Shown here piece by piece: positions 1-39,242 of a stretch of 39,242 nucleotides of DNA. The stretch lies in contig NZ_NOXT01000080.1 of the NCBI RefSeq assembly GCF_002251755.1, positions 1 to 39,242 on the forward strand, in the 5' to 3' direction. The DNA is from Sandarakinorhabdus cyanobacteriorum. Its GTDB lineage: Bacteria; Pseudomonadota; Alphaproteobacteria; Sphingomonadales; Sphingomonadaceae. Below the pieces are notes generated by a model. The model was not told the DNA's origin. It worked only from the letters and a program-made list of their open reading frames with translations, and searched no databases. A program made the position numbers and the translations under genes. Each line of letters opens with the position of its first letter. Position 1 is the stretch's first letter.

Positions 1-39
1 CCAACCCGAAATCACCCGGCCGGTGAATAATCCGGGTTA

Positions 40-867
40 GGTCGTAAACTCATAAACTGACTTGCGGGAAGACCGCTGGGTTGATTCAAGGCTTCAGGAG
101 GGAGCTTTGGATGACACGACGACGTTACGAACTGACGGACGGGGAATGGTCGATCATTCAGCCATTGCTGCCGAACAAGCCGCGCGGTGTTCCGCGTGTT
201 GATGACCGGCGCGTGCTGAACGGTATTCTCTGGCGGTTCCGAACAGGCTCACCGTGGGCAGAGATACCAGAGCGCTACGGCCCATCCACGACCTGCTACA
301 ATCGGTTCGTCCGCTGGCGCCAAGCCGGGGTGTGGGACCGACTTCTGGCGGCGGTTTCGGCCGCTTTCGAAGGCGAGATCGTGATGATCGACTCCACCTG
401 CGTCCGCGTCCACCAACACGGTGCGACGGGTAAAAAAGGGGGCCCGGAGATCGCGGCATGGGACGTTCCCGAGGCGGCCTCACGAGCAAGATCCATGCCC
501 TCGTTGACGCTGATGGTCGTCCCGTCGCGCTGCGTCTGACTGGCGGTCAGGTCCACGACAGCCAGGAGGCCGAAGCCCTGCTCGACGCCATGCCGCAGGG
601 TGCCACCCTGTTGGCCGACAAGGGCTACGACAGCAACGCCATCCGAACAACCGCTGCCAGCAAGAATGCCTGGGCCAACATCCCGGCGCGCTCCAACCGC
701 AAGCAGCGCTTCGCCTTCTCAGCGAAACCTCGTCGAGCGCTTCTTCAACCGTATCAAGCACTTCCGAGGCATCGCAACCCGCTATGACAAGCGCCCGGAA
801 AACTACCTCGCCGCCGTCAAACTCATCTGCGCTCGCATCTGGTGTGCCGCATAATGAGTCTACGACC
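40..867 (+). mobile_element. IS5-family (IS427-like) insertion sequence, decayed
   Basis: An element of about 828 bp is bounded by inverted ends. Bases 40-53 (GGTCGTAAACTCAT) match the reverse complement of 854-867 with one mismatch. A TA dinucleotide lies on each side (38-39 and 868-869), the target duplication expected for the IS427 group. Inside lies one transposase coding region in three frames. The first frame change sits on an A6G5 run, as in IS427-type elements that use frameshifting to join two reading frames. The second looks like a real lesion. Size, ends and transposase motifs agree with the family. The subgroup is inferred from memory of the family, not from a search. Confidence 0.85.
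111..854 (+). pseudogene. IS5/IS427-type DDE transposase, frame-disrupted
   Basis: The ATG at 111 follows an AGGAGGGAG ribosome site and opens the conserved N-terminus (RYELTDGEWSIIQPLLP). The first frame carries the first catalytic Asp in MIDSTCVRVHQH. At the A6 run (432-437) a -1 shift leads to the second frame, which begins around MGRSRGGLTSKIHAL and holds the second Asp in LLADKGYDS. Near 714-722 the frame changes again to reach the third motif (NLVERFFNRIKHFRG, with the catalytic Glu) and the stop at 852-854. The residues normally found between FAFS and QRNLVERFF (roughly five) are missing, so this second junction looks like a small deletion that is not a multiple of three. The first shift may be programmed, but the second should abolish full-length transposase. 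Confidence 0.85.
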
Positions 868-902
868 TAGTGTCGCATTTGGTTGCCCAGAAACGAACGG
901 GT

Positions 903-921
903 GCAGGGTCCGCGACCCTGC
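903..921 (-). terminator. Hairpin downstream of the serine hydrolase gene
   Basis: A perfect 8-bp inverted repeat (903-910 and 914-921) with a 3-base loop lies 16 bases past the stop of the leftward hydrolase gene. There is no clear T run after it on the minus strand, so it is only a possible terminator. It also separates the operon from the insertion sequence. Confidence 0.4.
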
Positions 922-936
922 CCGCCGGAGGCCCTC

Positions 937-2391
937 TTACTTCAACACCTCCCGCACCGAGCGTTGGAAGAACTCCAGCTTTTCCACCACCCGGCCGGCG
1001 GCGTCGCGGCGGAATTCCACTTCGTGCATCTCGCTGCCGTCGGGGGCGATGCGGCGGAAGCGGTCGGGGGCGGTGGGTTTCAGGAAGGAGAGGTGGCGGG
1101 CCGGTTCGGGATCGGGGAGGGAGAGGGTGACGAGGCCGCCGTTCCAGGGGAGGATGATGGTTTCATTGTCCCACGTGCCGGTGGTGTAGCGGCCGGCATA
1201 GTCTTCCAGCGGCAGGGTGACGGGGGCGGGGGATTTGAAGCTGTGGCTGCGGCGGGCGTCGAGCAGCTTGTGCACCTGGACGGTGTCGCCCCACACTTCG
1301 TGATTGTCGGTGGTCATCACCGCCACGGCGTTTTCGCTGTCGGGCCGGATCAGGATGGTGGTGTGGTAACCGGGGCAGCTGCCGTCGTGGCCGATATAAT
1401 GGCCATCGTCGGCGTCTTCGTTGAAGAAGCCCAGGCCCCAGCTGCCGCCGTTCATCTTGTCGACGAACTGGATGCGCTGCATTTCCCTGAGGGTGCTGGG
1501 TTTGAGGACGCCGGGCGTGGCGGGCGCCGTTTCCTGTGCCAGCAGGCCGATCTGCCACAGGCCGAAGCGCACCAGGTCTTCCGCGGTGCTGGTGAAGCCG
1601 GCGGCGGGGGTGATGGCCCTGGCATCACAGCGGTTGAGCAGCATGCGGCTGCCGTCGCGCTTCAGCGGGCTCCAGCCCACCGCCATGCGGGTGCCGATCA
1701 GGGCTTGAGGGTGGAACGGCCGCGTGTCGTTGAGGCCGAGGGGCTGGAGGATGCTGCTGGTCACCAGCCCGGCATAATCGCGGCCGGCCACGGCGGCTGC
1801 GGCTTCGCCGGCCAGGGTGACGCCGATGTTGCTGTATTGATAGACGCGGCCGGCCGGATAGAGCGCGCTGTGCTGGCCCATTTCGGCCTGCAGATGCTCC
1901 CGGGTGGGGAAGGGGAAATCGGGCGGCGTCCAGTTGCCGGTATCACTGTCCCGCTGCACGCCGGCCGAATGGGTGAGCAGGCCGCGCAGGGTGACGGGGA
2001 TGGAATCGCGGCCATCGGGCTTGTGGGCGGCCCAGGGCAGATAGGTGGTGACGGGCTCGTCCAGCCGCAGCTTGCCGGCCTCCCACTGCTGCATCACGGC
2101 CACCGCGGTGAACAGCTTGGAGATGGAGCAGATGCTATAGATGGTGTCGCCGCGCGCCGGCACCTTCTTCGCGGCATCGACATGGCCATAGCCCCTGGAC
2201 CAGACCAGCCTGTCCTTGTGGCCGATGGCGATGCTGTAGGCCGGCCAGCGGCCATAGACCTGCGCGGCATCGGCCCAGGCATCGATCAGGCGGATGGCTT
2301 CGGCGGTGGCGGGATCGGCAGCCGGCTGTGCGCTGGCCGTGGTGGACAGCAGCGCCAGGGCAGCCGCCAGCTTTGGGGCAAGCCGCATCAC
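937..2391 (-). CDS. Secreted serine hydrolase, class C beta-lactamase / PBP fold
   Basis: This 484-residue protein has a signal peptide (MMRLAPKLAAALALLSTTASA, cleavage probably near residue 21). The beta-lactamase (PF00144) motifs follow in order: SISK at residues 89-92 with nucleophile Ser89, YSN at 186-188, and a GHDGS segment near residue 330 in the position of the third motif (HxG type instead of KTG). The C-terminal 110 residues resemble the small beta domain often attached to such hydrolases. The family includes esterases, D-amino-peptidases and beta-lactamases, and the HxG third motif favours an esterase or peptidase over antibiotic hydrolysis. The GTG start overlaps the monooxygenase stop (GTGATG), so the two are translationally coupled. 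Substrate unknown. Confidence 0.85.
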   Translation of the reverse strand: MMRLAPKLAAALALLSTTASAQPAADPATAEAIRLIDAWADAAQVYGRWPAYSIAIGHKDRLVWSRGYGHVDAAKKVPARGDTIYSICSISKLFTAVAVMQQWEAGKLRLDEPVTTYLPWAAHKPDGRDSIPVTLRGLLTHSAGVQRDSDTGNWTPPDFPFPTREHLQAEMGQHSALYPAGRVYQYSNIGVTLAGEAAAAVAGRDYAGLVTSSILQPLGLNDTRPFHPQALIGTRMAVGWSPLKRDGSRMLLNRCDARAITPAAGFTSTAEDLVRFGLWQIGLLAQETAPATPGVLKPSTLREMQRIQFVDKMNGGSWGLGFFNEDADDGHYIGHDGSCPGYHTTILIRPDSENAVAVMTTDNHEVWGDTVQVHKLLDARRSHSFKSPAPVTLPLEDYAGRYTTGTWDNETIILPWNGGLVTLSLPDPEPARHLSFLKPTAPDRFRRIAPDGSEMHEVEFRRDAAGRVVEKLEFFQRSVREVLK

Positions 2392-3869
2392 TCCGCCGCT
2401 TCCAGCATCCGGGCCGGCGCGGTGGCGCGCGTGAGGGTCAGCTCATTGTCCACCGGGCCATCGAGCAGTTCGGCCCGGTCATATCTGTAATTGGCCGTCA
2501 CCATCCAGGGCGCGCGGTTGCCGGATCGGGGCAGGGCATCGGCGCCGCGCTGGACATAGCCGGAGGCCAGATCCATCGCCAGCCGTTCCGGCACCACATC
2601 GGCGGCCGGGGTGGGCGTGGCAATCTCGGCGCCCTTGGCGTCCATATGGTTGATCAGCCGGCAGACATAATCGGCGATCAGATCAGACCGCAGGGTCCAG
2701 CTGGCGTTGATATAGCCAAAGCTCTGGAATATGTTGGGAATGCCGGAATACATCATGCCCTTGTACGCCAGGCTGTCGGCGGTGCGGCGGGGGATGCCAT
2801 CCACCCGCACCTGCATCCCGCCCAGCGCCTCCAGCTTCAGGCCGGTGGCCGTCACGATGATGTCGGCGGCCAGCAGTTCACCGGATTTGAGGCGGATGCC
2901 ACCGGCTTCGAACCGCTCGATCTGGTCGGTCACGATGCTGGCGCGGCCGGCGGTGATGGCGCTGAACAGATCGGCATCGGGCACCAGGCACAGCCGCTGA
3001 TCCCACGGGTTGTAGCCGGGGGTGAAATGGGTTTCGAGGTCGTAATCGGCCGGCAGCAGCTTGGCCAGCCGCTTCAGCAGCGTCTCGCGCACCTTGCCGG
3101 GGTTTTCGCGGGTCTGCTTGTAGAACCACTGGCCGAAGGTGACATTCTTCCAGCGCACGATGTCATACGCCATCTGCGCCGGCAACACCGCCTTCAAGAC
3201 ATTGGCAATCGCGTCGGACGAGGGGCGGGAGACCATCCAGGTCGGCGTGCGCTGCAGCATGGTGACATGCGCGGCCTGCTTGGCCATTTCCGGCACCAGC
3301 GTGACAGCGGCGGCGCCCGAACCGATGATGACGACGCGCTTGCCGGCATAATTCAGGTCTTCGGGCCAGAATTGCGGGTGGATGATCTGGCCGGCGAAAT
3401 CCGCCTCTCCGTCCCAGCGCGGGCGGTGGCCTTCGCCATAGTTGTAATAGCCGGAGCACATGTAGAGGAAGCGGGCGGTGAGGGTGGCCGGCTCCTGCGG
3501 CGTGTCGGCGGTCACGGTCCAGCGGGCGGTTTCGCTGTCCCACGCGGCGTCCGTCACCTTGTGGTTGAAGCGGATGTGGGGCGTGATGCCATGCTCTTCG
3601 GCCGTTTCGCGGATATAGGCGCGGATCGACGGGCCCTCGGCAATCGCTTTCGCTGCCTTCCACGGCTTGAAGCGATAGCCCAGCGTGTACATGTCTGAAT
3701 CAGACCGGATGCCGGGATAGCGGAACAGATCCCAGGTGCCGCCAATGGCGCCGCGCCCTTCCAGGATGGCCCAGCGCTTGGACGGGCACTGCTGCTTCAG
3801 CTGCACGGCGGCGCCAATGCCCGACAGGCCGGCTCCGACAATCAGCACATCCACATCAACGTCGGCCAT
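2388..3869 (-). CDS. Flavin monooxygenase, Baeyer-Villiger / EthA type
   Basis: A 493-residue FAD- and NADPH-dependent monooxygenase. Two dinucleotide-binding Gly motifs are visible: GAGLSG at residues 12-17 (FAD) and GSGAAA at 183-188 (NADPH). Between them lies FAGQIIHPQFWP at 158-169, which fits the type I Baeyer-Villiger fingerprint FxGxxxHxxxW(P/D). The expected activity is insertion of oxygen next to a ketone to give an ester or lactone, or S-oxidation. The ATG at 3867-3869 was chosen because GGGGAG lies six bases upstream. A TTG two codons earlier would place the ribosome site too close. The following hydrolase gene overlaps its stop, and a ketone-to-ester-to-hydrolysis sequence would make sense of that pairing (inference). 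A promoter and a palindromic operator lie directly upstream. Confidence 0.88.
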   Translation of the reverse strand: MADVDVDVLIVGAGLSGIGAAVQLKQQCPSKRWAILEGRGAIGGTWDLFRYPGIRSDSDMYTLGYRFKPWKAAKAIAEGPSIRAYIRETAEEHGITPHIRFNHKVTDAAWDSETARWTVTADTPQEPATLTARFLYMCSGYYNYGEGHRPRWDGEADFAGQIIHPQFWPEDLNYAGKRVVIIGSGAAAVTLVPEMAKQAAHVTMLQRTPTWMVSRPSSDAIANVLKAVLPAQMAYDIVRWKNVTFGQWFYKQTRENPGKVRETLLKRLAKLLPADYDLETHFTPGYNPWDQRLCLVPDADLFSAITAGRASIVTDQIERFEAGGIRLKSGELLAADIIVTATGLKLEALGGMQVRVDGIPRRTADSLAYKGMMYSGIPNIFQSFGYINASWTLRSDLIADYVCRLINHMDAKGAEIATPTPAADVVPERLAMDLASGYVQRGADALPRSGNRAPWMVTANYRYDRAELLDGPVDNELTLTRATAPARMLEAAE

Positions 3870-3882
3870 GATCAACTCCCCG

Positions 3883-3900
3883 CTTTACGCAAACGTAAAG
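3883..3900 (-). promoter_or_regulatory. Perfect inverted-repeat operator upstream of the monooxygenase
   Basis: CTTTACG (3883-3889) and CGTAAAG (3894-3900) form a perfect 7-bp dyad with a 4-base spacer. It sits 14-31 bases before the monooxygenase ATG and overlaps the proposed -10. Size and symmetry suit a TetR- or MerR-family dimer acting as a repressor. No regulator gene is adjacent. Confidence 0.6.
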
Positions 3901-3920
3901 TGGCGGTGCCGGCGCTGCAA
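3892..3920 (-). promoter_or_regulatory. Candidate promoter of the monooxygenase-hydrolase operon
   Basis: On the minus strand TTGCAG (complement of 3915-3920) is followed after exactly 17 bases by TACGTT (complement of 3892-3897). The -10 is weak, but it falls inside the inverted repeat at 3883-3900, the arrangement expected for repression by a bound dimer. Confidence 0.4.
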
Positions 3921-3971
3921 TGGGGCAAAAGCGTCAGGATCAGCGGCGCGGGGCGCCGGGCGTTGTTGCTG

Positions 3972-4523
3972 CTACCGGCGCGGGGCGCCAGGGAGGGGCG
4001 GCAGCGGCCGCGGCCGGTCCTTGCGCGGCATCTGCGCCTGATAGGCCACCAGGCAATGCTCCCCGCAATAGGGGAAGCCCGGCTGCACCGGCTTGCCGCA
4101 GAAGTGGAAATCAGGCTCGCCCGGATGGCCGATCGGCCACTTGCACACCTTGTCGTTGAGATCGAGCAGGGTGGTGCGGGTCTGCTTGCCGCCCTTCACT
4201 GGCTTGGCCGGCGCCTTGGCCACCACGGGGGCGGGGGGCGGCTGCGGCGCCGGGATCGGGGCTTCCGCGCGCGGGGCGGGCGGCGGCGCGGATGGTTCGG
4301 CGGCCTTGGGCGCTGGCGGCGGAGCCGGTGCCGGACGCGGCGCGGCCTCCTCGGCGGCGGCCTTCACCGGCGACGGCCGGCTTTCCAGCCCCAGCCGGTG
4401 CGCCTTGCCGATCACGGCGTTGCGGGTCACGCCTTCACCCAGCATCTCGGCAATCTGGGTCGCGGTCATGCCGCCTTCCCAGCCCTGCTTCAGCTTGGCG
4501 ATACGCTCTTCGGTCCAGGCCAT
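3972..4523 (-). CDS. gcrA: GcrA cell cycle regulator
   Basis: A 183-residue protein of the GcrA family, a sigma70-associated transcription factor found only in alphaproteobacteria. It activates promoters carrying CcrM-methylated GANTC sites. The N-terminal 45 residues (WTEERIAKLKQGW...NAVIGKAHRLGL) are the helix-turn-helix DNA-binding part. Residues 48-110 are a Pro/Ala-rich linker of low complexity. The C-terminal part, from LLDLNDKVCKWPIGHP through FHFCG to YCGEHC, is the conserved Cys-rich sigma70-contacting domain. Length is slightly above the roughly 173 residues of the Caulobacter protein because of the linker. The start is the only sensible ATG before the HTH. It is transcribed away from the ABC permease gene, from which it is separated by 70 bp. 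The monooxygenase gene downstream has its own promoter. Confidence 0.95.
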   Translation of the reverse strand: MAWTEERIAKLKQGWEGGMTATQIAEMLGEGVTRNAVIGKAHRLGLESRPSPVKAAAEEAAPRPAPAPPPAPKAAEPSAPPPAPRAEAPIPAPQPPPAPVVAKAPAKPVKGGKQTRTTLLDLNDKVCKWPIGHPGEPDFHFCGKPVQPGFPYCGEHCLVAYQAQMPRKDRPRPLPPLPGAPRR

Positions 4524-4593
4524 GGATTATCTTTGCCTCACAAAAGCCGCCAGCCTCTTGGCAGGGGGCACGTTCAACCGTAAGCCCCTAACC

Positions 4594-5424
4594 ATGATGC
4601 ACGCGGATAACAAGCTGCCTCCCTTCCGGGAACCCGGAGTGCCGGTCATCGCCCGGCTGAACGGGGAGGGGTTGAAGACCCTTTATCTGAAAGAAGTGCG
4701 CCGGTTTTTCAAGGTGCAGCTGCAAACGATCTGGGCCCCGGCGATGACGACGCTGCTGTTCCTGATCATCTTTGCCGTGGCACTGGGCCGCAACAACACT
4801 TTGATCCTGGGCGTGCCCTATGCCGATTTCCTTGGCCCCGGCCTGATCGTCATGGGCATGATCCAGAACAGCTTTGCCAACACCTCGTCGTCCATCCTGG
4901 TGGCCAAGGTGCAGGGCTCGATCATCGATGTGTTGATGCCGCCGCTGTCGGCCGGTGAGCTCATGCTGGCCTGGGTCGGCGGTGCGCTCACCCGTGCATG
5001 GCTGGTCGGCTTTGCGGTGTGGACGGCGATGGCGCTTGCCCCCGGCGTTGATGTGCCGATCAGGGATCCGCTGCTGGTCTTCTATTTCGGCACCATGGGC
5101 TCGGTGCTGCTGGCGCTGCTGGGCATTCTCACCGGCGTCTGGTCCGACAAGTTTGATCATGCTGCGGCGGTCACCAACTTCGTCATCCAGCCGCTCACCC
5201 TGTTGTCCGGCACCTTCTATGTCATCGATCGCGTCAACCCGCTGATGGCGACGCTCAGCCACGCCAACCCCTTCTTCTATGTCATCGATGGCTTCCGCTC
5301 CGGCTTCATCGGGAACAGCGATGGGCTGCTGCTGCAGGGGGCGCTGGTGCTGGCGCTGGTGAATGCCGTGCTGTGGGTGGTTTGTTACAAAGTGTTGAAA
5401 TCAGGCTGGAAATTGCGCGCCTGA
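4594..5424 (+). CDS. ABC-2 type transporter permease
   Basis: A 276-residue inner-membrane permease of the ABC-2 superfamily (NodJ/YadH-like). After a cytoplasmic N-terminus (residues 1-45) there are about six hydrophobic segments, including APAMTTLLFLIIFAVALG, the AWVGGALTRAWLVGFAVW region, a long VLLALLGILTGVW helix and a final LVLALVNAVLWVVCYKVL. The segment FVIQPLTLLSGTFYVIDRV is the conserved re-entrant region of the family. The reading frame is open far upstream, but the family start is one of the two adjacent ATGs at 4594 and 4597, and no good ribosome site decides between them. The ATP-binding subunit normally encoded next to such a permease is absent from the neighbourhood, so the partner must lie elsewhere. 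Substrate unknown. Confidence 0.88.
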   Translation: MMHADNKLPPFREPGVPVIARLNGEGLKTLYLKEVRRFFKVQLQTIWAPAMTTLLFLIIFAVALGRNNTLILGVPYADFLGPGLIVMGMIQNSFANTSSSILVAKVQGSIIDVLMPPLSAGELMLAWVGGALTRAWLVGFAVWTAMALAPGVDVPIRDPLLVFYFGTMGSVLLALLGILTGVWSDKFDHAAAVTNFVIQPLTLLSGTFYVIDRVNPLMATLSHANPFFYVIDGFRSGFIGNSDGLLLQGALVLALVNAVLWVVCYKVLKSGWKLRA

Positions 5425-5536
5425 CCGGTTCGGCATGCGGCAACGACGTATTTGCAGCCTGCACAACAAGCGACTAACCGTGCGACGCATTTTGGCGCGG
5501 GGGATTTCCGCCGCGACAACGTAGGTCTGGGCAGAC

Positions 5537-6760
5537 ATGATCATGATCACCACTCACCCATTTGGCCGCCTGGCCGGCCTTGGCGCGGCTTCCCTGTTGC
5601 TGTTTGCCTGCACCAGCAGCGGCGGCGATGACAAGGCAGGCCCCGGCGCTGGCATGAAGCGCCCGCCGCAACTGGTCGCCGCGCAGACGGCCAGCATGGA
5701 AGAATTCGCCCCCACGCTGATCGCGCTGGGCACCGTCACCCCAAGCCAGAGCGTTGCCGTGCGCCCGCGCGCCGATAGCGAGATCATCGGCATCGCCTTC
5801 AAGGAAGGGGACAATGTCCGCGCCGGCCAGGTGCTGTTCCGCCTTGATCCGCGCCAGGCCCGCGCTGCCGTCGCCCAGGCCGAAGCCGAGGTGAAGGGCG
5901 CCATTGCCGCCGAACGCCGCGCCCGCCTCGACTATGAGCGGGCCGAGGCGCTGGTGGGCAAGGGCTTTGTCTCCACTGCCGCCCGCGATCTGGCACGCGC
6001 CAATGCCTCTTCGGCGCGCAGCAACATCGAAACCACCCAGGCCATTCTCGATTCCGCCAGGGTGCAGCTGTCGTTCCTCACCGTCACCGCGCCGATTTCC
6101 GGCCGCACCGGCGAACTCGGCTTCCGCCTTGGCGCCAATGTGCGGCAGGGCGATGCCACGGCACTGGTCACCATCAACCAGCTGTCGCCCATCCATGTCC
6201 GCTTCCTGGTTCCGGCCGCCAATGTGCAGCAGGCCCGCAGCCTGTTGGCGAGTGGGGGCGGCAAGGTGGTGGCCCGCGATCCGCAAAGCGGCAGCGAAAT
6301 CGCCAGCGGCCGCCTCGTCTTCCTCGACAACAATGTCGATCCCGGCAACGGCGGCGTTGCGGCCCGCGCCGAATTCCGCAACGAGGGCGATGTGCTGTGG
6401 CCGGGCGCCATCGTGAACGTCGAATTCCCGCTGGGCCAACCCCGCCCGCATATCGCCCTGCCCGAAGGCGCCGTGCAGACCGGCCGTGATGCCCCGTTCG
6501 TCTGGTCGGTCAGCGCCGGCGGCCCAGGCGGCAAGGGCGCCGGCGGCAAGGGGCCGGGCGGCAAGGTCAAGATGCGTGATGTCGTCGTGGCCGGCCGCAT
6601 GGGCGGCAAGGTCTATCTCGCCAGCGGCGTGCAGCCCGGCGAACAGATTGTCGTGGATGCGCTCGCCCGGCTCAAGGATGGCGATGCGGTGCGGCTCAAG
6701 GGCCCGGGCAAGCCGCAGATGGCCGCCCAGCCGCCCGCCGCCGCCGGGAGCGCCGGCTGA
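5537..6760 (+). CDS. RND efflux periplasmic adaptor (membrane fusion lipoprotein)
   Basis: A 407-residue HlyD/AcrA-type adaptor that links the RND pump encoded next to an outer-membrane channel. The N-terminus has a lipobox ending LLLFAC with Cys25, so it is probably lipid-anchored. The order is a lipoyl half-motif near residues 70-105 (SVAVRPRADSEIIGIAFKEGDNV), a short alpha-hairpin (about 110-170, AQAEAEVKGAIAAERRARLDYERA), the second lipoyl half (LSFLTVTAPISGRTGELGFRLG), then beta-barrel and membrane-proximal domains. An unusual Gly/Lys-rich tract of three GGK-containing repeats lies near residues 328-344. The first ATG (5537) and the ATG two codons later (5543) are both possible. The stop shares one base with the pump's start (TGATG), showing a coupled operon. 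No outer-membrane factor gene is present here. Confidence 0.92.
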   Translation: MIMITTHPFGRLAGLGAASLLLFACTSSGGDDKAGPGAGMKRPPQLVAAQTASMEEFAPTLIALGTVTPSQSVAVRPRADSEIIGIAFKEGDNVRAGQVLFRLDPRQARAAVAQAEAEVKGAIAAERRARLDYERAEALVGKGFVSTAARDLARANASSARSNIETTQAILDSARVQLSFLTVTAPISGRTGELGFRLGANVRQGDATALVTINQLSPIHVRFLVPAANVQQARSLLASGGGKVVARDPQSGSEIASGRLVFLDNNVDPGNGGVAARAEFRNEGDVLWPGAIVNVEFPLGQPRPHIALPEGAVQTGRDAPFVWSVSAGGPGGKGAGGKGPGGKVKMRDVVVAGRMGGKVYLASGVQPGEQIVVDALARLKDGDAVRLKGPGKPQMAAQPPAAAGSAG

Positions 6761-9700
6761 TGGGCTTTGTCCGCCTCTGCGTCGAACGGCCGATCGCCAC
6801 CATCCTGCTCACGCTGGCGGTGGTGTTCGGCGGCTTCTTCGGATACCGCAAGCTGGCGGTGTCGGCCCTGCCCGAGGTGGATCTGCCCACCATCCAGATC
6901 GAGGCCAGCCTGCCCGGCGCCAACCCCGGCACCATGGCGGCATCGGTCGCCACGCCGATCGAACGCCAGCTTTCCACCATCGCCGGCATCGAGCAGGTGA
7001 TTTCCACCAGCAACACCGGCAGCACCCAGATCACCGTGCAGTTCGCGCTGGATCGCGACATTGATTCCGCCGCGCTTGACGTCCAGTCCGTGCTGTCCGC
7101 CGTCACCCGCCGGCTGCCGCCGGAAATGCCCAGCCCGCCCAGCTTCCGCAAGATCAACCCGGCCGATCAGCCGGTGCTGATCATGTCCGTCCGCGACAAG
7201 ACGCGGGCGATGAACGAACTGCAGACGCTGGTCGACACGCTGATGATCCCGCGCCTGTCAACGCTGCCGGGTGCCGGCCAGGTCATCACCTTTGGCGATC
7301 GCCGCTTTGCCATCCGCATCCAGTTCAACCCGCAGGCGCTCGCCGCGCGCAACCTCACCGTCGATGATCTCAGGCAGGCGGTGGCGGCGGCCAACAGCAA
7401 CATCGCGGTGGGCAGCATCACCGGCGGCCCACGCAACTTCACGCTCGATGCCTCCGGCAACATGGAAAAGCCGGCCGATTTCGCCAACATCATCATCGCC
7501 ACCCGCGCTGGTCTGCCGGTGCGCGTCGGCGATGTCGCCAGCGTCATCAGCAGCTATGAACGGCTGCGCGGCGGCACCAAGTTCAACGGCGAGCAGGCGC
7601 TCACCATCGCGGTCTCGCGCCAGCCCGGCGCCAATGTGGTGAAGCTGGTGGACAGCGTGCGCGCCGTCCTGCCCGACATCATCGAGGCGATGCCGCCGTC
7701 CGTCACCATCGCCGAAATCGTCGACCGCTCCGAAAGCGTGCGCGAAAGCGTGTTCGATGCCCAGGTCACGCTGGTTGGCACCGCACTGCTGGTGGTGTTC
7801 GTCATCTATCTGGTGCTCGGCGATGGGCGTGCCACCGCCATCCCGGCGGTCGTGCTGCCGGTGGCGGCCATCGGCACCTTTGCCGGCATGTATTTCTTCG
7901 GCTTCAATCTCGACAATCTTTCGCTTCTGGCGCTCACGCTGGCCACCGGCTTTGTTGTCGATGATGCCATTGTCGTGCTCGAAAACATCGTCCGCCACAC
8001 CGAAGATGGCGAGGAACCGCGCAGCGCCGCCGTCACCGGTGCCAATGAAATCGCCTTCACCGTGCTGTCCATCTCGGTCAGCCTGGTTGCCGTGTTCATC
8101 CCGCTGCTGTTCATGGGCGGCATCATCGGCCGGCTGTTCTTCGAATTCGCCGTGACGATGACGATCGCCATCGGCGTGTCCGCCGTGCTGTCGCTCACCC
8201 TCATCCCGATGATCGCGGCGCGCCTGCTGAAATCCGGCCATCACGAACCCGGCCGCCTGGCGCGCATCACCACGGCCGCCTTCGCCCGCCTCACCAGCCG
8301 CTATCTCTGGGCCTTCGATTGGACGCTGCAGCATCGCAAGGTGGTCGGCGGCCTCACCATCGCCTCTGTCGTCATTGCCGTCTGGGGGTTCACCGTGGTG
8401 CCCAAGGGCTTCTTCCCCACCGAAGACACCGGCTCCATCTTCTTCGGCACCGAAGGTGCGCCCGATATCGGCTTCACCGAAATGCAGAAGAAGCAGGACA
8501 TCATTGCTGCCATCGTGCGCAAGGATCCGGCGGTGGAACGGGTCAACTCCATCCTGGGCGGGGAGGCCAATCGCGGCCGCATGTTCGCGCCGCTGAAGCC
8601 GCGTGACGAGCGGGACAGCATCGAGGTGGTGCAGGCCCGGCTGCGCAAGGCGGTATCCCAGGTCCCCGGTTTCTCGGCCTTCCCCAACGTGCCGCAAAAT
8701 CTCAATCTCGGCGGCCGCCCTAGCCCGACCAACTATCAATACACGATCTCGGCGGTGGACAAGGAAGCCCTCTATGGTTTCGCGCCCAAGCTGGAACAGG
8801 CGATGCGCGCCATTCCCGGCATGGTTGATGTGAACAGCGATTATCAGCGTGGTGGCCGCCAGGCCTTTGTGGAGGTGGACCGCGATGCCGCCGCCCGCCT
8901 GGGCGTGCCGGTCGATGCCATCCGCCGCGTGTTGCTCGCCGCCTATGGCAACCAGCAGATCAGCCGCATCTACACCGATGCCGATGATTATCAGGTCATC
9001 ATGGAAATCGATCCGGCGGCCCAGATGAACCCGGATGCCATCGGCCTGCTCACCGTGCGCGGCAGCAATGCCGGCCTTGTCACCCTGTCCAGCGTCACCC
9101 GCATCCGGGTGGAAGGGGCACCGCTCACCATCTCGCACCAAAGCCAGCTGCCCGCCGTCACAATCAGCTTCAACCTTGCTCCCGGCATCGCGCTCAGCCA
9201 GGTCAAGCCGCTGATCGAAAAGGCTTCGGCCGAGATCGGTACGCCGATGGGCGTTTCGGGCGCGCTGGGCGGCAATGCCCAGCAGTTCGAAGCCAGCACC
9301 AAATCCATGCCGATCCTGTTCCTGGCGGCGATCATCGTCATCTACATCGTGCTGGGCGTGCTCTATGAAAGCTTCGTCCACCCGATCACCATCCTGTCCG
9401 GCCTGCCGGCGGCCGGCATCGGTGCAGTGGCCTTCCTGTGGCTGTTCGACATGCCGCTGGATGTGATCGGCATCATCGGCGTCGTGCTGCTCATCGGGAT
9501 CGTCAAGAAGAACGCCATCATGATGATCGATTTTGCCCTGGCCGGGCAGCGCGAACATGGCTGGACGCCGGCGCACGCCATTCGCGAGGCCGCTGAAAAG
9601 CGCTTCCGCCCGATCATGATGACCACCTTTGCCGCCATGGCCGGCGCGGCGCCGCTGGCCTTTGGCCTGGGCGCCGGGGCCGAACTGCGCCAGCCGCTGG

Positions 9701-9873
9701 GCATTGCCGTGCTGGGCGGCCTCGTCGTCTCCCAGGTGCTCACCCTGTTCATCACGCCGGTGGTCTATCTTGGCATCGAAAGCGTCATGCAGTGGGTGCG
9801 CGTCCGCCGCGGCGCGGCCGAAATCAAGGAACTGCCCGGCGCGGCCGCCTTCCGGCCGGAAGCCGCCGAATAA
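6760..9873 (+). CDS. RND multidrug efflux pump subunit, MdtB/MdtC-like (HAE1)
   Basis: A 1037-residue proton-driven inner-membrane exporter of the AcrB superfamily. The architecture is as expected: TM1 in the first 30 residues, a large periplasmic loop, TM2-TM6 near residues 330-490, TM7 near 535, a second periplasmic loop, then TM8-TM12. The paired aspartates of TM4 needed for the proton relay are present at residues 401-402 in FVVDDAIVVLENI. The segments DRDIDSAALDVQ and NPADQPVLI resemble the MdtB/MdtC/MuxB group more than AcrB. Such pumps often work as heterotrimers of two RND proteins, but only one is encoded here, so it may be a homotrimer (inference). It is coupled to the adaptor gene. 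Its last 50 bases overlap the 3' end of the opposing cytochrome c peroxidase gene. Confidence 0.95.
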   Translation: MGFVRLCVERPIATILLTLAVVFGGFFGYRKLAVSALPEVDLPTIQIEASLPGANPGTMAASVATPIERQLSTIAGIEQVISTSNTGSTQITVQFALDRDIDSAALDVQSVLSAVTRRLPPEMPSPPSFRKINPADQPVLIMSVRDKTRAMNELQTLVDTLMIPRLSTLPGAGQVITFGDRRFAIRIQFNPQALAARNLTVDDLRQAVAAANSNIAVGSITGGPRNFTLDASGNMEKPADFANIIIATRAGLPVRVGDVASVISSYERLRGGTKFNGEQALTIAVSRQPGANVVKLVDSVRAVLPDIIEAMPPSVTIAEIVDRSESVRESVFDAQVTLVGTALLVVFVIYLVLGDGRATAIPAVVLPVAAIGTFAGMYFFGFNLDNLSLLALTLATGFVVDDAIVVLENIVRHTEDGEEPRSAAVTGANEIAFTVLSISVSLVAVFIPLLFMGGIIGRLFFEFAVTMTIAIGVSAVLSLTLIPMIAARLLKSGHHEPGRLARITTAAFARLTSRYLWAFDWTLQHRKVVGGLTIASVVIAVWGFTVVPKGFFPTEDTGSIFFGTEGAPDIGFTEMQKKQDIIAAIVRKDPAVERVNSILGGEANRGRMFAPLKPRDERDSIEVVQARLRKAVSQVPGFSAFPNVPQNLNLGGRPSPTNYQYTISAVDKEALYGFAPKLEQAMRAIPGMVDVNSDYQRGGRQAFVEVDRDAAARLGVPVDAIRRVLLAAYGNQQISRIYTDADDYQVIMEIDPAAQMNPDAIGLLTVRGSNAGLVTLSSVTRIRVEGAPLTISHQSQLPAVTISFNLAPGIALSQVKPLIEKASAEIGTPMGVSGALGGNAQQFEASTKSMPILFLAAIIVIYIVLGVLYESFVHPITILSGLPAAGIGAVAFLWLFDMPLDVIGIIGVVLLIGIVKKNAIMMIDFALAGQREHGWTPAHAIREAAEKRFRPIMMTTFAAMAGAAPLAFGLGAGAELRQPLGIAVLGGLVVSQVLTLFITPVVYLGIESVMQWVRVRRGAAEIKELPGAAAFRPEAAE

Positions 9874-11092
9874 CCCATCGGAACGGGCTGCTGAAGCGGC
9901 TGTCTGCCGCCAGATTGCTGTCGGTCAGGGTTTCCATGAACGCCACCAGCGCGGCCTTGTCGGCCGCGCTCAGGTTCAGCCGCTGCGGCCCGCCGCCGGG
10001 CGCGCGCAACCTGTTGTCCAGCGCCGGGCCGGCCTGCACCCCGCTGTTGTAGAATTCCACCACCTCGGCCAGCGTCGCGAAGCGGCCATCGTGCATGAAC
10101 GCGCGCGACAGGCCGACGCTCTTGAGGCTGGGGGATTTGAACACGCGGGTTTCGCCGGCATCCAGGCCATTGCTCTGCGAATTGGCCGCCAGCGCAAAGG
10201 TGGGCGGCACGTGGCAGGCCGAACAGCCTGCGCCGCCACCGCCCTGGCCGGTCATGAACAATTGCCGGCTGCGGTTTTCCTGATCGGAAAAGCCGGCCAG
10301 CGTGGCATTCAGATTGCGGTTAGGCGCGGTGGCGCTGAACACCGTGGCATAGGCCGTGTCCCACCGGCTGCTGCTGCTGATCATTGCGCGCTGGAACTGG
10401 GCCAGCGCCTGCGTCAGCCGCGCTTCGGTCACGGTCGGGCTACCAAAGGCGAAGGTGAACAGCTCCTGGTAATAGGCGATGCCCTGCAGCCGGGTGATCA
10501 GGGCGTTGATGCCACCCGCCGCGCTGTCCCAGCCCATTTCGATGGGGTTGATGATGGGCTGGCTGGCCTGCGCCTCCACCGATGCGGCGCGGCGGTCCCA
10601 GAACATCGTGCCCGGCCGCCAATAGCGGATATTGGCCAGCCGCATTGCGTGGGCAGATGTGAAGGCCGTGCCGGAAAAACCGGTGGAAAAACGGTTGGGA
10701 TCATCAAAGCTGTTGGCCTGACGATGGCAGGACGCGCAGGAAATGCTGCCATTCACGCTCAACTGCCGGTCATAAAACAACACCCGGCCCAGTGTGGCGA
10801 TGCGGTTGTTGAGGGCATTCTCGGCCGGCGTGTTGTCCAGCGCGGTCACCGTCGCATCATAATAGGCCGGCAGGTTGGCCGGCGCGTAATCGACCAGATT
10901 GGCGAAATCCAGCGCCAGCACCGCCGACACGCTGGCCGGGGTGGCCACGGTGGGAGTTGGCGTTGGCGTTGGTGCCGGGGCAGGGGCTGGTGTTGCGACC
11001 GCCGTGGCGCCCGTGGTGCTGCCACCGGATCCGCCGCAGCCGGCCAGCAGCAATGTGGCCGCCAATGCCATGGCGCTTGCCCCGTGTTTCAT
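9824..11092 (-). CDS. Di-haem cytochrome c peroxidase family lipoprotein
   Basis: A 422-residue exported protein. The lipobox LLLAGC (Cys19) predicts lipid anchoring, followed by a Gly/Ser stretch and an AP/TP-repeat linker (residues 35-50). Two c-haem sites are present: CASCH at 119-123 and CSACH at 290-294, with spacing typical of the bacterial CCP/MauG superfamily (PF03150). The conserved motifs LGRVLFYD before the first haem and FKSPSLKSVGLSRAFMHDGRF after the second support this. It should reduce hydrogen peroxide in the periplasm or act as a related haem oxidase. The ATG at 11090-11092 follows GGGAGAGGG. The family usually ends near DSRFSSPFR; the last 16 residues (an Arg-rich tail) are translated across the end of the RND gene and look like read-through to a new stop. 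Confidence 0.9.
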   Translation of the reverse strand: MKHGASAMALAATLLLAGCGGSGGSTTGATAVATPAPAPAPTPTPTPTVATPASVSAVLALDFANLVDYAPANLPAYYDATVTALDNTPAENALNNRIATLGRVLFYDRQLSVNGSISCASCHRQANSFDDPNRFSTGFSGTAFTSAHAMRLANIRYWRPGTMFWDRRAASVEAQASQPIINPIEMGWDSAAGGINALITRLQGIAYYQELFTFAFGSPTVTEARLTQALAQFQRAMISSSSRWDTAYATVFSATAPNRNLNATLAGFSDQENRSRQLFMTGQGGGGAGCSACHVPPTFALAANSQSNGLDAGETRVFKSPSLKSVGLSRAFMHDGRFATLAEVVEFYNSGVQAGPALDNRLRAPGGGPQRLNLSAADKAALVAFMETLTDSNLAADSRFSSPFRWVIRRLPAGRRPRRAVP

Positions 11093-11209
11093 CGGCCCTC
11101 TCCCTTGCAGGCCTTACGCGCCGCAACCGGGCAATCCCCCACCTCAATCTTGCAACAGGCTTGAGGCGCGGCAATTCTGGCGTAACCTGCCCGCAAAGGA
11201 GCCACCGCC

Positions 11210-11617
11210 ATGCCCACCGCCGCCGATCATCTCGCCCGCTGGCAGCACTATGTGAAAAACCCCGATCATCAGGCCCTGTGGGACATGCTGCACCCCGATG
11301 CCGTGTTCGAAAGCCCGGTGGTCCACACCCCACAGCGCGGCCGTGAGACCGTGTTCAAATATCTCGCCAGCGCCGACAAGGTGCTGGGCGGGGAGGGGTT
11401 CCGCTACACCGGCCAATGGCTGAACGACACCAGCGCGATCATCGAATTTGAAAATGTCATCAACGGCATCAAGGTGAACGGCATCGACATGATCAGCTGG
11501 AACGATGCCGGCCAGATCGTGCATTTCAAGGTGATGGTCCGCCCGCTGAAGGCTATCCAGATGGTCCACCAGATGATGGGTGAGATGCTTCAGAAAATGG
11601 CCAGCCAACCCGCCTAG
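11210..11617 (+). CDS. NTF2-like (SnoaL-type) protein
   Basis: A 135-residue soluble protein of the nuclear transport factor 2 fold. The N-terminus (ADHLARWQHYVKNPDHQALWDMLHPDAVFESPVV) is the typical helical cone entrance leading to the first strand, and the strands FRYTGQWLNDTSAIIEFENVI and IDMISWNDAGQIVHFKVMVRP form the curved sheet. No enzymatic signature beyond the fold can be read. Members range from ketosteroid isomerases and polyketide cyclases to binding proteins. The ATG is preceded by AAGGAG at a good distance. No signal peptide. Gene context gives no pathway; a palindromic repeat follows directly after the stop. Confidence 0.8.
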   Translation: MPTAADHLARWQHYVKNPDHQALWDMLHPDAVFESPVVHTPQRGRETVFKYLASADKVLGGEGFRYTGQWLNDTSAIIEFENVINGIKVNGIDMISWNDAGQIVHFKVMVRPLKAIQMVHQMMGEMLQKMASQPA

Positions 11618-11619
11618 AT

Positions 11620-11662
11620 CCTCCCCAAACTTGTTTGGGGAGGTGGCGCGCAGCGCCGGAGG
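11620..11662 (+). repeat. Palindromic dispersed-repeat-like element after the NTF2 gene
   Basis: Bases 11620-11630 and 11633-11643 form a perfect 11-bp inverted repeat (CCTCCCCAAAC and its complement) around a TT loop. It is followed by a second, smaller palindrome GGCGC/GCGCC (11645-11649 and 11653-11657) and GGAGGGG. The two-part structure resembles REP-like elements scattered between genes in sphingomonad chromosomes (from memory). It lies 3 bases after the NTF2 stop and may also end transcription, though no T run follows. No second copy was seen in this window. Confidence 0.6.
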
Positions 11663-11724
11663 GGCAATCCCGCGACAGCGTGTCAACAGGCCAGCCCCGC
11701 CCCGGCTCTGCTATTCGCTCCGCC

Positions 11725-12102
11725 ATGCGCCGATTGCTTCTTCTCGCCCTGCCGCTTGCTGCCTGCGCGCCGGAACTGCCGCCCGAACAACTGGCCGCCC
11801 GCCGCGCCGAGGCCCTGATGGCCCGCGCCGGCCATGCGGGCACCACGCTGCTGGCCCCCATCGCTGGTCTGGACACGAACGGCCAGCCGGGCGTCTGTGG
11901 CCTCATCGAAACCCGCGCCGGCCCGGTGCGCGCCGTGGTTGAACTGGCCACCGGCGCCGTCCGCACCGGTTCACCGGCCAGCCAAGGCGTCAGCCGCCAG
12001 GATCTGGGCGAAACCCGCTATTGCGACGACGTGGCCCGCGCCCGTTGGGACCGCATGAAAACCGCCGACCCTGTCGGCCTGATTGCCCGCCTGGGAGCTT
12101 AG
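11725..12102 (+). CDS. Small lipoprotein of unknown function
   Basis: A 125-residue protein with a short lipoprotein signal, MRRLLLLALPLAAC, Cys14 being the likely lipidated residue. The mature part has two further Cys residues (in GVCGLIE and TRYCDD), which could form a disulfide in the periplasm. No known domain is recognised. The reading frame is open 90 bases further upstream, but that stretch lies in the dispersed repeat, and the ATG at 11725 gives the clean lipoprotein signal. Its stop overlaps the stop of the convergent enoyl-CoA hydratase-family gene by four bases. Confidence 0.7.
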   Translation: MRRLLLLALPLAACAPELPPEQLAARRAEALMARAGHAGTTLLAPIAGLDTNGQPGVCGLIETRAGPVRAVVELATGAVRTGSPASQGVSRQDLGETRYCDDVARARWDRMKTADPVGLIARLGA

Positions 12103-12887
12103 GCCGAATAGCGCGGCGGCCGCTTCTCGAGGAACGCAGCCAGGCCTTCCTTGAAGTCATCACTCGCCGCCGCCATCAGCTGGTTGCGGTTTTCCATCGC
12201 AATGGCGGCCTCAAGGCTGGGTGCGTCGATGGCAAAACCCAGGCCCTCTTTCGTCATCCTGAGGCCAATGGGGGAGGTGGCCAGCATTTCGGCCACCAGC
12301 GCCTCGCCTGCGGCCACCAGATCCTCATCTGCGGTCACCTGGCTGACCAATCCGGTCACCAAAGCGCGGTTTGCGTCCACGAAACGCCCGGTCATCATCA
12401 GCTCGGCAGCCAGGCTGGCACCGACCAGACGCGGCAGGAAATAGGAGACACCCATGTCGCAGCTGGTCAGCCCCAGCTTGATGAAGGCGGCGTTCATCCG
12501 CGCCGACTGCCCGGCGATGCGGATGTCGCTGGCCAGCGCAAAGGCAAAGCCGCCGCCACAGGCCGGCCCGTGCACCAGGCTGACAATCGGCTGCGGGCAG
12601 CGGCGCATCTTCACATAGACATCCGCCAGCCAGCCCTGAAAGCCAAAACCGCCACCAAAGGGCGCGATTTCAGAGCCTTGCGCCTTGATGTCGAGCCCCG
12701 CACAAAAAGCCCGGCCGGCGCCCTTCATCACGACAATGCGGGTATCAGCGGCATGAAACAGCCCGCCGAAATAATCCGAAAGTTCGGCCACCATCTGGTT
12801 GTTGATGCTGTTCAGCTGCTCGGGCCGGTTCAGCGTCAGCCAATCGACCGCGCCCTTCTTCTCGACCTGGATTGTCTCGTATGTCAT
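12099..12887 (-). CDS. Enoyl-CoA hydratase/isomerase family protein, atypical active site
   Basis: A 262-residue crotonase-fold protein (EchA group). The oxyanion-hole segments are recognisable as AFCAGLDIK (residues 60-68) and HGPACGGGFAFALASDIRIA (106-125). The two glutamates that catalyse hydration in classical enoyl-CoA hydratase are missing: the first position (after GGG) is Ala115 and the second is Phe135 in MNAAFIKLGL. Asp144 in SCDMG is close to the position of the second acidic residue of dienoyl-CoA isomerase-like members. It is therefore better described as a crotonase-family protein of unproven reaction than as a hydratase. The ATG at 12885-12887 lies 7 bases after the stop of the VWA gene, so the two are likely co-transcribed. 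Confidence 0.85.
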   Translation of the reverse strand: MTYETIQVEKKGAVDWLTLNRPEQLNSINNQMVAELSDYFGGLFHAADTRIVVMKGAGRAFCAGLDIKAQGSEIAPFGGGFGFQGWLADVYVKMRRCPQPIVSLVHGPACGGGFAFALASDIRIAGQSARMNAAFIKLGLTSCDMGVSYFLPRLVGASLAAELMMTGRFVDANRALVTGLVSQVTADEDLVAAGEALVAEMLATSPIGLRMTKEGLGFAIDAPSLEAAIAMENRNQLMAAASDDFKEGLAAFLEKRPPRYSA

Positions 12888-12894
12888 TGGAAAA

Positions 12895-14073
12895 TCACTT
12901 CTTCCGGCTCAGTTCGCGCATGCCGCGGTCCAGCCCTTCCAAGGTCAGTGGGAACATGCGGTTCGTCATGATCTCGCGGATCATCCGGATGGATTGGCCA
13001 TTGTCCCAATGCTTCTCCGGGATCGGGTTCAGCCAGATCGAGCTGTGATAGATGTCCAGCATCCGGCGCAGCCACACCTCGCCCGGCTCCTCGTTCCAAT
13101 GCTCGGTGCTGCCGCCGGCATAGCTGATCTCATAGGGGCTCATGGACGCATCGCCGACGAACACCAGCTTGTAATCATGAGGAAATTTGTGGAGCACGTC
13201 CATCATCGGCGTGCGTTCCGTCCAGCGGCGCTTGTTGTCCTTCCACACCGCCTCATAGGGGCAGTTGTGGAAATAGAAGAATTCCAGATGCTTGAATTCC
13301 GACTTGGCAGCCGAAAACAGCTCCTCGCACAGCTTGATGTGCGGGTCCATCGAACCGCCGATGTCCAGCATTAGCAGCAATTTCACCGCATTGTGCCGTT
13401 CCGGCCGCATGACGATATCGAGCCAGCCCTGCTTGGCGGTGCCGCGGATGGTCGAATCCAGGTCCAGTTCGTCGGCCGCGCCCTCGCGGGCAAAGCGGCG
13501 CAACCGGCGCAGCGCCACCTTGATGTTGCGGGTGCCCAGCTCAACCGTCGAGTCCAGGTTCTTGAATTCACGCTTGTCCCACACCTTCACCGCGCTCTGT
13601 TTGCGCCCGTCCTTCTGGCCGATGCGCACGCCCTCCGGATTTGATCCCTGCGCCCCAAAGGGCGATTTGCCCGCCGTGCCAATCCACTTGTTGCCGCCCT
13701 CGTGGCGCTTCTTCTGCTCCTCCAGCCGCTTCTGGAGGGTTTCCATCAGCTTGTCCCAGCCCATCTTCTCGAGCTCGGCCATTTCCTCGGGCGTCAGGTT
13801 CAGTTCGGCCAAGGCCTTGAGCCATTCGGCCGGAATCTCCGTTTCACCCGTTTCAAGTGTTGGCTCCAGGCCCTTGAACACCTTGGCAAACACCATGTCG
13901 AACCGGTCGAGCAGGCCTTCGTCCTTCACATAGGTGGCGCGGGCGAGATAATAGAAATCGGTGATCGAGAAATCGATCGCATCGCTCTTCAGCGCCTCCA
14001 GCAGGATCAGATGCTCCTTCATGGAGGCCGGGATCTTCGCGGCACGCAGCTCTTCGAGAAAGTTCAGGAACAT
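12895..14073 (-). CDS. VWA domain protein, CoxE-like
   Basis: A 392-residue cytosolic protein with a C-terminal von Willebrand A domain of the CoxE type (PF05762). The N-terminal 200 residues are helical and charged (EEMAELEKMGWDKLMETLQKRLEEQKKRH around residues 97-124). The metal-ion adhesion site reads DIGGSM at 237-242, a DxGxS form where the second residue of the usual DxSxS triad is Gly. Proteins of this type work with MoxR-family AAA+ ATPases as chaperone pairs for metal-centre insertion or complex maturation. A fitting MoxR gene is at 19169-20011, on the same strand but separated by five unrelated genes. The start has AAAGG at a suitable distance. The crotonase-family gene follows 7 bases after the stop. 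Confidence 0.88.
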   Translation of the reverse strand: MFLNFLEELRAAKIPASMKEHLILLEALKSDAIDFSITDFYYLARATYVKDEGLLDRFDMVFAKVFKGLEPTLETGETEIPAEWLKALAELNLTPEEMAELEKMGWDKLMETLQKRLEEQKKRHEGGNKWIGTAGKSPFGAQGSNPEGVRIGQKDGRKQSAVKVWDKREFKNLDSTVELGTRNIKVALRRLRRFAREGAADELDLDSTIRGTAKQGWLDIVMRPERHNAVKLLLMLDIGGSMDPHIKLCEELFSAAKSEFKHLEFFYFHNCPYEAVWKDNKRRWTERTPMMDVLHKFPHDYKLVFVGDASMSPYEISYAGGSTEHWNEEPGEVWLRRMLDIYHSSIWLNPIPEKHWDNGQSIRMIREIMTNRMFPLTLEGLDRGMRELSRKK

Positions 14074-14137
14074 CGGTCAGGGCCTTTCGTTCGGCGACTG
14101 TCGCTGCCCGGGGCTGGCAGCGCAATGCGGAAATTTG

Positions 14138-14782
14138 TCAGCCGGCGCCGGCCTGCCAGCGCGCCAACTGGTCGGCAAAGGCCTGAACAAACGCCGGCCG
14201 CGCCTCCGCCCGTGCCACATAGGCGGCCAGCACCGGATAGTCCGGCAGCAACCGCGCTGCCGCCGGCCGCCGCAGCGCACAGACCATCATGATATCGGCC
14301 GCGCCGAAGTCACCCACCAGCCATTCAGCCTCGCCCAGGGCGCTCGCCAGATCATCCAGCCGCTGCCGCAGCCGCGCCTCGATCAAGGGCAGGCGTTCGG
14401 GCGTCCACGGCCGGTCACCTTCCAGCAGCACCGCGACCTCGCGCTCGACAATCACCGGTTCCACCGTCGCCACTGCGGCAAACATCCAGGCCACGGCGCG
14501 CCCGCGCAGCGCCGGTTCCCTTGGCAACAGGCCATGTTGTTCTGCGACATGCAGCACGATGGCGCCGGATTCGAACAGGGTCAGCCCGTCCGTTTCCAGC
14601 GTCGGGATCTGGCCAAAGGGCTGGCGCGCCTTGTGGTCCGCTGTCTTCAGCTCTGCGAACGACAACGGCCGCAGGTCATGCGCCACCCCGGCTTCCAGCA
14701 GCGCCCAGCGCACCGCCATGTCCCGCGCCAGCCCGCACCCGCCATCGGGGGAGGCAGCAAAGACTGAGATGACCGGCGTCAT
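14138..14782 (-). CDS. Glutathione S-transferase family protein
   Basis: A 214-residue GST. The thioredoxin-like N-terminal domain is seen in residues 5-82, with the cis-proline in GQIPTLETDG (Pro60) and the glutathione-binding Glu-Ser pair at 71-72 (LFESGAIVLHVAE). The C-terminal all-helical domain follows, with the N-capping-type motif WLVGDFGAADIMM. The reading frame is open 43 codons upstream, but the ATG at 14780-14782 overlaps the stop of the SDR gene (ATGA) and begins directly with the first strand, so it is preferred. The arrangement shows coupled translation with the SDR. It could conjugate or isomerise an intermediate of the same pathway (inference). Class not assignable from sequence alone. 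Confidence 0.88.
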   Translation of the reverse strand: MTPVISVFAASPDGGCGLARDMAVRWALLEAGVAHDLRPLSFAELKTADHKARQPFGQIPTLETDGLTLFESGAIVLHVAEQHGLLPREPALRGRAVAWMFAAVATVEPVIVEREVAVLLEGDRPWTPERLPLIEARLRQRLDDLASALGEAEWLVGDFGAADIMMVCALRRPAAARLLPDYPVLAAYVARAEARPAFVQAFADQLARWQAGAG

Positions 14783-15732
14783 CCGCGCAGGGCCTTGAGC
14801 GTGCGGTTGGGCGGGATCAGCGTGTCGATGCGGCCGCCGGGGTAAAAGGCGCGGATCGGCGCCTGTTCGGGCACGCTGGCGAGTGCGGAGGCCAGCGCTT
14901 CGACCGGCCATTGCCCGTCGCCGCTTACCAGCCAGTCAGCGCTCCACGGTTGATACACCGCTACGTCCGGCCCTTCGGAGCCAAAGATGCGGCCGGTGAA
15001 GCGGTTGAGATGGCTGGCAAGATAGACCACCAGCGGTGAGACATGGTCCGGCAGATGCCGGTCAAAGCCGTCGGCGCGCGGCATCAGCTGGTCCACGCTT
15101 GGGCTGGCCATCACCATGCGGGTGCGGGCGGCCGGCGCGATGGCATTGGCGCGAACGCCCAGGTGCGCAAGCTCCTGCGCTGCCACCACGGTCAGGGCCG
15201 CAATCCCCGCCTTGGCCGCGCAATAGGGGCCGCCGTCCGGCATCGGATGCACGCCCACCGGCGATGTGGTGTTGATGATGGCCCGCCCGTCCTGCCGGCC
15301 CTGTTTGGCCCACCAGGCAGCCGCGTGGTGGCACACGGCCGTGGTGCCCTTCAGGTGGACGGCGGTTTCCAGATCATAATCGGCCTCCGTCAGGTTGATC
15401 AGACTGGCCGGGCGGTTGATGCCGGCGTTGTTGACCACGATGTCCAGACCGCCAAAGGCCGCGATCGCATCATCGATGATGCACCTGGCACCAGCCCAAT
15501 CCGCCACGCTGGCCCGGTTGGCCACCGCGCGCCCACCAGCAGCGGTGATTTCGGCCACCACGGCGGTGGCGGCGTCCTCCCCATTTTCAGAAGGGGCGCC
15601 GCCGGTCACGCTGCCGCCCAGATCGTTCACCACCACCGATGCACCATGGGCGGCCAGGGCCAGGGCATGGCATCGCCCCAGGCCCCGGCCTGCGCCTGTC
15701 ACAATCGCGACCTTGCCCGCCAGAAGCGCCAT
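14779..15732 (-). CDS. SDR family dehydrogenase, MFE-2 hydroxyacyl-CoA dehydrogenase-like
   Basis: A 317-residue short-chain dehydrogenase. The coenzyme motif TGAGRGLG spans 12-19, VVVNDLGG at 34-41 is the stretch typical of the peroxisomal multifunctional-enzyme-2 group, NNAG is at 101-104, and the catalytic Ser157, Tyr170 and Lys174 are all present. The C-terminal 80 residues, with RIFGSEGPDVAVYQPW, are longer than in standard SDRs, as in MFE-2-like proteins that oxidise 3-hydroxyacyl-CoA. I chose the ATG at 15730-15732 because AGGGAG lies nine bases before it; a start seven codons earlier is possible. It is divergent from the next SDR gene with only about 42 bases between them, and overlaps the GST gene downstream. 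Confidence 0.88.
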   Translation of the reverse strand: MALLAGKVAIVTGAGRGLGRCHALALAAHGASVVVNDLGGSVTGGAPSENGEDAATAVVAEITAAGGRAVANRASVADWAGARCIIDDAIAAFGGLDIVVNNAGINRPASLINLTEADYDLETAVHLKGTTAVCHHAAAWWAKQGRQDGRAIINTTSPVGVHPMPDGGPYCAAKAGIAALTVVAAQELAHLGVRANAIAPAARTRMVMASPSVDQLMPRADGFDRHLPDHVSPLVVYLASHLNRFTGRIFGSEGPDVAVYQPWSADWLVSGDGQWPVEALASALASVPEQAPIRAFYPGGRIDTLIPPNRTLKALRG

Positions 15733-15774
15733 GGCCCAAATCTCCCTCATCAATCGCCGCGGGGGAGAGTGGGC

Positions 15775-16500
15775 GTGGGAGAGTGGGCCGGCAAGACCGT
15801 GCTAGTGACAGGGGGATCAACCGGGATCGGCAATGCTGCTGCCCGGGCGTTCCGGGATAACGGGGCGCGGGTGATCGTCACCGGCACGCGGGGCAGTGCT
15901 GCCGATTATGCCGGCACCGATGGCGATCTGTCGGGCATTGACTATCACCAGCTCGACCAGGGCGACCTTGCTGCCGTGGCGGCGTTTGATCCCGGCGTGG
16001 CGCGGTTGGACGCGCTGGTCGTCTCCGGTGCCAAGGTGGCCTACAAGCGTGCCGAGTTCGTGCCCGAAATCTTTGCCGATGTGCTCGCCACCAATCTCAC
16101 CGGCCCGATGGCGCTGGTGATGCGGTTCCGGGCGGCGCTGGCGGCAGCGCGCGGCAGTGTCATTCTGGTCGGCAGCGTCGCCAGCTTCAAGGGCACCATC
16201 GGCCAGCCGGCCTATTCGGCCAGCAAAGGCGGGCTGCTCACCCTCACCCGCACGCTGGCGCAGGCGCTGGGCGGGGAAGGGATCAGGGTCAATCTCGTCG
16301 CCCCCGGCCTGGTGCGGTCCAAGATGACCGCGATCACCTGGGAGCATCCCGATCGGCTGGCGGCCACCGAACGCCAGGTGCCGCTGGGCCGCATCGGCGA
16401 GCCCGACGATATCGCCGGCCCCATCCTGTTTCTGGCGTCCGATGCGGCGCGCTATGTCACCGGCACGTCGCTGGTGATCGACGGAGGACTCTCGGCATGA
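15775..16500 (+). CDS. SDR family oxidoreductase with a variant NNAG motif
   Basis: A 241-residue SDR. It has TGGSTGIG at 12-19, Ser134, and YSASK at 147-151 (Tyr147, Lys151), and ends in the usual [12 protein letters not shown]. The NNAG motif that stabilises the central sheet and helps the proton relay is replaced by VSGA at 83-86, so the normally conserved Asn pair is absent. The frame is open far upstream with no stop, but GTG at 15775 is preceded by GGGGGAG at seven bases and leads directly into the first strand, so it is the likely start. It ends in an ATGA overlap with the next SDR gene, giving a two-gene operon of related enzymes (44-kb scale duplication is not implied; they are only moderately alike). 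Confidence 0.87.
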
Positions 16501-17213
16501 GCAACTGGGCACAGGGGCGCACCGTTCTTGTCACCGGCGGCACCCAGGGCATCGGCAAGGCGGTGGCCGAACAATTCACTGCGCAGGGTGCCAGCGTTAC
16601 CGTCACCGGCACGCGCAGCCATATCAGCTGCTATGACGATCCGCCGGCCGATGTGGCCTATATCCAGGCCGATCTCACCTGGCCGGAAGCGCGCGCCGAA
16701 GTGGCGGCGCATTTCCACGCGCTGGATGTGCTGATCAACAACGCCGGCCGGGGTTCGGCGCGGGAATATGAGCAGGACGAATTCGAAGCCGTCATCGATA
16801 CAAATCTGAACGCCGTCATGGACTTGTCGGTGCGCCTTCATCCGCTGTTGAAGGAAGCGCGCGGCAGCATCGTCAATGTCGGCAGCCTGGCCAGCTTCCT
16901 GGCGCTGAAGGAAACCCCGGCCTACACCGCGTCAAAGGCGGGCCTGCTCGGCCTCACCCGTGCGCTGGGCGACAAATGGGCCAATGATGGCGTGCGCGTG
17001 AACCTGGTTGCCCCCGGCTTCATCGAAACCCGCATGACCGAAGGCGCCCGCCAGAACCCGGAACGGGAAAGGCGCCTGATGAAGGCCATTCCAATGCTGC
17101 GCTGGGGCCAGCCGGCCGAGGTTGCCAACGCCATATTGTTCCTCGCCAGCCCGGCTGCCAGCTATATCACCGGGCAAAGCCTGGCCATCGATGGCGGCCT
17201 CATGCTGCGGTGA
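16497..17213 (+). CDS. SDR family oxidoreductase, classical
   Basis: A 238-residue classical SDR with all motifs: TGGTQGIG (13-20), NNAG (81-84), Ser130, Tyr143 and Lys147, and the C-terminal [12 protein letters not shown]. It begins in an ATGA overlap with the preceding SDR. The two proteins share the same opening ([16 protein letters not shown]) and overall length, which suggests an old tandem duplication, one copy having lost the NNAG Asn residues. Together they may form a hetero-oligomer or act on successive intermediates (inference). Substrate unknown. The amidase gene starts 57 bases downstream. Confidence 0.9.
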
Positions 17214-17270
17214 TTGACGGGGCGCCGCCGCTGCCGCCATGCTGCCACCCGTCATGATGGAAGGGCAGGG

Positions 17271-19159
17271 ATGGTGGGCAAGCGGCACGGCCTTGGGGCA
17301 GCAATCAGCATGGGCCTGGCGGCCATGACCATGGCAACGGCCAGTGGCGCCGCCCCGCCGCCCGAGGTGGCAGAGGCCTCCATCGCCGATCTGCAGGCGG
17401 CCATGCGCAGCGGGCGCACCAGCGCGCGCCAGCTGGTGCAGGCCTATCTGGCCCGCATTGCTGCCTATGATCAGGCCGGGCCGGCGCTCAACAGCATCGT
17501 CACCTTGAACCCCAATGCACTGGCCGATGCCGACGCGCTGGATCGGGAACGCGCCGAAAAGGGCCCGCGCGGGCCGTTGCACGGCATCCCGGTGCTGGTG
17601 AAGGACAATTATGACACGCACGACATGCCAACCGGCGGCGGAACCCTGGCGCTGGCGACGCTGCGACCGGCGAAGGACGCCGAACAGGTGGCCCGGCTGC
17701 GCGCGGCCGGCGCCATCATCCTGGGCAAGACGACCATGCACGAGCTGGCCGCCGGCACCATCACCATCAGTTCCCACACCGGGCAGACGCGCAATCCCTA
17801 TGATCCCACCCGCTCGCCCGGCGGCTCCAGCGGCGGCACGGGCGCTGCGGTGGCCGCCAGTTTTGCGGCTGCCGGCATGGGCAGCGACACTTGCGGCTCC
17901 ATCCGCATTCCGGCTGCCTATCAGAATCTGTTCGGCATCCGCACCACGCGCGGGCTGGCCAGCCGGCGCGGGGTGATGCCGCTGTCGGACACGCAGGATG
18001 TCGCCGGCCCGCTGGCGCGCTCGGTGGCCGATCTGGCCCTGATACTGGATGCCACCGTTGGCGAGGACAAGGCCGATCCGGTGACGCTGGGGGCGGATGC
18101 GAAAAGGCCGACATCCTATCTGGACAGCCTCACACCCGGCGCGCTGAAGGGCGCGCGGATCGGCGTGGTGCGGGCGATGTTCGTGGTGAACCCCGATGAT
18201 GCGGAGGGGCGGCCGGTGTATGATCGGGCCATCACCGCCCTCAAGGCTGCCGGCGCCGAGGTTGTGGATGTGGACATCCCCCCGGCGGGCTGCCGACGAC
18301 GGTGGAGATCACCGCTGGCTCCTACGAGTTTCTCGAGGATCTGGAACGCTATCTGGCCGGCCATCCGGGGGCGCCGGTCAGCGGTCTGAAGGCCATTGTT
18401 GCGGCCGGCCTGCACCATGATCAGCTGGAAACCCGCTTTGCCGATGCGCTGGCCTCGCCGGGGCGCAGCCATCCGGGCTATCGGGCCGTGCTGGCAAGGC
18501 AGGCCGCGACGCGCGCCAATGTCGAATCGCTGCTGGCCGGGCAACGGCTGGATGCGCTGCTCTACCCCTCTGCGCTGGGGCGGCCGCCGGTGATCGGGGC
18601 GGAGAATATCGCCAGCAATTGCCGCTTGTCGGCCGGCACCGGTCTGCCGGCCATCGCCATCCCGGCCGGTTTCACCGTGCGCGGCCTGCCAGTGGGCGTC
18701 GAGCTCATGGGTGCCGCCTTCAGCGAGCCGCGGCTGCTGGCACTGGCCCATGGCTGGGAACAGGCGGCGCAGCCTCGCCAGGCCCCGTTAAGCACGCCGC
18801 CGCTGGTGAATGGCCAGCCCCCGGCCACGCAATCCGGCAGCGCCCGCATCGCGGCGGGCAAGGCCGGAGCCACGCTCAACTGGCGCTATGACCCGCTCAA
18901 TGCGCGGCTCACCGTGACGGCCCGTGTGACCGGCAGCGGCCAGCATGCGCCGGTGGCGCTGGCCCTGCACCGCAGCTCGGATGGCAAGCCCGGCCCGGTG
19001 CTGGCGCAGTTGCTTGGGCCCGGCGCTCGATCTGGTCAGGCAGACCTGCGTCTCGATGCTCGTGCGCGCGCCGATTTCGCTGCCGGGCGGCTCTATGCAA
19101 CGCTGCACACCACCGGCCAACCGCTTGGCGCCGGGCGGGTGATACTGGCCCCGCGATAG
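17271..19159 (+). pseudogene. Secreted amidase-signature enzyme with C-terminal CHRD-like domain, frameshifted
   Basis: The intact product would be about 629 residues. A signal peptide (residues 1-27, ending TASGA) precedes an amidase-signature domain with the Ser-cisSer-Lys triad: Lys111 in IPVLVKDNYDT, the SPGGSSGGT loop with Ser186, and nucleophile Ser210 in SDTCGSIRIPA. At 18278-18283 a run of six C breaks the frame. One more C would restore VDIPPGGLPTTVEITAGSYEF, and the remaining coding sequence continues in the new frame to the stop at 19157-19159. The last 110 residues (from about 18820) resemble a CHRD domain (LHR..DGKPGPVLAQL...FAAGRLYATLHT). It is either a recent pseudogene, a slippage-controlled gene or a sequencing error; the rest shows no decay. 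Start chosen for the signal peptide and the AAGGGCAGGG before it. Confidence 0.85.
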
Positions 19160-19168
19160 CAGTCCTGA

Positions 19169-20011
<843 letters not shown>

Positions 20012-20155
20012 GCATAATCCCTTTCGTTGCAGCACAGGGTTAGGCAAGCCGCTGCGCCCTTGCAATCCTGTCATTGTGCGAAGGGCGGCGGCAGTGCCAT
20101 AAAGCCGCAACACACATGGATTCGATTAAGACAAGGTAAAGCGGGGGTCGTCATC

Positions 20156-21682
20156 ATTGGTCGTGCATTTCATCTGGCCATCGCCAGCGTGTTGCTTGCT
20201 GCCACTGCGGCACCAGCCCTGGCGGCGCCATCGGCGCTGATCCGCTGCGATGGTTATGGCCGCCGCCAGACCCCGGGTGAACAGGTGGGGCGCGGCATCC
20301 TGATTCTGGGCACGCTGGGCCTGTTCGGTAGTGCCGAGGCCGACAACCCCTCCGCCCGCGAGGCCGGCGAAAAGGGCATCACCGCCTGCACCGAAGCCCT
20401 CACCGACAGCCGCACCACCGGCAACCCGGTGCGCCGGGCCGAAGTGTTGATGATGCGCGGTGTGCGCCAGTTTGAAATGGGCCGCTTTGATGACGCGATC
20501 GCCGATGCCCGCGCCGCCCGCAGCGTTGAGCTGACCCCGCTGGTCCGCGCCCATTTCGATCGCAACATCGGTGCCAGCACGGTGATGCTGGAAGCCTTTG
20601 CCCGTCTGTCGCAGAACAACCAGGCCGAGGCGGAAAAGCTGGCGTTCCAAGCCGCCCAGGCCCGCCCGACCGGCCTGTTCATGGCCGAGGAGGCGCTGCG
20701 CAACATGGCCCTCACGCCCGAGATCAGCGCCGATGAAAAGCTGCTGCTCGACCGGGCCTGGCGGATGGCGCCCAATCTGCGGCCGGTGCTCAGCATGGCC
20801 GGCGCTGGCGACTGGACCGGGGCCGCTGCAGCCATCAAGACGCTGGTTGCCACCTTCCCCAAGCCGGGCGTGGTGGTGCTGTCGCACCAGGCGGCGCTGC
20901 AGGCGTTGGCCGGTGACAACAAGGGCGCCGAGGAAACCCTGGCCCGCGTGAGCCAGGATATCGATGAACTGGCCGCAAAGGCCGGCGGCACCGACCAGAA
21001 TGCCCAGACCGCTGCCCAGCAGGTCGCCCGTGCCGACGAGATGGTGCAGCTGGCCAAGGCGCAGCTGGCCCTGAACCAGGGCAAGCTGGAAGAGGCCAAG
21101 GGCCTGCTTGCCGGCCGGCCGCGCTGGCTGTCTCCGGCCAGCCTGACGGCGCAGATCATCGCCAACGTGCAGGCCAAGGGCGGCCCCGGCACGGCGCCGG
21201 GCATTGATCCGGCCAAGATCCGCGCCGATGCCACCAAGGTGGCCCGCGATTCGCTCACCGGCAAGGGCGTGCTGAACAATCTGGTGGTGGCCCTGCCGCG
21301 CTGGGAAGATGCCAGCGAGGCGCAGGAATTCGGCAAGATGATCGCGCCCACGTCCAAGACGATGCAGCCCAAGCCAACCCGGGATGGCGCCGCCACCAGC
21401 ATCGTTTCGGGCCGCTCTGCCGCGCTCGACACCGTGAACGAGGCCTTGCTGGTCGCGGCGGCCCGCGCGGCCGCTGCCAAGGGCCAGGACCGTTTTGCCG
21501 TGCTGTTCAACTTCGGTTCGAACCGCGGAACCCGCGCCGGCATCGCCAGCAGCTTCACCCTGTTCGATTTCGTCACGCCGGCAGACAGCCTGTTTGCCGC
21601 CCAGGCCGGCCGGGCGTTCACCGTGGCCGAGATCGAGACCGCGCTGGGCAGCCAATATCGCCCGCCCGCGCCCACGCGGTAA
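20156..21682 (+). CDS. Exported TPR-like protein of unknown function, start codon unclear
   Basis: A protein of about 508 residues. A convincing signal peptide (GRAFHLAIASVLLAATAAPALAA) is followed by repeats rich in Ala and Leu that look like tetratricopeptide helices (for example EVLMMRGVRQFEMGRFDDAIADARAARS and the 60-residue stretch from ADEKLLLDRAWRMA). No ATG, GTG or TTG occurs in frame immediately before the signal peptide. The nearest codons are ATC at 20153 and ATT at 20156, with a GCGGGGG tract 8-9 bases upstream. The alternatives are a TTG at 20027, which would add 43 unlikely residues, or a GTG at 20189 inside the signal. I give the ATT position as the best guess. Two Cys occur, early in the mature part. 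Role unknown. Confidence 0.7.
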   Translation: MGRAFHLAIASVLLAATAAPALAAPSALIRCDGYGRRQTPGEQVGRGILILGTLGLFGSAEADNPSAREAGEKGITACTEALTDSRTTGNPVRRAEVLMMRGVRQFEMGRFDDAIADARAARSVELTPLVRAHFDRNIGASTVMLEAFARLSQNNQAEAEKLAFQAAQARPTGLFMAEEALRNMALTPEISADEKLLLDRAWRMAPNLRPVLSMAGAGDWTGAAAAIKTLVATFPKPGVVVLSHQAALQALAGDNKGAEETLARVSQDIDELAAKAGGTDQNAQTAAQQVARADEMVQLAKAQLALNQGKLEEAKGLLAGRPRWLSPASLTAQIIANVQAKGGPGTAPGIDPAKIRADATKVARDSLTGKGVLNNLVVALPRWEDASEAQEFGKMIAPTSKTMQPKPTRDGAATSIVSGRSAALDTVNEALLVAAARAAAAKGQDRFAVLFNFGSNRGTRAGIASSFTLFDFVTPADSLFAAQAGRAFTVAEIETALGSQYRPPAPTR

Positions 21683-21687
21683 CGGCG

Positions 21688-22383
21688 TCAGCGATAGGCG
21701 TAGATCACCTCGTCGGTCTGGCCGCCGGCAAAGCCGAACATGCTGCCCCGGCTGTCGGCGGTCTGGCTGGCCAGGCGCGGCTTGCCGTCCGGGCCAAGGC
21801 GGTAATCAAAGGTCTGTTCAAACCCGGTGACCTTGATCAGCAGGTTCAGCTTGAAGTTCTCGCGCGCGCGCACCTTCAGGCGCGCCACCCAGGGCTTGCC
21901 TTCGGTGGTGGCGATCACCGCCTTGCCCGAAAGATGGCTGGAAATATCGGCGCTGTCGGTGCGCACCGATCCAGCCGGCAGCACCGGGATCTTCAGGATC
22001 TTGCGGCCATCCTCATCCACTTGAACATCAGACGCGGCAGCCAGCAGGGCCGCGAGGCGATGATAGCCGGGCACCGGATTGGCGGCGGTGGCCTTGCGGA
22101 AACTCTTGAACTGGCTGGCCGAAGGCACCTTGCCGTTCACCGAAACCAGCGTCCAGCGCGCGCCATCCCAGCGCTCCACCGTGACCGTCTTCTCCTTGAT
22201 GCCCGGCCCGCGCCGCACCGCCGTGGTGGTGCGTTCAAAGGCCATGCCGGCCGGATCAAGCGCGCGGGCATCGGTTATGATCGCCTCCCGCAGTGGCTCC
22301 AGCCGCAGATCGGGGGCCGGGCCGGCGCCGGCCAGCGCCAGGGCAATCAGGGGCAGGATCAGGGCGCGACCGGTTCTTGTCAT
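21688..22383 (-). CDS. Exported protein of unknown function
   Basis: A 231-residue protein with an N-terminal signal peptide (MTRTGRALILPLIALALAGAG). The mature part is rich in beta-type sequence, with a repeated strand-turn pattern (KTVTVERWDGARWTLVSVNGK, KPWVARLKVRARENFKLNLLIKVTG) and ends in FGFAGGQTDEVIYAYR. I do not recognise a family. It follows the TPR-type gene in the same direction after 40 bases and may be in one transcript with it. A frame fusion of the two is only apparent and results from the frameshift in the upstream gene. The start at 22381-22383 has a poor ribosome site; an ATG seven codons earlier (22402-22404) is an alternative. Confidence 0.7.
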   Translation of the reverse strand: MTRTGRALILPLIALALAGAGPAPDLRLEPLREAIITDARALDPAGMAFERTTTAVRRGPGIKEKTVTVERWDGARWTLVSVNGKVPSASQFKSFRKATAANPVPGYHRLAALLAAASDVQVDEDGRKILKIPVLPAGSVRTDSADISSHLSGKAVIATTEGKPWVARLKVRARENFKLNLLIKVTGFEQTFDYRLGPDGKPRLASQTADSRGSMFGFAGGQTDEVIYAYR

Positions 22384-22423
22384 TGCCAAACTGTTAGACT
22401 GCATGGTGCGCTGCGACAAGCTG

Positions 22424-24045
22424 TCACGCCTTCTGGTCGCCGCGCAGCCCGGCCTGCCCATCAAGCACCAGCTTGCTGCCCGGGCGCAGCGCCAGGGCGC
22501 GGGCGAAATCGGCGCGGGCACCGGCCTGGTCATCAACGGCCAACCGCAACCGCGCTGAACTGGCGGCGATTGGCACCGGCCACAGCGGCGGCTCGCGATA
22601 GGGCAGGCGGGCTTCCACGGCCTCCAGCGCGTGGTACAACTTGAGGGCCGCCGCCGTCTTGCCTCCGCCGCCAGCACGGCGGCACGGGCGCTGCCATCGA
22701 TCAGGGTGGTGAGGGCGGCGCGCGGGTCCTCAGGGTCTTCGGCCGGCTTTAGGGTGGCGCGCAGCTGCCGGATCGCTGCCAGCTCGGTGCGGGCCACCGC
22801 CAGCTGGCCGGTGCGGGCAGCCGCCTCGGCCCGGCCGCCATGCCACATCAGGCGGGTGAGCTGCAGGCGCTGATCCGGGGCGGGCAGGGCGAGCACATCG
22901 GCCGGGGCCAACAGCTGCAGCCGCGCCTGCAGCGCCGACAGCCGCCGCACCTCGGCAAAGGCAGAGCCGGCCGCCCGTTCGATCGTGATGGAGGCTTCCA
23001 GCGCGTCCGCCGCCTTCAGCGCGGTGGCCGCATCGCCAAGCTGCAGGGCGGACGACAGGATGAAATGGGTGTGATGGTTGAAATAGCCATAATGGCGCGG
23101 ATCATCGCCCACCGCGCGGGCATAAGCCTCGTCGGCGGCCACCGCGCGCTGGTTGGCGGCCAGGCTGTCGCCAAAGCGGCCCAGCCGGTACCAGGTGTGG
23201 CTGGGCATGTGCACCATGTGCGGCGCGGCGGGGGCTACCCGCTCCAGCCGGGCGGCCGGACCGGCGGCGAGATCGGGCGTGGCCGATGCTTCGGTGAGGT
23301 GGATCAGCAAATGGATGGCCTGCGGGTGATCCGGATTGCGTGCAAGAACGCGATCGACCAGCGCCAGCGCGGTGCCGGCCCGCGCCTTGGGCGTGCGGCC
23401 ATCGGGCTGCCAATAATCCCATGGCTGGCTGCTCATGATCGCTTCAGCTGCCATGATCACGAGCAGATCATCATCGGGCCAACGCTGCGCCAGTGCCACC
23501 ATCGTGTCGGCATAGGTCCCGCCATGGGCGCCATCGTCGGTGCCGCCCGGCGCATAGCGGGCCAGCAAGGCTTCGGCCACGGCTCGCTGCTTGTCGGTCA
23601 GGCCGGGGCTGGCCAAGGTTTTTTCCACCAGACCGCCCGCCTTTGCAATCTGGTCGGCCTTGATCGGCCCGCTGTTGATATAGGGCCCAAGGGCCAGCGC
23701 TTCGCCCCAACTGCACATGGCGCAAGCCGGATCGAGCCGGCCTGCAGCTTCGAAGCTCTTCAGCGCCTCGTCATAATCAAAGCCCCACAGCTGCCCCAAG
23801 CCCTGATCGAAAAAGGCCTGGGCCTGCGTCACCCGGCTGACGGCCATGTGCGCCGGGGTCAGACCAGCGACCAGCACGGCCTTGCCAGCGCCGCCCTGGG
23901 CCGCGCCCTCGCCGGTGCCACAGCGCGATTGGGCGGTGGCGGCGGCCAATGCGGCTTCGGGGCTGGTGGCTGGCGGCGCAGTCGGCGCGGCCAGCAGGGC
24001 AGCGGCAAGCGACAGCGCGGCGGGATAGGTGAGGGGATGGGCCAT
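22424..24045 (-). pseudogene. Exported tetratricopeptide-repeat protein, frameshifted near its 3' end
   Basis: The intact product would be about 540 residues. The signal peptide MAHPLTYPAALSLAAALLAAPTA is followed by TPR units; conserved landmarks are FDQGLGQLWGFDYDEALKSF, CAMCSWGEALALGPYINSG and HMPSHTWYRLGRFGDSLAANQRAV, which belong to a widespread bacterial TPR family of unknown role. Near 22654-22663 the frame shifts: restoring one base turns EARRRRPSSC into an AEAKTAAALKLYHALEAVEARLPY continuation that ends properly at 22424-22426 with a last TPR (AGARADFARALALRPGSKL). As read, the frame instead runs on into the next gene. The lesion is not in a homopolymer. It could be a real mutation or an assembly error. 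Start chosen as the ATG that gives the signal peptide. Confidence 0.75.
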
Positions 24046-24061
24046 GGCCGCAAATGTGAAA

Positions 24062-24088
24062 CAGGCGGCTGCCAATGGCAACCGCCTG
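24062..24088 (-). terminator. rpoD terminator hairpin
   Basis: A 12-bp stem (24062-24073 with 24077-24088, one G-T wobble) and 3-base loop stand 26 bases past the rpoD stop on the minus strand, followed by TTTCACATTTG. The U tail is short but the stem is strong and well placed. Confidence 0.6.
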
Positions 24089-24113
24089 CTTGTTTCAGCC
24101 CGGTCGGCCCCGA

Positions 24114-26123
<2,010 letters not shown>

Positions 26124-26231
26124 TCGGTCCAACATCCTCGGCTGTCGGGGGCCGGATCGGCCCCGATTTAACGTCAATCACCCCGCCCACCCGGCGGTTG
26201 GTCGGGCGGTGCAGGGCGTGGCTGCGCGTCT

Positions 26232-26237
26232 ATTATA
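26232..26237 (-). promoter_or_regulatory. Consensus -10 element between dnaG and rpoD
   Basis: The minus strand reads TATAAT here, about 110 bases before the rpoD start and right after the dnaG stop. No matching -35 is visible (GC-rich sequence at the expected place). In a region this GC-rich, the motif stands out and fits an rpoD promoter. A bulged hairpin (about 26143-26165) follows in the leader. Confidence 0.45.
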
Positions 26238-26243
26238 CACGCC

Positions 26244-28079
26244 TTAGCCTTCCCGGCGCGATTCCGCCAGTCTCATCATCGCCGCATCCAGCGCCTCGAT
26301 ATCACGGCGCAGTGCCTGCTGCGTCTCGTAATCCGCTTCGTCCAGGCTGGACTGAAAGCGCATGGTCACCTCGGCCAGTGCCCGCACCAGCCCCTGCCGG
26401 GCGGTCGCCTGCTGCACCGCGATGGCAAAATCCGCCGCCGCTTCGGCCAGGTCGGCCCGGTCCCGCACGAAACTGAAGACGAGGCCATTGCCCGCCAACA
26501 ACTGTTGCACGGCCATGCCGAGCCCTTGTTCGGCAAGCTGGGCATGAAGGGCCGGTTTTTCAAGGGCCGGGTCACGGGCAGTGGCGGCCAGCAGGGCTGC
26601 GAGCACGGCGGCATCATCGCCATCATCGGGCCGCAGCGCCGCCAATGCATCGCCATGTTCATCGGCCAACGCCGGGCGCAGCAACAGCCCGGCAATCAGT
26701 GCTGTCACCAGCGGATCGCGCCGCCGGCTGGCCAGGGCCTTCAAGGCGGCCGATGCCGGCGGGATCGGCGCCTGCCATTTCTCGCCCGGCTTGCGCGGGG
26801 TCCAGGCCGGGCGCTGCGGCAGGGCCATGAAGGCCGCCTCAAAGCGCTGGCTGAATTCGGCCTGATAGAGGCTGCGCACATCGGGGTCGGCGATGCTGGC
26901 CGCTGCTTCCCGCAACCGCGCCCGCGCCTGGGCCCGGCGTTCCGGGGTGGCGGTTTCAAGCCCGGCGGTTTCCGACGTCCAGACATGATCGATGAGCGGC
27001 ACCGCCCCGGCCAGCACCGCCTCGAACGCCGGTGCGCCACCGCTGCGGCAGATGTCATCCGGGTCTTGCCCCTGGGGCAGGGTCGCGATGCTGAGCGACT
27101 TGCCGGGTTTCAGCAGCGGCAGCGCCCGCAGGGCCGCACGTGTGGCGGCGCGGCTGCCGGCAGCATCGCCATCGAAACACAGGGTCGGCACGTCCACCAG
27201 CCGCCAGGCCAGCGCCAGCTGCTGCTCGGTCATCGCGGTGCCCAGCGGGGCGACGGCTTCGGCGATGCCAGCCTGGGCGAGGCCGATCACGTCCATATAG
27301 CCTTCCACCACGATCAGCCGGCCGGATTTGCGCGCCACTGGCCCGGCCTGATCCAGGTTGTAAAGCAGCCGCCCCTTGTCAAACAGCGGACCATCGGCGG
27401 AGTTGAGATATTTGGGCTGCACATCGCCCAGCGCGCGCCCGCCAAAGCCCACCACCCGCCCGCGCGCATCGCGGATCGGGAACATCAGCCGGCCGCGGAA
27501 CCGGTCAAAATGCTCGCCATCATCCGCCTTGCCGATCAGCCCGGCTTCCAGCAGCTTGTCGGCCGTGGCGTCTTTCAGATGCCCGCGCAGCGCGGTGCGG
27601 CTGTCCAGCGAGAAGCCCAGTGCAAAGGCCTTCACCGTTTCGGCCTTCAACCCGCGCCGATCCAGATAGGCTCGGGCGGCTGCGCCCTTGTCGCCAGCCA
27701 GCTGGGCCTGGAACCAGGCCGCTGCCCGCGCGGTCAGCTCGACCAGGCTGTCCGCCACCTCGGCCTTGGCGCGGGCTTCGGGGGAGGGGGCGGGCACCTC
27801 CATCCCGGCCTCGGCCGCCAGCTGCTTCACCGCCTCCATGAACGGCAGGCCCATGCCATCGGTGAGGAAGCGGATCACATCGCCATGCGCACCGCAGCCA
27901 AAGCAATGATAAAAGCCCTTGTCGTCATTGACGTAGAAACTGGGCGTCTTCTCGTTGTGGAACGGGCAACAGCCCTTCATCTCCCGCCCGGCCCGCACCA
28001 GCTTCACGCGGCGCGCCACCAACGGCGAAATCGGCACGCGGGCGCGCAATTCGTCCAGGAAGGCGGGGGAGAGGGTCAT
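26244..28079 (-). CDS. dnaG: DNA primase
   Basis: A 611-residue DnaG that synthesises RNA primers at the replication fork. The N-terminal CHC2 zinc ribbon is complete (Cys38, His41, Cys59, Cys62 in GCCPFHNEKTPSF and YHCFGCGAHGD). The RNA polymerase core follows with its Toprim signature LIVVEGYMDVIGL and the acidic pair in CFDGDAAG. The C-terminal helicase-binding domain (about residues 440-611) is Ala-rich and less conserved, as usual. The gene lies 9 bases after yqeY and is followed by rpoD on the same strand, so the three probably share transcripts. Confidence 0.96.
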   Translation of the reverse strand: MTLSPAFLDELRARVPISPLVARRVKLVRAGREMKGCCPFHNEKTPSFYVNDDKGFYHCFGCGAHGDVIRFLTDGMGLPFMEAVKQLAAEAGMEVPAPSPEARAKAEVADSLVELTARAAAWFQAQLAGDKGAAARAYLDRRGLKAETVKAFALGFSLDSRTALRGHLKDATADKLLEAGLIGKADDGEHFDRFRGRLMFPIRDARGRVVGFGGRALGDVQPKYLNSADGPLFDKGRLLYNLDQAGPVARKSGRLIVVEGYMDVIGLAQAGIAEAVAPLGTAMTEQQLALAWRLVDVPTLCFDGDAAGSRAATRAALRALPLLKPGKSLSIATLPQGQDPDDICRSGGAPAFEAVLAGAVPLIDHVWTSETAGLETATPERRAQARARLREAAASIADPDVRSLYQAEFSQRFEAAFMALPQRPAWTPRKPGEKWQAPIPPASAALKALASRRRDPLVTALIAGLLLRPALADEHGDALAALRPDDGDDAAVLAALLAATARDPALEKPALHAQLAEQGLGMAVQQLLAGNGLVFSFVRDRADLAEAAADFAIAVQQATARQGLVRALAEVTMRFQSSLDEADYETQQALRRDIEALDAAMMRLAESRREG

Positions 28080-28088
28080 CCCCGGCGA

Positions 28089-28541
28089 TCAGCCCAAAGC
28101 CGCCTTCACCATCCCGCTCGCCTTCGACATGTCCAGCTTGCCGGCAAAGCGGTCCTTCACCGCCGCCATCACGCGGCCCATGTCCTTCACGGAGGAAGCG
28201 CCCAGTTCGGCCACCACGGCCTTGATCGCCGCCATCGCCTCGGCCTCGTCCATCTGCTTGGGCAGGAAGCTCTCGATCACCGCCAGTTCGGCGCGTTCGG
28301 CGTCGGCCAGTTCGGCGCGGCCGCCCTTGTCATACATTTCGATCGATTCCCGGCGCTGCTTGGCCATCTTCATCAGCACATCGGCCACCACCACATCATC
28401 ATCGGCCGGCGCCGTGCCGGTGCGCAGCTCGATGTCCTTGTTTTTCAAGGCGGCGCTGATCAGACGCAGCGCCGATGTGCGGGCGGTGTCACGGGCCTTC
28501 ATGGCCTCGATGGTGGCGGTCTTGATGGCGTCGCGCAGCAT
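28089..28541 (-). CDS. GatB/YqeY domain protein
   Basis: A 150-residue stand-alone YqeY protein (PF09424). It shows the typical helical bundle sequence beginning MLRDAIKTATIEAMKARDTARTSALRLISAALKNKDIE, the central KQRRESIEMYDKGGRAELADAE and the C-terminal LGASSVKDMGRVMAAVKDRF. The domain is shared with the tRNA-binding tail of GatB, and a role in tRNA-dependent amidation or tRNA binding is supposed but not proven. It is the first gene of the leftward yqeY-dnaG-rpoD set and is divergent from carA across about 135 bases. Confidence 0.93.
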   Translation of the reverse strand: MLRDAIKTATIEAMKARDTARTSALRLISAALKNKDIELRTGTAPADDDVVVADVLMKMAKQRRESIEMYDKGGRAELADAERAELAVIESFLPKQMDEAEAMAAIKAVVAELGASSVKDMGRVMAAVKDRFAGKLDMSKASGMVKAALG

Positions 28542-28677
28542 GGCGTCCTCATGAATGAAAATGCGGATTGATGTTTGCCCCTCGATAGCGTCTTGGGGCG
28601 GACAAGAATAGATTGACGGCGCGGCTGCACACCCTTAGGTGCGCGGCCGTTTGCCCGCAACCCGAAGGATTTCACCC

Positions 28678-29850
28678 ATGGCCGATGCCAAAGCGCCCGT
28701 CCAACCCAAAGGCGCAACTGGCGTTCTGGTTTTGGCCGATGGCAGTGTGATCTGGGGCCATGGCTTTGGCGCCGAAGGGGTTGCGTTGGGGGAGGTGTGC
28801 TTCAACACCGCGATGACCGGATATCAGGAAGTGATGAGCGACCCCAGTTATGCCGGGCAGATCATCACCTTCACCTTCCCGCACATCGGCAATGTTGGCG
28901 CCAATGATGACGATATCGAATCGCCCAACCCGCATGCGCTGGGCTGCGTGGTGCGCGAACCCGTCACCCCGGCCGCCAATTTCCGCAGCCAGCGCCGCTT
29001 TGACGACTGGATGAAGAAGTGGGGCCGCATCGGCATTTCCGGTGTCGACACGCGCGCGCTGACCAAGCGCATCCGCACCGGCGGCGCGCCCAACGGCGTG
29101 ATTGCCCACAACAAGGCCGGCCAGTTCAACATCAAGCAGCTCCTGTCCCAGGCGCGCGGCTGGCCGGGGCTGGAGGGGATGGACCTTGCCAGCGTGATCA
29201 GCGCCACCCAGAATTACGGCTGGGACGATGGCCTGTGGACGCTGCAGGGCGGCTATGGGTCACACAGCGGCAACCCCAATGGCCCGCATGTGGTGGCCAT
29301 TGATTATGGCATGAAGCACAACATCCTGCGCAACCTCGTCGCCGCCGGCGCCCGGGTGACGGTGGTGCCGGCCACTGCGACGTTCGACGAGATCATGGCC
29401 CTGAAGCCGGCGGGCATCTTCCTGTCGAACGGCCCCGGCGATCCGGCCGCCACCGGCGTGCATGCGGTGCCGACCATCCAGAAGATCCTGAACGCCGGCC
29501 TGCCGCTGTTCGGCATCTGCCTGGGCCACCAGTTGCTGGGCCTGGCCGTGGGCGCGAAGACGCTGAAGATGACGCAGGGCCACCGCGGCGCCAACCATCC
29601 GGTCAAGCGCCTGTCTGACGGCCGGGTCGAGATCACCTCGATGAACCATGGCTTTGCCGTGGACACCGACACGCTGCCGCCGACGGCGCGGCCCACCCAT
29701 ATCTCGCTATTTGACGGCACGCTGGCTGGCCTGGAGCTGACCGACCGGCCGGCGTTCAGCGTGCAATATCACCCCGAAGCCAGCCCCGGCCCGCAGGATA
29801 GCCAATATCTGTTCCAGAAGTTCGTGAGCGCGCTGGAGCCAGTGGCATGA
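28678..29850 (+). CDS. carA: Carbamoyl-phosphate synthase small subunit
   Basis: A 390-residue glutaminase subunit. It supplies ammonia to CarB for carbamoyl phosphate, the precursor of pyrimidines and arginine. The N-terminal CPSase small-chain domain (residues 14-150, LVLADGSVIWGHGFGAEG) precedes a class I glutamine amidotransferase domain with nucleophile Cys281 in LFGICLGHQ and the His365/Glu367 pair in VQYHPEASPG. Start ATG 28678 has GAAGGA ten bases before; the longer frame upstream is spurious. It overlaps the RraB-like gene by an ATGA. No pyrimidine attenuator could be recognised upstream, although the leader from about 28600 contains short inverted repeats. Confidence 0.97.
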   Translation: MADAKAPVQPKGATGVLVLADGSVIWGHGFGAEGVALGEVCFNTAMTGYQEVMSDPSYAGQIITFTFPHIGNVGANDDDIESPNPHALGCVVREPVTPAANFRSQRRFDDWMKKWGRIGISGVDTRALTKRIRTGGAPNGVIAHNKAGQFNIKQLLSQARGWPGLEGMDLASVISATQNYGWDDGLWTLQGGYGSHSGNPNGPHVVAIDYGMKHNILRNLVAAGARVTVVPATATFDEIMALKPAGIFLSNGPGDPAATGVHAVPTIQKILNAGLPLFGICLGHQLLGLAVGAKTLKMTQGHRGANHPVKRLSDGRVEITSMNHGFAVDTDTLPPTARPTHISLFDGTLAGLELTDRPAFSVQYHPEASPGPQDSQYLFQKFVSALEPVA

Positions 29851-30209
29851 GCCTTGCCAAGGTCGATCCTGCCCTGCTTGCCGAAGAGCTGGCCGCCAAT
29901 GAGGAGGTGCTGAGCGCACTGGCCGAAAATGGCGACATCGCCGCGATTTCGCGCCCGATCGATCTGCACTTCAAGGGCAACCAGACCAATATCGAGATGC
30001 TCGCCAGCAACGCCGAAACGCTGGGTTTTCGCTTTGTTGGCTTTGCAGAATATGAAGATGGCGACATGGCGGCTGATCTGCAGATCGACAGCACGTCTGA
30101 CCGTGAGGCCATCTCCGCCCTGACCCGCCGCGCCCTTGAAATCGAGATTCTTCATGCCGTCGAGTTTGACGGCTGGGGCTGTCACGCTGAAACTGGACTT
30201 GCAGACTGA
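29847..30209 (+). CDS. RraB-like (regulator of RNase E B) family protein
   Basis: A 120-residue acidic protein that fits PF06877. The diagnostic C-terminal strand [16 protein letters not shown] matches the YDGWG motif of RraB, and the N-terminal helix [24 protein letters not shown] and the central [14 protein letters not shown] match the fold. In gammaproteobacteria RraB binds the C-terminal scaffold of RNase E and reduces its activity; in alphaproteobacteria the role is untested, so the function is inferred from family only. It lies exactly between carA and carB and overlaps both (ATGA with carA, TGATG with carB), so all three must be translated from one message in fixed stoichiometry. Confidence 0.8.
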
Positions 30210-33200
30210 TGCCCAAACGCACCGACATCAAATCCATCCTCATCATCGGCGCCGGCCCGATCATCATCGGCCAGGCCTGCGAGTTCGATTATTCGGGCAC
30301 GCAGGCGGTCAAGGCGCTGAAGGGGGAGGGCTATCGCATCATCCTGGTCAACTCCAACCCGGCGACGATCATGACCGATCCGGAGCTGGCGGACGCGACC
30401 TATGTGGAGCCGATCACGCCCGAGATCGTTGCCAAGATCATCGCCAAGGAACGTCCCGATGCCGTGCTGCCCACCATGGGCGGCCAGACGGCGCTCAACA
30501 CCGCGCTTGCCCTGCACCGCGATGGCACGCTGGAAAAATATGGCGTCGCCCTGATCGGCGCCGATGCCGAGGCCATCGACAAGGCCGAGGACCGCCTGAA
30601 ATTCCGCGACGCCATGGACAAGATCGGGCTGGAAAGCCCGCGAAGCCGCATCGCCCACAGCGTGGAGGAGGCGCTGGCGGCGCTCGACCATGTTGGCCTG
30701 CCCTCCATCATCCGGCCCAGCTTCACCATGGGCGGCACCGGCGGCGGCATCGCCTACAACCGGGAAGAGTTCATCCGCATCGTCACCGGCGGCCTCGACG
30801 CCAGCCCCACCACCGAGGTGCTGGTGGAGGAAAGCGTGCTGGGCTGGAAGGAATATGAGATGGAGGTCGTGCGCGACAGGCACGACAATGCCATCATCAT
30901 CTGCTCGATCGAGAATATCGATCCGATGGGCGTCCACACCGGCGACAGCATCACCATTGCCCCGGCGCTGACGCTGACCGACAAGGAATATCAGATCATG
31001 CGCAACGCCAGCATTGCGGTGCTGCGCGAGATCGGGGTGGAAACCGGCGGCTCCAACGTGCAGTTCGCGGTCAATCCCAAGGATGGCCGCCTGGTCGTCA
31101 TTGAGATGAACCCGCGCGTGTCGCGCTCGTCGGCGCTGGCGTCCAAGGCGACCGGCTTCCCCATCGCCAAGGTCGCGGCGCTGCTTGCCGTCGGCTACAC
31201 GCTTGACGAGATCATGAACGACATCACCGGCGCCACGCCGGCCTCGTTCGAACCGACCATCGATTATATCGTCACCAAGATCCCGCGTTTTGCCTTTGAA
31301 AAGTTCAAGGGCGCGCAGCCGCTGCTTGGCACCGCCATGAAGTCGGTCGGCGAGGTGATGGCCATCGGCCGCAACTGGCAGGAAAGCGTGCAGAAGGCGC
31401 TGCGCGGCCTCGAAACAGGGCTGACCGGCTTTGACGAGCTGCCGCATCTGCAGGGCGCCACCATCGAGGAGATCGAGGCGGCGCTGTCGAGCCCGACGCC
31501 GGACCGGCTGCTGGTGGCGGCTGACGCGCTGCGTGTGGGCATGAGCGTGGAGCGCATCCACCAGATCGCCAAGTTCGAGCCCTGGTTCCTGCGCCAGATG
31601 CAGGAATTGATCGCGGTGGAAGCCGGCGTGAAGGCGAACCGCCTGCCCACCGATGCCGCCGGGTTCCGCCGCCTGAAATCGCTGGGTTTTTCCGATGCCC
31701 GGCTGGCGAAGCTCGCCGGTATCAGCGAAGCCGAGGTCGCCGCCGCCCGCCGCGCTCTCGATGTGCGGCCGGTGTTCAAGCGCATCGACACCTGTGCCGG
31801 CGAATTCGCCGCCAAGACGCCTTACATGTACTCCAGCTATGAGGCGCCCAGCTTTGGTACGCCCGATTGCGAGAGCAACCCGAGCGCTGCGAAGAAGATC
31901 GTCATCCTCGGTGGTGGTCCCAACCGCATCGGCCAAGGCATCGAATTTGATTATTGCTGCTGCCACGCCTGTTTCGCGCTGGGGGACGCCGGCTTTGAAA
32001 CCATCATGGTCAACTGCAACCCGGAAACCGTGTCGACCGATTATGACACGTCGGACCGGCTCTATTTCGAACCGCTGACGGCCGAGGATGTGCTGGAAAT
32101 CCTGCACACCGAACAGAAGAATGGCGAACTGGTCGGCGTGGTCGTGCAACTTGGCGGGCAGACCCCGCTGAAGTTGGCGCAAGCGTTGCAGGATGCCGGC
32201 ATCCCGATCCTGGGCACCAGCCCCGACAGCATCGATCTGGCCGAAGATCGGGAGCGTTTTGCCGCCCTCATCAACCAGCTTGGCCTGAAGCAGCCGGAAA
32301 ACGGCATCGCCCGCTCGGCCGAGGAAGCGGTGAAGGTCGCCGAAACCATCGGCTATCCGGTGCTGATGCGCCCGTCCTATGTGCTGGGCGGCCGCGCCAT
32401 GGAGATTGTCGACACCCGCGCCCAGCTGGAAACTTATATCCGCGAGGCAGTCGTCGTCTCCGGCACCTCGCCGGTGCTGATCGACCGTTATCTGCGCGAT
32501 GCCATCGAGGTGGATGTGGACGCGGTGGCCGATGGCGAGACCGTCCACGTTGCCGGTGTGCTGCAGCATATCGAGGAGGCCGGCGTGCACTCGGGCGACA
32601 GCGCCTGCTCACTGCCGCCCTACAGCCTGCCCGCCGACATCATCGCCGAAATCGAGCGCCAGACCGATGTTCTGGCCCGCGCGCTCAAGGTCAAGGGCCT
32701 GATGAACGTGCAATATGCCGTGAAGGATGGCGAGGTGTACCTGATCGAGGTCAACCCGCGCGCCAGCCGCACCGTGCCGTTCACCGCCAAGGCGACCGGC
32801 ATCCCGGTGGCCAAGATCGCCGCGCGCGTGATGGCCGGCGAGCGGCTGGCGGACTTCGATCTGTCGCCGCGCAATGTCGGCAACCATATCGCCGTCAAGG
32901 AAGCCGTGTTCCCGTTCGCCCGCTTCCCCGGCGTTGATCCGGTGCTCGGCCCCGAAATGCGCTCCACCGGTGAGGTGATGGGCATTGATGGCGATTTCGC
33001 CACTGCCTTCGCCAAAAGCCAATTGGGCGCCTTCACGAAATTGCCGAACGAAGGCCGTGTGTTCATCAGCGTGAAGGACAGCGACAAGCCGCAGATCATC
33101 GATGCCGCCCGCGATCTGGTGGGCATGGGCTTCCAGTTGGTCGCCACCAGCGGCACTGCTGCCGTGCTCGGCGCCGCCGGCATCCCGGTCACGCTGGTCA

Positions 33201-33451
33201 ACAAGGTTGCCGAAGGCCGCCCGCACATCGTTGACCGCATCAAGGATGGCGAGATCGCGCTGATCTTCAACACCACCGAAGGGCTGCAATCGCTGAAGGA
33301 CAGCCAGTCGATCCGCGCCTCTGCCCTGTATGGTCGTGTGCCGTATTACACGACGGCACCGGCCAGCCGGGCGGCGGTGGCAGCGATTGCGGCGATGCGC
33401 CGGCATTCCCTTGAAGTTCGGCCGCTACAATCCTATCATCACCAATCCTGA
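30209..33451 (+). CDS. carB: Carbamoyl-phosphate synthase large subunit
   Basis: The 1080-residue synthetase. Two homologous ATP-grasp halves are visible: the first (residues 1-400) opens [25 protein letters not shown], and the second opens [23 protein letters not shown] near residue 567. Metal- and nucleotide-binding segments such as [20 protein letters not shown] and [20 protein letters not shown] recur in both halves. An oligomerisation domain lies between them, and the last 140 residues form the methylglyoxal-synthase-like allosteric domain ([16 protein letters not shown]...). The start shares one base with the RraB-like stop. Length is normal for the family. Two hairpins follow before greA. 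Confidence 0.98.
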
Positions 33452-33512
33452 CGGGCATGACGGCCCGTTGAACAGCCCCTGGCGGCGGCGTTTGCGAACG
33501 CGCCTTCAGGGG
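33451..33512 (+). terminator. Two hairpins between carB and greA
   Basis: The first hairpin (33451-33456 with 33463-33468, ACGGGC/GCCCGT) overlaps the carB stop. The second, larger one pairs CCCCTG (33476-33481) with CAGGGG (33507-33512) and GCGTT with AACGC around a TGCG loop, then CATATCTTT. The second looks like an attenuator or weak terminator and lies 37 bases before greA. Confidence 0.5.
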
Positions 33513-33549
33513 CATATCTTTGAAACGACTTGCAGGATAGTTTGAAACC

Positions 33550-34029
33550 ATGGCGAGTTTGGACAAGGTGCCGATGCTGCCGACCGGGCATGAAGCCCTG
33601 TTGGTGCAGCTGCGGCAACTGAAGGAAGTGGAGCGTCCGGCGGTGGTGGAAGCCATCGAGGAAGCCCGCGCCCATGGCGATCTTTCGGAAAATGCCGAAT
33701 ATCACGCCGCCAAGGAACGCCAGGGCCAGATCGAAGCCCAGGTGATCGAACTGGAAGACATGCTGGCCCGCGCCGTCGTGATCGATCCGAAGACCCTGTC
33801 GGGCGACAAGGTGGTGTTTGGCGCCACCGTCCACCTGCTTGATGAGGACGACAAGCCGGTCAAATATCAGATCGTTGGCCAGCATGAAGCCGATGTGCGC
33901 GCCGGCCGCATCAGCTTCTCCTCGCCGCTGGGCCGCGCCCTGATCGGCCGCCGCAAGGGCGACGAGGTGGAAGTGAACACCCCGTCGGGCGACAAATATT
34001 ATCTGATTGAAACGCTGGAATTCGTCTGA
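33550..34029 (+). CDS. greA: Transcription elongation factor GreA
   Basis: A 159-residue GreA that stimulates RNA cleavage by backtracked RNA polymerase. The N-terminal coiled coil (residues 12-78) carries the conserved acidic tip in [20 protein letters not shown], with Asp and Glu placed for the catalytic site. The C-terminal FKBP-like domain is [14 protein letters not shown]... to [19 protein letters not shown]. The first ATG (33550) gives the usual [10 protein letters not shown] sequence; the upstream ribosome site is weak (GCAGGAT). Its TGA is followed without any gap by the stop of the opposing Lrp-family gene. Confidence 0.97.
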
Positions 34030-34509
34030 TCAATCCACCGGCACGCCCGGGCGTTGCAGGCTGGTGCGGATCACGAAGCTGGTTTTCACGCTTTCAACGT
34101 TCGGGGCCGGGGTCAGCTGGCTGGTCAGGAATTTCTGGAACTCCTGCAGATCGTGGGCGACCACCTTCAGCATGAAGTCGATCTCGCCATTCAGCATATG
34201 GCATTCGCGCACCTGGGGCAGCGTGGCGACATGCTCTTCAAAGGCGCGCAGGTCGGCTTCGGCCTGGCTCTTCAGGCTGACCATGGCGAACACGGTGATG
34301 CCATAACCCAGTGCCACACTGTCCAGATCGGCGTGATAGCCGCGGATGACGCCATTGTCCTCCAGCGCGCGCACCCGGCGCAGACAGGGCGGCGCGGTCA
34401 GCCCGGCACGATTGGCCAGATCGACATTGGTGATGCGGCCTTCCGACTGCAGATGGCGCAGGATCACCCGGTCGATATCGTCGATCGGCAGGCGCGAACG
34501 GTGGACCAA
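34030..34509 (-). CDS. Lrp/AsnC family transcriptional regulator
   Basis: A 159-residue regulator. The N-terminal HTH (residues 8-60, LPIDDIDRVILRHLQSEGRITNVDLANRAGLTAPPCLRRVRALEDNGVI) is followed by the RAM/AsnC ligand-binding domain with MLNGEIDFMLKVVAHDLQEF. The start is probably TTG at 34507-34509, with GGAG eight bases upstream; the frame continues 37 codons further without a better start. It is divergent from trxB across about 190 bases, as seen in enterobacteria where lrp and trxB are neighbours. Its stop codon abuts that of greA (TGATCA at 34027-34032). It likely responds to an amino acid and may control its own gene (inference). Confidence 0.92.
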   Translation of the reverse strand: MVHRSRLPIDDIDRVILRHLQSEGRITNVDLANRAGLTAPPCLRRVRALEDNGVIRGYHADLDSVALGYGITVFAMVSLKSQAEADLRAFEEHVATLPQVRECHMLNGEIDFMLKVVAHDLQEFQKFLTSQLTPAPNVESVKTSFVIRTSLQRPGVPVD

Positions 34510-34702
34510 GGGCAAGACTCCAATCTTTATGTGCCGGATTTGATAACATTGTTTCAAAACCGCGCAAGATGCGGTGTGATAACTGCGTCGATTGCGCAAG
34601 CCGACCCATGCGCGCCGCACCGGGCTGGAAAAGCCGGCATTTTGGCTTAAGTCAGGTGCAAACCTTCAGGCGGCGTTCCCGCCCATCCGGAGATTCGCAA
34701 TC

Positions 34703-35635
34703 ATGTCCCGTCATGCCAAGGTCCTCATCATCGGTTCCGGCCCGGCCGGCTACACCGCCGCCGTCTATGCCGCCCGCGCCATGCTGGCCCCGGTGCTGAT
34801 CCAGGGCCTGCAGCCCGGCGGGCAGTTGACCATCACCACCGAGGTGGAAAACTGGCCCGGCGAGACGATGGTGATGGGCCCCGATCTGATGGTGAAGATG
34901 GAGGCCCAGGCCCGCCATGTCGGCGCCGAGATCATCACCGACATCGTGACGAAAGTTGACCTGTCGCAGCGCCCCTTCGTGCTGGAAACCGACAGCGGCC
35001 AGGGCTGGACGGCCGACACGCTGGTGATTGCCACCGGCGCCCAGGCCCGCTGGCTGGGGCTGGACAGCGAGACCAAGTATCGCGGCTTCGGCGTTTCGGC
35101 CTGCGCCACCTGCGACGGCTTCTTCTTCCGCGGCAAGGAAGTGGTGGTCGTCGGCGGCGGCAACACGGCGGTGGAGGAGGCGATGTTCCTCACCAAGTTT
35201 GCCTCCCGGGTCCATCTCGTCCACCGCCGCGGCGAACTCAGGGCCGACAAGACCAACCAGGCCCGCCTGCTGGAAAACCCCAAGGTGGTGATGCACTGGC
35301 ACGCCGAAGTCGCGGAAGTCCACGGCCAGGATATGCCGTTGAAGGTGGAGGGCGTCACCCTGCGCGACACCCGCGATGGCAGCACCCGCCTGCTGCCCGC
35401 TGATGGCCTGTTCGTCGCCATCGGCCATGTGCCGGCGACCAGCCTGTTCACCGGCCAGCTGACCATGGATGACGAGGGCTATATCATCACCGCGCCCGAC
35501 AGCACCGCCACCAGCGTGCCCGGCGTGTTTGCCGCTGGCGACGTGAAGGACAAGCTGTATCGCCAGGCCGTCACCGCCGCCGGCATGGGCTGCATGGCCG
35601 CGCTTGAAGCCGAGCGGTTTCTGGCGCACGGTTGA
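34703..35635 (+). CDS. trxB: Thioredoxin-disulfide reductase
   Basis: A 310-residue flavoenzyme that passes electrons from NADPH to thioredoxin. The FAD-binding motif is GSGPAG at 11-16, the redox pair CATC sits at 134-137 in [16 protein letters not shown], the NADPH-binding [10 protein letters not shown] follows, and the terminal FAD contact is [23 protein letters not shown]. Length and domain order are normal for the low-molecular-weight enzyme. GGAG lies 11 bases before the ATG. The LysR gene starts 27 bases after its stop and may be co-transcribed. Confidence 0.97.
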
Positions 35636-35662
35636 GGCCTGAACGGGGGCAGGGGATCACAG

Positions 35663-36574
35663 GTGCAGCCGGGCATCAATCTCGATTGGGAAAAGCTGCG
35701 CCTGTTCGATGTCGTGGCCGATGCCGGCAGCTTTACCGAGGCCGCCCGCCGCCTGCACATGAGCCAGCCCGCCCTGTCGCGCCAGATCGCGGCGCTGGAA
35801 GAAAGCCTGGGCGCCAAGCTGTTCCACCGCCACGCCCGCGGCCTTGCCATGACTCACGAGGGCGAGCAGCTGCGCAGCGCCACATCCGACATGCACGAGC
35901 GCATCGACCGTGCCGCCCAAGCCATCGATGCCAGCCGCGACCGGCCGACCGGTGCGATCCGGCTCACCACCACAGTCTCATTCGGCTCGACCTGGCTGGC
36001 GCGGCAACTGGGCGATTTCCTTGATCTCTATCCCGATATCAGCGTCCACCTGATGCTGACCGATGCCGATCTGGATCTGGCCAAGCGTGAGGCCGATGTC
36101 GCCATCCGCTTCCACCGGCCGTTCCAGAGCGAGCTGATGCAGCGCCCGCTCGCCAACATTCGTCACTATCTGGTCGCCAGCCCTGATTATCTCGCCCGTC
36201 ATGGCGAACCCAGGACCATCGCCGATCTGGAACAGCACCGGCTGATTGCCTATGGCGATGCCGCGCCCGATTATCTGAAGGGCATCAACTGGATCCTGGA
36301 ACTCGGCCACGAAGGCCATCCCCGCCCGGCCGCGCTCACCATCAACAACAGCCATGGCGTGCTGCAGGCGGTTGAGTCGGGCGCCGGCATCGCCGCGCTG
36401 CCATCTTATCTCATCCGCTCGTCGGGGCGGGTGCAGGTGGTGCTGCCGCAGGTGGAAGGGCCGGTGTTCCGGACCTTCTTCACCTATCCGTCGGAACTGC
36501 GCCGGTCCCTGCGCATTGCCGCGCTGCGGGATTTCCTGGTCGATCGCATGACCAGCCAGGCCCTCGATATGTGA
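35663..36574 (+). CDS. LysR family transcriptional regulator
   Basis: A 303-residue LysR regulator. The winged HTH covers residues 8-66 (LDWEKLRLFDVVADAGSFTEAARRLHMSQPALSRQIAALE), followed by a linker helix and a periplasmic-binding-protein-like effector domain (from GAIRLTTTVSFGSTWLARQL). The start is GTG at 35663 with AGGGG nine bases upstream. Position behind trxB suggests a link to redox stress, but no OxyR-type Cys pair is visible, so the inducer is unknown. A small hairpin follows the stop (36587-36601). Confidence 0.92.
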   Translation: MQPGINLDWEKLRLFDVVADAGSFTEAARRLHMSQPALSRQIAALEESLGAKLFHRHARGLAMTHEGEQLRSATSDMHERIDRAAQAIDASRDRPTGAIRLTTTVSFGSTWLARQLGDFLDLYPDISVHLMLTDADLDLAKREADVAIRFHRPFQSELMQRPLANIRHYLVASPDYLARHGEPRTIADLEQHRLIAYGDAAPDYLKGINWILELGHEGHPRPAALTINNSHGVLQAVESGAGIAALPSYLIRSSGRVQVVLPQVEGPVFRTFFTYPSELRRSLRIAALRDFLVDRMTSQALDM

Positions 36575-36586
36575 GGCAGCCTGTCG

Positions 36587-36601
36587 CAGCCATTTTGGCT
36601 G
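36587..36601 (+). terminator. Small hairpin after the LysR gene
   Basis: CAGCCA (36587-36592) and TGGCTG (36596-36601) form a perfect 6-bp stem with a TTT loop, 13 bases past the LysR stop. No T run follows, so terminator function is uncertain. Confidence 0.35.
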
Positions 36602-36610
36602 TGGCGGAAA

Positions 36611-36671
36611 TTTGCGCAAAATCAAATATCTGCCGGCGGTCACGCGCACACCCCATGCAAAAAATGCATGG
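36611..36671. promoter_or_regulatory. Two palindromes upstream of the small RNA candidate
   Basis: TTTGCGCAAA (36611-36620) is a perfect 10-base palindrome. CCATGCA (36653-36659) and TGCATGG (36665-36671) form a perfect 7-bp dyad separated by five A. Both lie in AT-richer sequence within 75 bases of the proposed small RNA promoter and look like protein-binding sites. Confidence 0.4.
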
Positions 36672-36684
36672 CTGCAGCGCGATA

Positions 36685-36713
36685 TTGTGCACTGCAAAAC
36701 GCCCCGGCTAATC
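36685..36713 (+). promoter_or_regulatory. Weak candidate promoter for the small RNA
   Basis: TTGTGC (36685-36690) and CTAATC (36708-36713) are 17 bases apart. Both match the consensus poorly, so this is only the best spacing available; it would start RNA near 36720, just before the stem-loops. Confidence 0.25.
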
Positions 36714-36719
36714 CGTAGA

Positions 36720-36914
36720 TAGATCGTGTCGCCGCGATAGCGGTCACGCCGGGTCCGCCGCACTCCTCCCCTCTCGCGGCTCACCCGGCCGGCAGGCGCT
36801 CTCCTCCCCCCTTGATGCGCCTTGCCAGCCCGGATGCGCCACTCCTCCCCTCCCGGCGCCATTCCGGGCGAAATATCGGGCCGGATGCCTCCCCCAGGCA
36901 TCCGGCCCTTTTTT
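36720..36914 (+). ncRNA. Candidate small RNA with three identical C-rich hairpin loops
   Basis: Three stem-loops follow one another. Stem 1 pairs 36749-36761 with 36776-36788 (11 pairs and a 2x2 internal loop). Stem 2 pairs 36791-36799 with 36817-36826 (9 pairs and one bulge). Stem 3 pairs 36829-36840 with 36855-36868 (12 pairs and two bulges). Each loop contains exactly CTCCTCCCC (36763-36771, 36801-36809, 36842-36850), while the stems differ from one another. A perfect terminator ends the unit. Conserved C-rich loops that complement purine-rich ribosome sites are known from alphaproteobacterial cuckoo RNAs and Xanthomonas sX13, but no homology to either is claimed. No ORF of plausible composition covers the region. 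The 5' end is a guess. It fills most of the 425-base gap between the LysR gene and the tRNA. Confidence 0.75.
36878..36914 (+). terminator. Strong intrinsic terminator of the small RNA
   Basis: A perfect 13-bp stem (36878-36890 with 36896-36908) with a CCCCC loop is followed by six T (36909-36914). It is the clearest terminator in the window. It stands 300 bases past the LysR stop, so it should end a separate transcript. The minus strand lacks a T run, which fixes the direction. Confidence 0.93.
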
Positions 36915-36999
36915 CATCCTGCGACCAAGCGTCCTCTGCACGGGCCGAGCCGGCCTTCCCATTTTGCCATGGCTGCGCTAACCGCTCAGGCACCGGGCC

Positions 37000-37072
37000 G
37001 GGCCTGTAGCTCAACGGTTAGAGCTGGCCGCTCATAACGGCTAGGTTGGGGGTTCGAATCCCTCCGGGCCCA
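37000..37072 (+). tRNA. tRNA with CAT anticodon, probably tRNA-Ile2 (lysidine)
   Basis: A complete 73-base cloverleaf: acceptor GGGCCTG with CGGGCCC (one T-G pair), D stem GCTC/GAGC, anticodon stem GGCCG/CGGCT with loop CTCATAA (CAT at 37033-37035), and T stem around TTCGAAT. A73 follows, then CCG, so CCA is not encoded. It is not the initiator, since position 1 pairs with 72. The short D loop and acceptor resemble the minor isoleucine tRNA whose CAT is modified to read AUA, but elongator Met cannot be fully excluded. Confidence 0.93.
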
Positions 37073-37088
37073 CCGGTGTTGTGAAAGG

Positions 37089-38132
37089 ATGAGGCGTCTG
37101 GGCGTGTCGGCAGAACAAGCGGAATCCACAGCCGCCAAACGCCCCCGCGCCACCTGGACCACCTGGGTCGGCGCCGCGCTCGGCCTGCTGGTGCTCGGCC
37201 TTGCCGCCTGGGGCCTGAAGAAGATTTCCGGCCAGGTCACGCTGGATGACGTGATCCGCGAGATCAATTCCACCCCGGCGCATCTGATTGTCTTTGCCGC
37301 GGCTTCCACCTTCCTCTCCTATGTCGTGCTGGTCGGCTATGACTGGTTCGCCACCCGGCATCTGGGCTACAGGATCGGCTGGCCGATGCTGGCCGCCGCC
37401 AGCTTCTCCAGCTTCACCATGAGCCACACGCTGGGCGTTACCATCCTCACCGGCGGCACGGTGCGCTATCGCATCTACACCCGCGAAGGCGTGCGCCCGG
37501 CCGATATCGCCATGATCATCCTGCTCTGCGGCTGGACCTTCTGGCTGGGCATCATCTTCGTCGCCGGCGTTGGCCTCGTCGTCTCGCCCACCCTGATGCC
37601 GCAGCAGCTGCGCGAGTGGGCGCCGCCAGCGGTGGAGGAGTTCATCGGCGCGCTGTTCCTGGCCGGCGTCGCGCTTTACACCATTCTCGCCTCCACCTGG
37701 CGGCGCGAATTCCGGCTGTGGCGCTATCGCTTCACCATTCCCAACGGCAAGGAAACCCTGCAGCAGATCGCCATCGGCACCATCGATCTGGCCTTTGCCG
37801 GTGGCGCTCTCTACATCCTGCTGCTGCCGGTGGCCGGCATCCCCGATCTGCTCACCTTCCTGGTCATCTATGCCGTTGCCATGGTCTCGGGCGCGCTGGC
37901 CCATGCGCCGGGCGGCATCGGCGTGTTCGAACTGGTCATCGTTGGCCTGATGCCAGAGGCGGACAAGGCCGGTGTGCTCGCCGCCGTGGCGCTGTTCCGC
38001 CTGATGTATACCTTCGTGCCGTTCGTGCTGGGCGCCGGCGTGATCGCCGTGCTGGAATGGAAAGCGCTCAGAACGGCCCGCGCCGCAGCTGCTCTGCCCG
38101 CTGCGCCAGCTTCTGCCGCCAGCGAGGCGTGA
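37089..38132 (+). CDS. YbhN / UPF0104 family integral membrane protein
   Basis: A 347-residue membrane protein of the lysylphosphatidylglycerol synthetase transmembrane-region family (PF03706). About eight hydrophobic segments are visible, from WVGAALGLLVLGLAAWGL (residues 26-43) to LFRLMYTFVPFVLGAGVIAVLEW. The family motif around FTMSHTLGVTILTGGTVRYRIYTREGV and the segment GALAHAPGGIGVFELVIVGL are conserved. There is no aminoacyl-transferase domain, so it cannot make lysyl-lipid itself; lipid transport or flipping is a guess from the family. Starts at ATG 37089 (AAAGG directly before, too close) or GTG 37104 with GAGG nine bases upstream. The last 65 bases overlap the convergent MOSC gene. 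Confidence 0.85.
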   Translation: MRRLGVSAEQAESTAAKRPRATWTTWVGAALGLLVLGLAAWGLKKISGQVTLDDVIREINSTPAHLIVFAAASTFLSYVVLVGYDWFATRHLGYRIGWPMLAAASFSSFTMSHTLGVTILTGGTVRYRIYTREGVRPADIAMIILLCGWTFWLGIIFVAGVGLVVSPTLMPQQLREWAPPAVEEFIGALFLAGVALYTILASTWRREFRLWRYRFTIPNGKETLQQIAIGTIDLAFAGGALYILLLPVAGIPDLLTFLVIYAVAMVSGALAHAPGGIGVFELVIVGLMPEADKAGVLAAVALFRLMYTFVPFVLGAGVIAVLEWKALRTARAAAALPAAPASAASEA

Positions 38133-38736
38133 GCGCGGCCATCGCCGCCAGCTCTTCCAGCTCATCCAGCTTTCCGGCCCGCCCGGCGGCAATCGGGGTG
38201 AAGCGCCTGATCGGCCAATCGCCGTGCGGCCGTTCGATCACATCATGGCCATCACCAGCGGCAATCGCGCCGCCTTCCAGCACCCGGAAATACCAGCCGC
38301 AGCGGCCCGAAAGGGTCATCGCCTTCACCACGCGCTTGCTGCCCAGCACGGCGGCAAAGGTGGAGCAGGGCTCCCGGATCTGGGCGATCTGCAGCGTGGC
38401 GCTGCCACAGCGGATTACGTCGCCCAGGCACAGGCTGGCCTCGTCCAGGCCGTCCACCACCAGATTTTCGCCCATGGCACCGGGCACGAAGCGCTCTGCA
38501 AAGTCCGGAAATTCGGCGATCCAGCCGGCATAGCCCGACAGCGGATAGGCATAGACCGCCTTGTCCGGCCCGCCGTGCACGCGGGTGTTGCCAACCTGGT
38601 CGCCCGCCAGCCCCAGTTCGTGCACCGCAACCGGCCCTGCAACCGGCTGGCGGTGATAGGCTGATGGCAGCGCCACGCCAGCAATGGGCTGCGGCCGCCC
38701 GATGCGCAGCTGCGCGATTATGCCACTTGCGATCAT
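38068..38736 (-). CDS. MOSC domain protein, YiiM-like
   Basis: A 222-residue MOSC protein of the YiiM type. Landmarks are HGGPDKAVYAYP (54-65), GAMGENLVVDGL (86-97) and the invariant Cys124 in QIREPCSTFAAVLG, the sulfur-carrying or molybdenum-ligating residue of the family. YiiM of E. coli reduces N-hydroxylated compounds using the molybdenum cofactor; a similar role is likely here. The ATG at 38734-38736 has AGAGG eight bases upstream; a GTG six codons earlier overlaps that ribosome site. The 3' end overlaps the YbhN-type gene by 65 bases. Confidence 0.9.
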   Translation of the reverse strand: MIASGIIAQLRIGRPQPIAGVALPSAYHRQPVAGPVAVHELGLAGDQVGNTRVHGGPDKAVYAYPLSGYAGWIAEFPDFAERFVPGAMGENLVVDGLDEASLCLGDVIRCGSATLQIAQIREPCSTFAAVLGSKRVVKAMTLSGRCGWYFRVLEGGAIAAGDGHDVIERPHGDWPIRRFTPIAAGRAGKLDELEELAAMAALTPRWRQKLAQRAEQLRRGPF

Positions 38737-38761
38737 GGCCATTTCCTCTGACACTGCGGGC

Positions 38762-38774
38762 CTTGTTCAACAAG
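38762..38774. promoter_or_regulatory. Palindrome just before the microprotein ribosome site
   Basis: CTTGTT and AACAAG (38762-38767 and 38769-38774) form a perfect dyad around a single C. It lies between the MOSC start and the extended Shine-Dalgarno sequence, so it could be an operator for either direction. Confidence 0.35.
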
Positions 38775-38776
38775 CT

Positions 38777-38793
38777 GAAAGGAGGTGATCCAG
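38777..38793 (+). promoter_or_regulatory. Extended Shine-Dalgarno: 17-nt complement of the 16S 3' tail
   Basis: GAAAGGAGGTGATCCAG is the exact reverse complement of the last bases of alphaproteobacterial 16S rRNA (CTGGATCACCTCCTTTC). Normal ribosome sites match 4-7 bases. GGAGG (38781-38785) lies 7 bases before the GTG at 38793. Confidence 0.8.
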
Positions 38794-38858
38794 TGTCTCA
38801 TTGCTTCATCATTGGCGCAAAAGCGCTGGTGGCCCCGGTCGAGATCGGGGCGCGCTGA
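38793..38858 (+). CDS. Putative 21-residue microprotein
   Basis: The ORF begins with GTG at 38793 and ends at TGA 38856-38858. Its product starts MSHCFIIGAKALV and ends APVEIGAR, with one Cys and a short hydrophobic middle. The extended Shine-Dalgarno sequence in front and the isolated terminator 37 bases after the stop argue for a real, separately expressed unit. Within the ORF, GCGC/GCGC (around AAAA) and GCCCCG/CGGGGC can pair, so the RNA is also structured. It could be a microprotein, a leader peptide or a non-coding RNA whose 5' part pairs with 16S rRNA. I recognise no family. Confidence 0.5.
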   Translation: MSHCFIIGAKALVAPVEIGAR

Positions 38859-38895
38859 CACCAGACACCGGCCTTTTGCGACCGGATGACAATGT

Positions 38896-38930
38896 GGGGC
38901 TGCCGGGAAACCGGCAGCCCCGTTTGTTTT
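38896..38930 (+). terminator. Intrinsic terminator after the microprotein
   Basis: A perfect 11-bp stem (38896-38906 with 38911-38921) closed by a GAAA tetraloop and followed by GTTTGTTTT. It ends a transcript coming from the left, which can only contain the microprotein region because the MOSC gene points the other way. 38931-39036 holds no gene. Confidence 0.92.
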
Positions 38931-39036
38931 GGCCGCCGTGTTCATCATCGCAATATTTTGCTTGCCAAGCTTCGGCATGCGCGTCGAAACAGGCACCAAG
39001 CCGGCCATTGGGGCCTGCCGGCCGAGGGGAGTGATC

Positions 39037-39242
39037 ATGCGTCGAACCAGGAATGCGGCAGCGCTTTGGCTGCTGCTGGCGCCGGCAATGCCGGTGATGG
39101 CACAACCGGCACTGGGCGTGGGGTCCCCGCCACCGGCCGCAACCAGCGTTGCCAAGCCGCCAATCGTGATGACCGCCAAGCCGCTGAAAGCCCTGCAGCT
39201 CAGCAAGGTGGGCACCTCCATTAACTCAGCTGAGCACCGCGC
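39037..39242 (+). CDS. Exported protein, N-terminal part only (cut by the window end)
   Basis: The ATG at 39037 follows GAGGGGAG at a good distance and opens a frame without stop to the window end (68 codons). The signal peptide MRRTRNAAALWLLLAPAMPVMA is clear, with cleavage probably after MA and before QPA. The mature start is a Pro/Ala-rich segment (SPPPAATSVAKPP) followed by KPLKALQLSKVG. No family can be named from this fragment. The preceding terminator suggests it has its own promoter in 38931-39020. Confidence 0.65.
   Translation, partial: MRRTRNAAALWLLLAPAMPVMAQPALGVGSPPPAATSVAKPPIVMTAKPLKALQLSKVGTSINSAEHR

Follow-up and report, generated by a model that had tools for sequence, protein, structure and literature searches.

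A predicted small RNA with three anti-Shine-Dalgarno hairpin loops beside an LsrB/VtlR-type regulator gene in Sandarakinorhabdus cyanobacteriorum, and its probable control by LsrB

The LysR-type regulator LsrB activates abcR1 and nfeR1, and the AbcR and NfeR1 RNAs are reported to tune metabolism in rhizobia (PMC10746234, PMC8844928). NfeR1, the alpha-r14 RNA of Sinorhizobium meliloti, is described as carrying three redundant anti-Shine-Dalgarno (aSD) motifs through which it represses at start sites, and its LsrB site, TGCA-N6-GCAT at -72 to -60, was established by gel-shift and reporter experiments (PMC10746234). AbcR1, which is activated by LsrB/VtlR, uses aSD motifs on transport and metabolic targets (PMC8844928), and the gene order reported for Agrobacterium tumefaciens is trxB-vtlR-abcR1-abcR2, with trxB-vtlR well conserved across the class (PMC7486931). 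Related motifs are found in more distant RNAs. The CcsR RNAs reportedly share a transcript with a DUF1127 gene and are cut out of a single precursor (PMC10253847); sX13 of Xanthomonas, which belongs to a different class of bacteria, is reported to repress mRNAs with G-rich motifs by means of C-rich loops and without Hfq (PMC3771888); and the SuhB/MmgR/SisA-D RNAs (alpha-r8, RF00519) have the aSD stretch UUUCCUCCCU (PMC12559287), a 61-nt SuhB being known among sphingomonads from Sphingopyxis (PMC6563040).

The window analysed here, which is the whole stretch of 39,242 nucleotides of contig NZ_NOXT01000080.1 of S. cyanobacteriorum, carries on its forward strand a predicted small RNA gene of about 187 nt (36728..36914, the transcription start being inferred) directly downstream of two protein genes. 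The first is trxB, thioredoxin reductase (34703..35635, +; start picked from the ORF list), which scored 392 bits with NCBIfam TIGR01292, above the cut-off, when 34697-35632 was run. The second (35663..36574, +; GTG start) encodes a LysR-type regulator that matched PDB 9HH1 by phmmer with an E value of 5.4e-80 over residues 6-295. Since 9HH1 is given as the LsrB of A. tumefaciens (PMC11975290), the window protein is, by homology, an ortholog of Agrobacterium LsrB/VtlR; it is 91-94% identical to the proteins of S. oryzae, S. limnophila and S. rubra. The CxxCDG motif of TrxB was found upstream of the LysR gene in 42 of 47 loci of named relatives, and of the five others one ends at a contig end and four are 30-35% paralogs. 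With trxB and the LysR gene upstream as in A. tumefaciens, the window RNA occupies the AbcR position. AbcR1/AbcR2, on the other hand, are an Hfq-bound tandem pair with two distinct aSD motifs each, whereas the window RNA is single and has three near-identical loops.

Downstream of the RNA, 85 nt past its terminator, lies a separate gene for a tRNA with a CAT anticodon (37000..37074, +), found by ARAGORN and Rfam; at gathering level this tRNA was all that Rfam reported. The first-pass annotation had proposed a search for the RNA upstream of a CAT tRNA in sphingomonads, and the tRNA is indeed kept downstream in 27 of 30 loci of named relatives; it is inverted in L097, ARAGORN finds none in L081 and L089, and in Sphingosinicella-type loci over 1 kb separates it from the stop codon of the LysR gene. 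ARAGORN also reported a tRNA-like hit with a two-base anticodon at window positions 25978-26073, which Rfam does not list at gathering level and which is probably a false positive.

The region between the LysR gene and the RNA contains an LsrB-type box, TGCA-N6-GCAT (TGCAAAAAATGCAT, 36656..36669, +), with the motif of the nfeR1 LsrB site (PMC10746234). The box would span -72 to -59 if transcription starts at 36728, so that it resembles that of NfeR1, about 60-72 nt upstream of the start, in sequence and in position. A second conserved promoter element, TTGTGCACTGCAAAA (36685..36699, +), is a near-palindrome, reads TTGTGCAcTGCACAA in some relatives and was recognised by alignment and promoter scan. 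The predicted -10 box, TAGATA (36716..36721, +), starts 60 nt after the start of the LsrB-type box and was judged by conservation; a scan for sigma-70 promoters gave no consensus promoter. The near-palindrome of the second element, TTGTGCAcTGCAcAA, lies between box and -10. Sites for NtrC, EcfG and the phasin regulator PhaR had been considered for the palindromes and were dropped once the published LsrB site was found to match. In the whole genome only two perfect TGCA-N6-GCATGGCTG sites occur, one in the RNA promoter and the other before the gene of a 49-residue protein.

Conservation of the box and of its spacing was determined in relatives of the window locus. In 29 of 30 loci a box-like TGC[AG]-N6-[GA]CAT was present close to the stop codon of the LysR gene or within 1.1 kb beyond it. 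The match in L089 falls in sequence that is unrelated, and the box of L093, a variant by one base, escapes the pattern. Offsets of 30-89 after the box were then scored for the best TATATA-like hexamer, ties being kept. Offset 60 was top or tied top in 24 of the 29 loci with a box and sole top in 20, and no other offset was top in more than 3; an earlier scan had placed 22 of 25 at offset 60, but with ties broken towards 60. In ten relatives (L080, L081, L083, L084, L085, L087, L092, L094, L095 and L096) the box begins within the LysR gene, 16 nt ahead of its stop codon, so the last codons of the regulator double as its presumed target site. On the opposite strand an antisense ORF of 70 codons (window 36480-36692, -) spans the LysR end and the RNA promoter; its weak DUF1289 match (19.2 bits against a Pfam cut-off of 27) is probably due to chance.

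The predicted transcript consists of a 5' hairpin, three GC-rich hairpins with CUCCUCCCC loops and differing stems, and a terminator. The 5' hairpin (36728..36747, +) has 7 pairs, with 100% of cells paired in 11 distinct aligned rows. It is followed by hairpin 1 (36748..36789, +; loop ACUCCUCCCCUCUC; 12 pairs, 2 of them changed on both sides in orthologs), hairpin 2 (36791..36826, +; loop UCCUCCCCCCUU; folded by 12 of 12 orthologs) and hairpin 3 (36828..36869, +; loop ACUCCUCCCCUCCC), the last drawn from the fold and the ortholog alignment. The Rho-independent terminator (36878..36914, +) has 13 pairs at 36878-36908, 2 of them changed on both sides, and then T6, as the first-pass annotation had described. 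The minimum free energy of a 198-nt fold was -108.9, compared with a mean of -72.3 for shuffled sequences (z -9.8), and none of 200 shuffles folded as well.

The nonamer CTCCTCCCC has three copies in the window, both strands counted, at 36763-36771, 36801-36809 and 36842-36850; 0.40 matches were expected, and 2 of 100 shuffles reached 3. Genome-wide, both strands counted, it has 42 copies against 21 for the reversed control, indicating that the nonamer alone is not rare but that its arrangement is. The three stems are unrelated to one another: within one molecule the loops are 73% alike and the arms about 60% (mean of 12 orthologs). The claim of three hairpins with unrelated stems sharing a nonamer thus stands, with two refinements, namely the fourth hairpin at the 5' end and the partial pairing of the nonamer in hairpin 2, where the minimum free energy fold closes part of it into two weak pairs and so leaves UCCUCCCCCCUU as the unpaired part. 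A coding function was rejected, as orthologs of 185-196 nt have indels in stems and loops and none of the small ORFs of the region passed a Pfam cut-off.

Of 98 relatives searched at the DNA level, 25 genomes had a match at E 0.01 or better. Twelve of these matches (own genome included) were long, with E values of 1e-144 to 1e-27, and the remainder were short and judged case by case. Alignment A2, made with MAFFT, has 12 rows, 11 of them distinct, and its structure was obtained by RNAalifold. In that structure 99.1% of cells are paired across the 11 distinct orthologs, a test that is favoured by the structure having been derived from A2 itself; with slid partners as controls pairing fell to 33-41%. 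Six pairs are changed on both sides, compared with 2.6 in shuffles, and none of 500 shuffles reached 6. Of five shuffle measures one went the opposite way: further pair types numbered 11, whereas shuffles gave 12.4, and 495 of the 500 shuffles scored as high. A covariation analysis such as the first-pass annotation had called for, naming a lack of stem covariation and loop conservation as refuting its proposal, came out on the side of a conserved structure.

The RNAalifold structure omits hairpin 2, which MAFFT aligned poorly because its stem has been replaced: it is GGCAGGCGC...GCGCCUUGCC in the window and UGAUCGGUC...GACCGAUCA in others, while the loop remains UCCUCCCCC-like. Between orthologs the arms of hairpin 2 are 63-65% identical compared with 80% for the loops. 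Conservation exceeds that of the loop in both arms of hairpin 1 and in one arm of hairpin 3, so that the greater conservation of loops holds for hairpin 2 and for the comparison between hairpins only. In composition the loops are C-rich, with hardly any G. CTCC and CCC are present in all 36 loops of the 12 orthologs, TCCTCCC in 27 and the exact nonamer in 16, and there is a single G in 449 loop nucleotides. Stems that co-vary and loops that stay C-rich agree with the proposal of a small RNA under selection on its loop sequence.

A covariance model, R1, built from A2 matched 39 of the 98 relatives with an E value of 0.1 or lower, but many of these matches are chance terminators. Its hits elsewhere in the own genome, on contigs C57 and C49, were rejected as paralogs on reading, being terminator or coding sequence matched by chance; as the C57 hit scored 37.7 bits, chance alone can carry an R1 score to about 38 bits. 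By reading of the sequences, RNA and box are present in 20 of 24 genomes of the genus (own included; G007 and G023 not counted), namely the 12 of A2 and G004, G008, G012, G013, G016, G017, G019 and G021; the R1 hits in G018 and G006 were put down to chance. G019 holds two near-identical copies (L200, L201), of which one lies beside the LysR gene and the other at a different place; both have a box-like element of their own. Among the 30 loci of named relatives with a LysR identity of 65% or more (L069-L098), a scripted count, which may include terminator loops, found at least two hairpins with C-rich loops downstream in 23. Among the seven loci that it passed over, L092, L093, L095 and L096 have two C-rich hairpins by eye, L088 and L090 have the RNA farther downstream, and in L089 no such RNA was seen on reading.

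Taken together with the published systems, these features make an LsrB-controlled, trans-acting aSD RNA, built like NfeR1 but placed at the AbcR locus, the probable explanation, and we hold it with some confidence. The LsrB/VtlR-type regulator encoded beside the RNA gene would control that gene by binding TGCA-N6-GCAT at about -72 to -59 and recruiting RNA polymerase to the promoter with the -10 TAGATA; binding of LsrB to its sites has been demonstrated in other genera only (PMC10746234). The transcript of about 187 nt would stop at the strong terminator, and its three stable stems would keep three aSD copies (CUCCUCCCC and close variants) single-stranded. Each loop copy could then pair with ribosome-binding sites of the GGGGAGG type and block ribosome entry, so that the RNA would lower the output of metabolic and transport genes.

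That the RNA is a strict member of the alpha-r14 (NfeR1) family, set apart by divergence only, is unlikely. The best Rfam match was indeed ar14 (RF02344), with E 1.5e-5 over the full model length, and the family answers to the same description, three hairpins with differing stems and an aSD motif in each loop. The match, however, reached 37.5 bits against a gathering score of 58.8, a cut-off that has little power in the draw of 190 class genomes, where 8 had an ar14 match and none exceeded it. NfeR1 differs further in its length of 123 nt as against 187, in its motif CCUCCUCCC and, as far as the source describes it (PMC10746234), in not adjoining lsrB, the window RNA having the AbcR-type position beside that gene, one more hairpin at the 5' end and a terminator of its own; the ar14 model, by contrast, places the third aSD motif in the loop of its final hairpin, which bears the U tail. 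By architecture, then, the RNA would work like NfeR1, by position it is the counterpart of AbcR, and by Rfam it is neither.

The comparison with Rfam suggested at the outset thus yielded no small RNA family above cut-off, ar14 being the nearest; sX13 scored 24.7 against 50 bits and SuhB 19.4 against 41, and none of the 18 matches that cmscan gave within E 10 bears the name AbcR or ar15, AbcR1/AbcR2 being presumably alpha-r15. SuhB is unlike the window RNA in having one unpaired aSD stretch. The likeness to cuckoo RNAs and sX13 that had been pointed out holds for the motif, of the CCUCCUCCC type as in CcsR1-4 and SorX of Rhodobacter, and for the three stable stems with C-rich loops of sX13. Unlike the CcsR RNAs, the window RNA is single, has its own promoter element and terminator, and has a LysR gene and a tRNA as neighbours; the six small ORFs of 36483-37309 gave no DUF1127 match. 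The first-pass annotation had overlooked the LsrB/VtlR gene next door, the box for LsrB and alpha-r14/NfeR1, whose architecture is nearly the same. Its view of the RNA as undescribed-looking may hold for the lineage, as no description was found in the titles and abstracts of the open-licence literature on sphingomonad small RNAs, cuckoo RNAs, AbcR and VtlR among the matches listed, but not for the type, since that architecture is published (PMC10746234).

The aSD RNA proposed here should have targets with G-rich ribosome-binding sites, and such sites were sought in the genome. Outside the RNA there are 39 GGGGAGGAG sites, 16 of which stand before a start codon that opens an ORF of at least 50 codons, compared with 10 for the opposite strand; for ATG starts alone the counts are 10 of 39 and 3 of 39. 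Of the ten ATG cases, seven look like genuine starts of genes. Pfam matches were obtained for six of them (GH16 hydrolase, nitronate monooxygenase, MFS transporter, polysaccharide deacetylase, VOC/glyoxalase protein and acyl-CoA dehydrogenase), and the seventh, which gave no Pfam match, encodes what we take to be a ChpT-like protein. Two of these candidates were followed in orthologs, a G-rich site being counted as GGGGAGG, GGGAGGA, GGGGAG or GGGAGG within 22 nt. For the VOC/glyoxalase gene, 9 of 17 orthologs retain such a site, which in 7 is GGGGAGG. Six of the 17 whose start was not found are scored as misses, although L288 and L292 have a GGGG run there; the site is absent in L290 and L291. 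Nitronate monooxygenase was set aside as a conserved target, since no more than 3 of its 21 orthologs retain a G-rich site, a count in which 3 starts were not found and some are probably misplaced.

Targets within the window had also been put forward. GGGGAG-N3-14-ATG occurs there 3 times against 7.3 expected, and 97 of 100 shuffles have at least 3, so there is no enrichment and the window lends these targets no support; individual sites nevertheless exist, GAGGGGAG before the ATG at 39037 and GGGGGAGAG shortly before the GTG at 15775, which the ATG-only window count passes over. The aSD potential ascribed to the loops is supported, and some likely start sites are complementary to them. GGGGAGG, though, makes a good Shine-Dalgarno sequence in any case, so that complementarity by itself counts for little, and the target side is suggestive at best.

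The same loops might instead serve as a sponge or decoy for a C-rich-RNA-binding protein or a G-rich small RNA rather than pair with mRNA, which we consider improbable. Repeated identical loops would suit titration, and aSD RNAs do take part in RNA-RNA titration, since the Caulobacter small RNA CrfA is reported to sponge the C-rich alpha-r8 RNAs with a G/A-rich stem loop (PMC12559287). The loops, however, copy the aSD sequence and find complements at some likely start sites, and the nearest characterised RNAs (NfeR1, AbcR and sX13) pair with mRNAs near start sites. That the element serves as leader or attenuator for the tRNA that follows it, or for a flippase-like gene, instead of yielding a free RNA is hardly credible, for although the CAT tRNA follows on the same strand in most of the loci, the terminator is strong and conserved and stands well short of it, the tRNA is distant, inverted or missing in the loci named above, and the second copy in G019 has its own box at another place.

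Control of the aSD RNA by LsrB would here involve a regulator that differs from the rhizobial one. The LsrB of rhizobia is reported to sense redox state through thiols, C144 and C273 being conserved in the three Rhizobiales proteins compared (PMC11975290). The window protein has no cysteine at all, which excludes thiol switching inside it; nor have its closest orthologs (L069-L078 and L098) or those of L099-L111, while among the orthologs of L079-L097 a single cysteine is the rule and L088 and L097 have two. The cysteine-free LsrB thus separates a likely RNA-activating role from thiol redox sensing. The second perfect box, outside the window, precedes the gene of the 49-residue protein (MKV...RLFHAL; G000:C110:17679-17825, -), which lies between ligA and prmA as named by reading of the ORFs. 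This protein gave no Pfam match and is present in 19 of 24 genus genomes, with the box 110-117 nt before the start codon in all 19.

LsrB orthologs extend, by sequence comparison, well beyond Rhizobiales, to which a 2025 paper states LsrB to be confined ("solely"; PMC11975290). An order-wide search with the LysR protein matched 110 of 147 genomes at 1e-30, the scores being bimodal (1e-70 or better, and 1e-51 or weaker). Orthologs at 1e-70 or better were found in most listed genomes of families f2-f8 and, in this draw of the order, in only four listed for f1, the window's own family, which suggests, from the matches listed, a broad loss there. The likely standing of the window RNA as a counterpart of the AbcR/NfeR1 RNAs would move the circuit from LsrB to an aSD RNA beyond rhizobia, into sphingomonads and Magnetospirillum, where it could be studied free of symbiosis or virulence. 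Retention of the loops while a stem is replaced is also a caution for covariance-model families such as ar14, which miss this RNA.

A wider reading, possible though rather doubtful, is that trxB, lsrB and an aSD RNA form an ancient module of the Alphaproteobacteria that predates the use of LsrB as a redox sensor and whose RNA has been rebuilt repeatedly, stems, hairpin number and length varying while the aSD motif, the box and the spacing stay. AbcR, NfeR1, SorX/CcsR and the window RNA would be its lineage versions, and the direct LsrB regulon of Sandarakinorhabdus might be little more than the RNA and the 49-residue protein, with a signal other than LsrB thiol oxidation. This reading derives from order-wide boxes, GAARCCTCCC stretches and sub-threshold SuhB, SorX and SorY matches. 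Among the best 30 order-wide loci, 29 of them parsed, an ATGC..GCAT-like element lies downstream in 19, a loose pattern of which at least L059 and L068 look like chance, and a GAARCCTCCC stretch in 9. LsrB-linked RNAs in other families of the order gave weak SorX and CcsR1 matches. In Magnetospirillum and related loci (L100-L111) box and GAARCCTCCC stand downstream of the LysR gene in 10 of 12, the stretch missing in L102 and L110 and L099 ending too soon to tell, and of seven such loci submitted to cmscan several gave sub-threshold SuhB, SorX or SorY matches.
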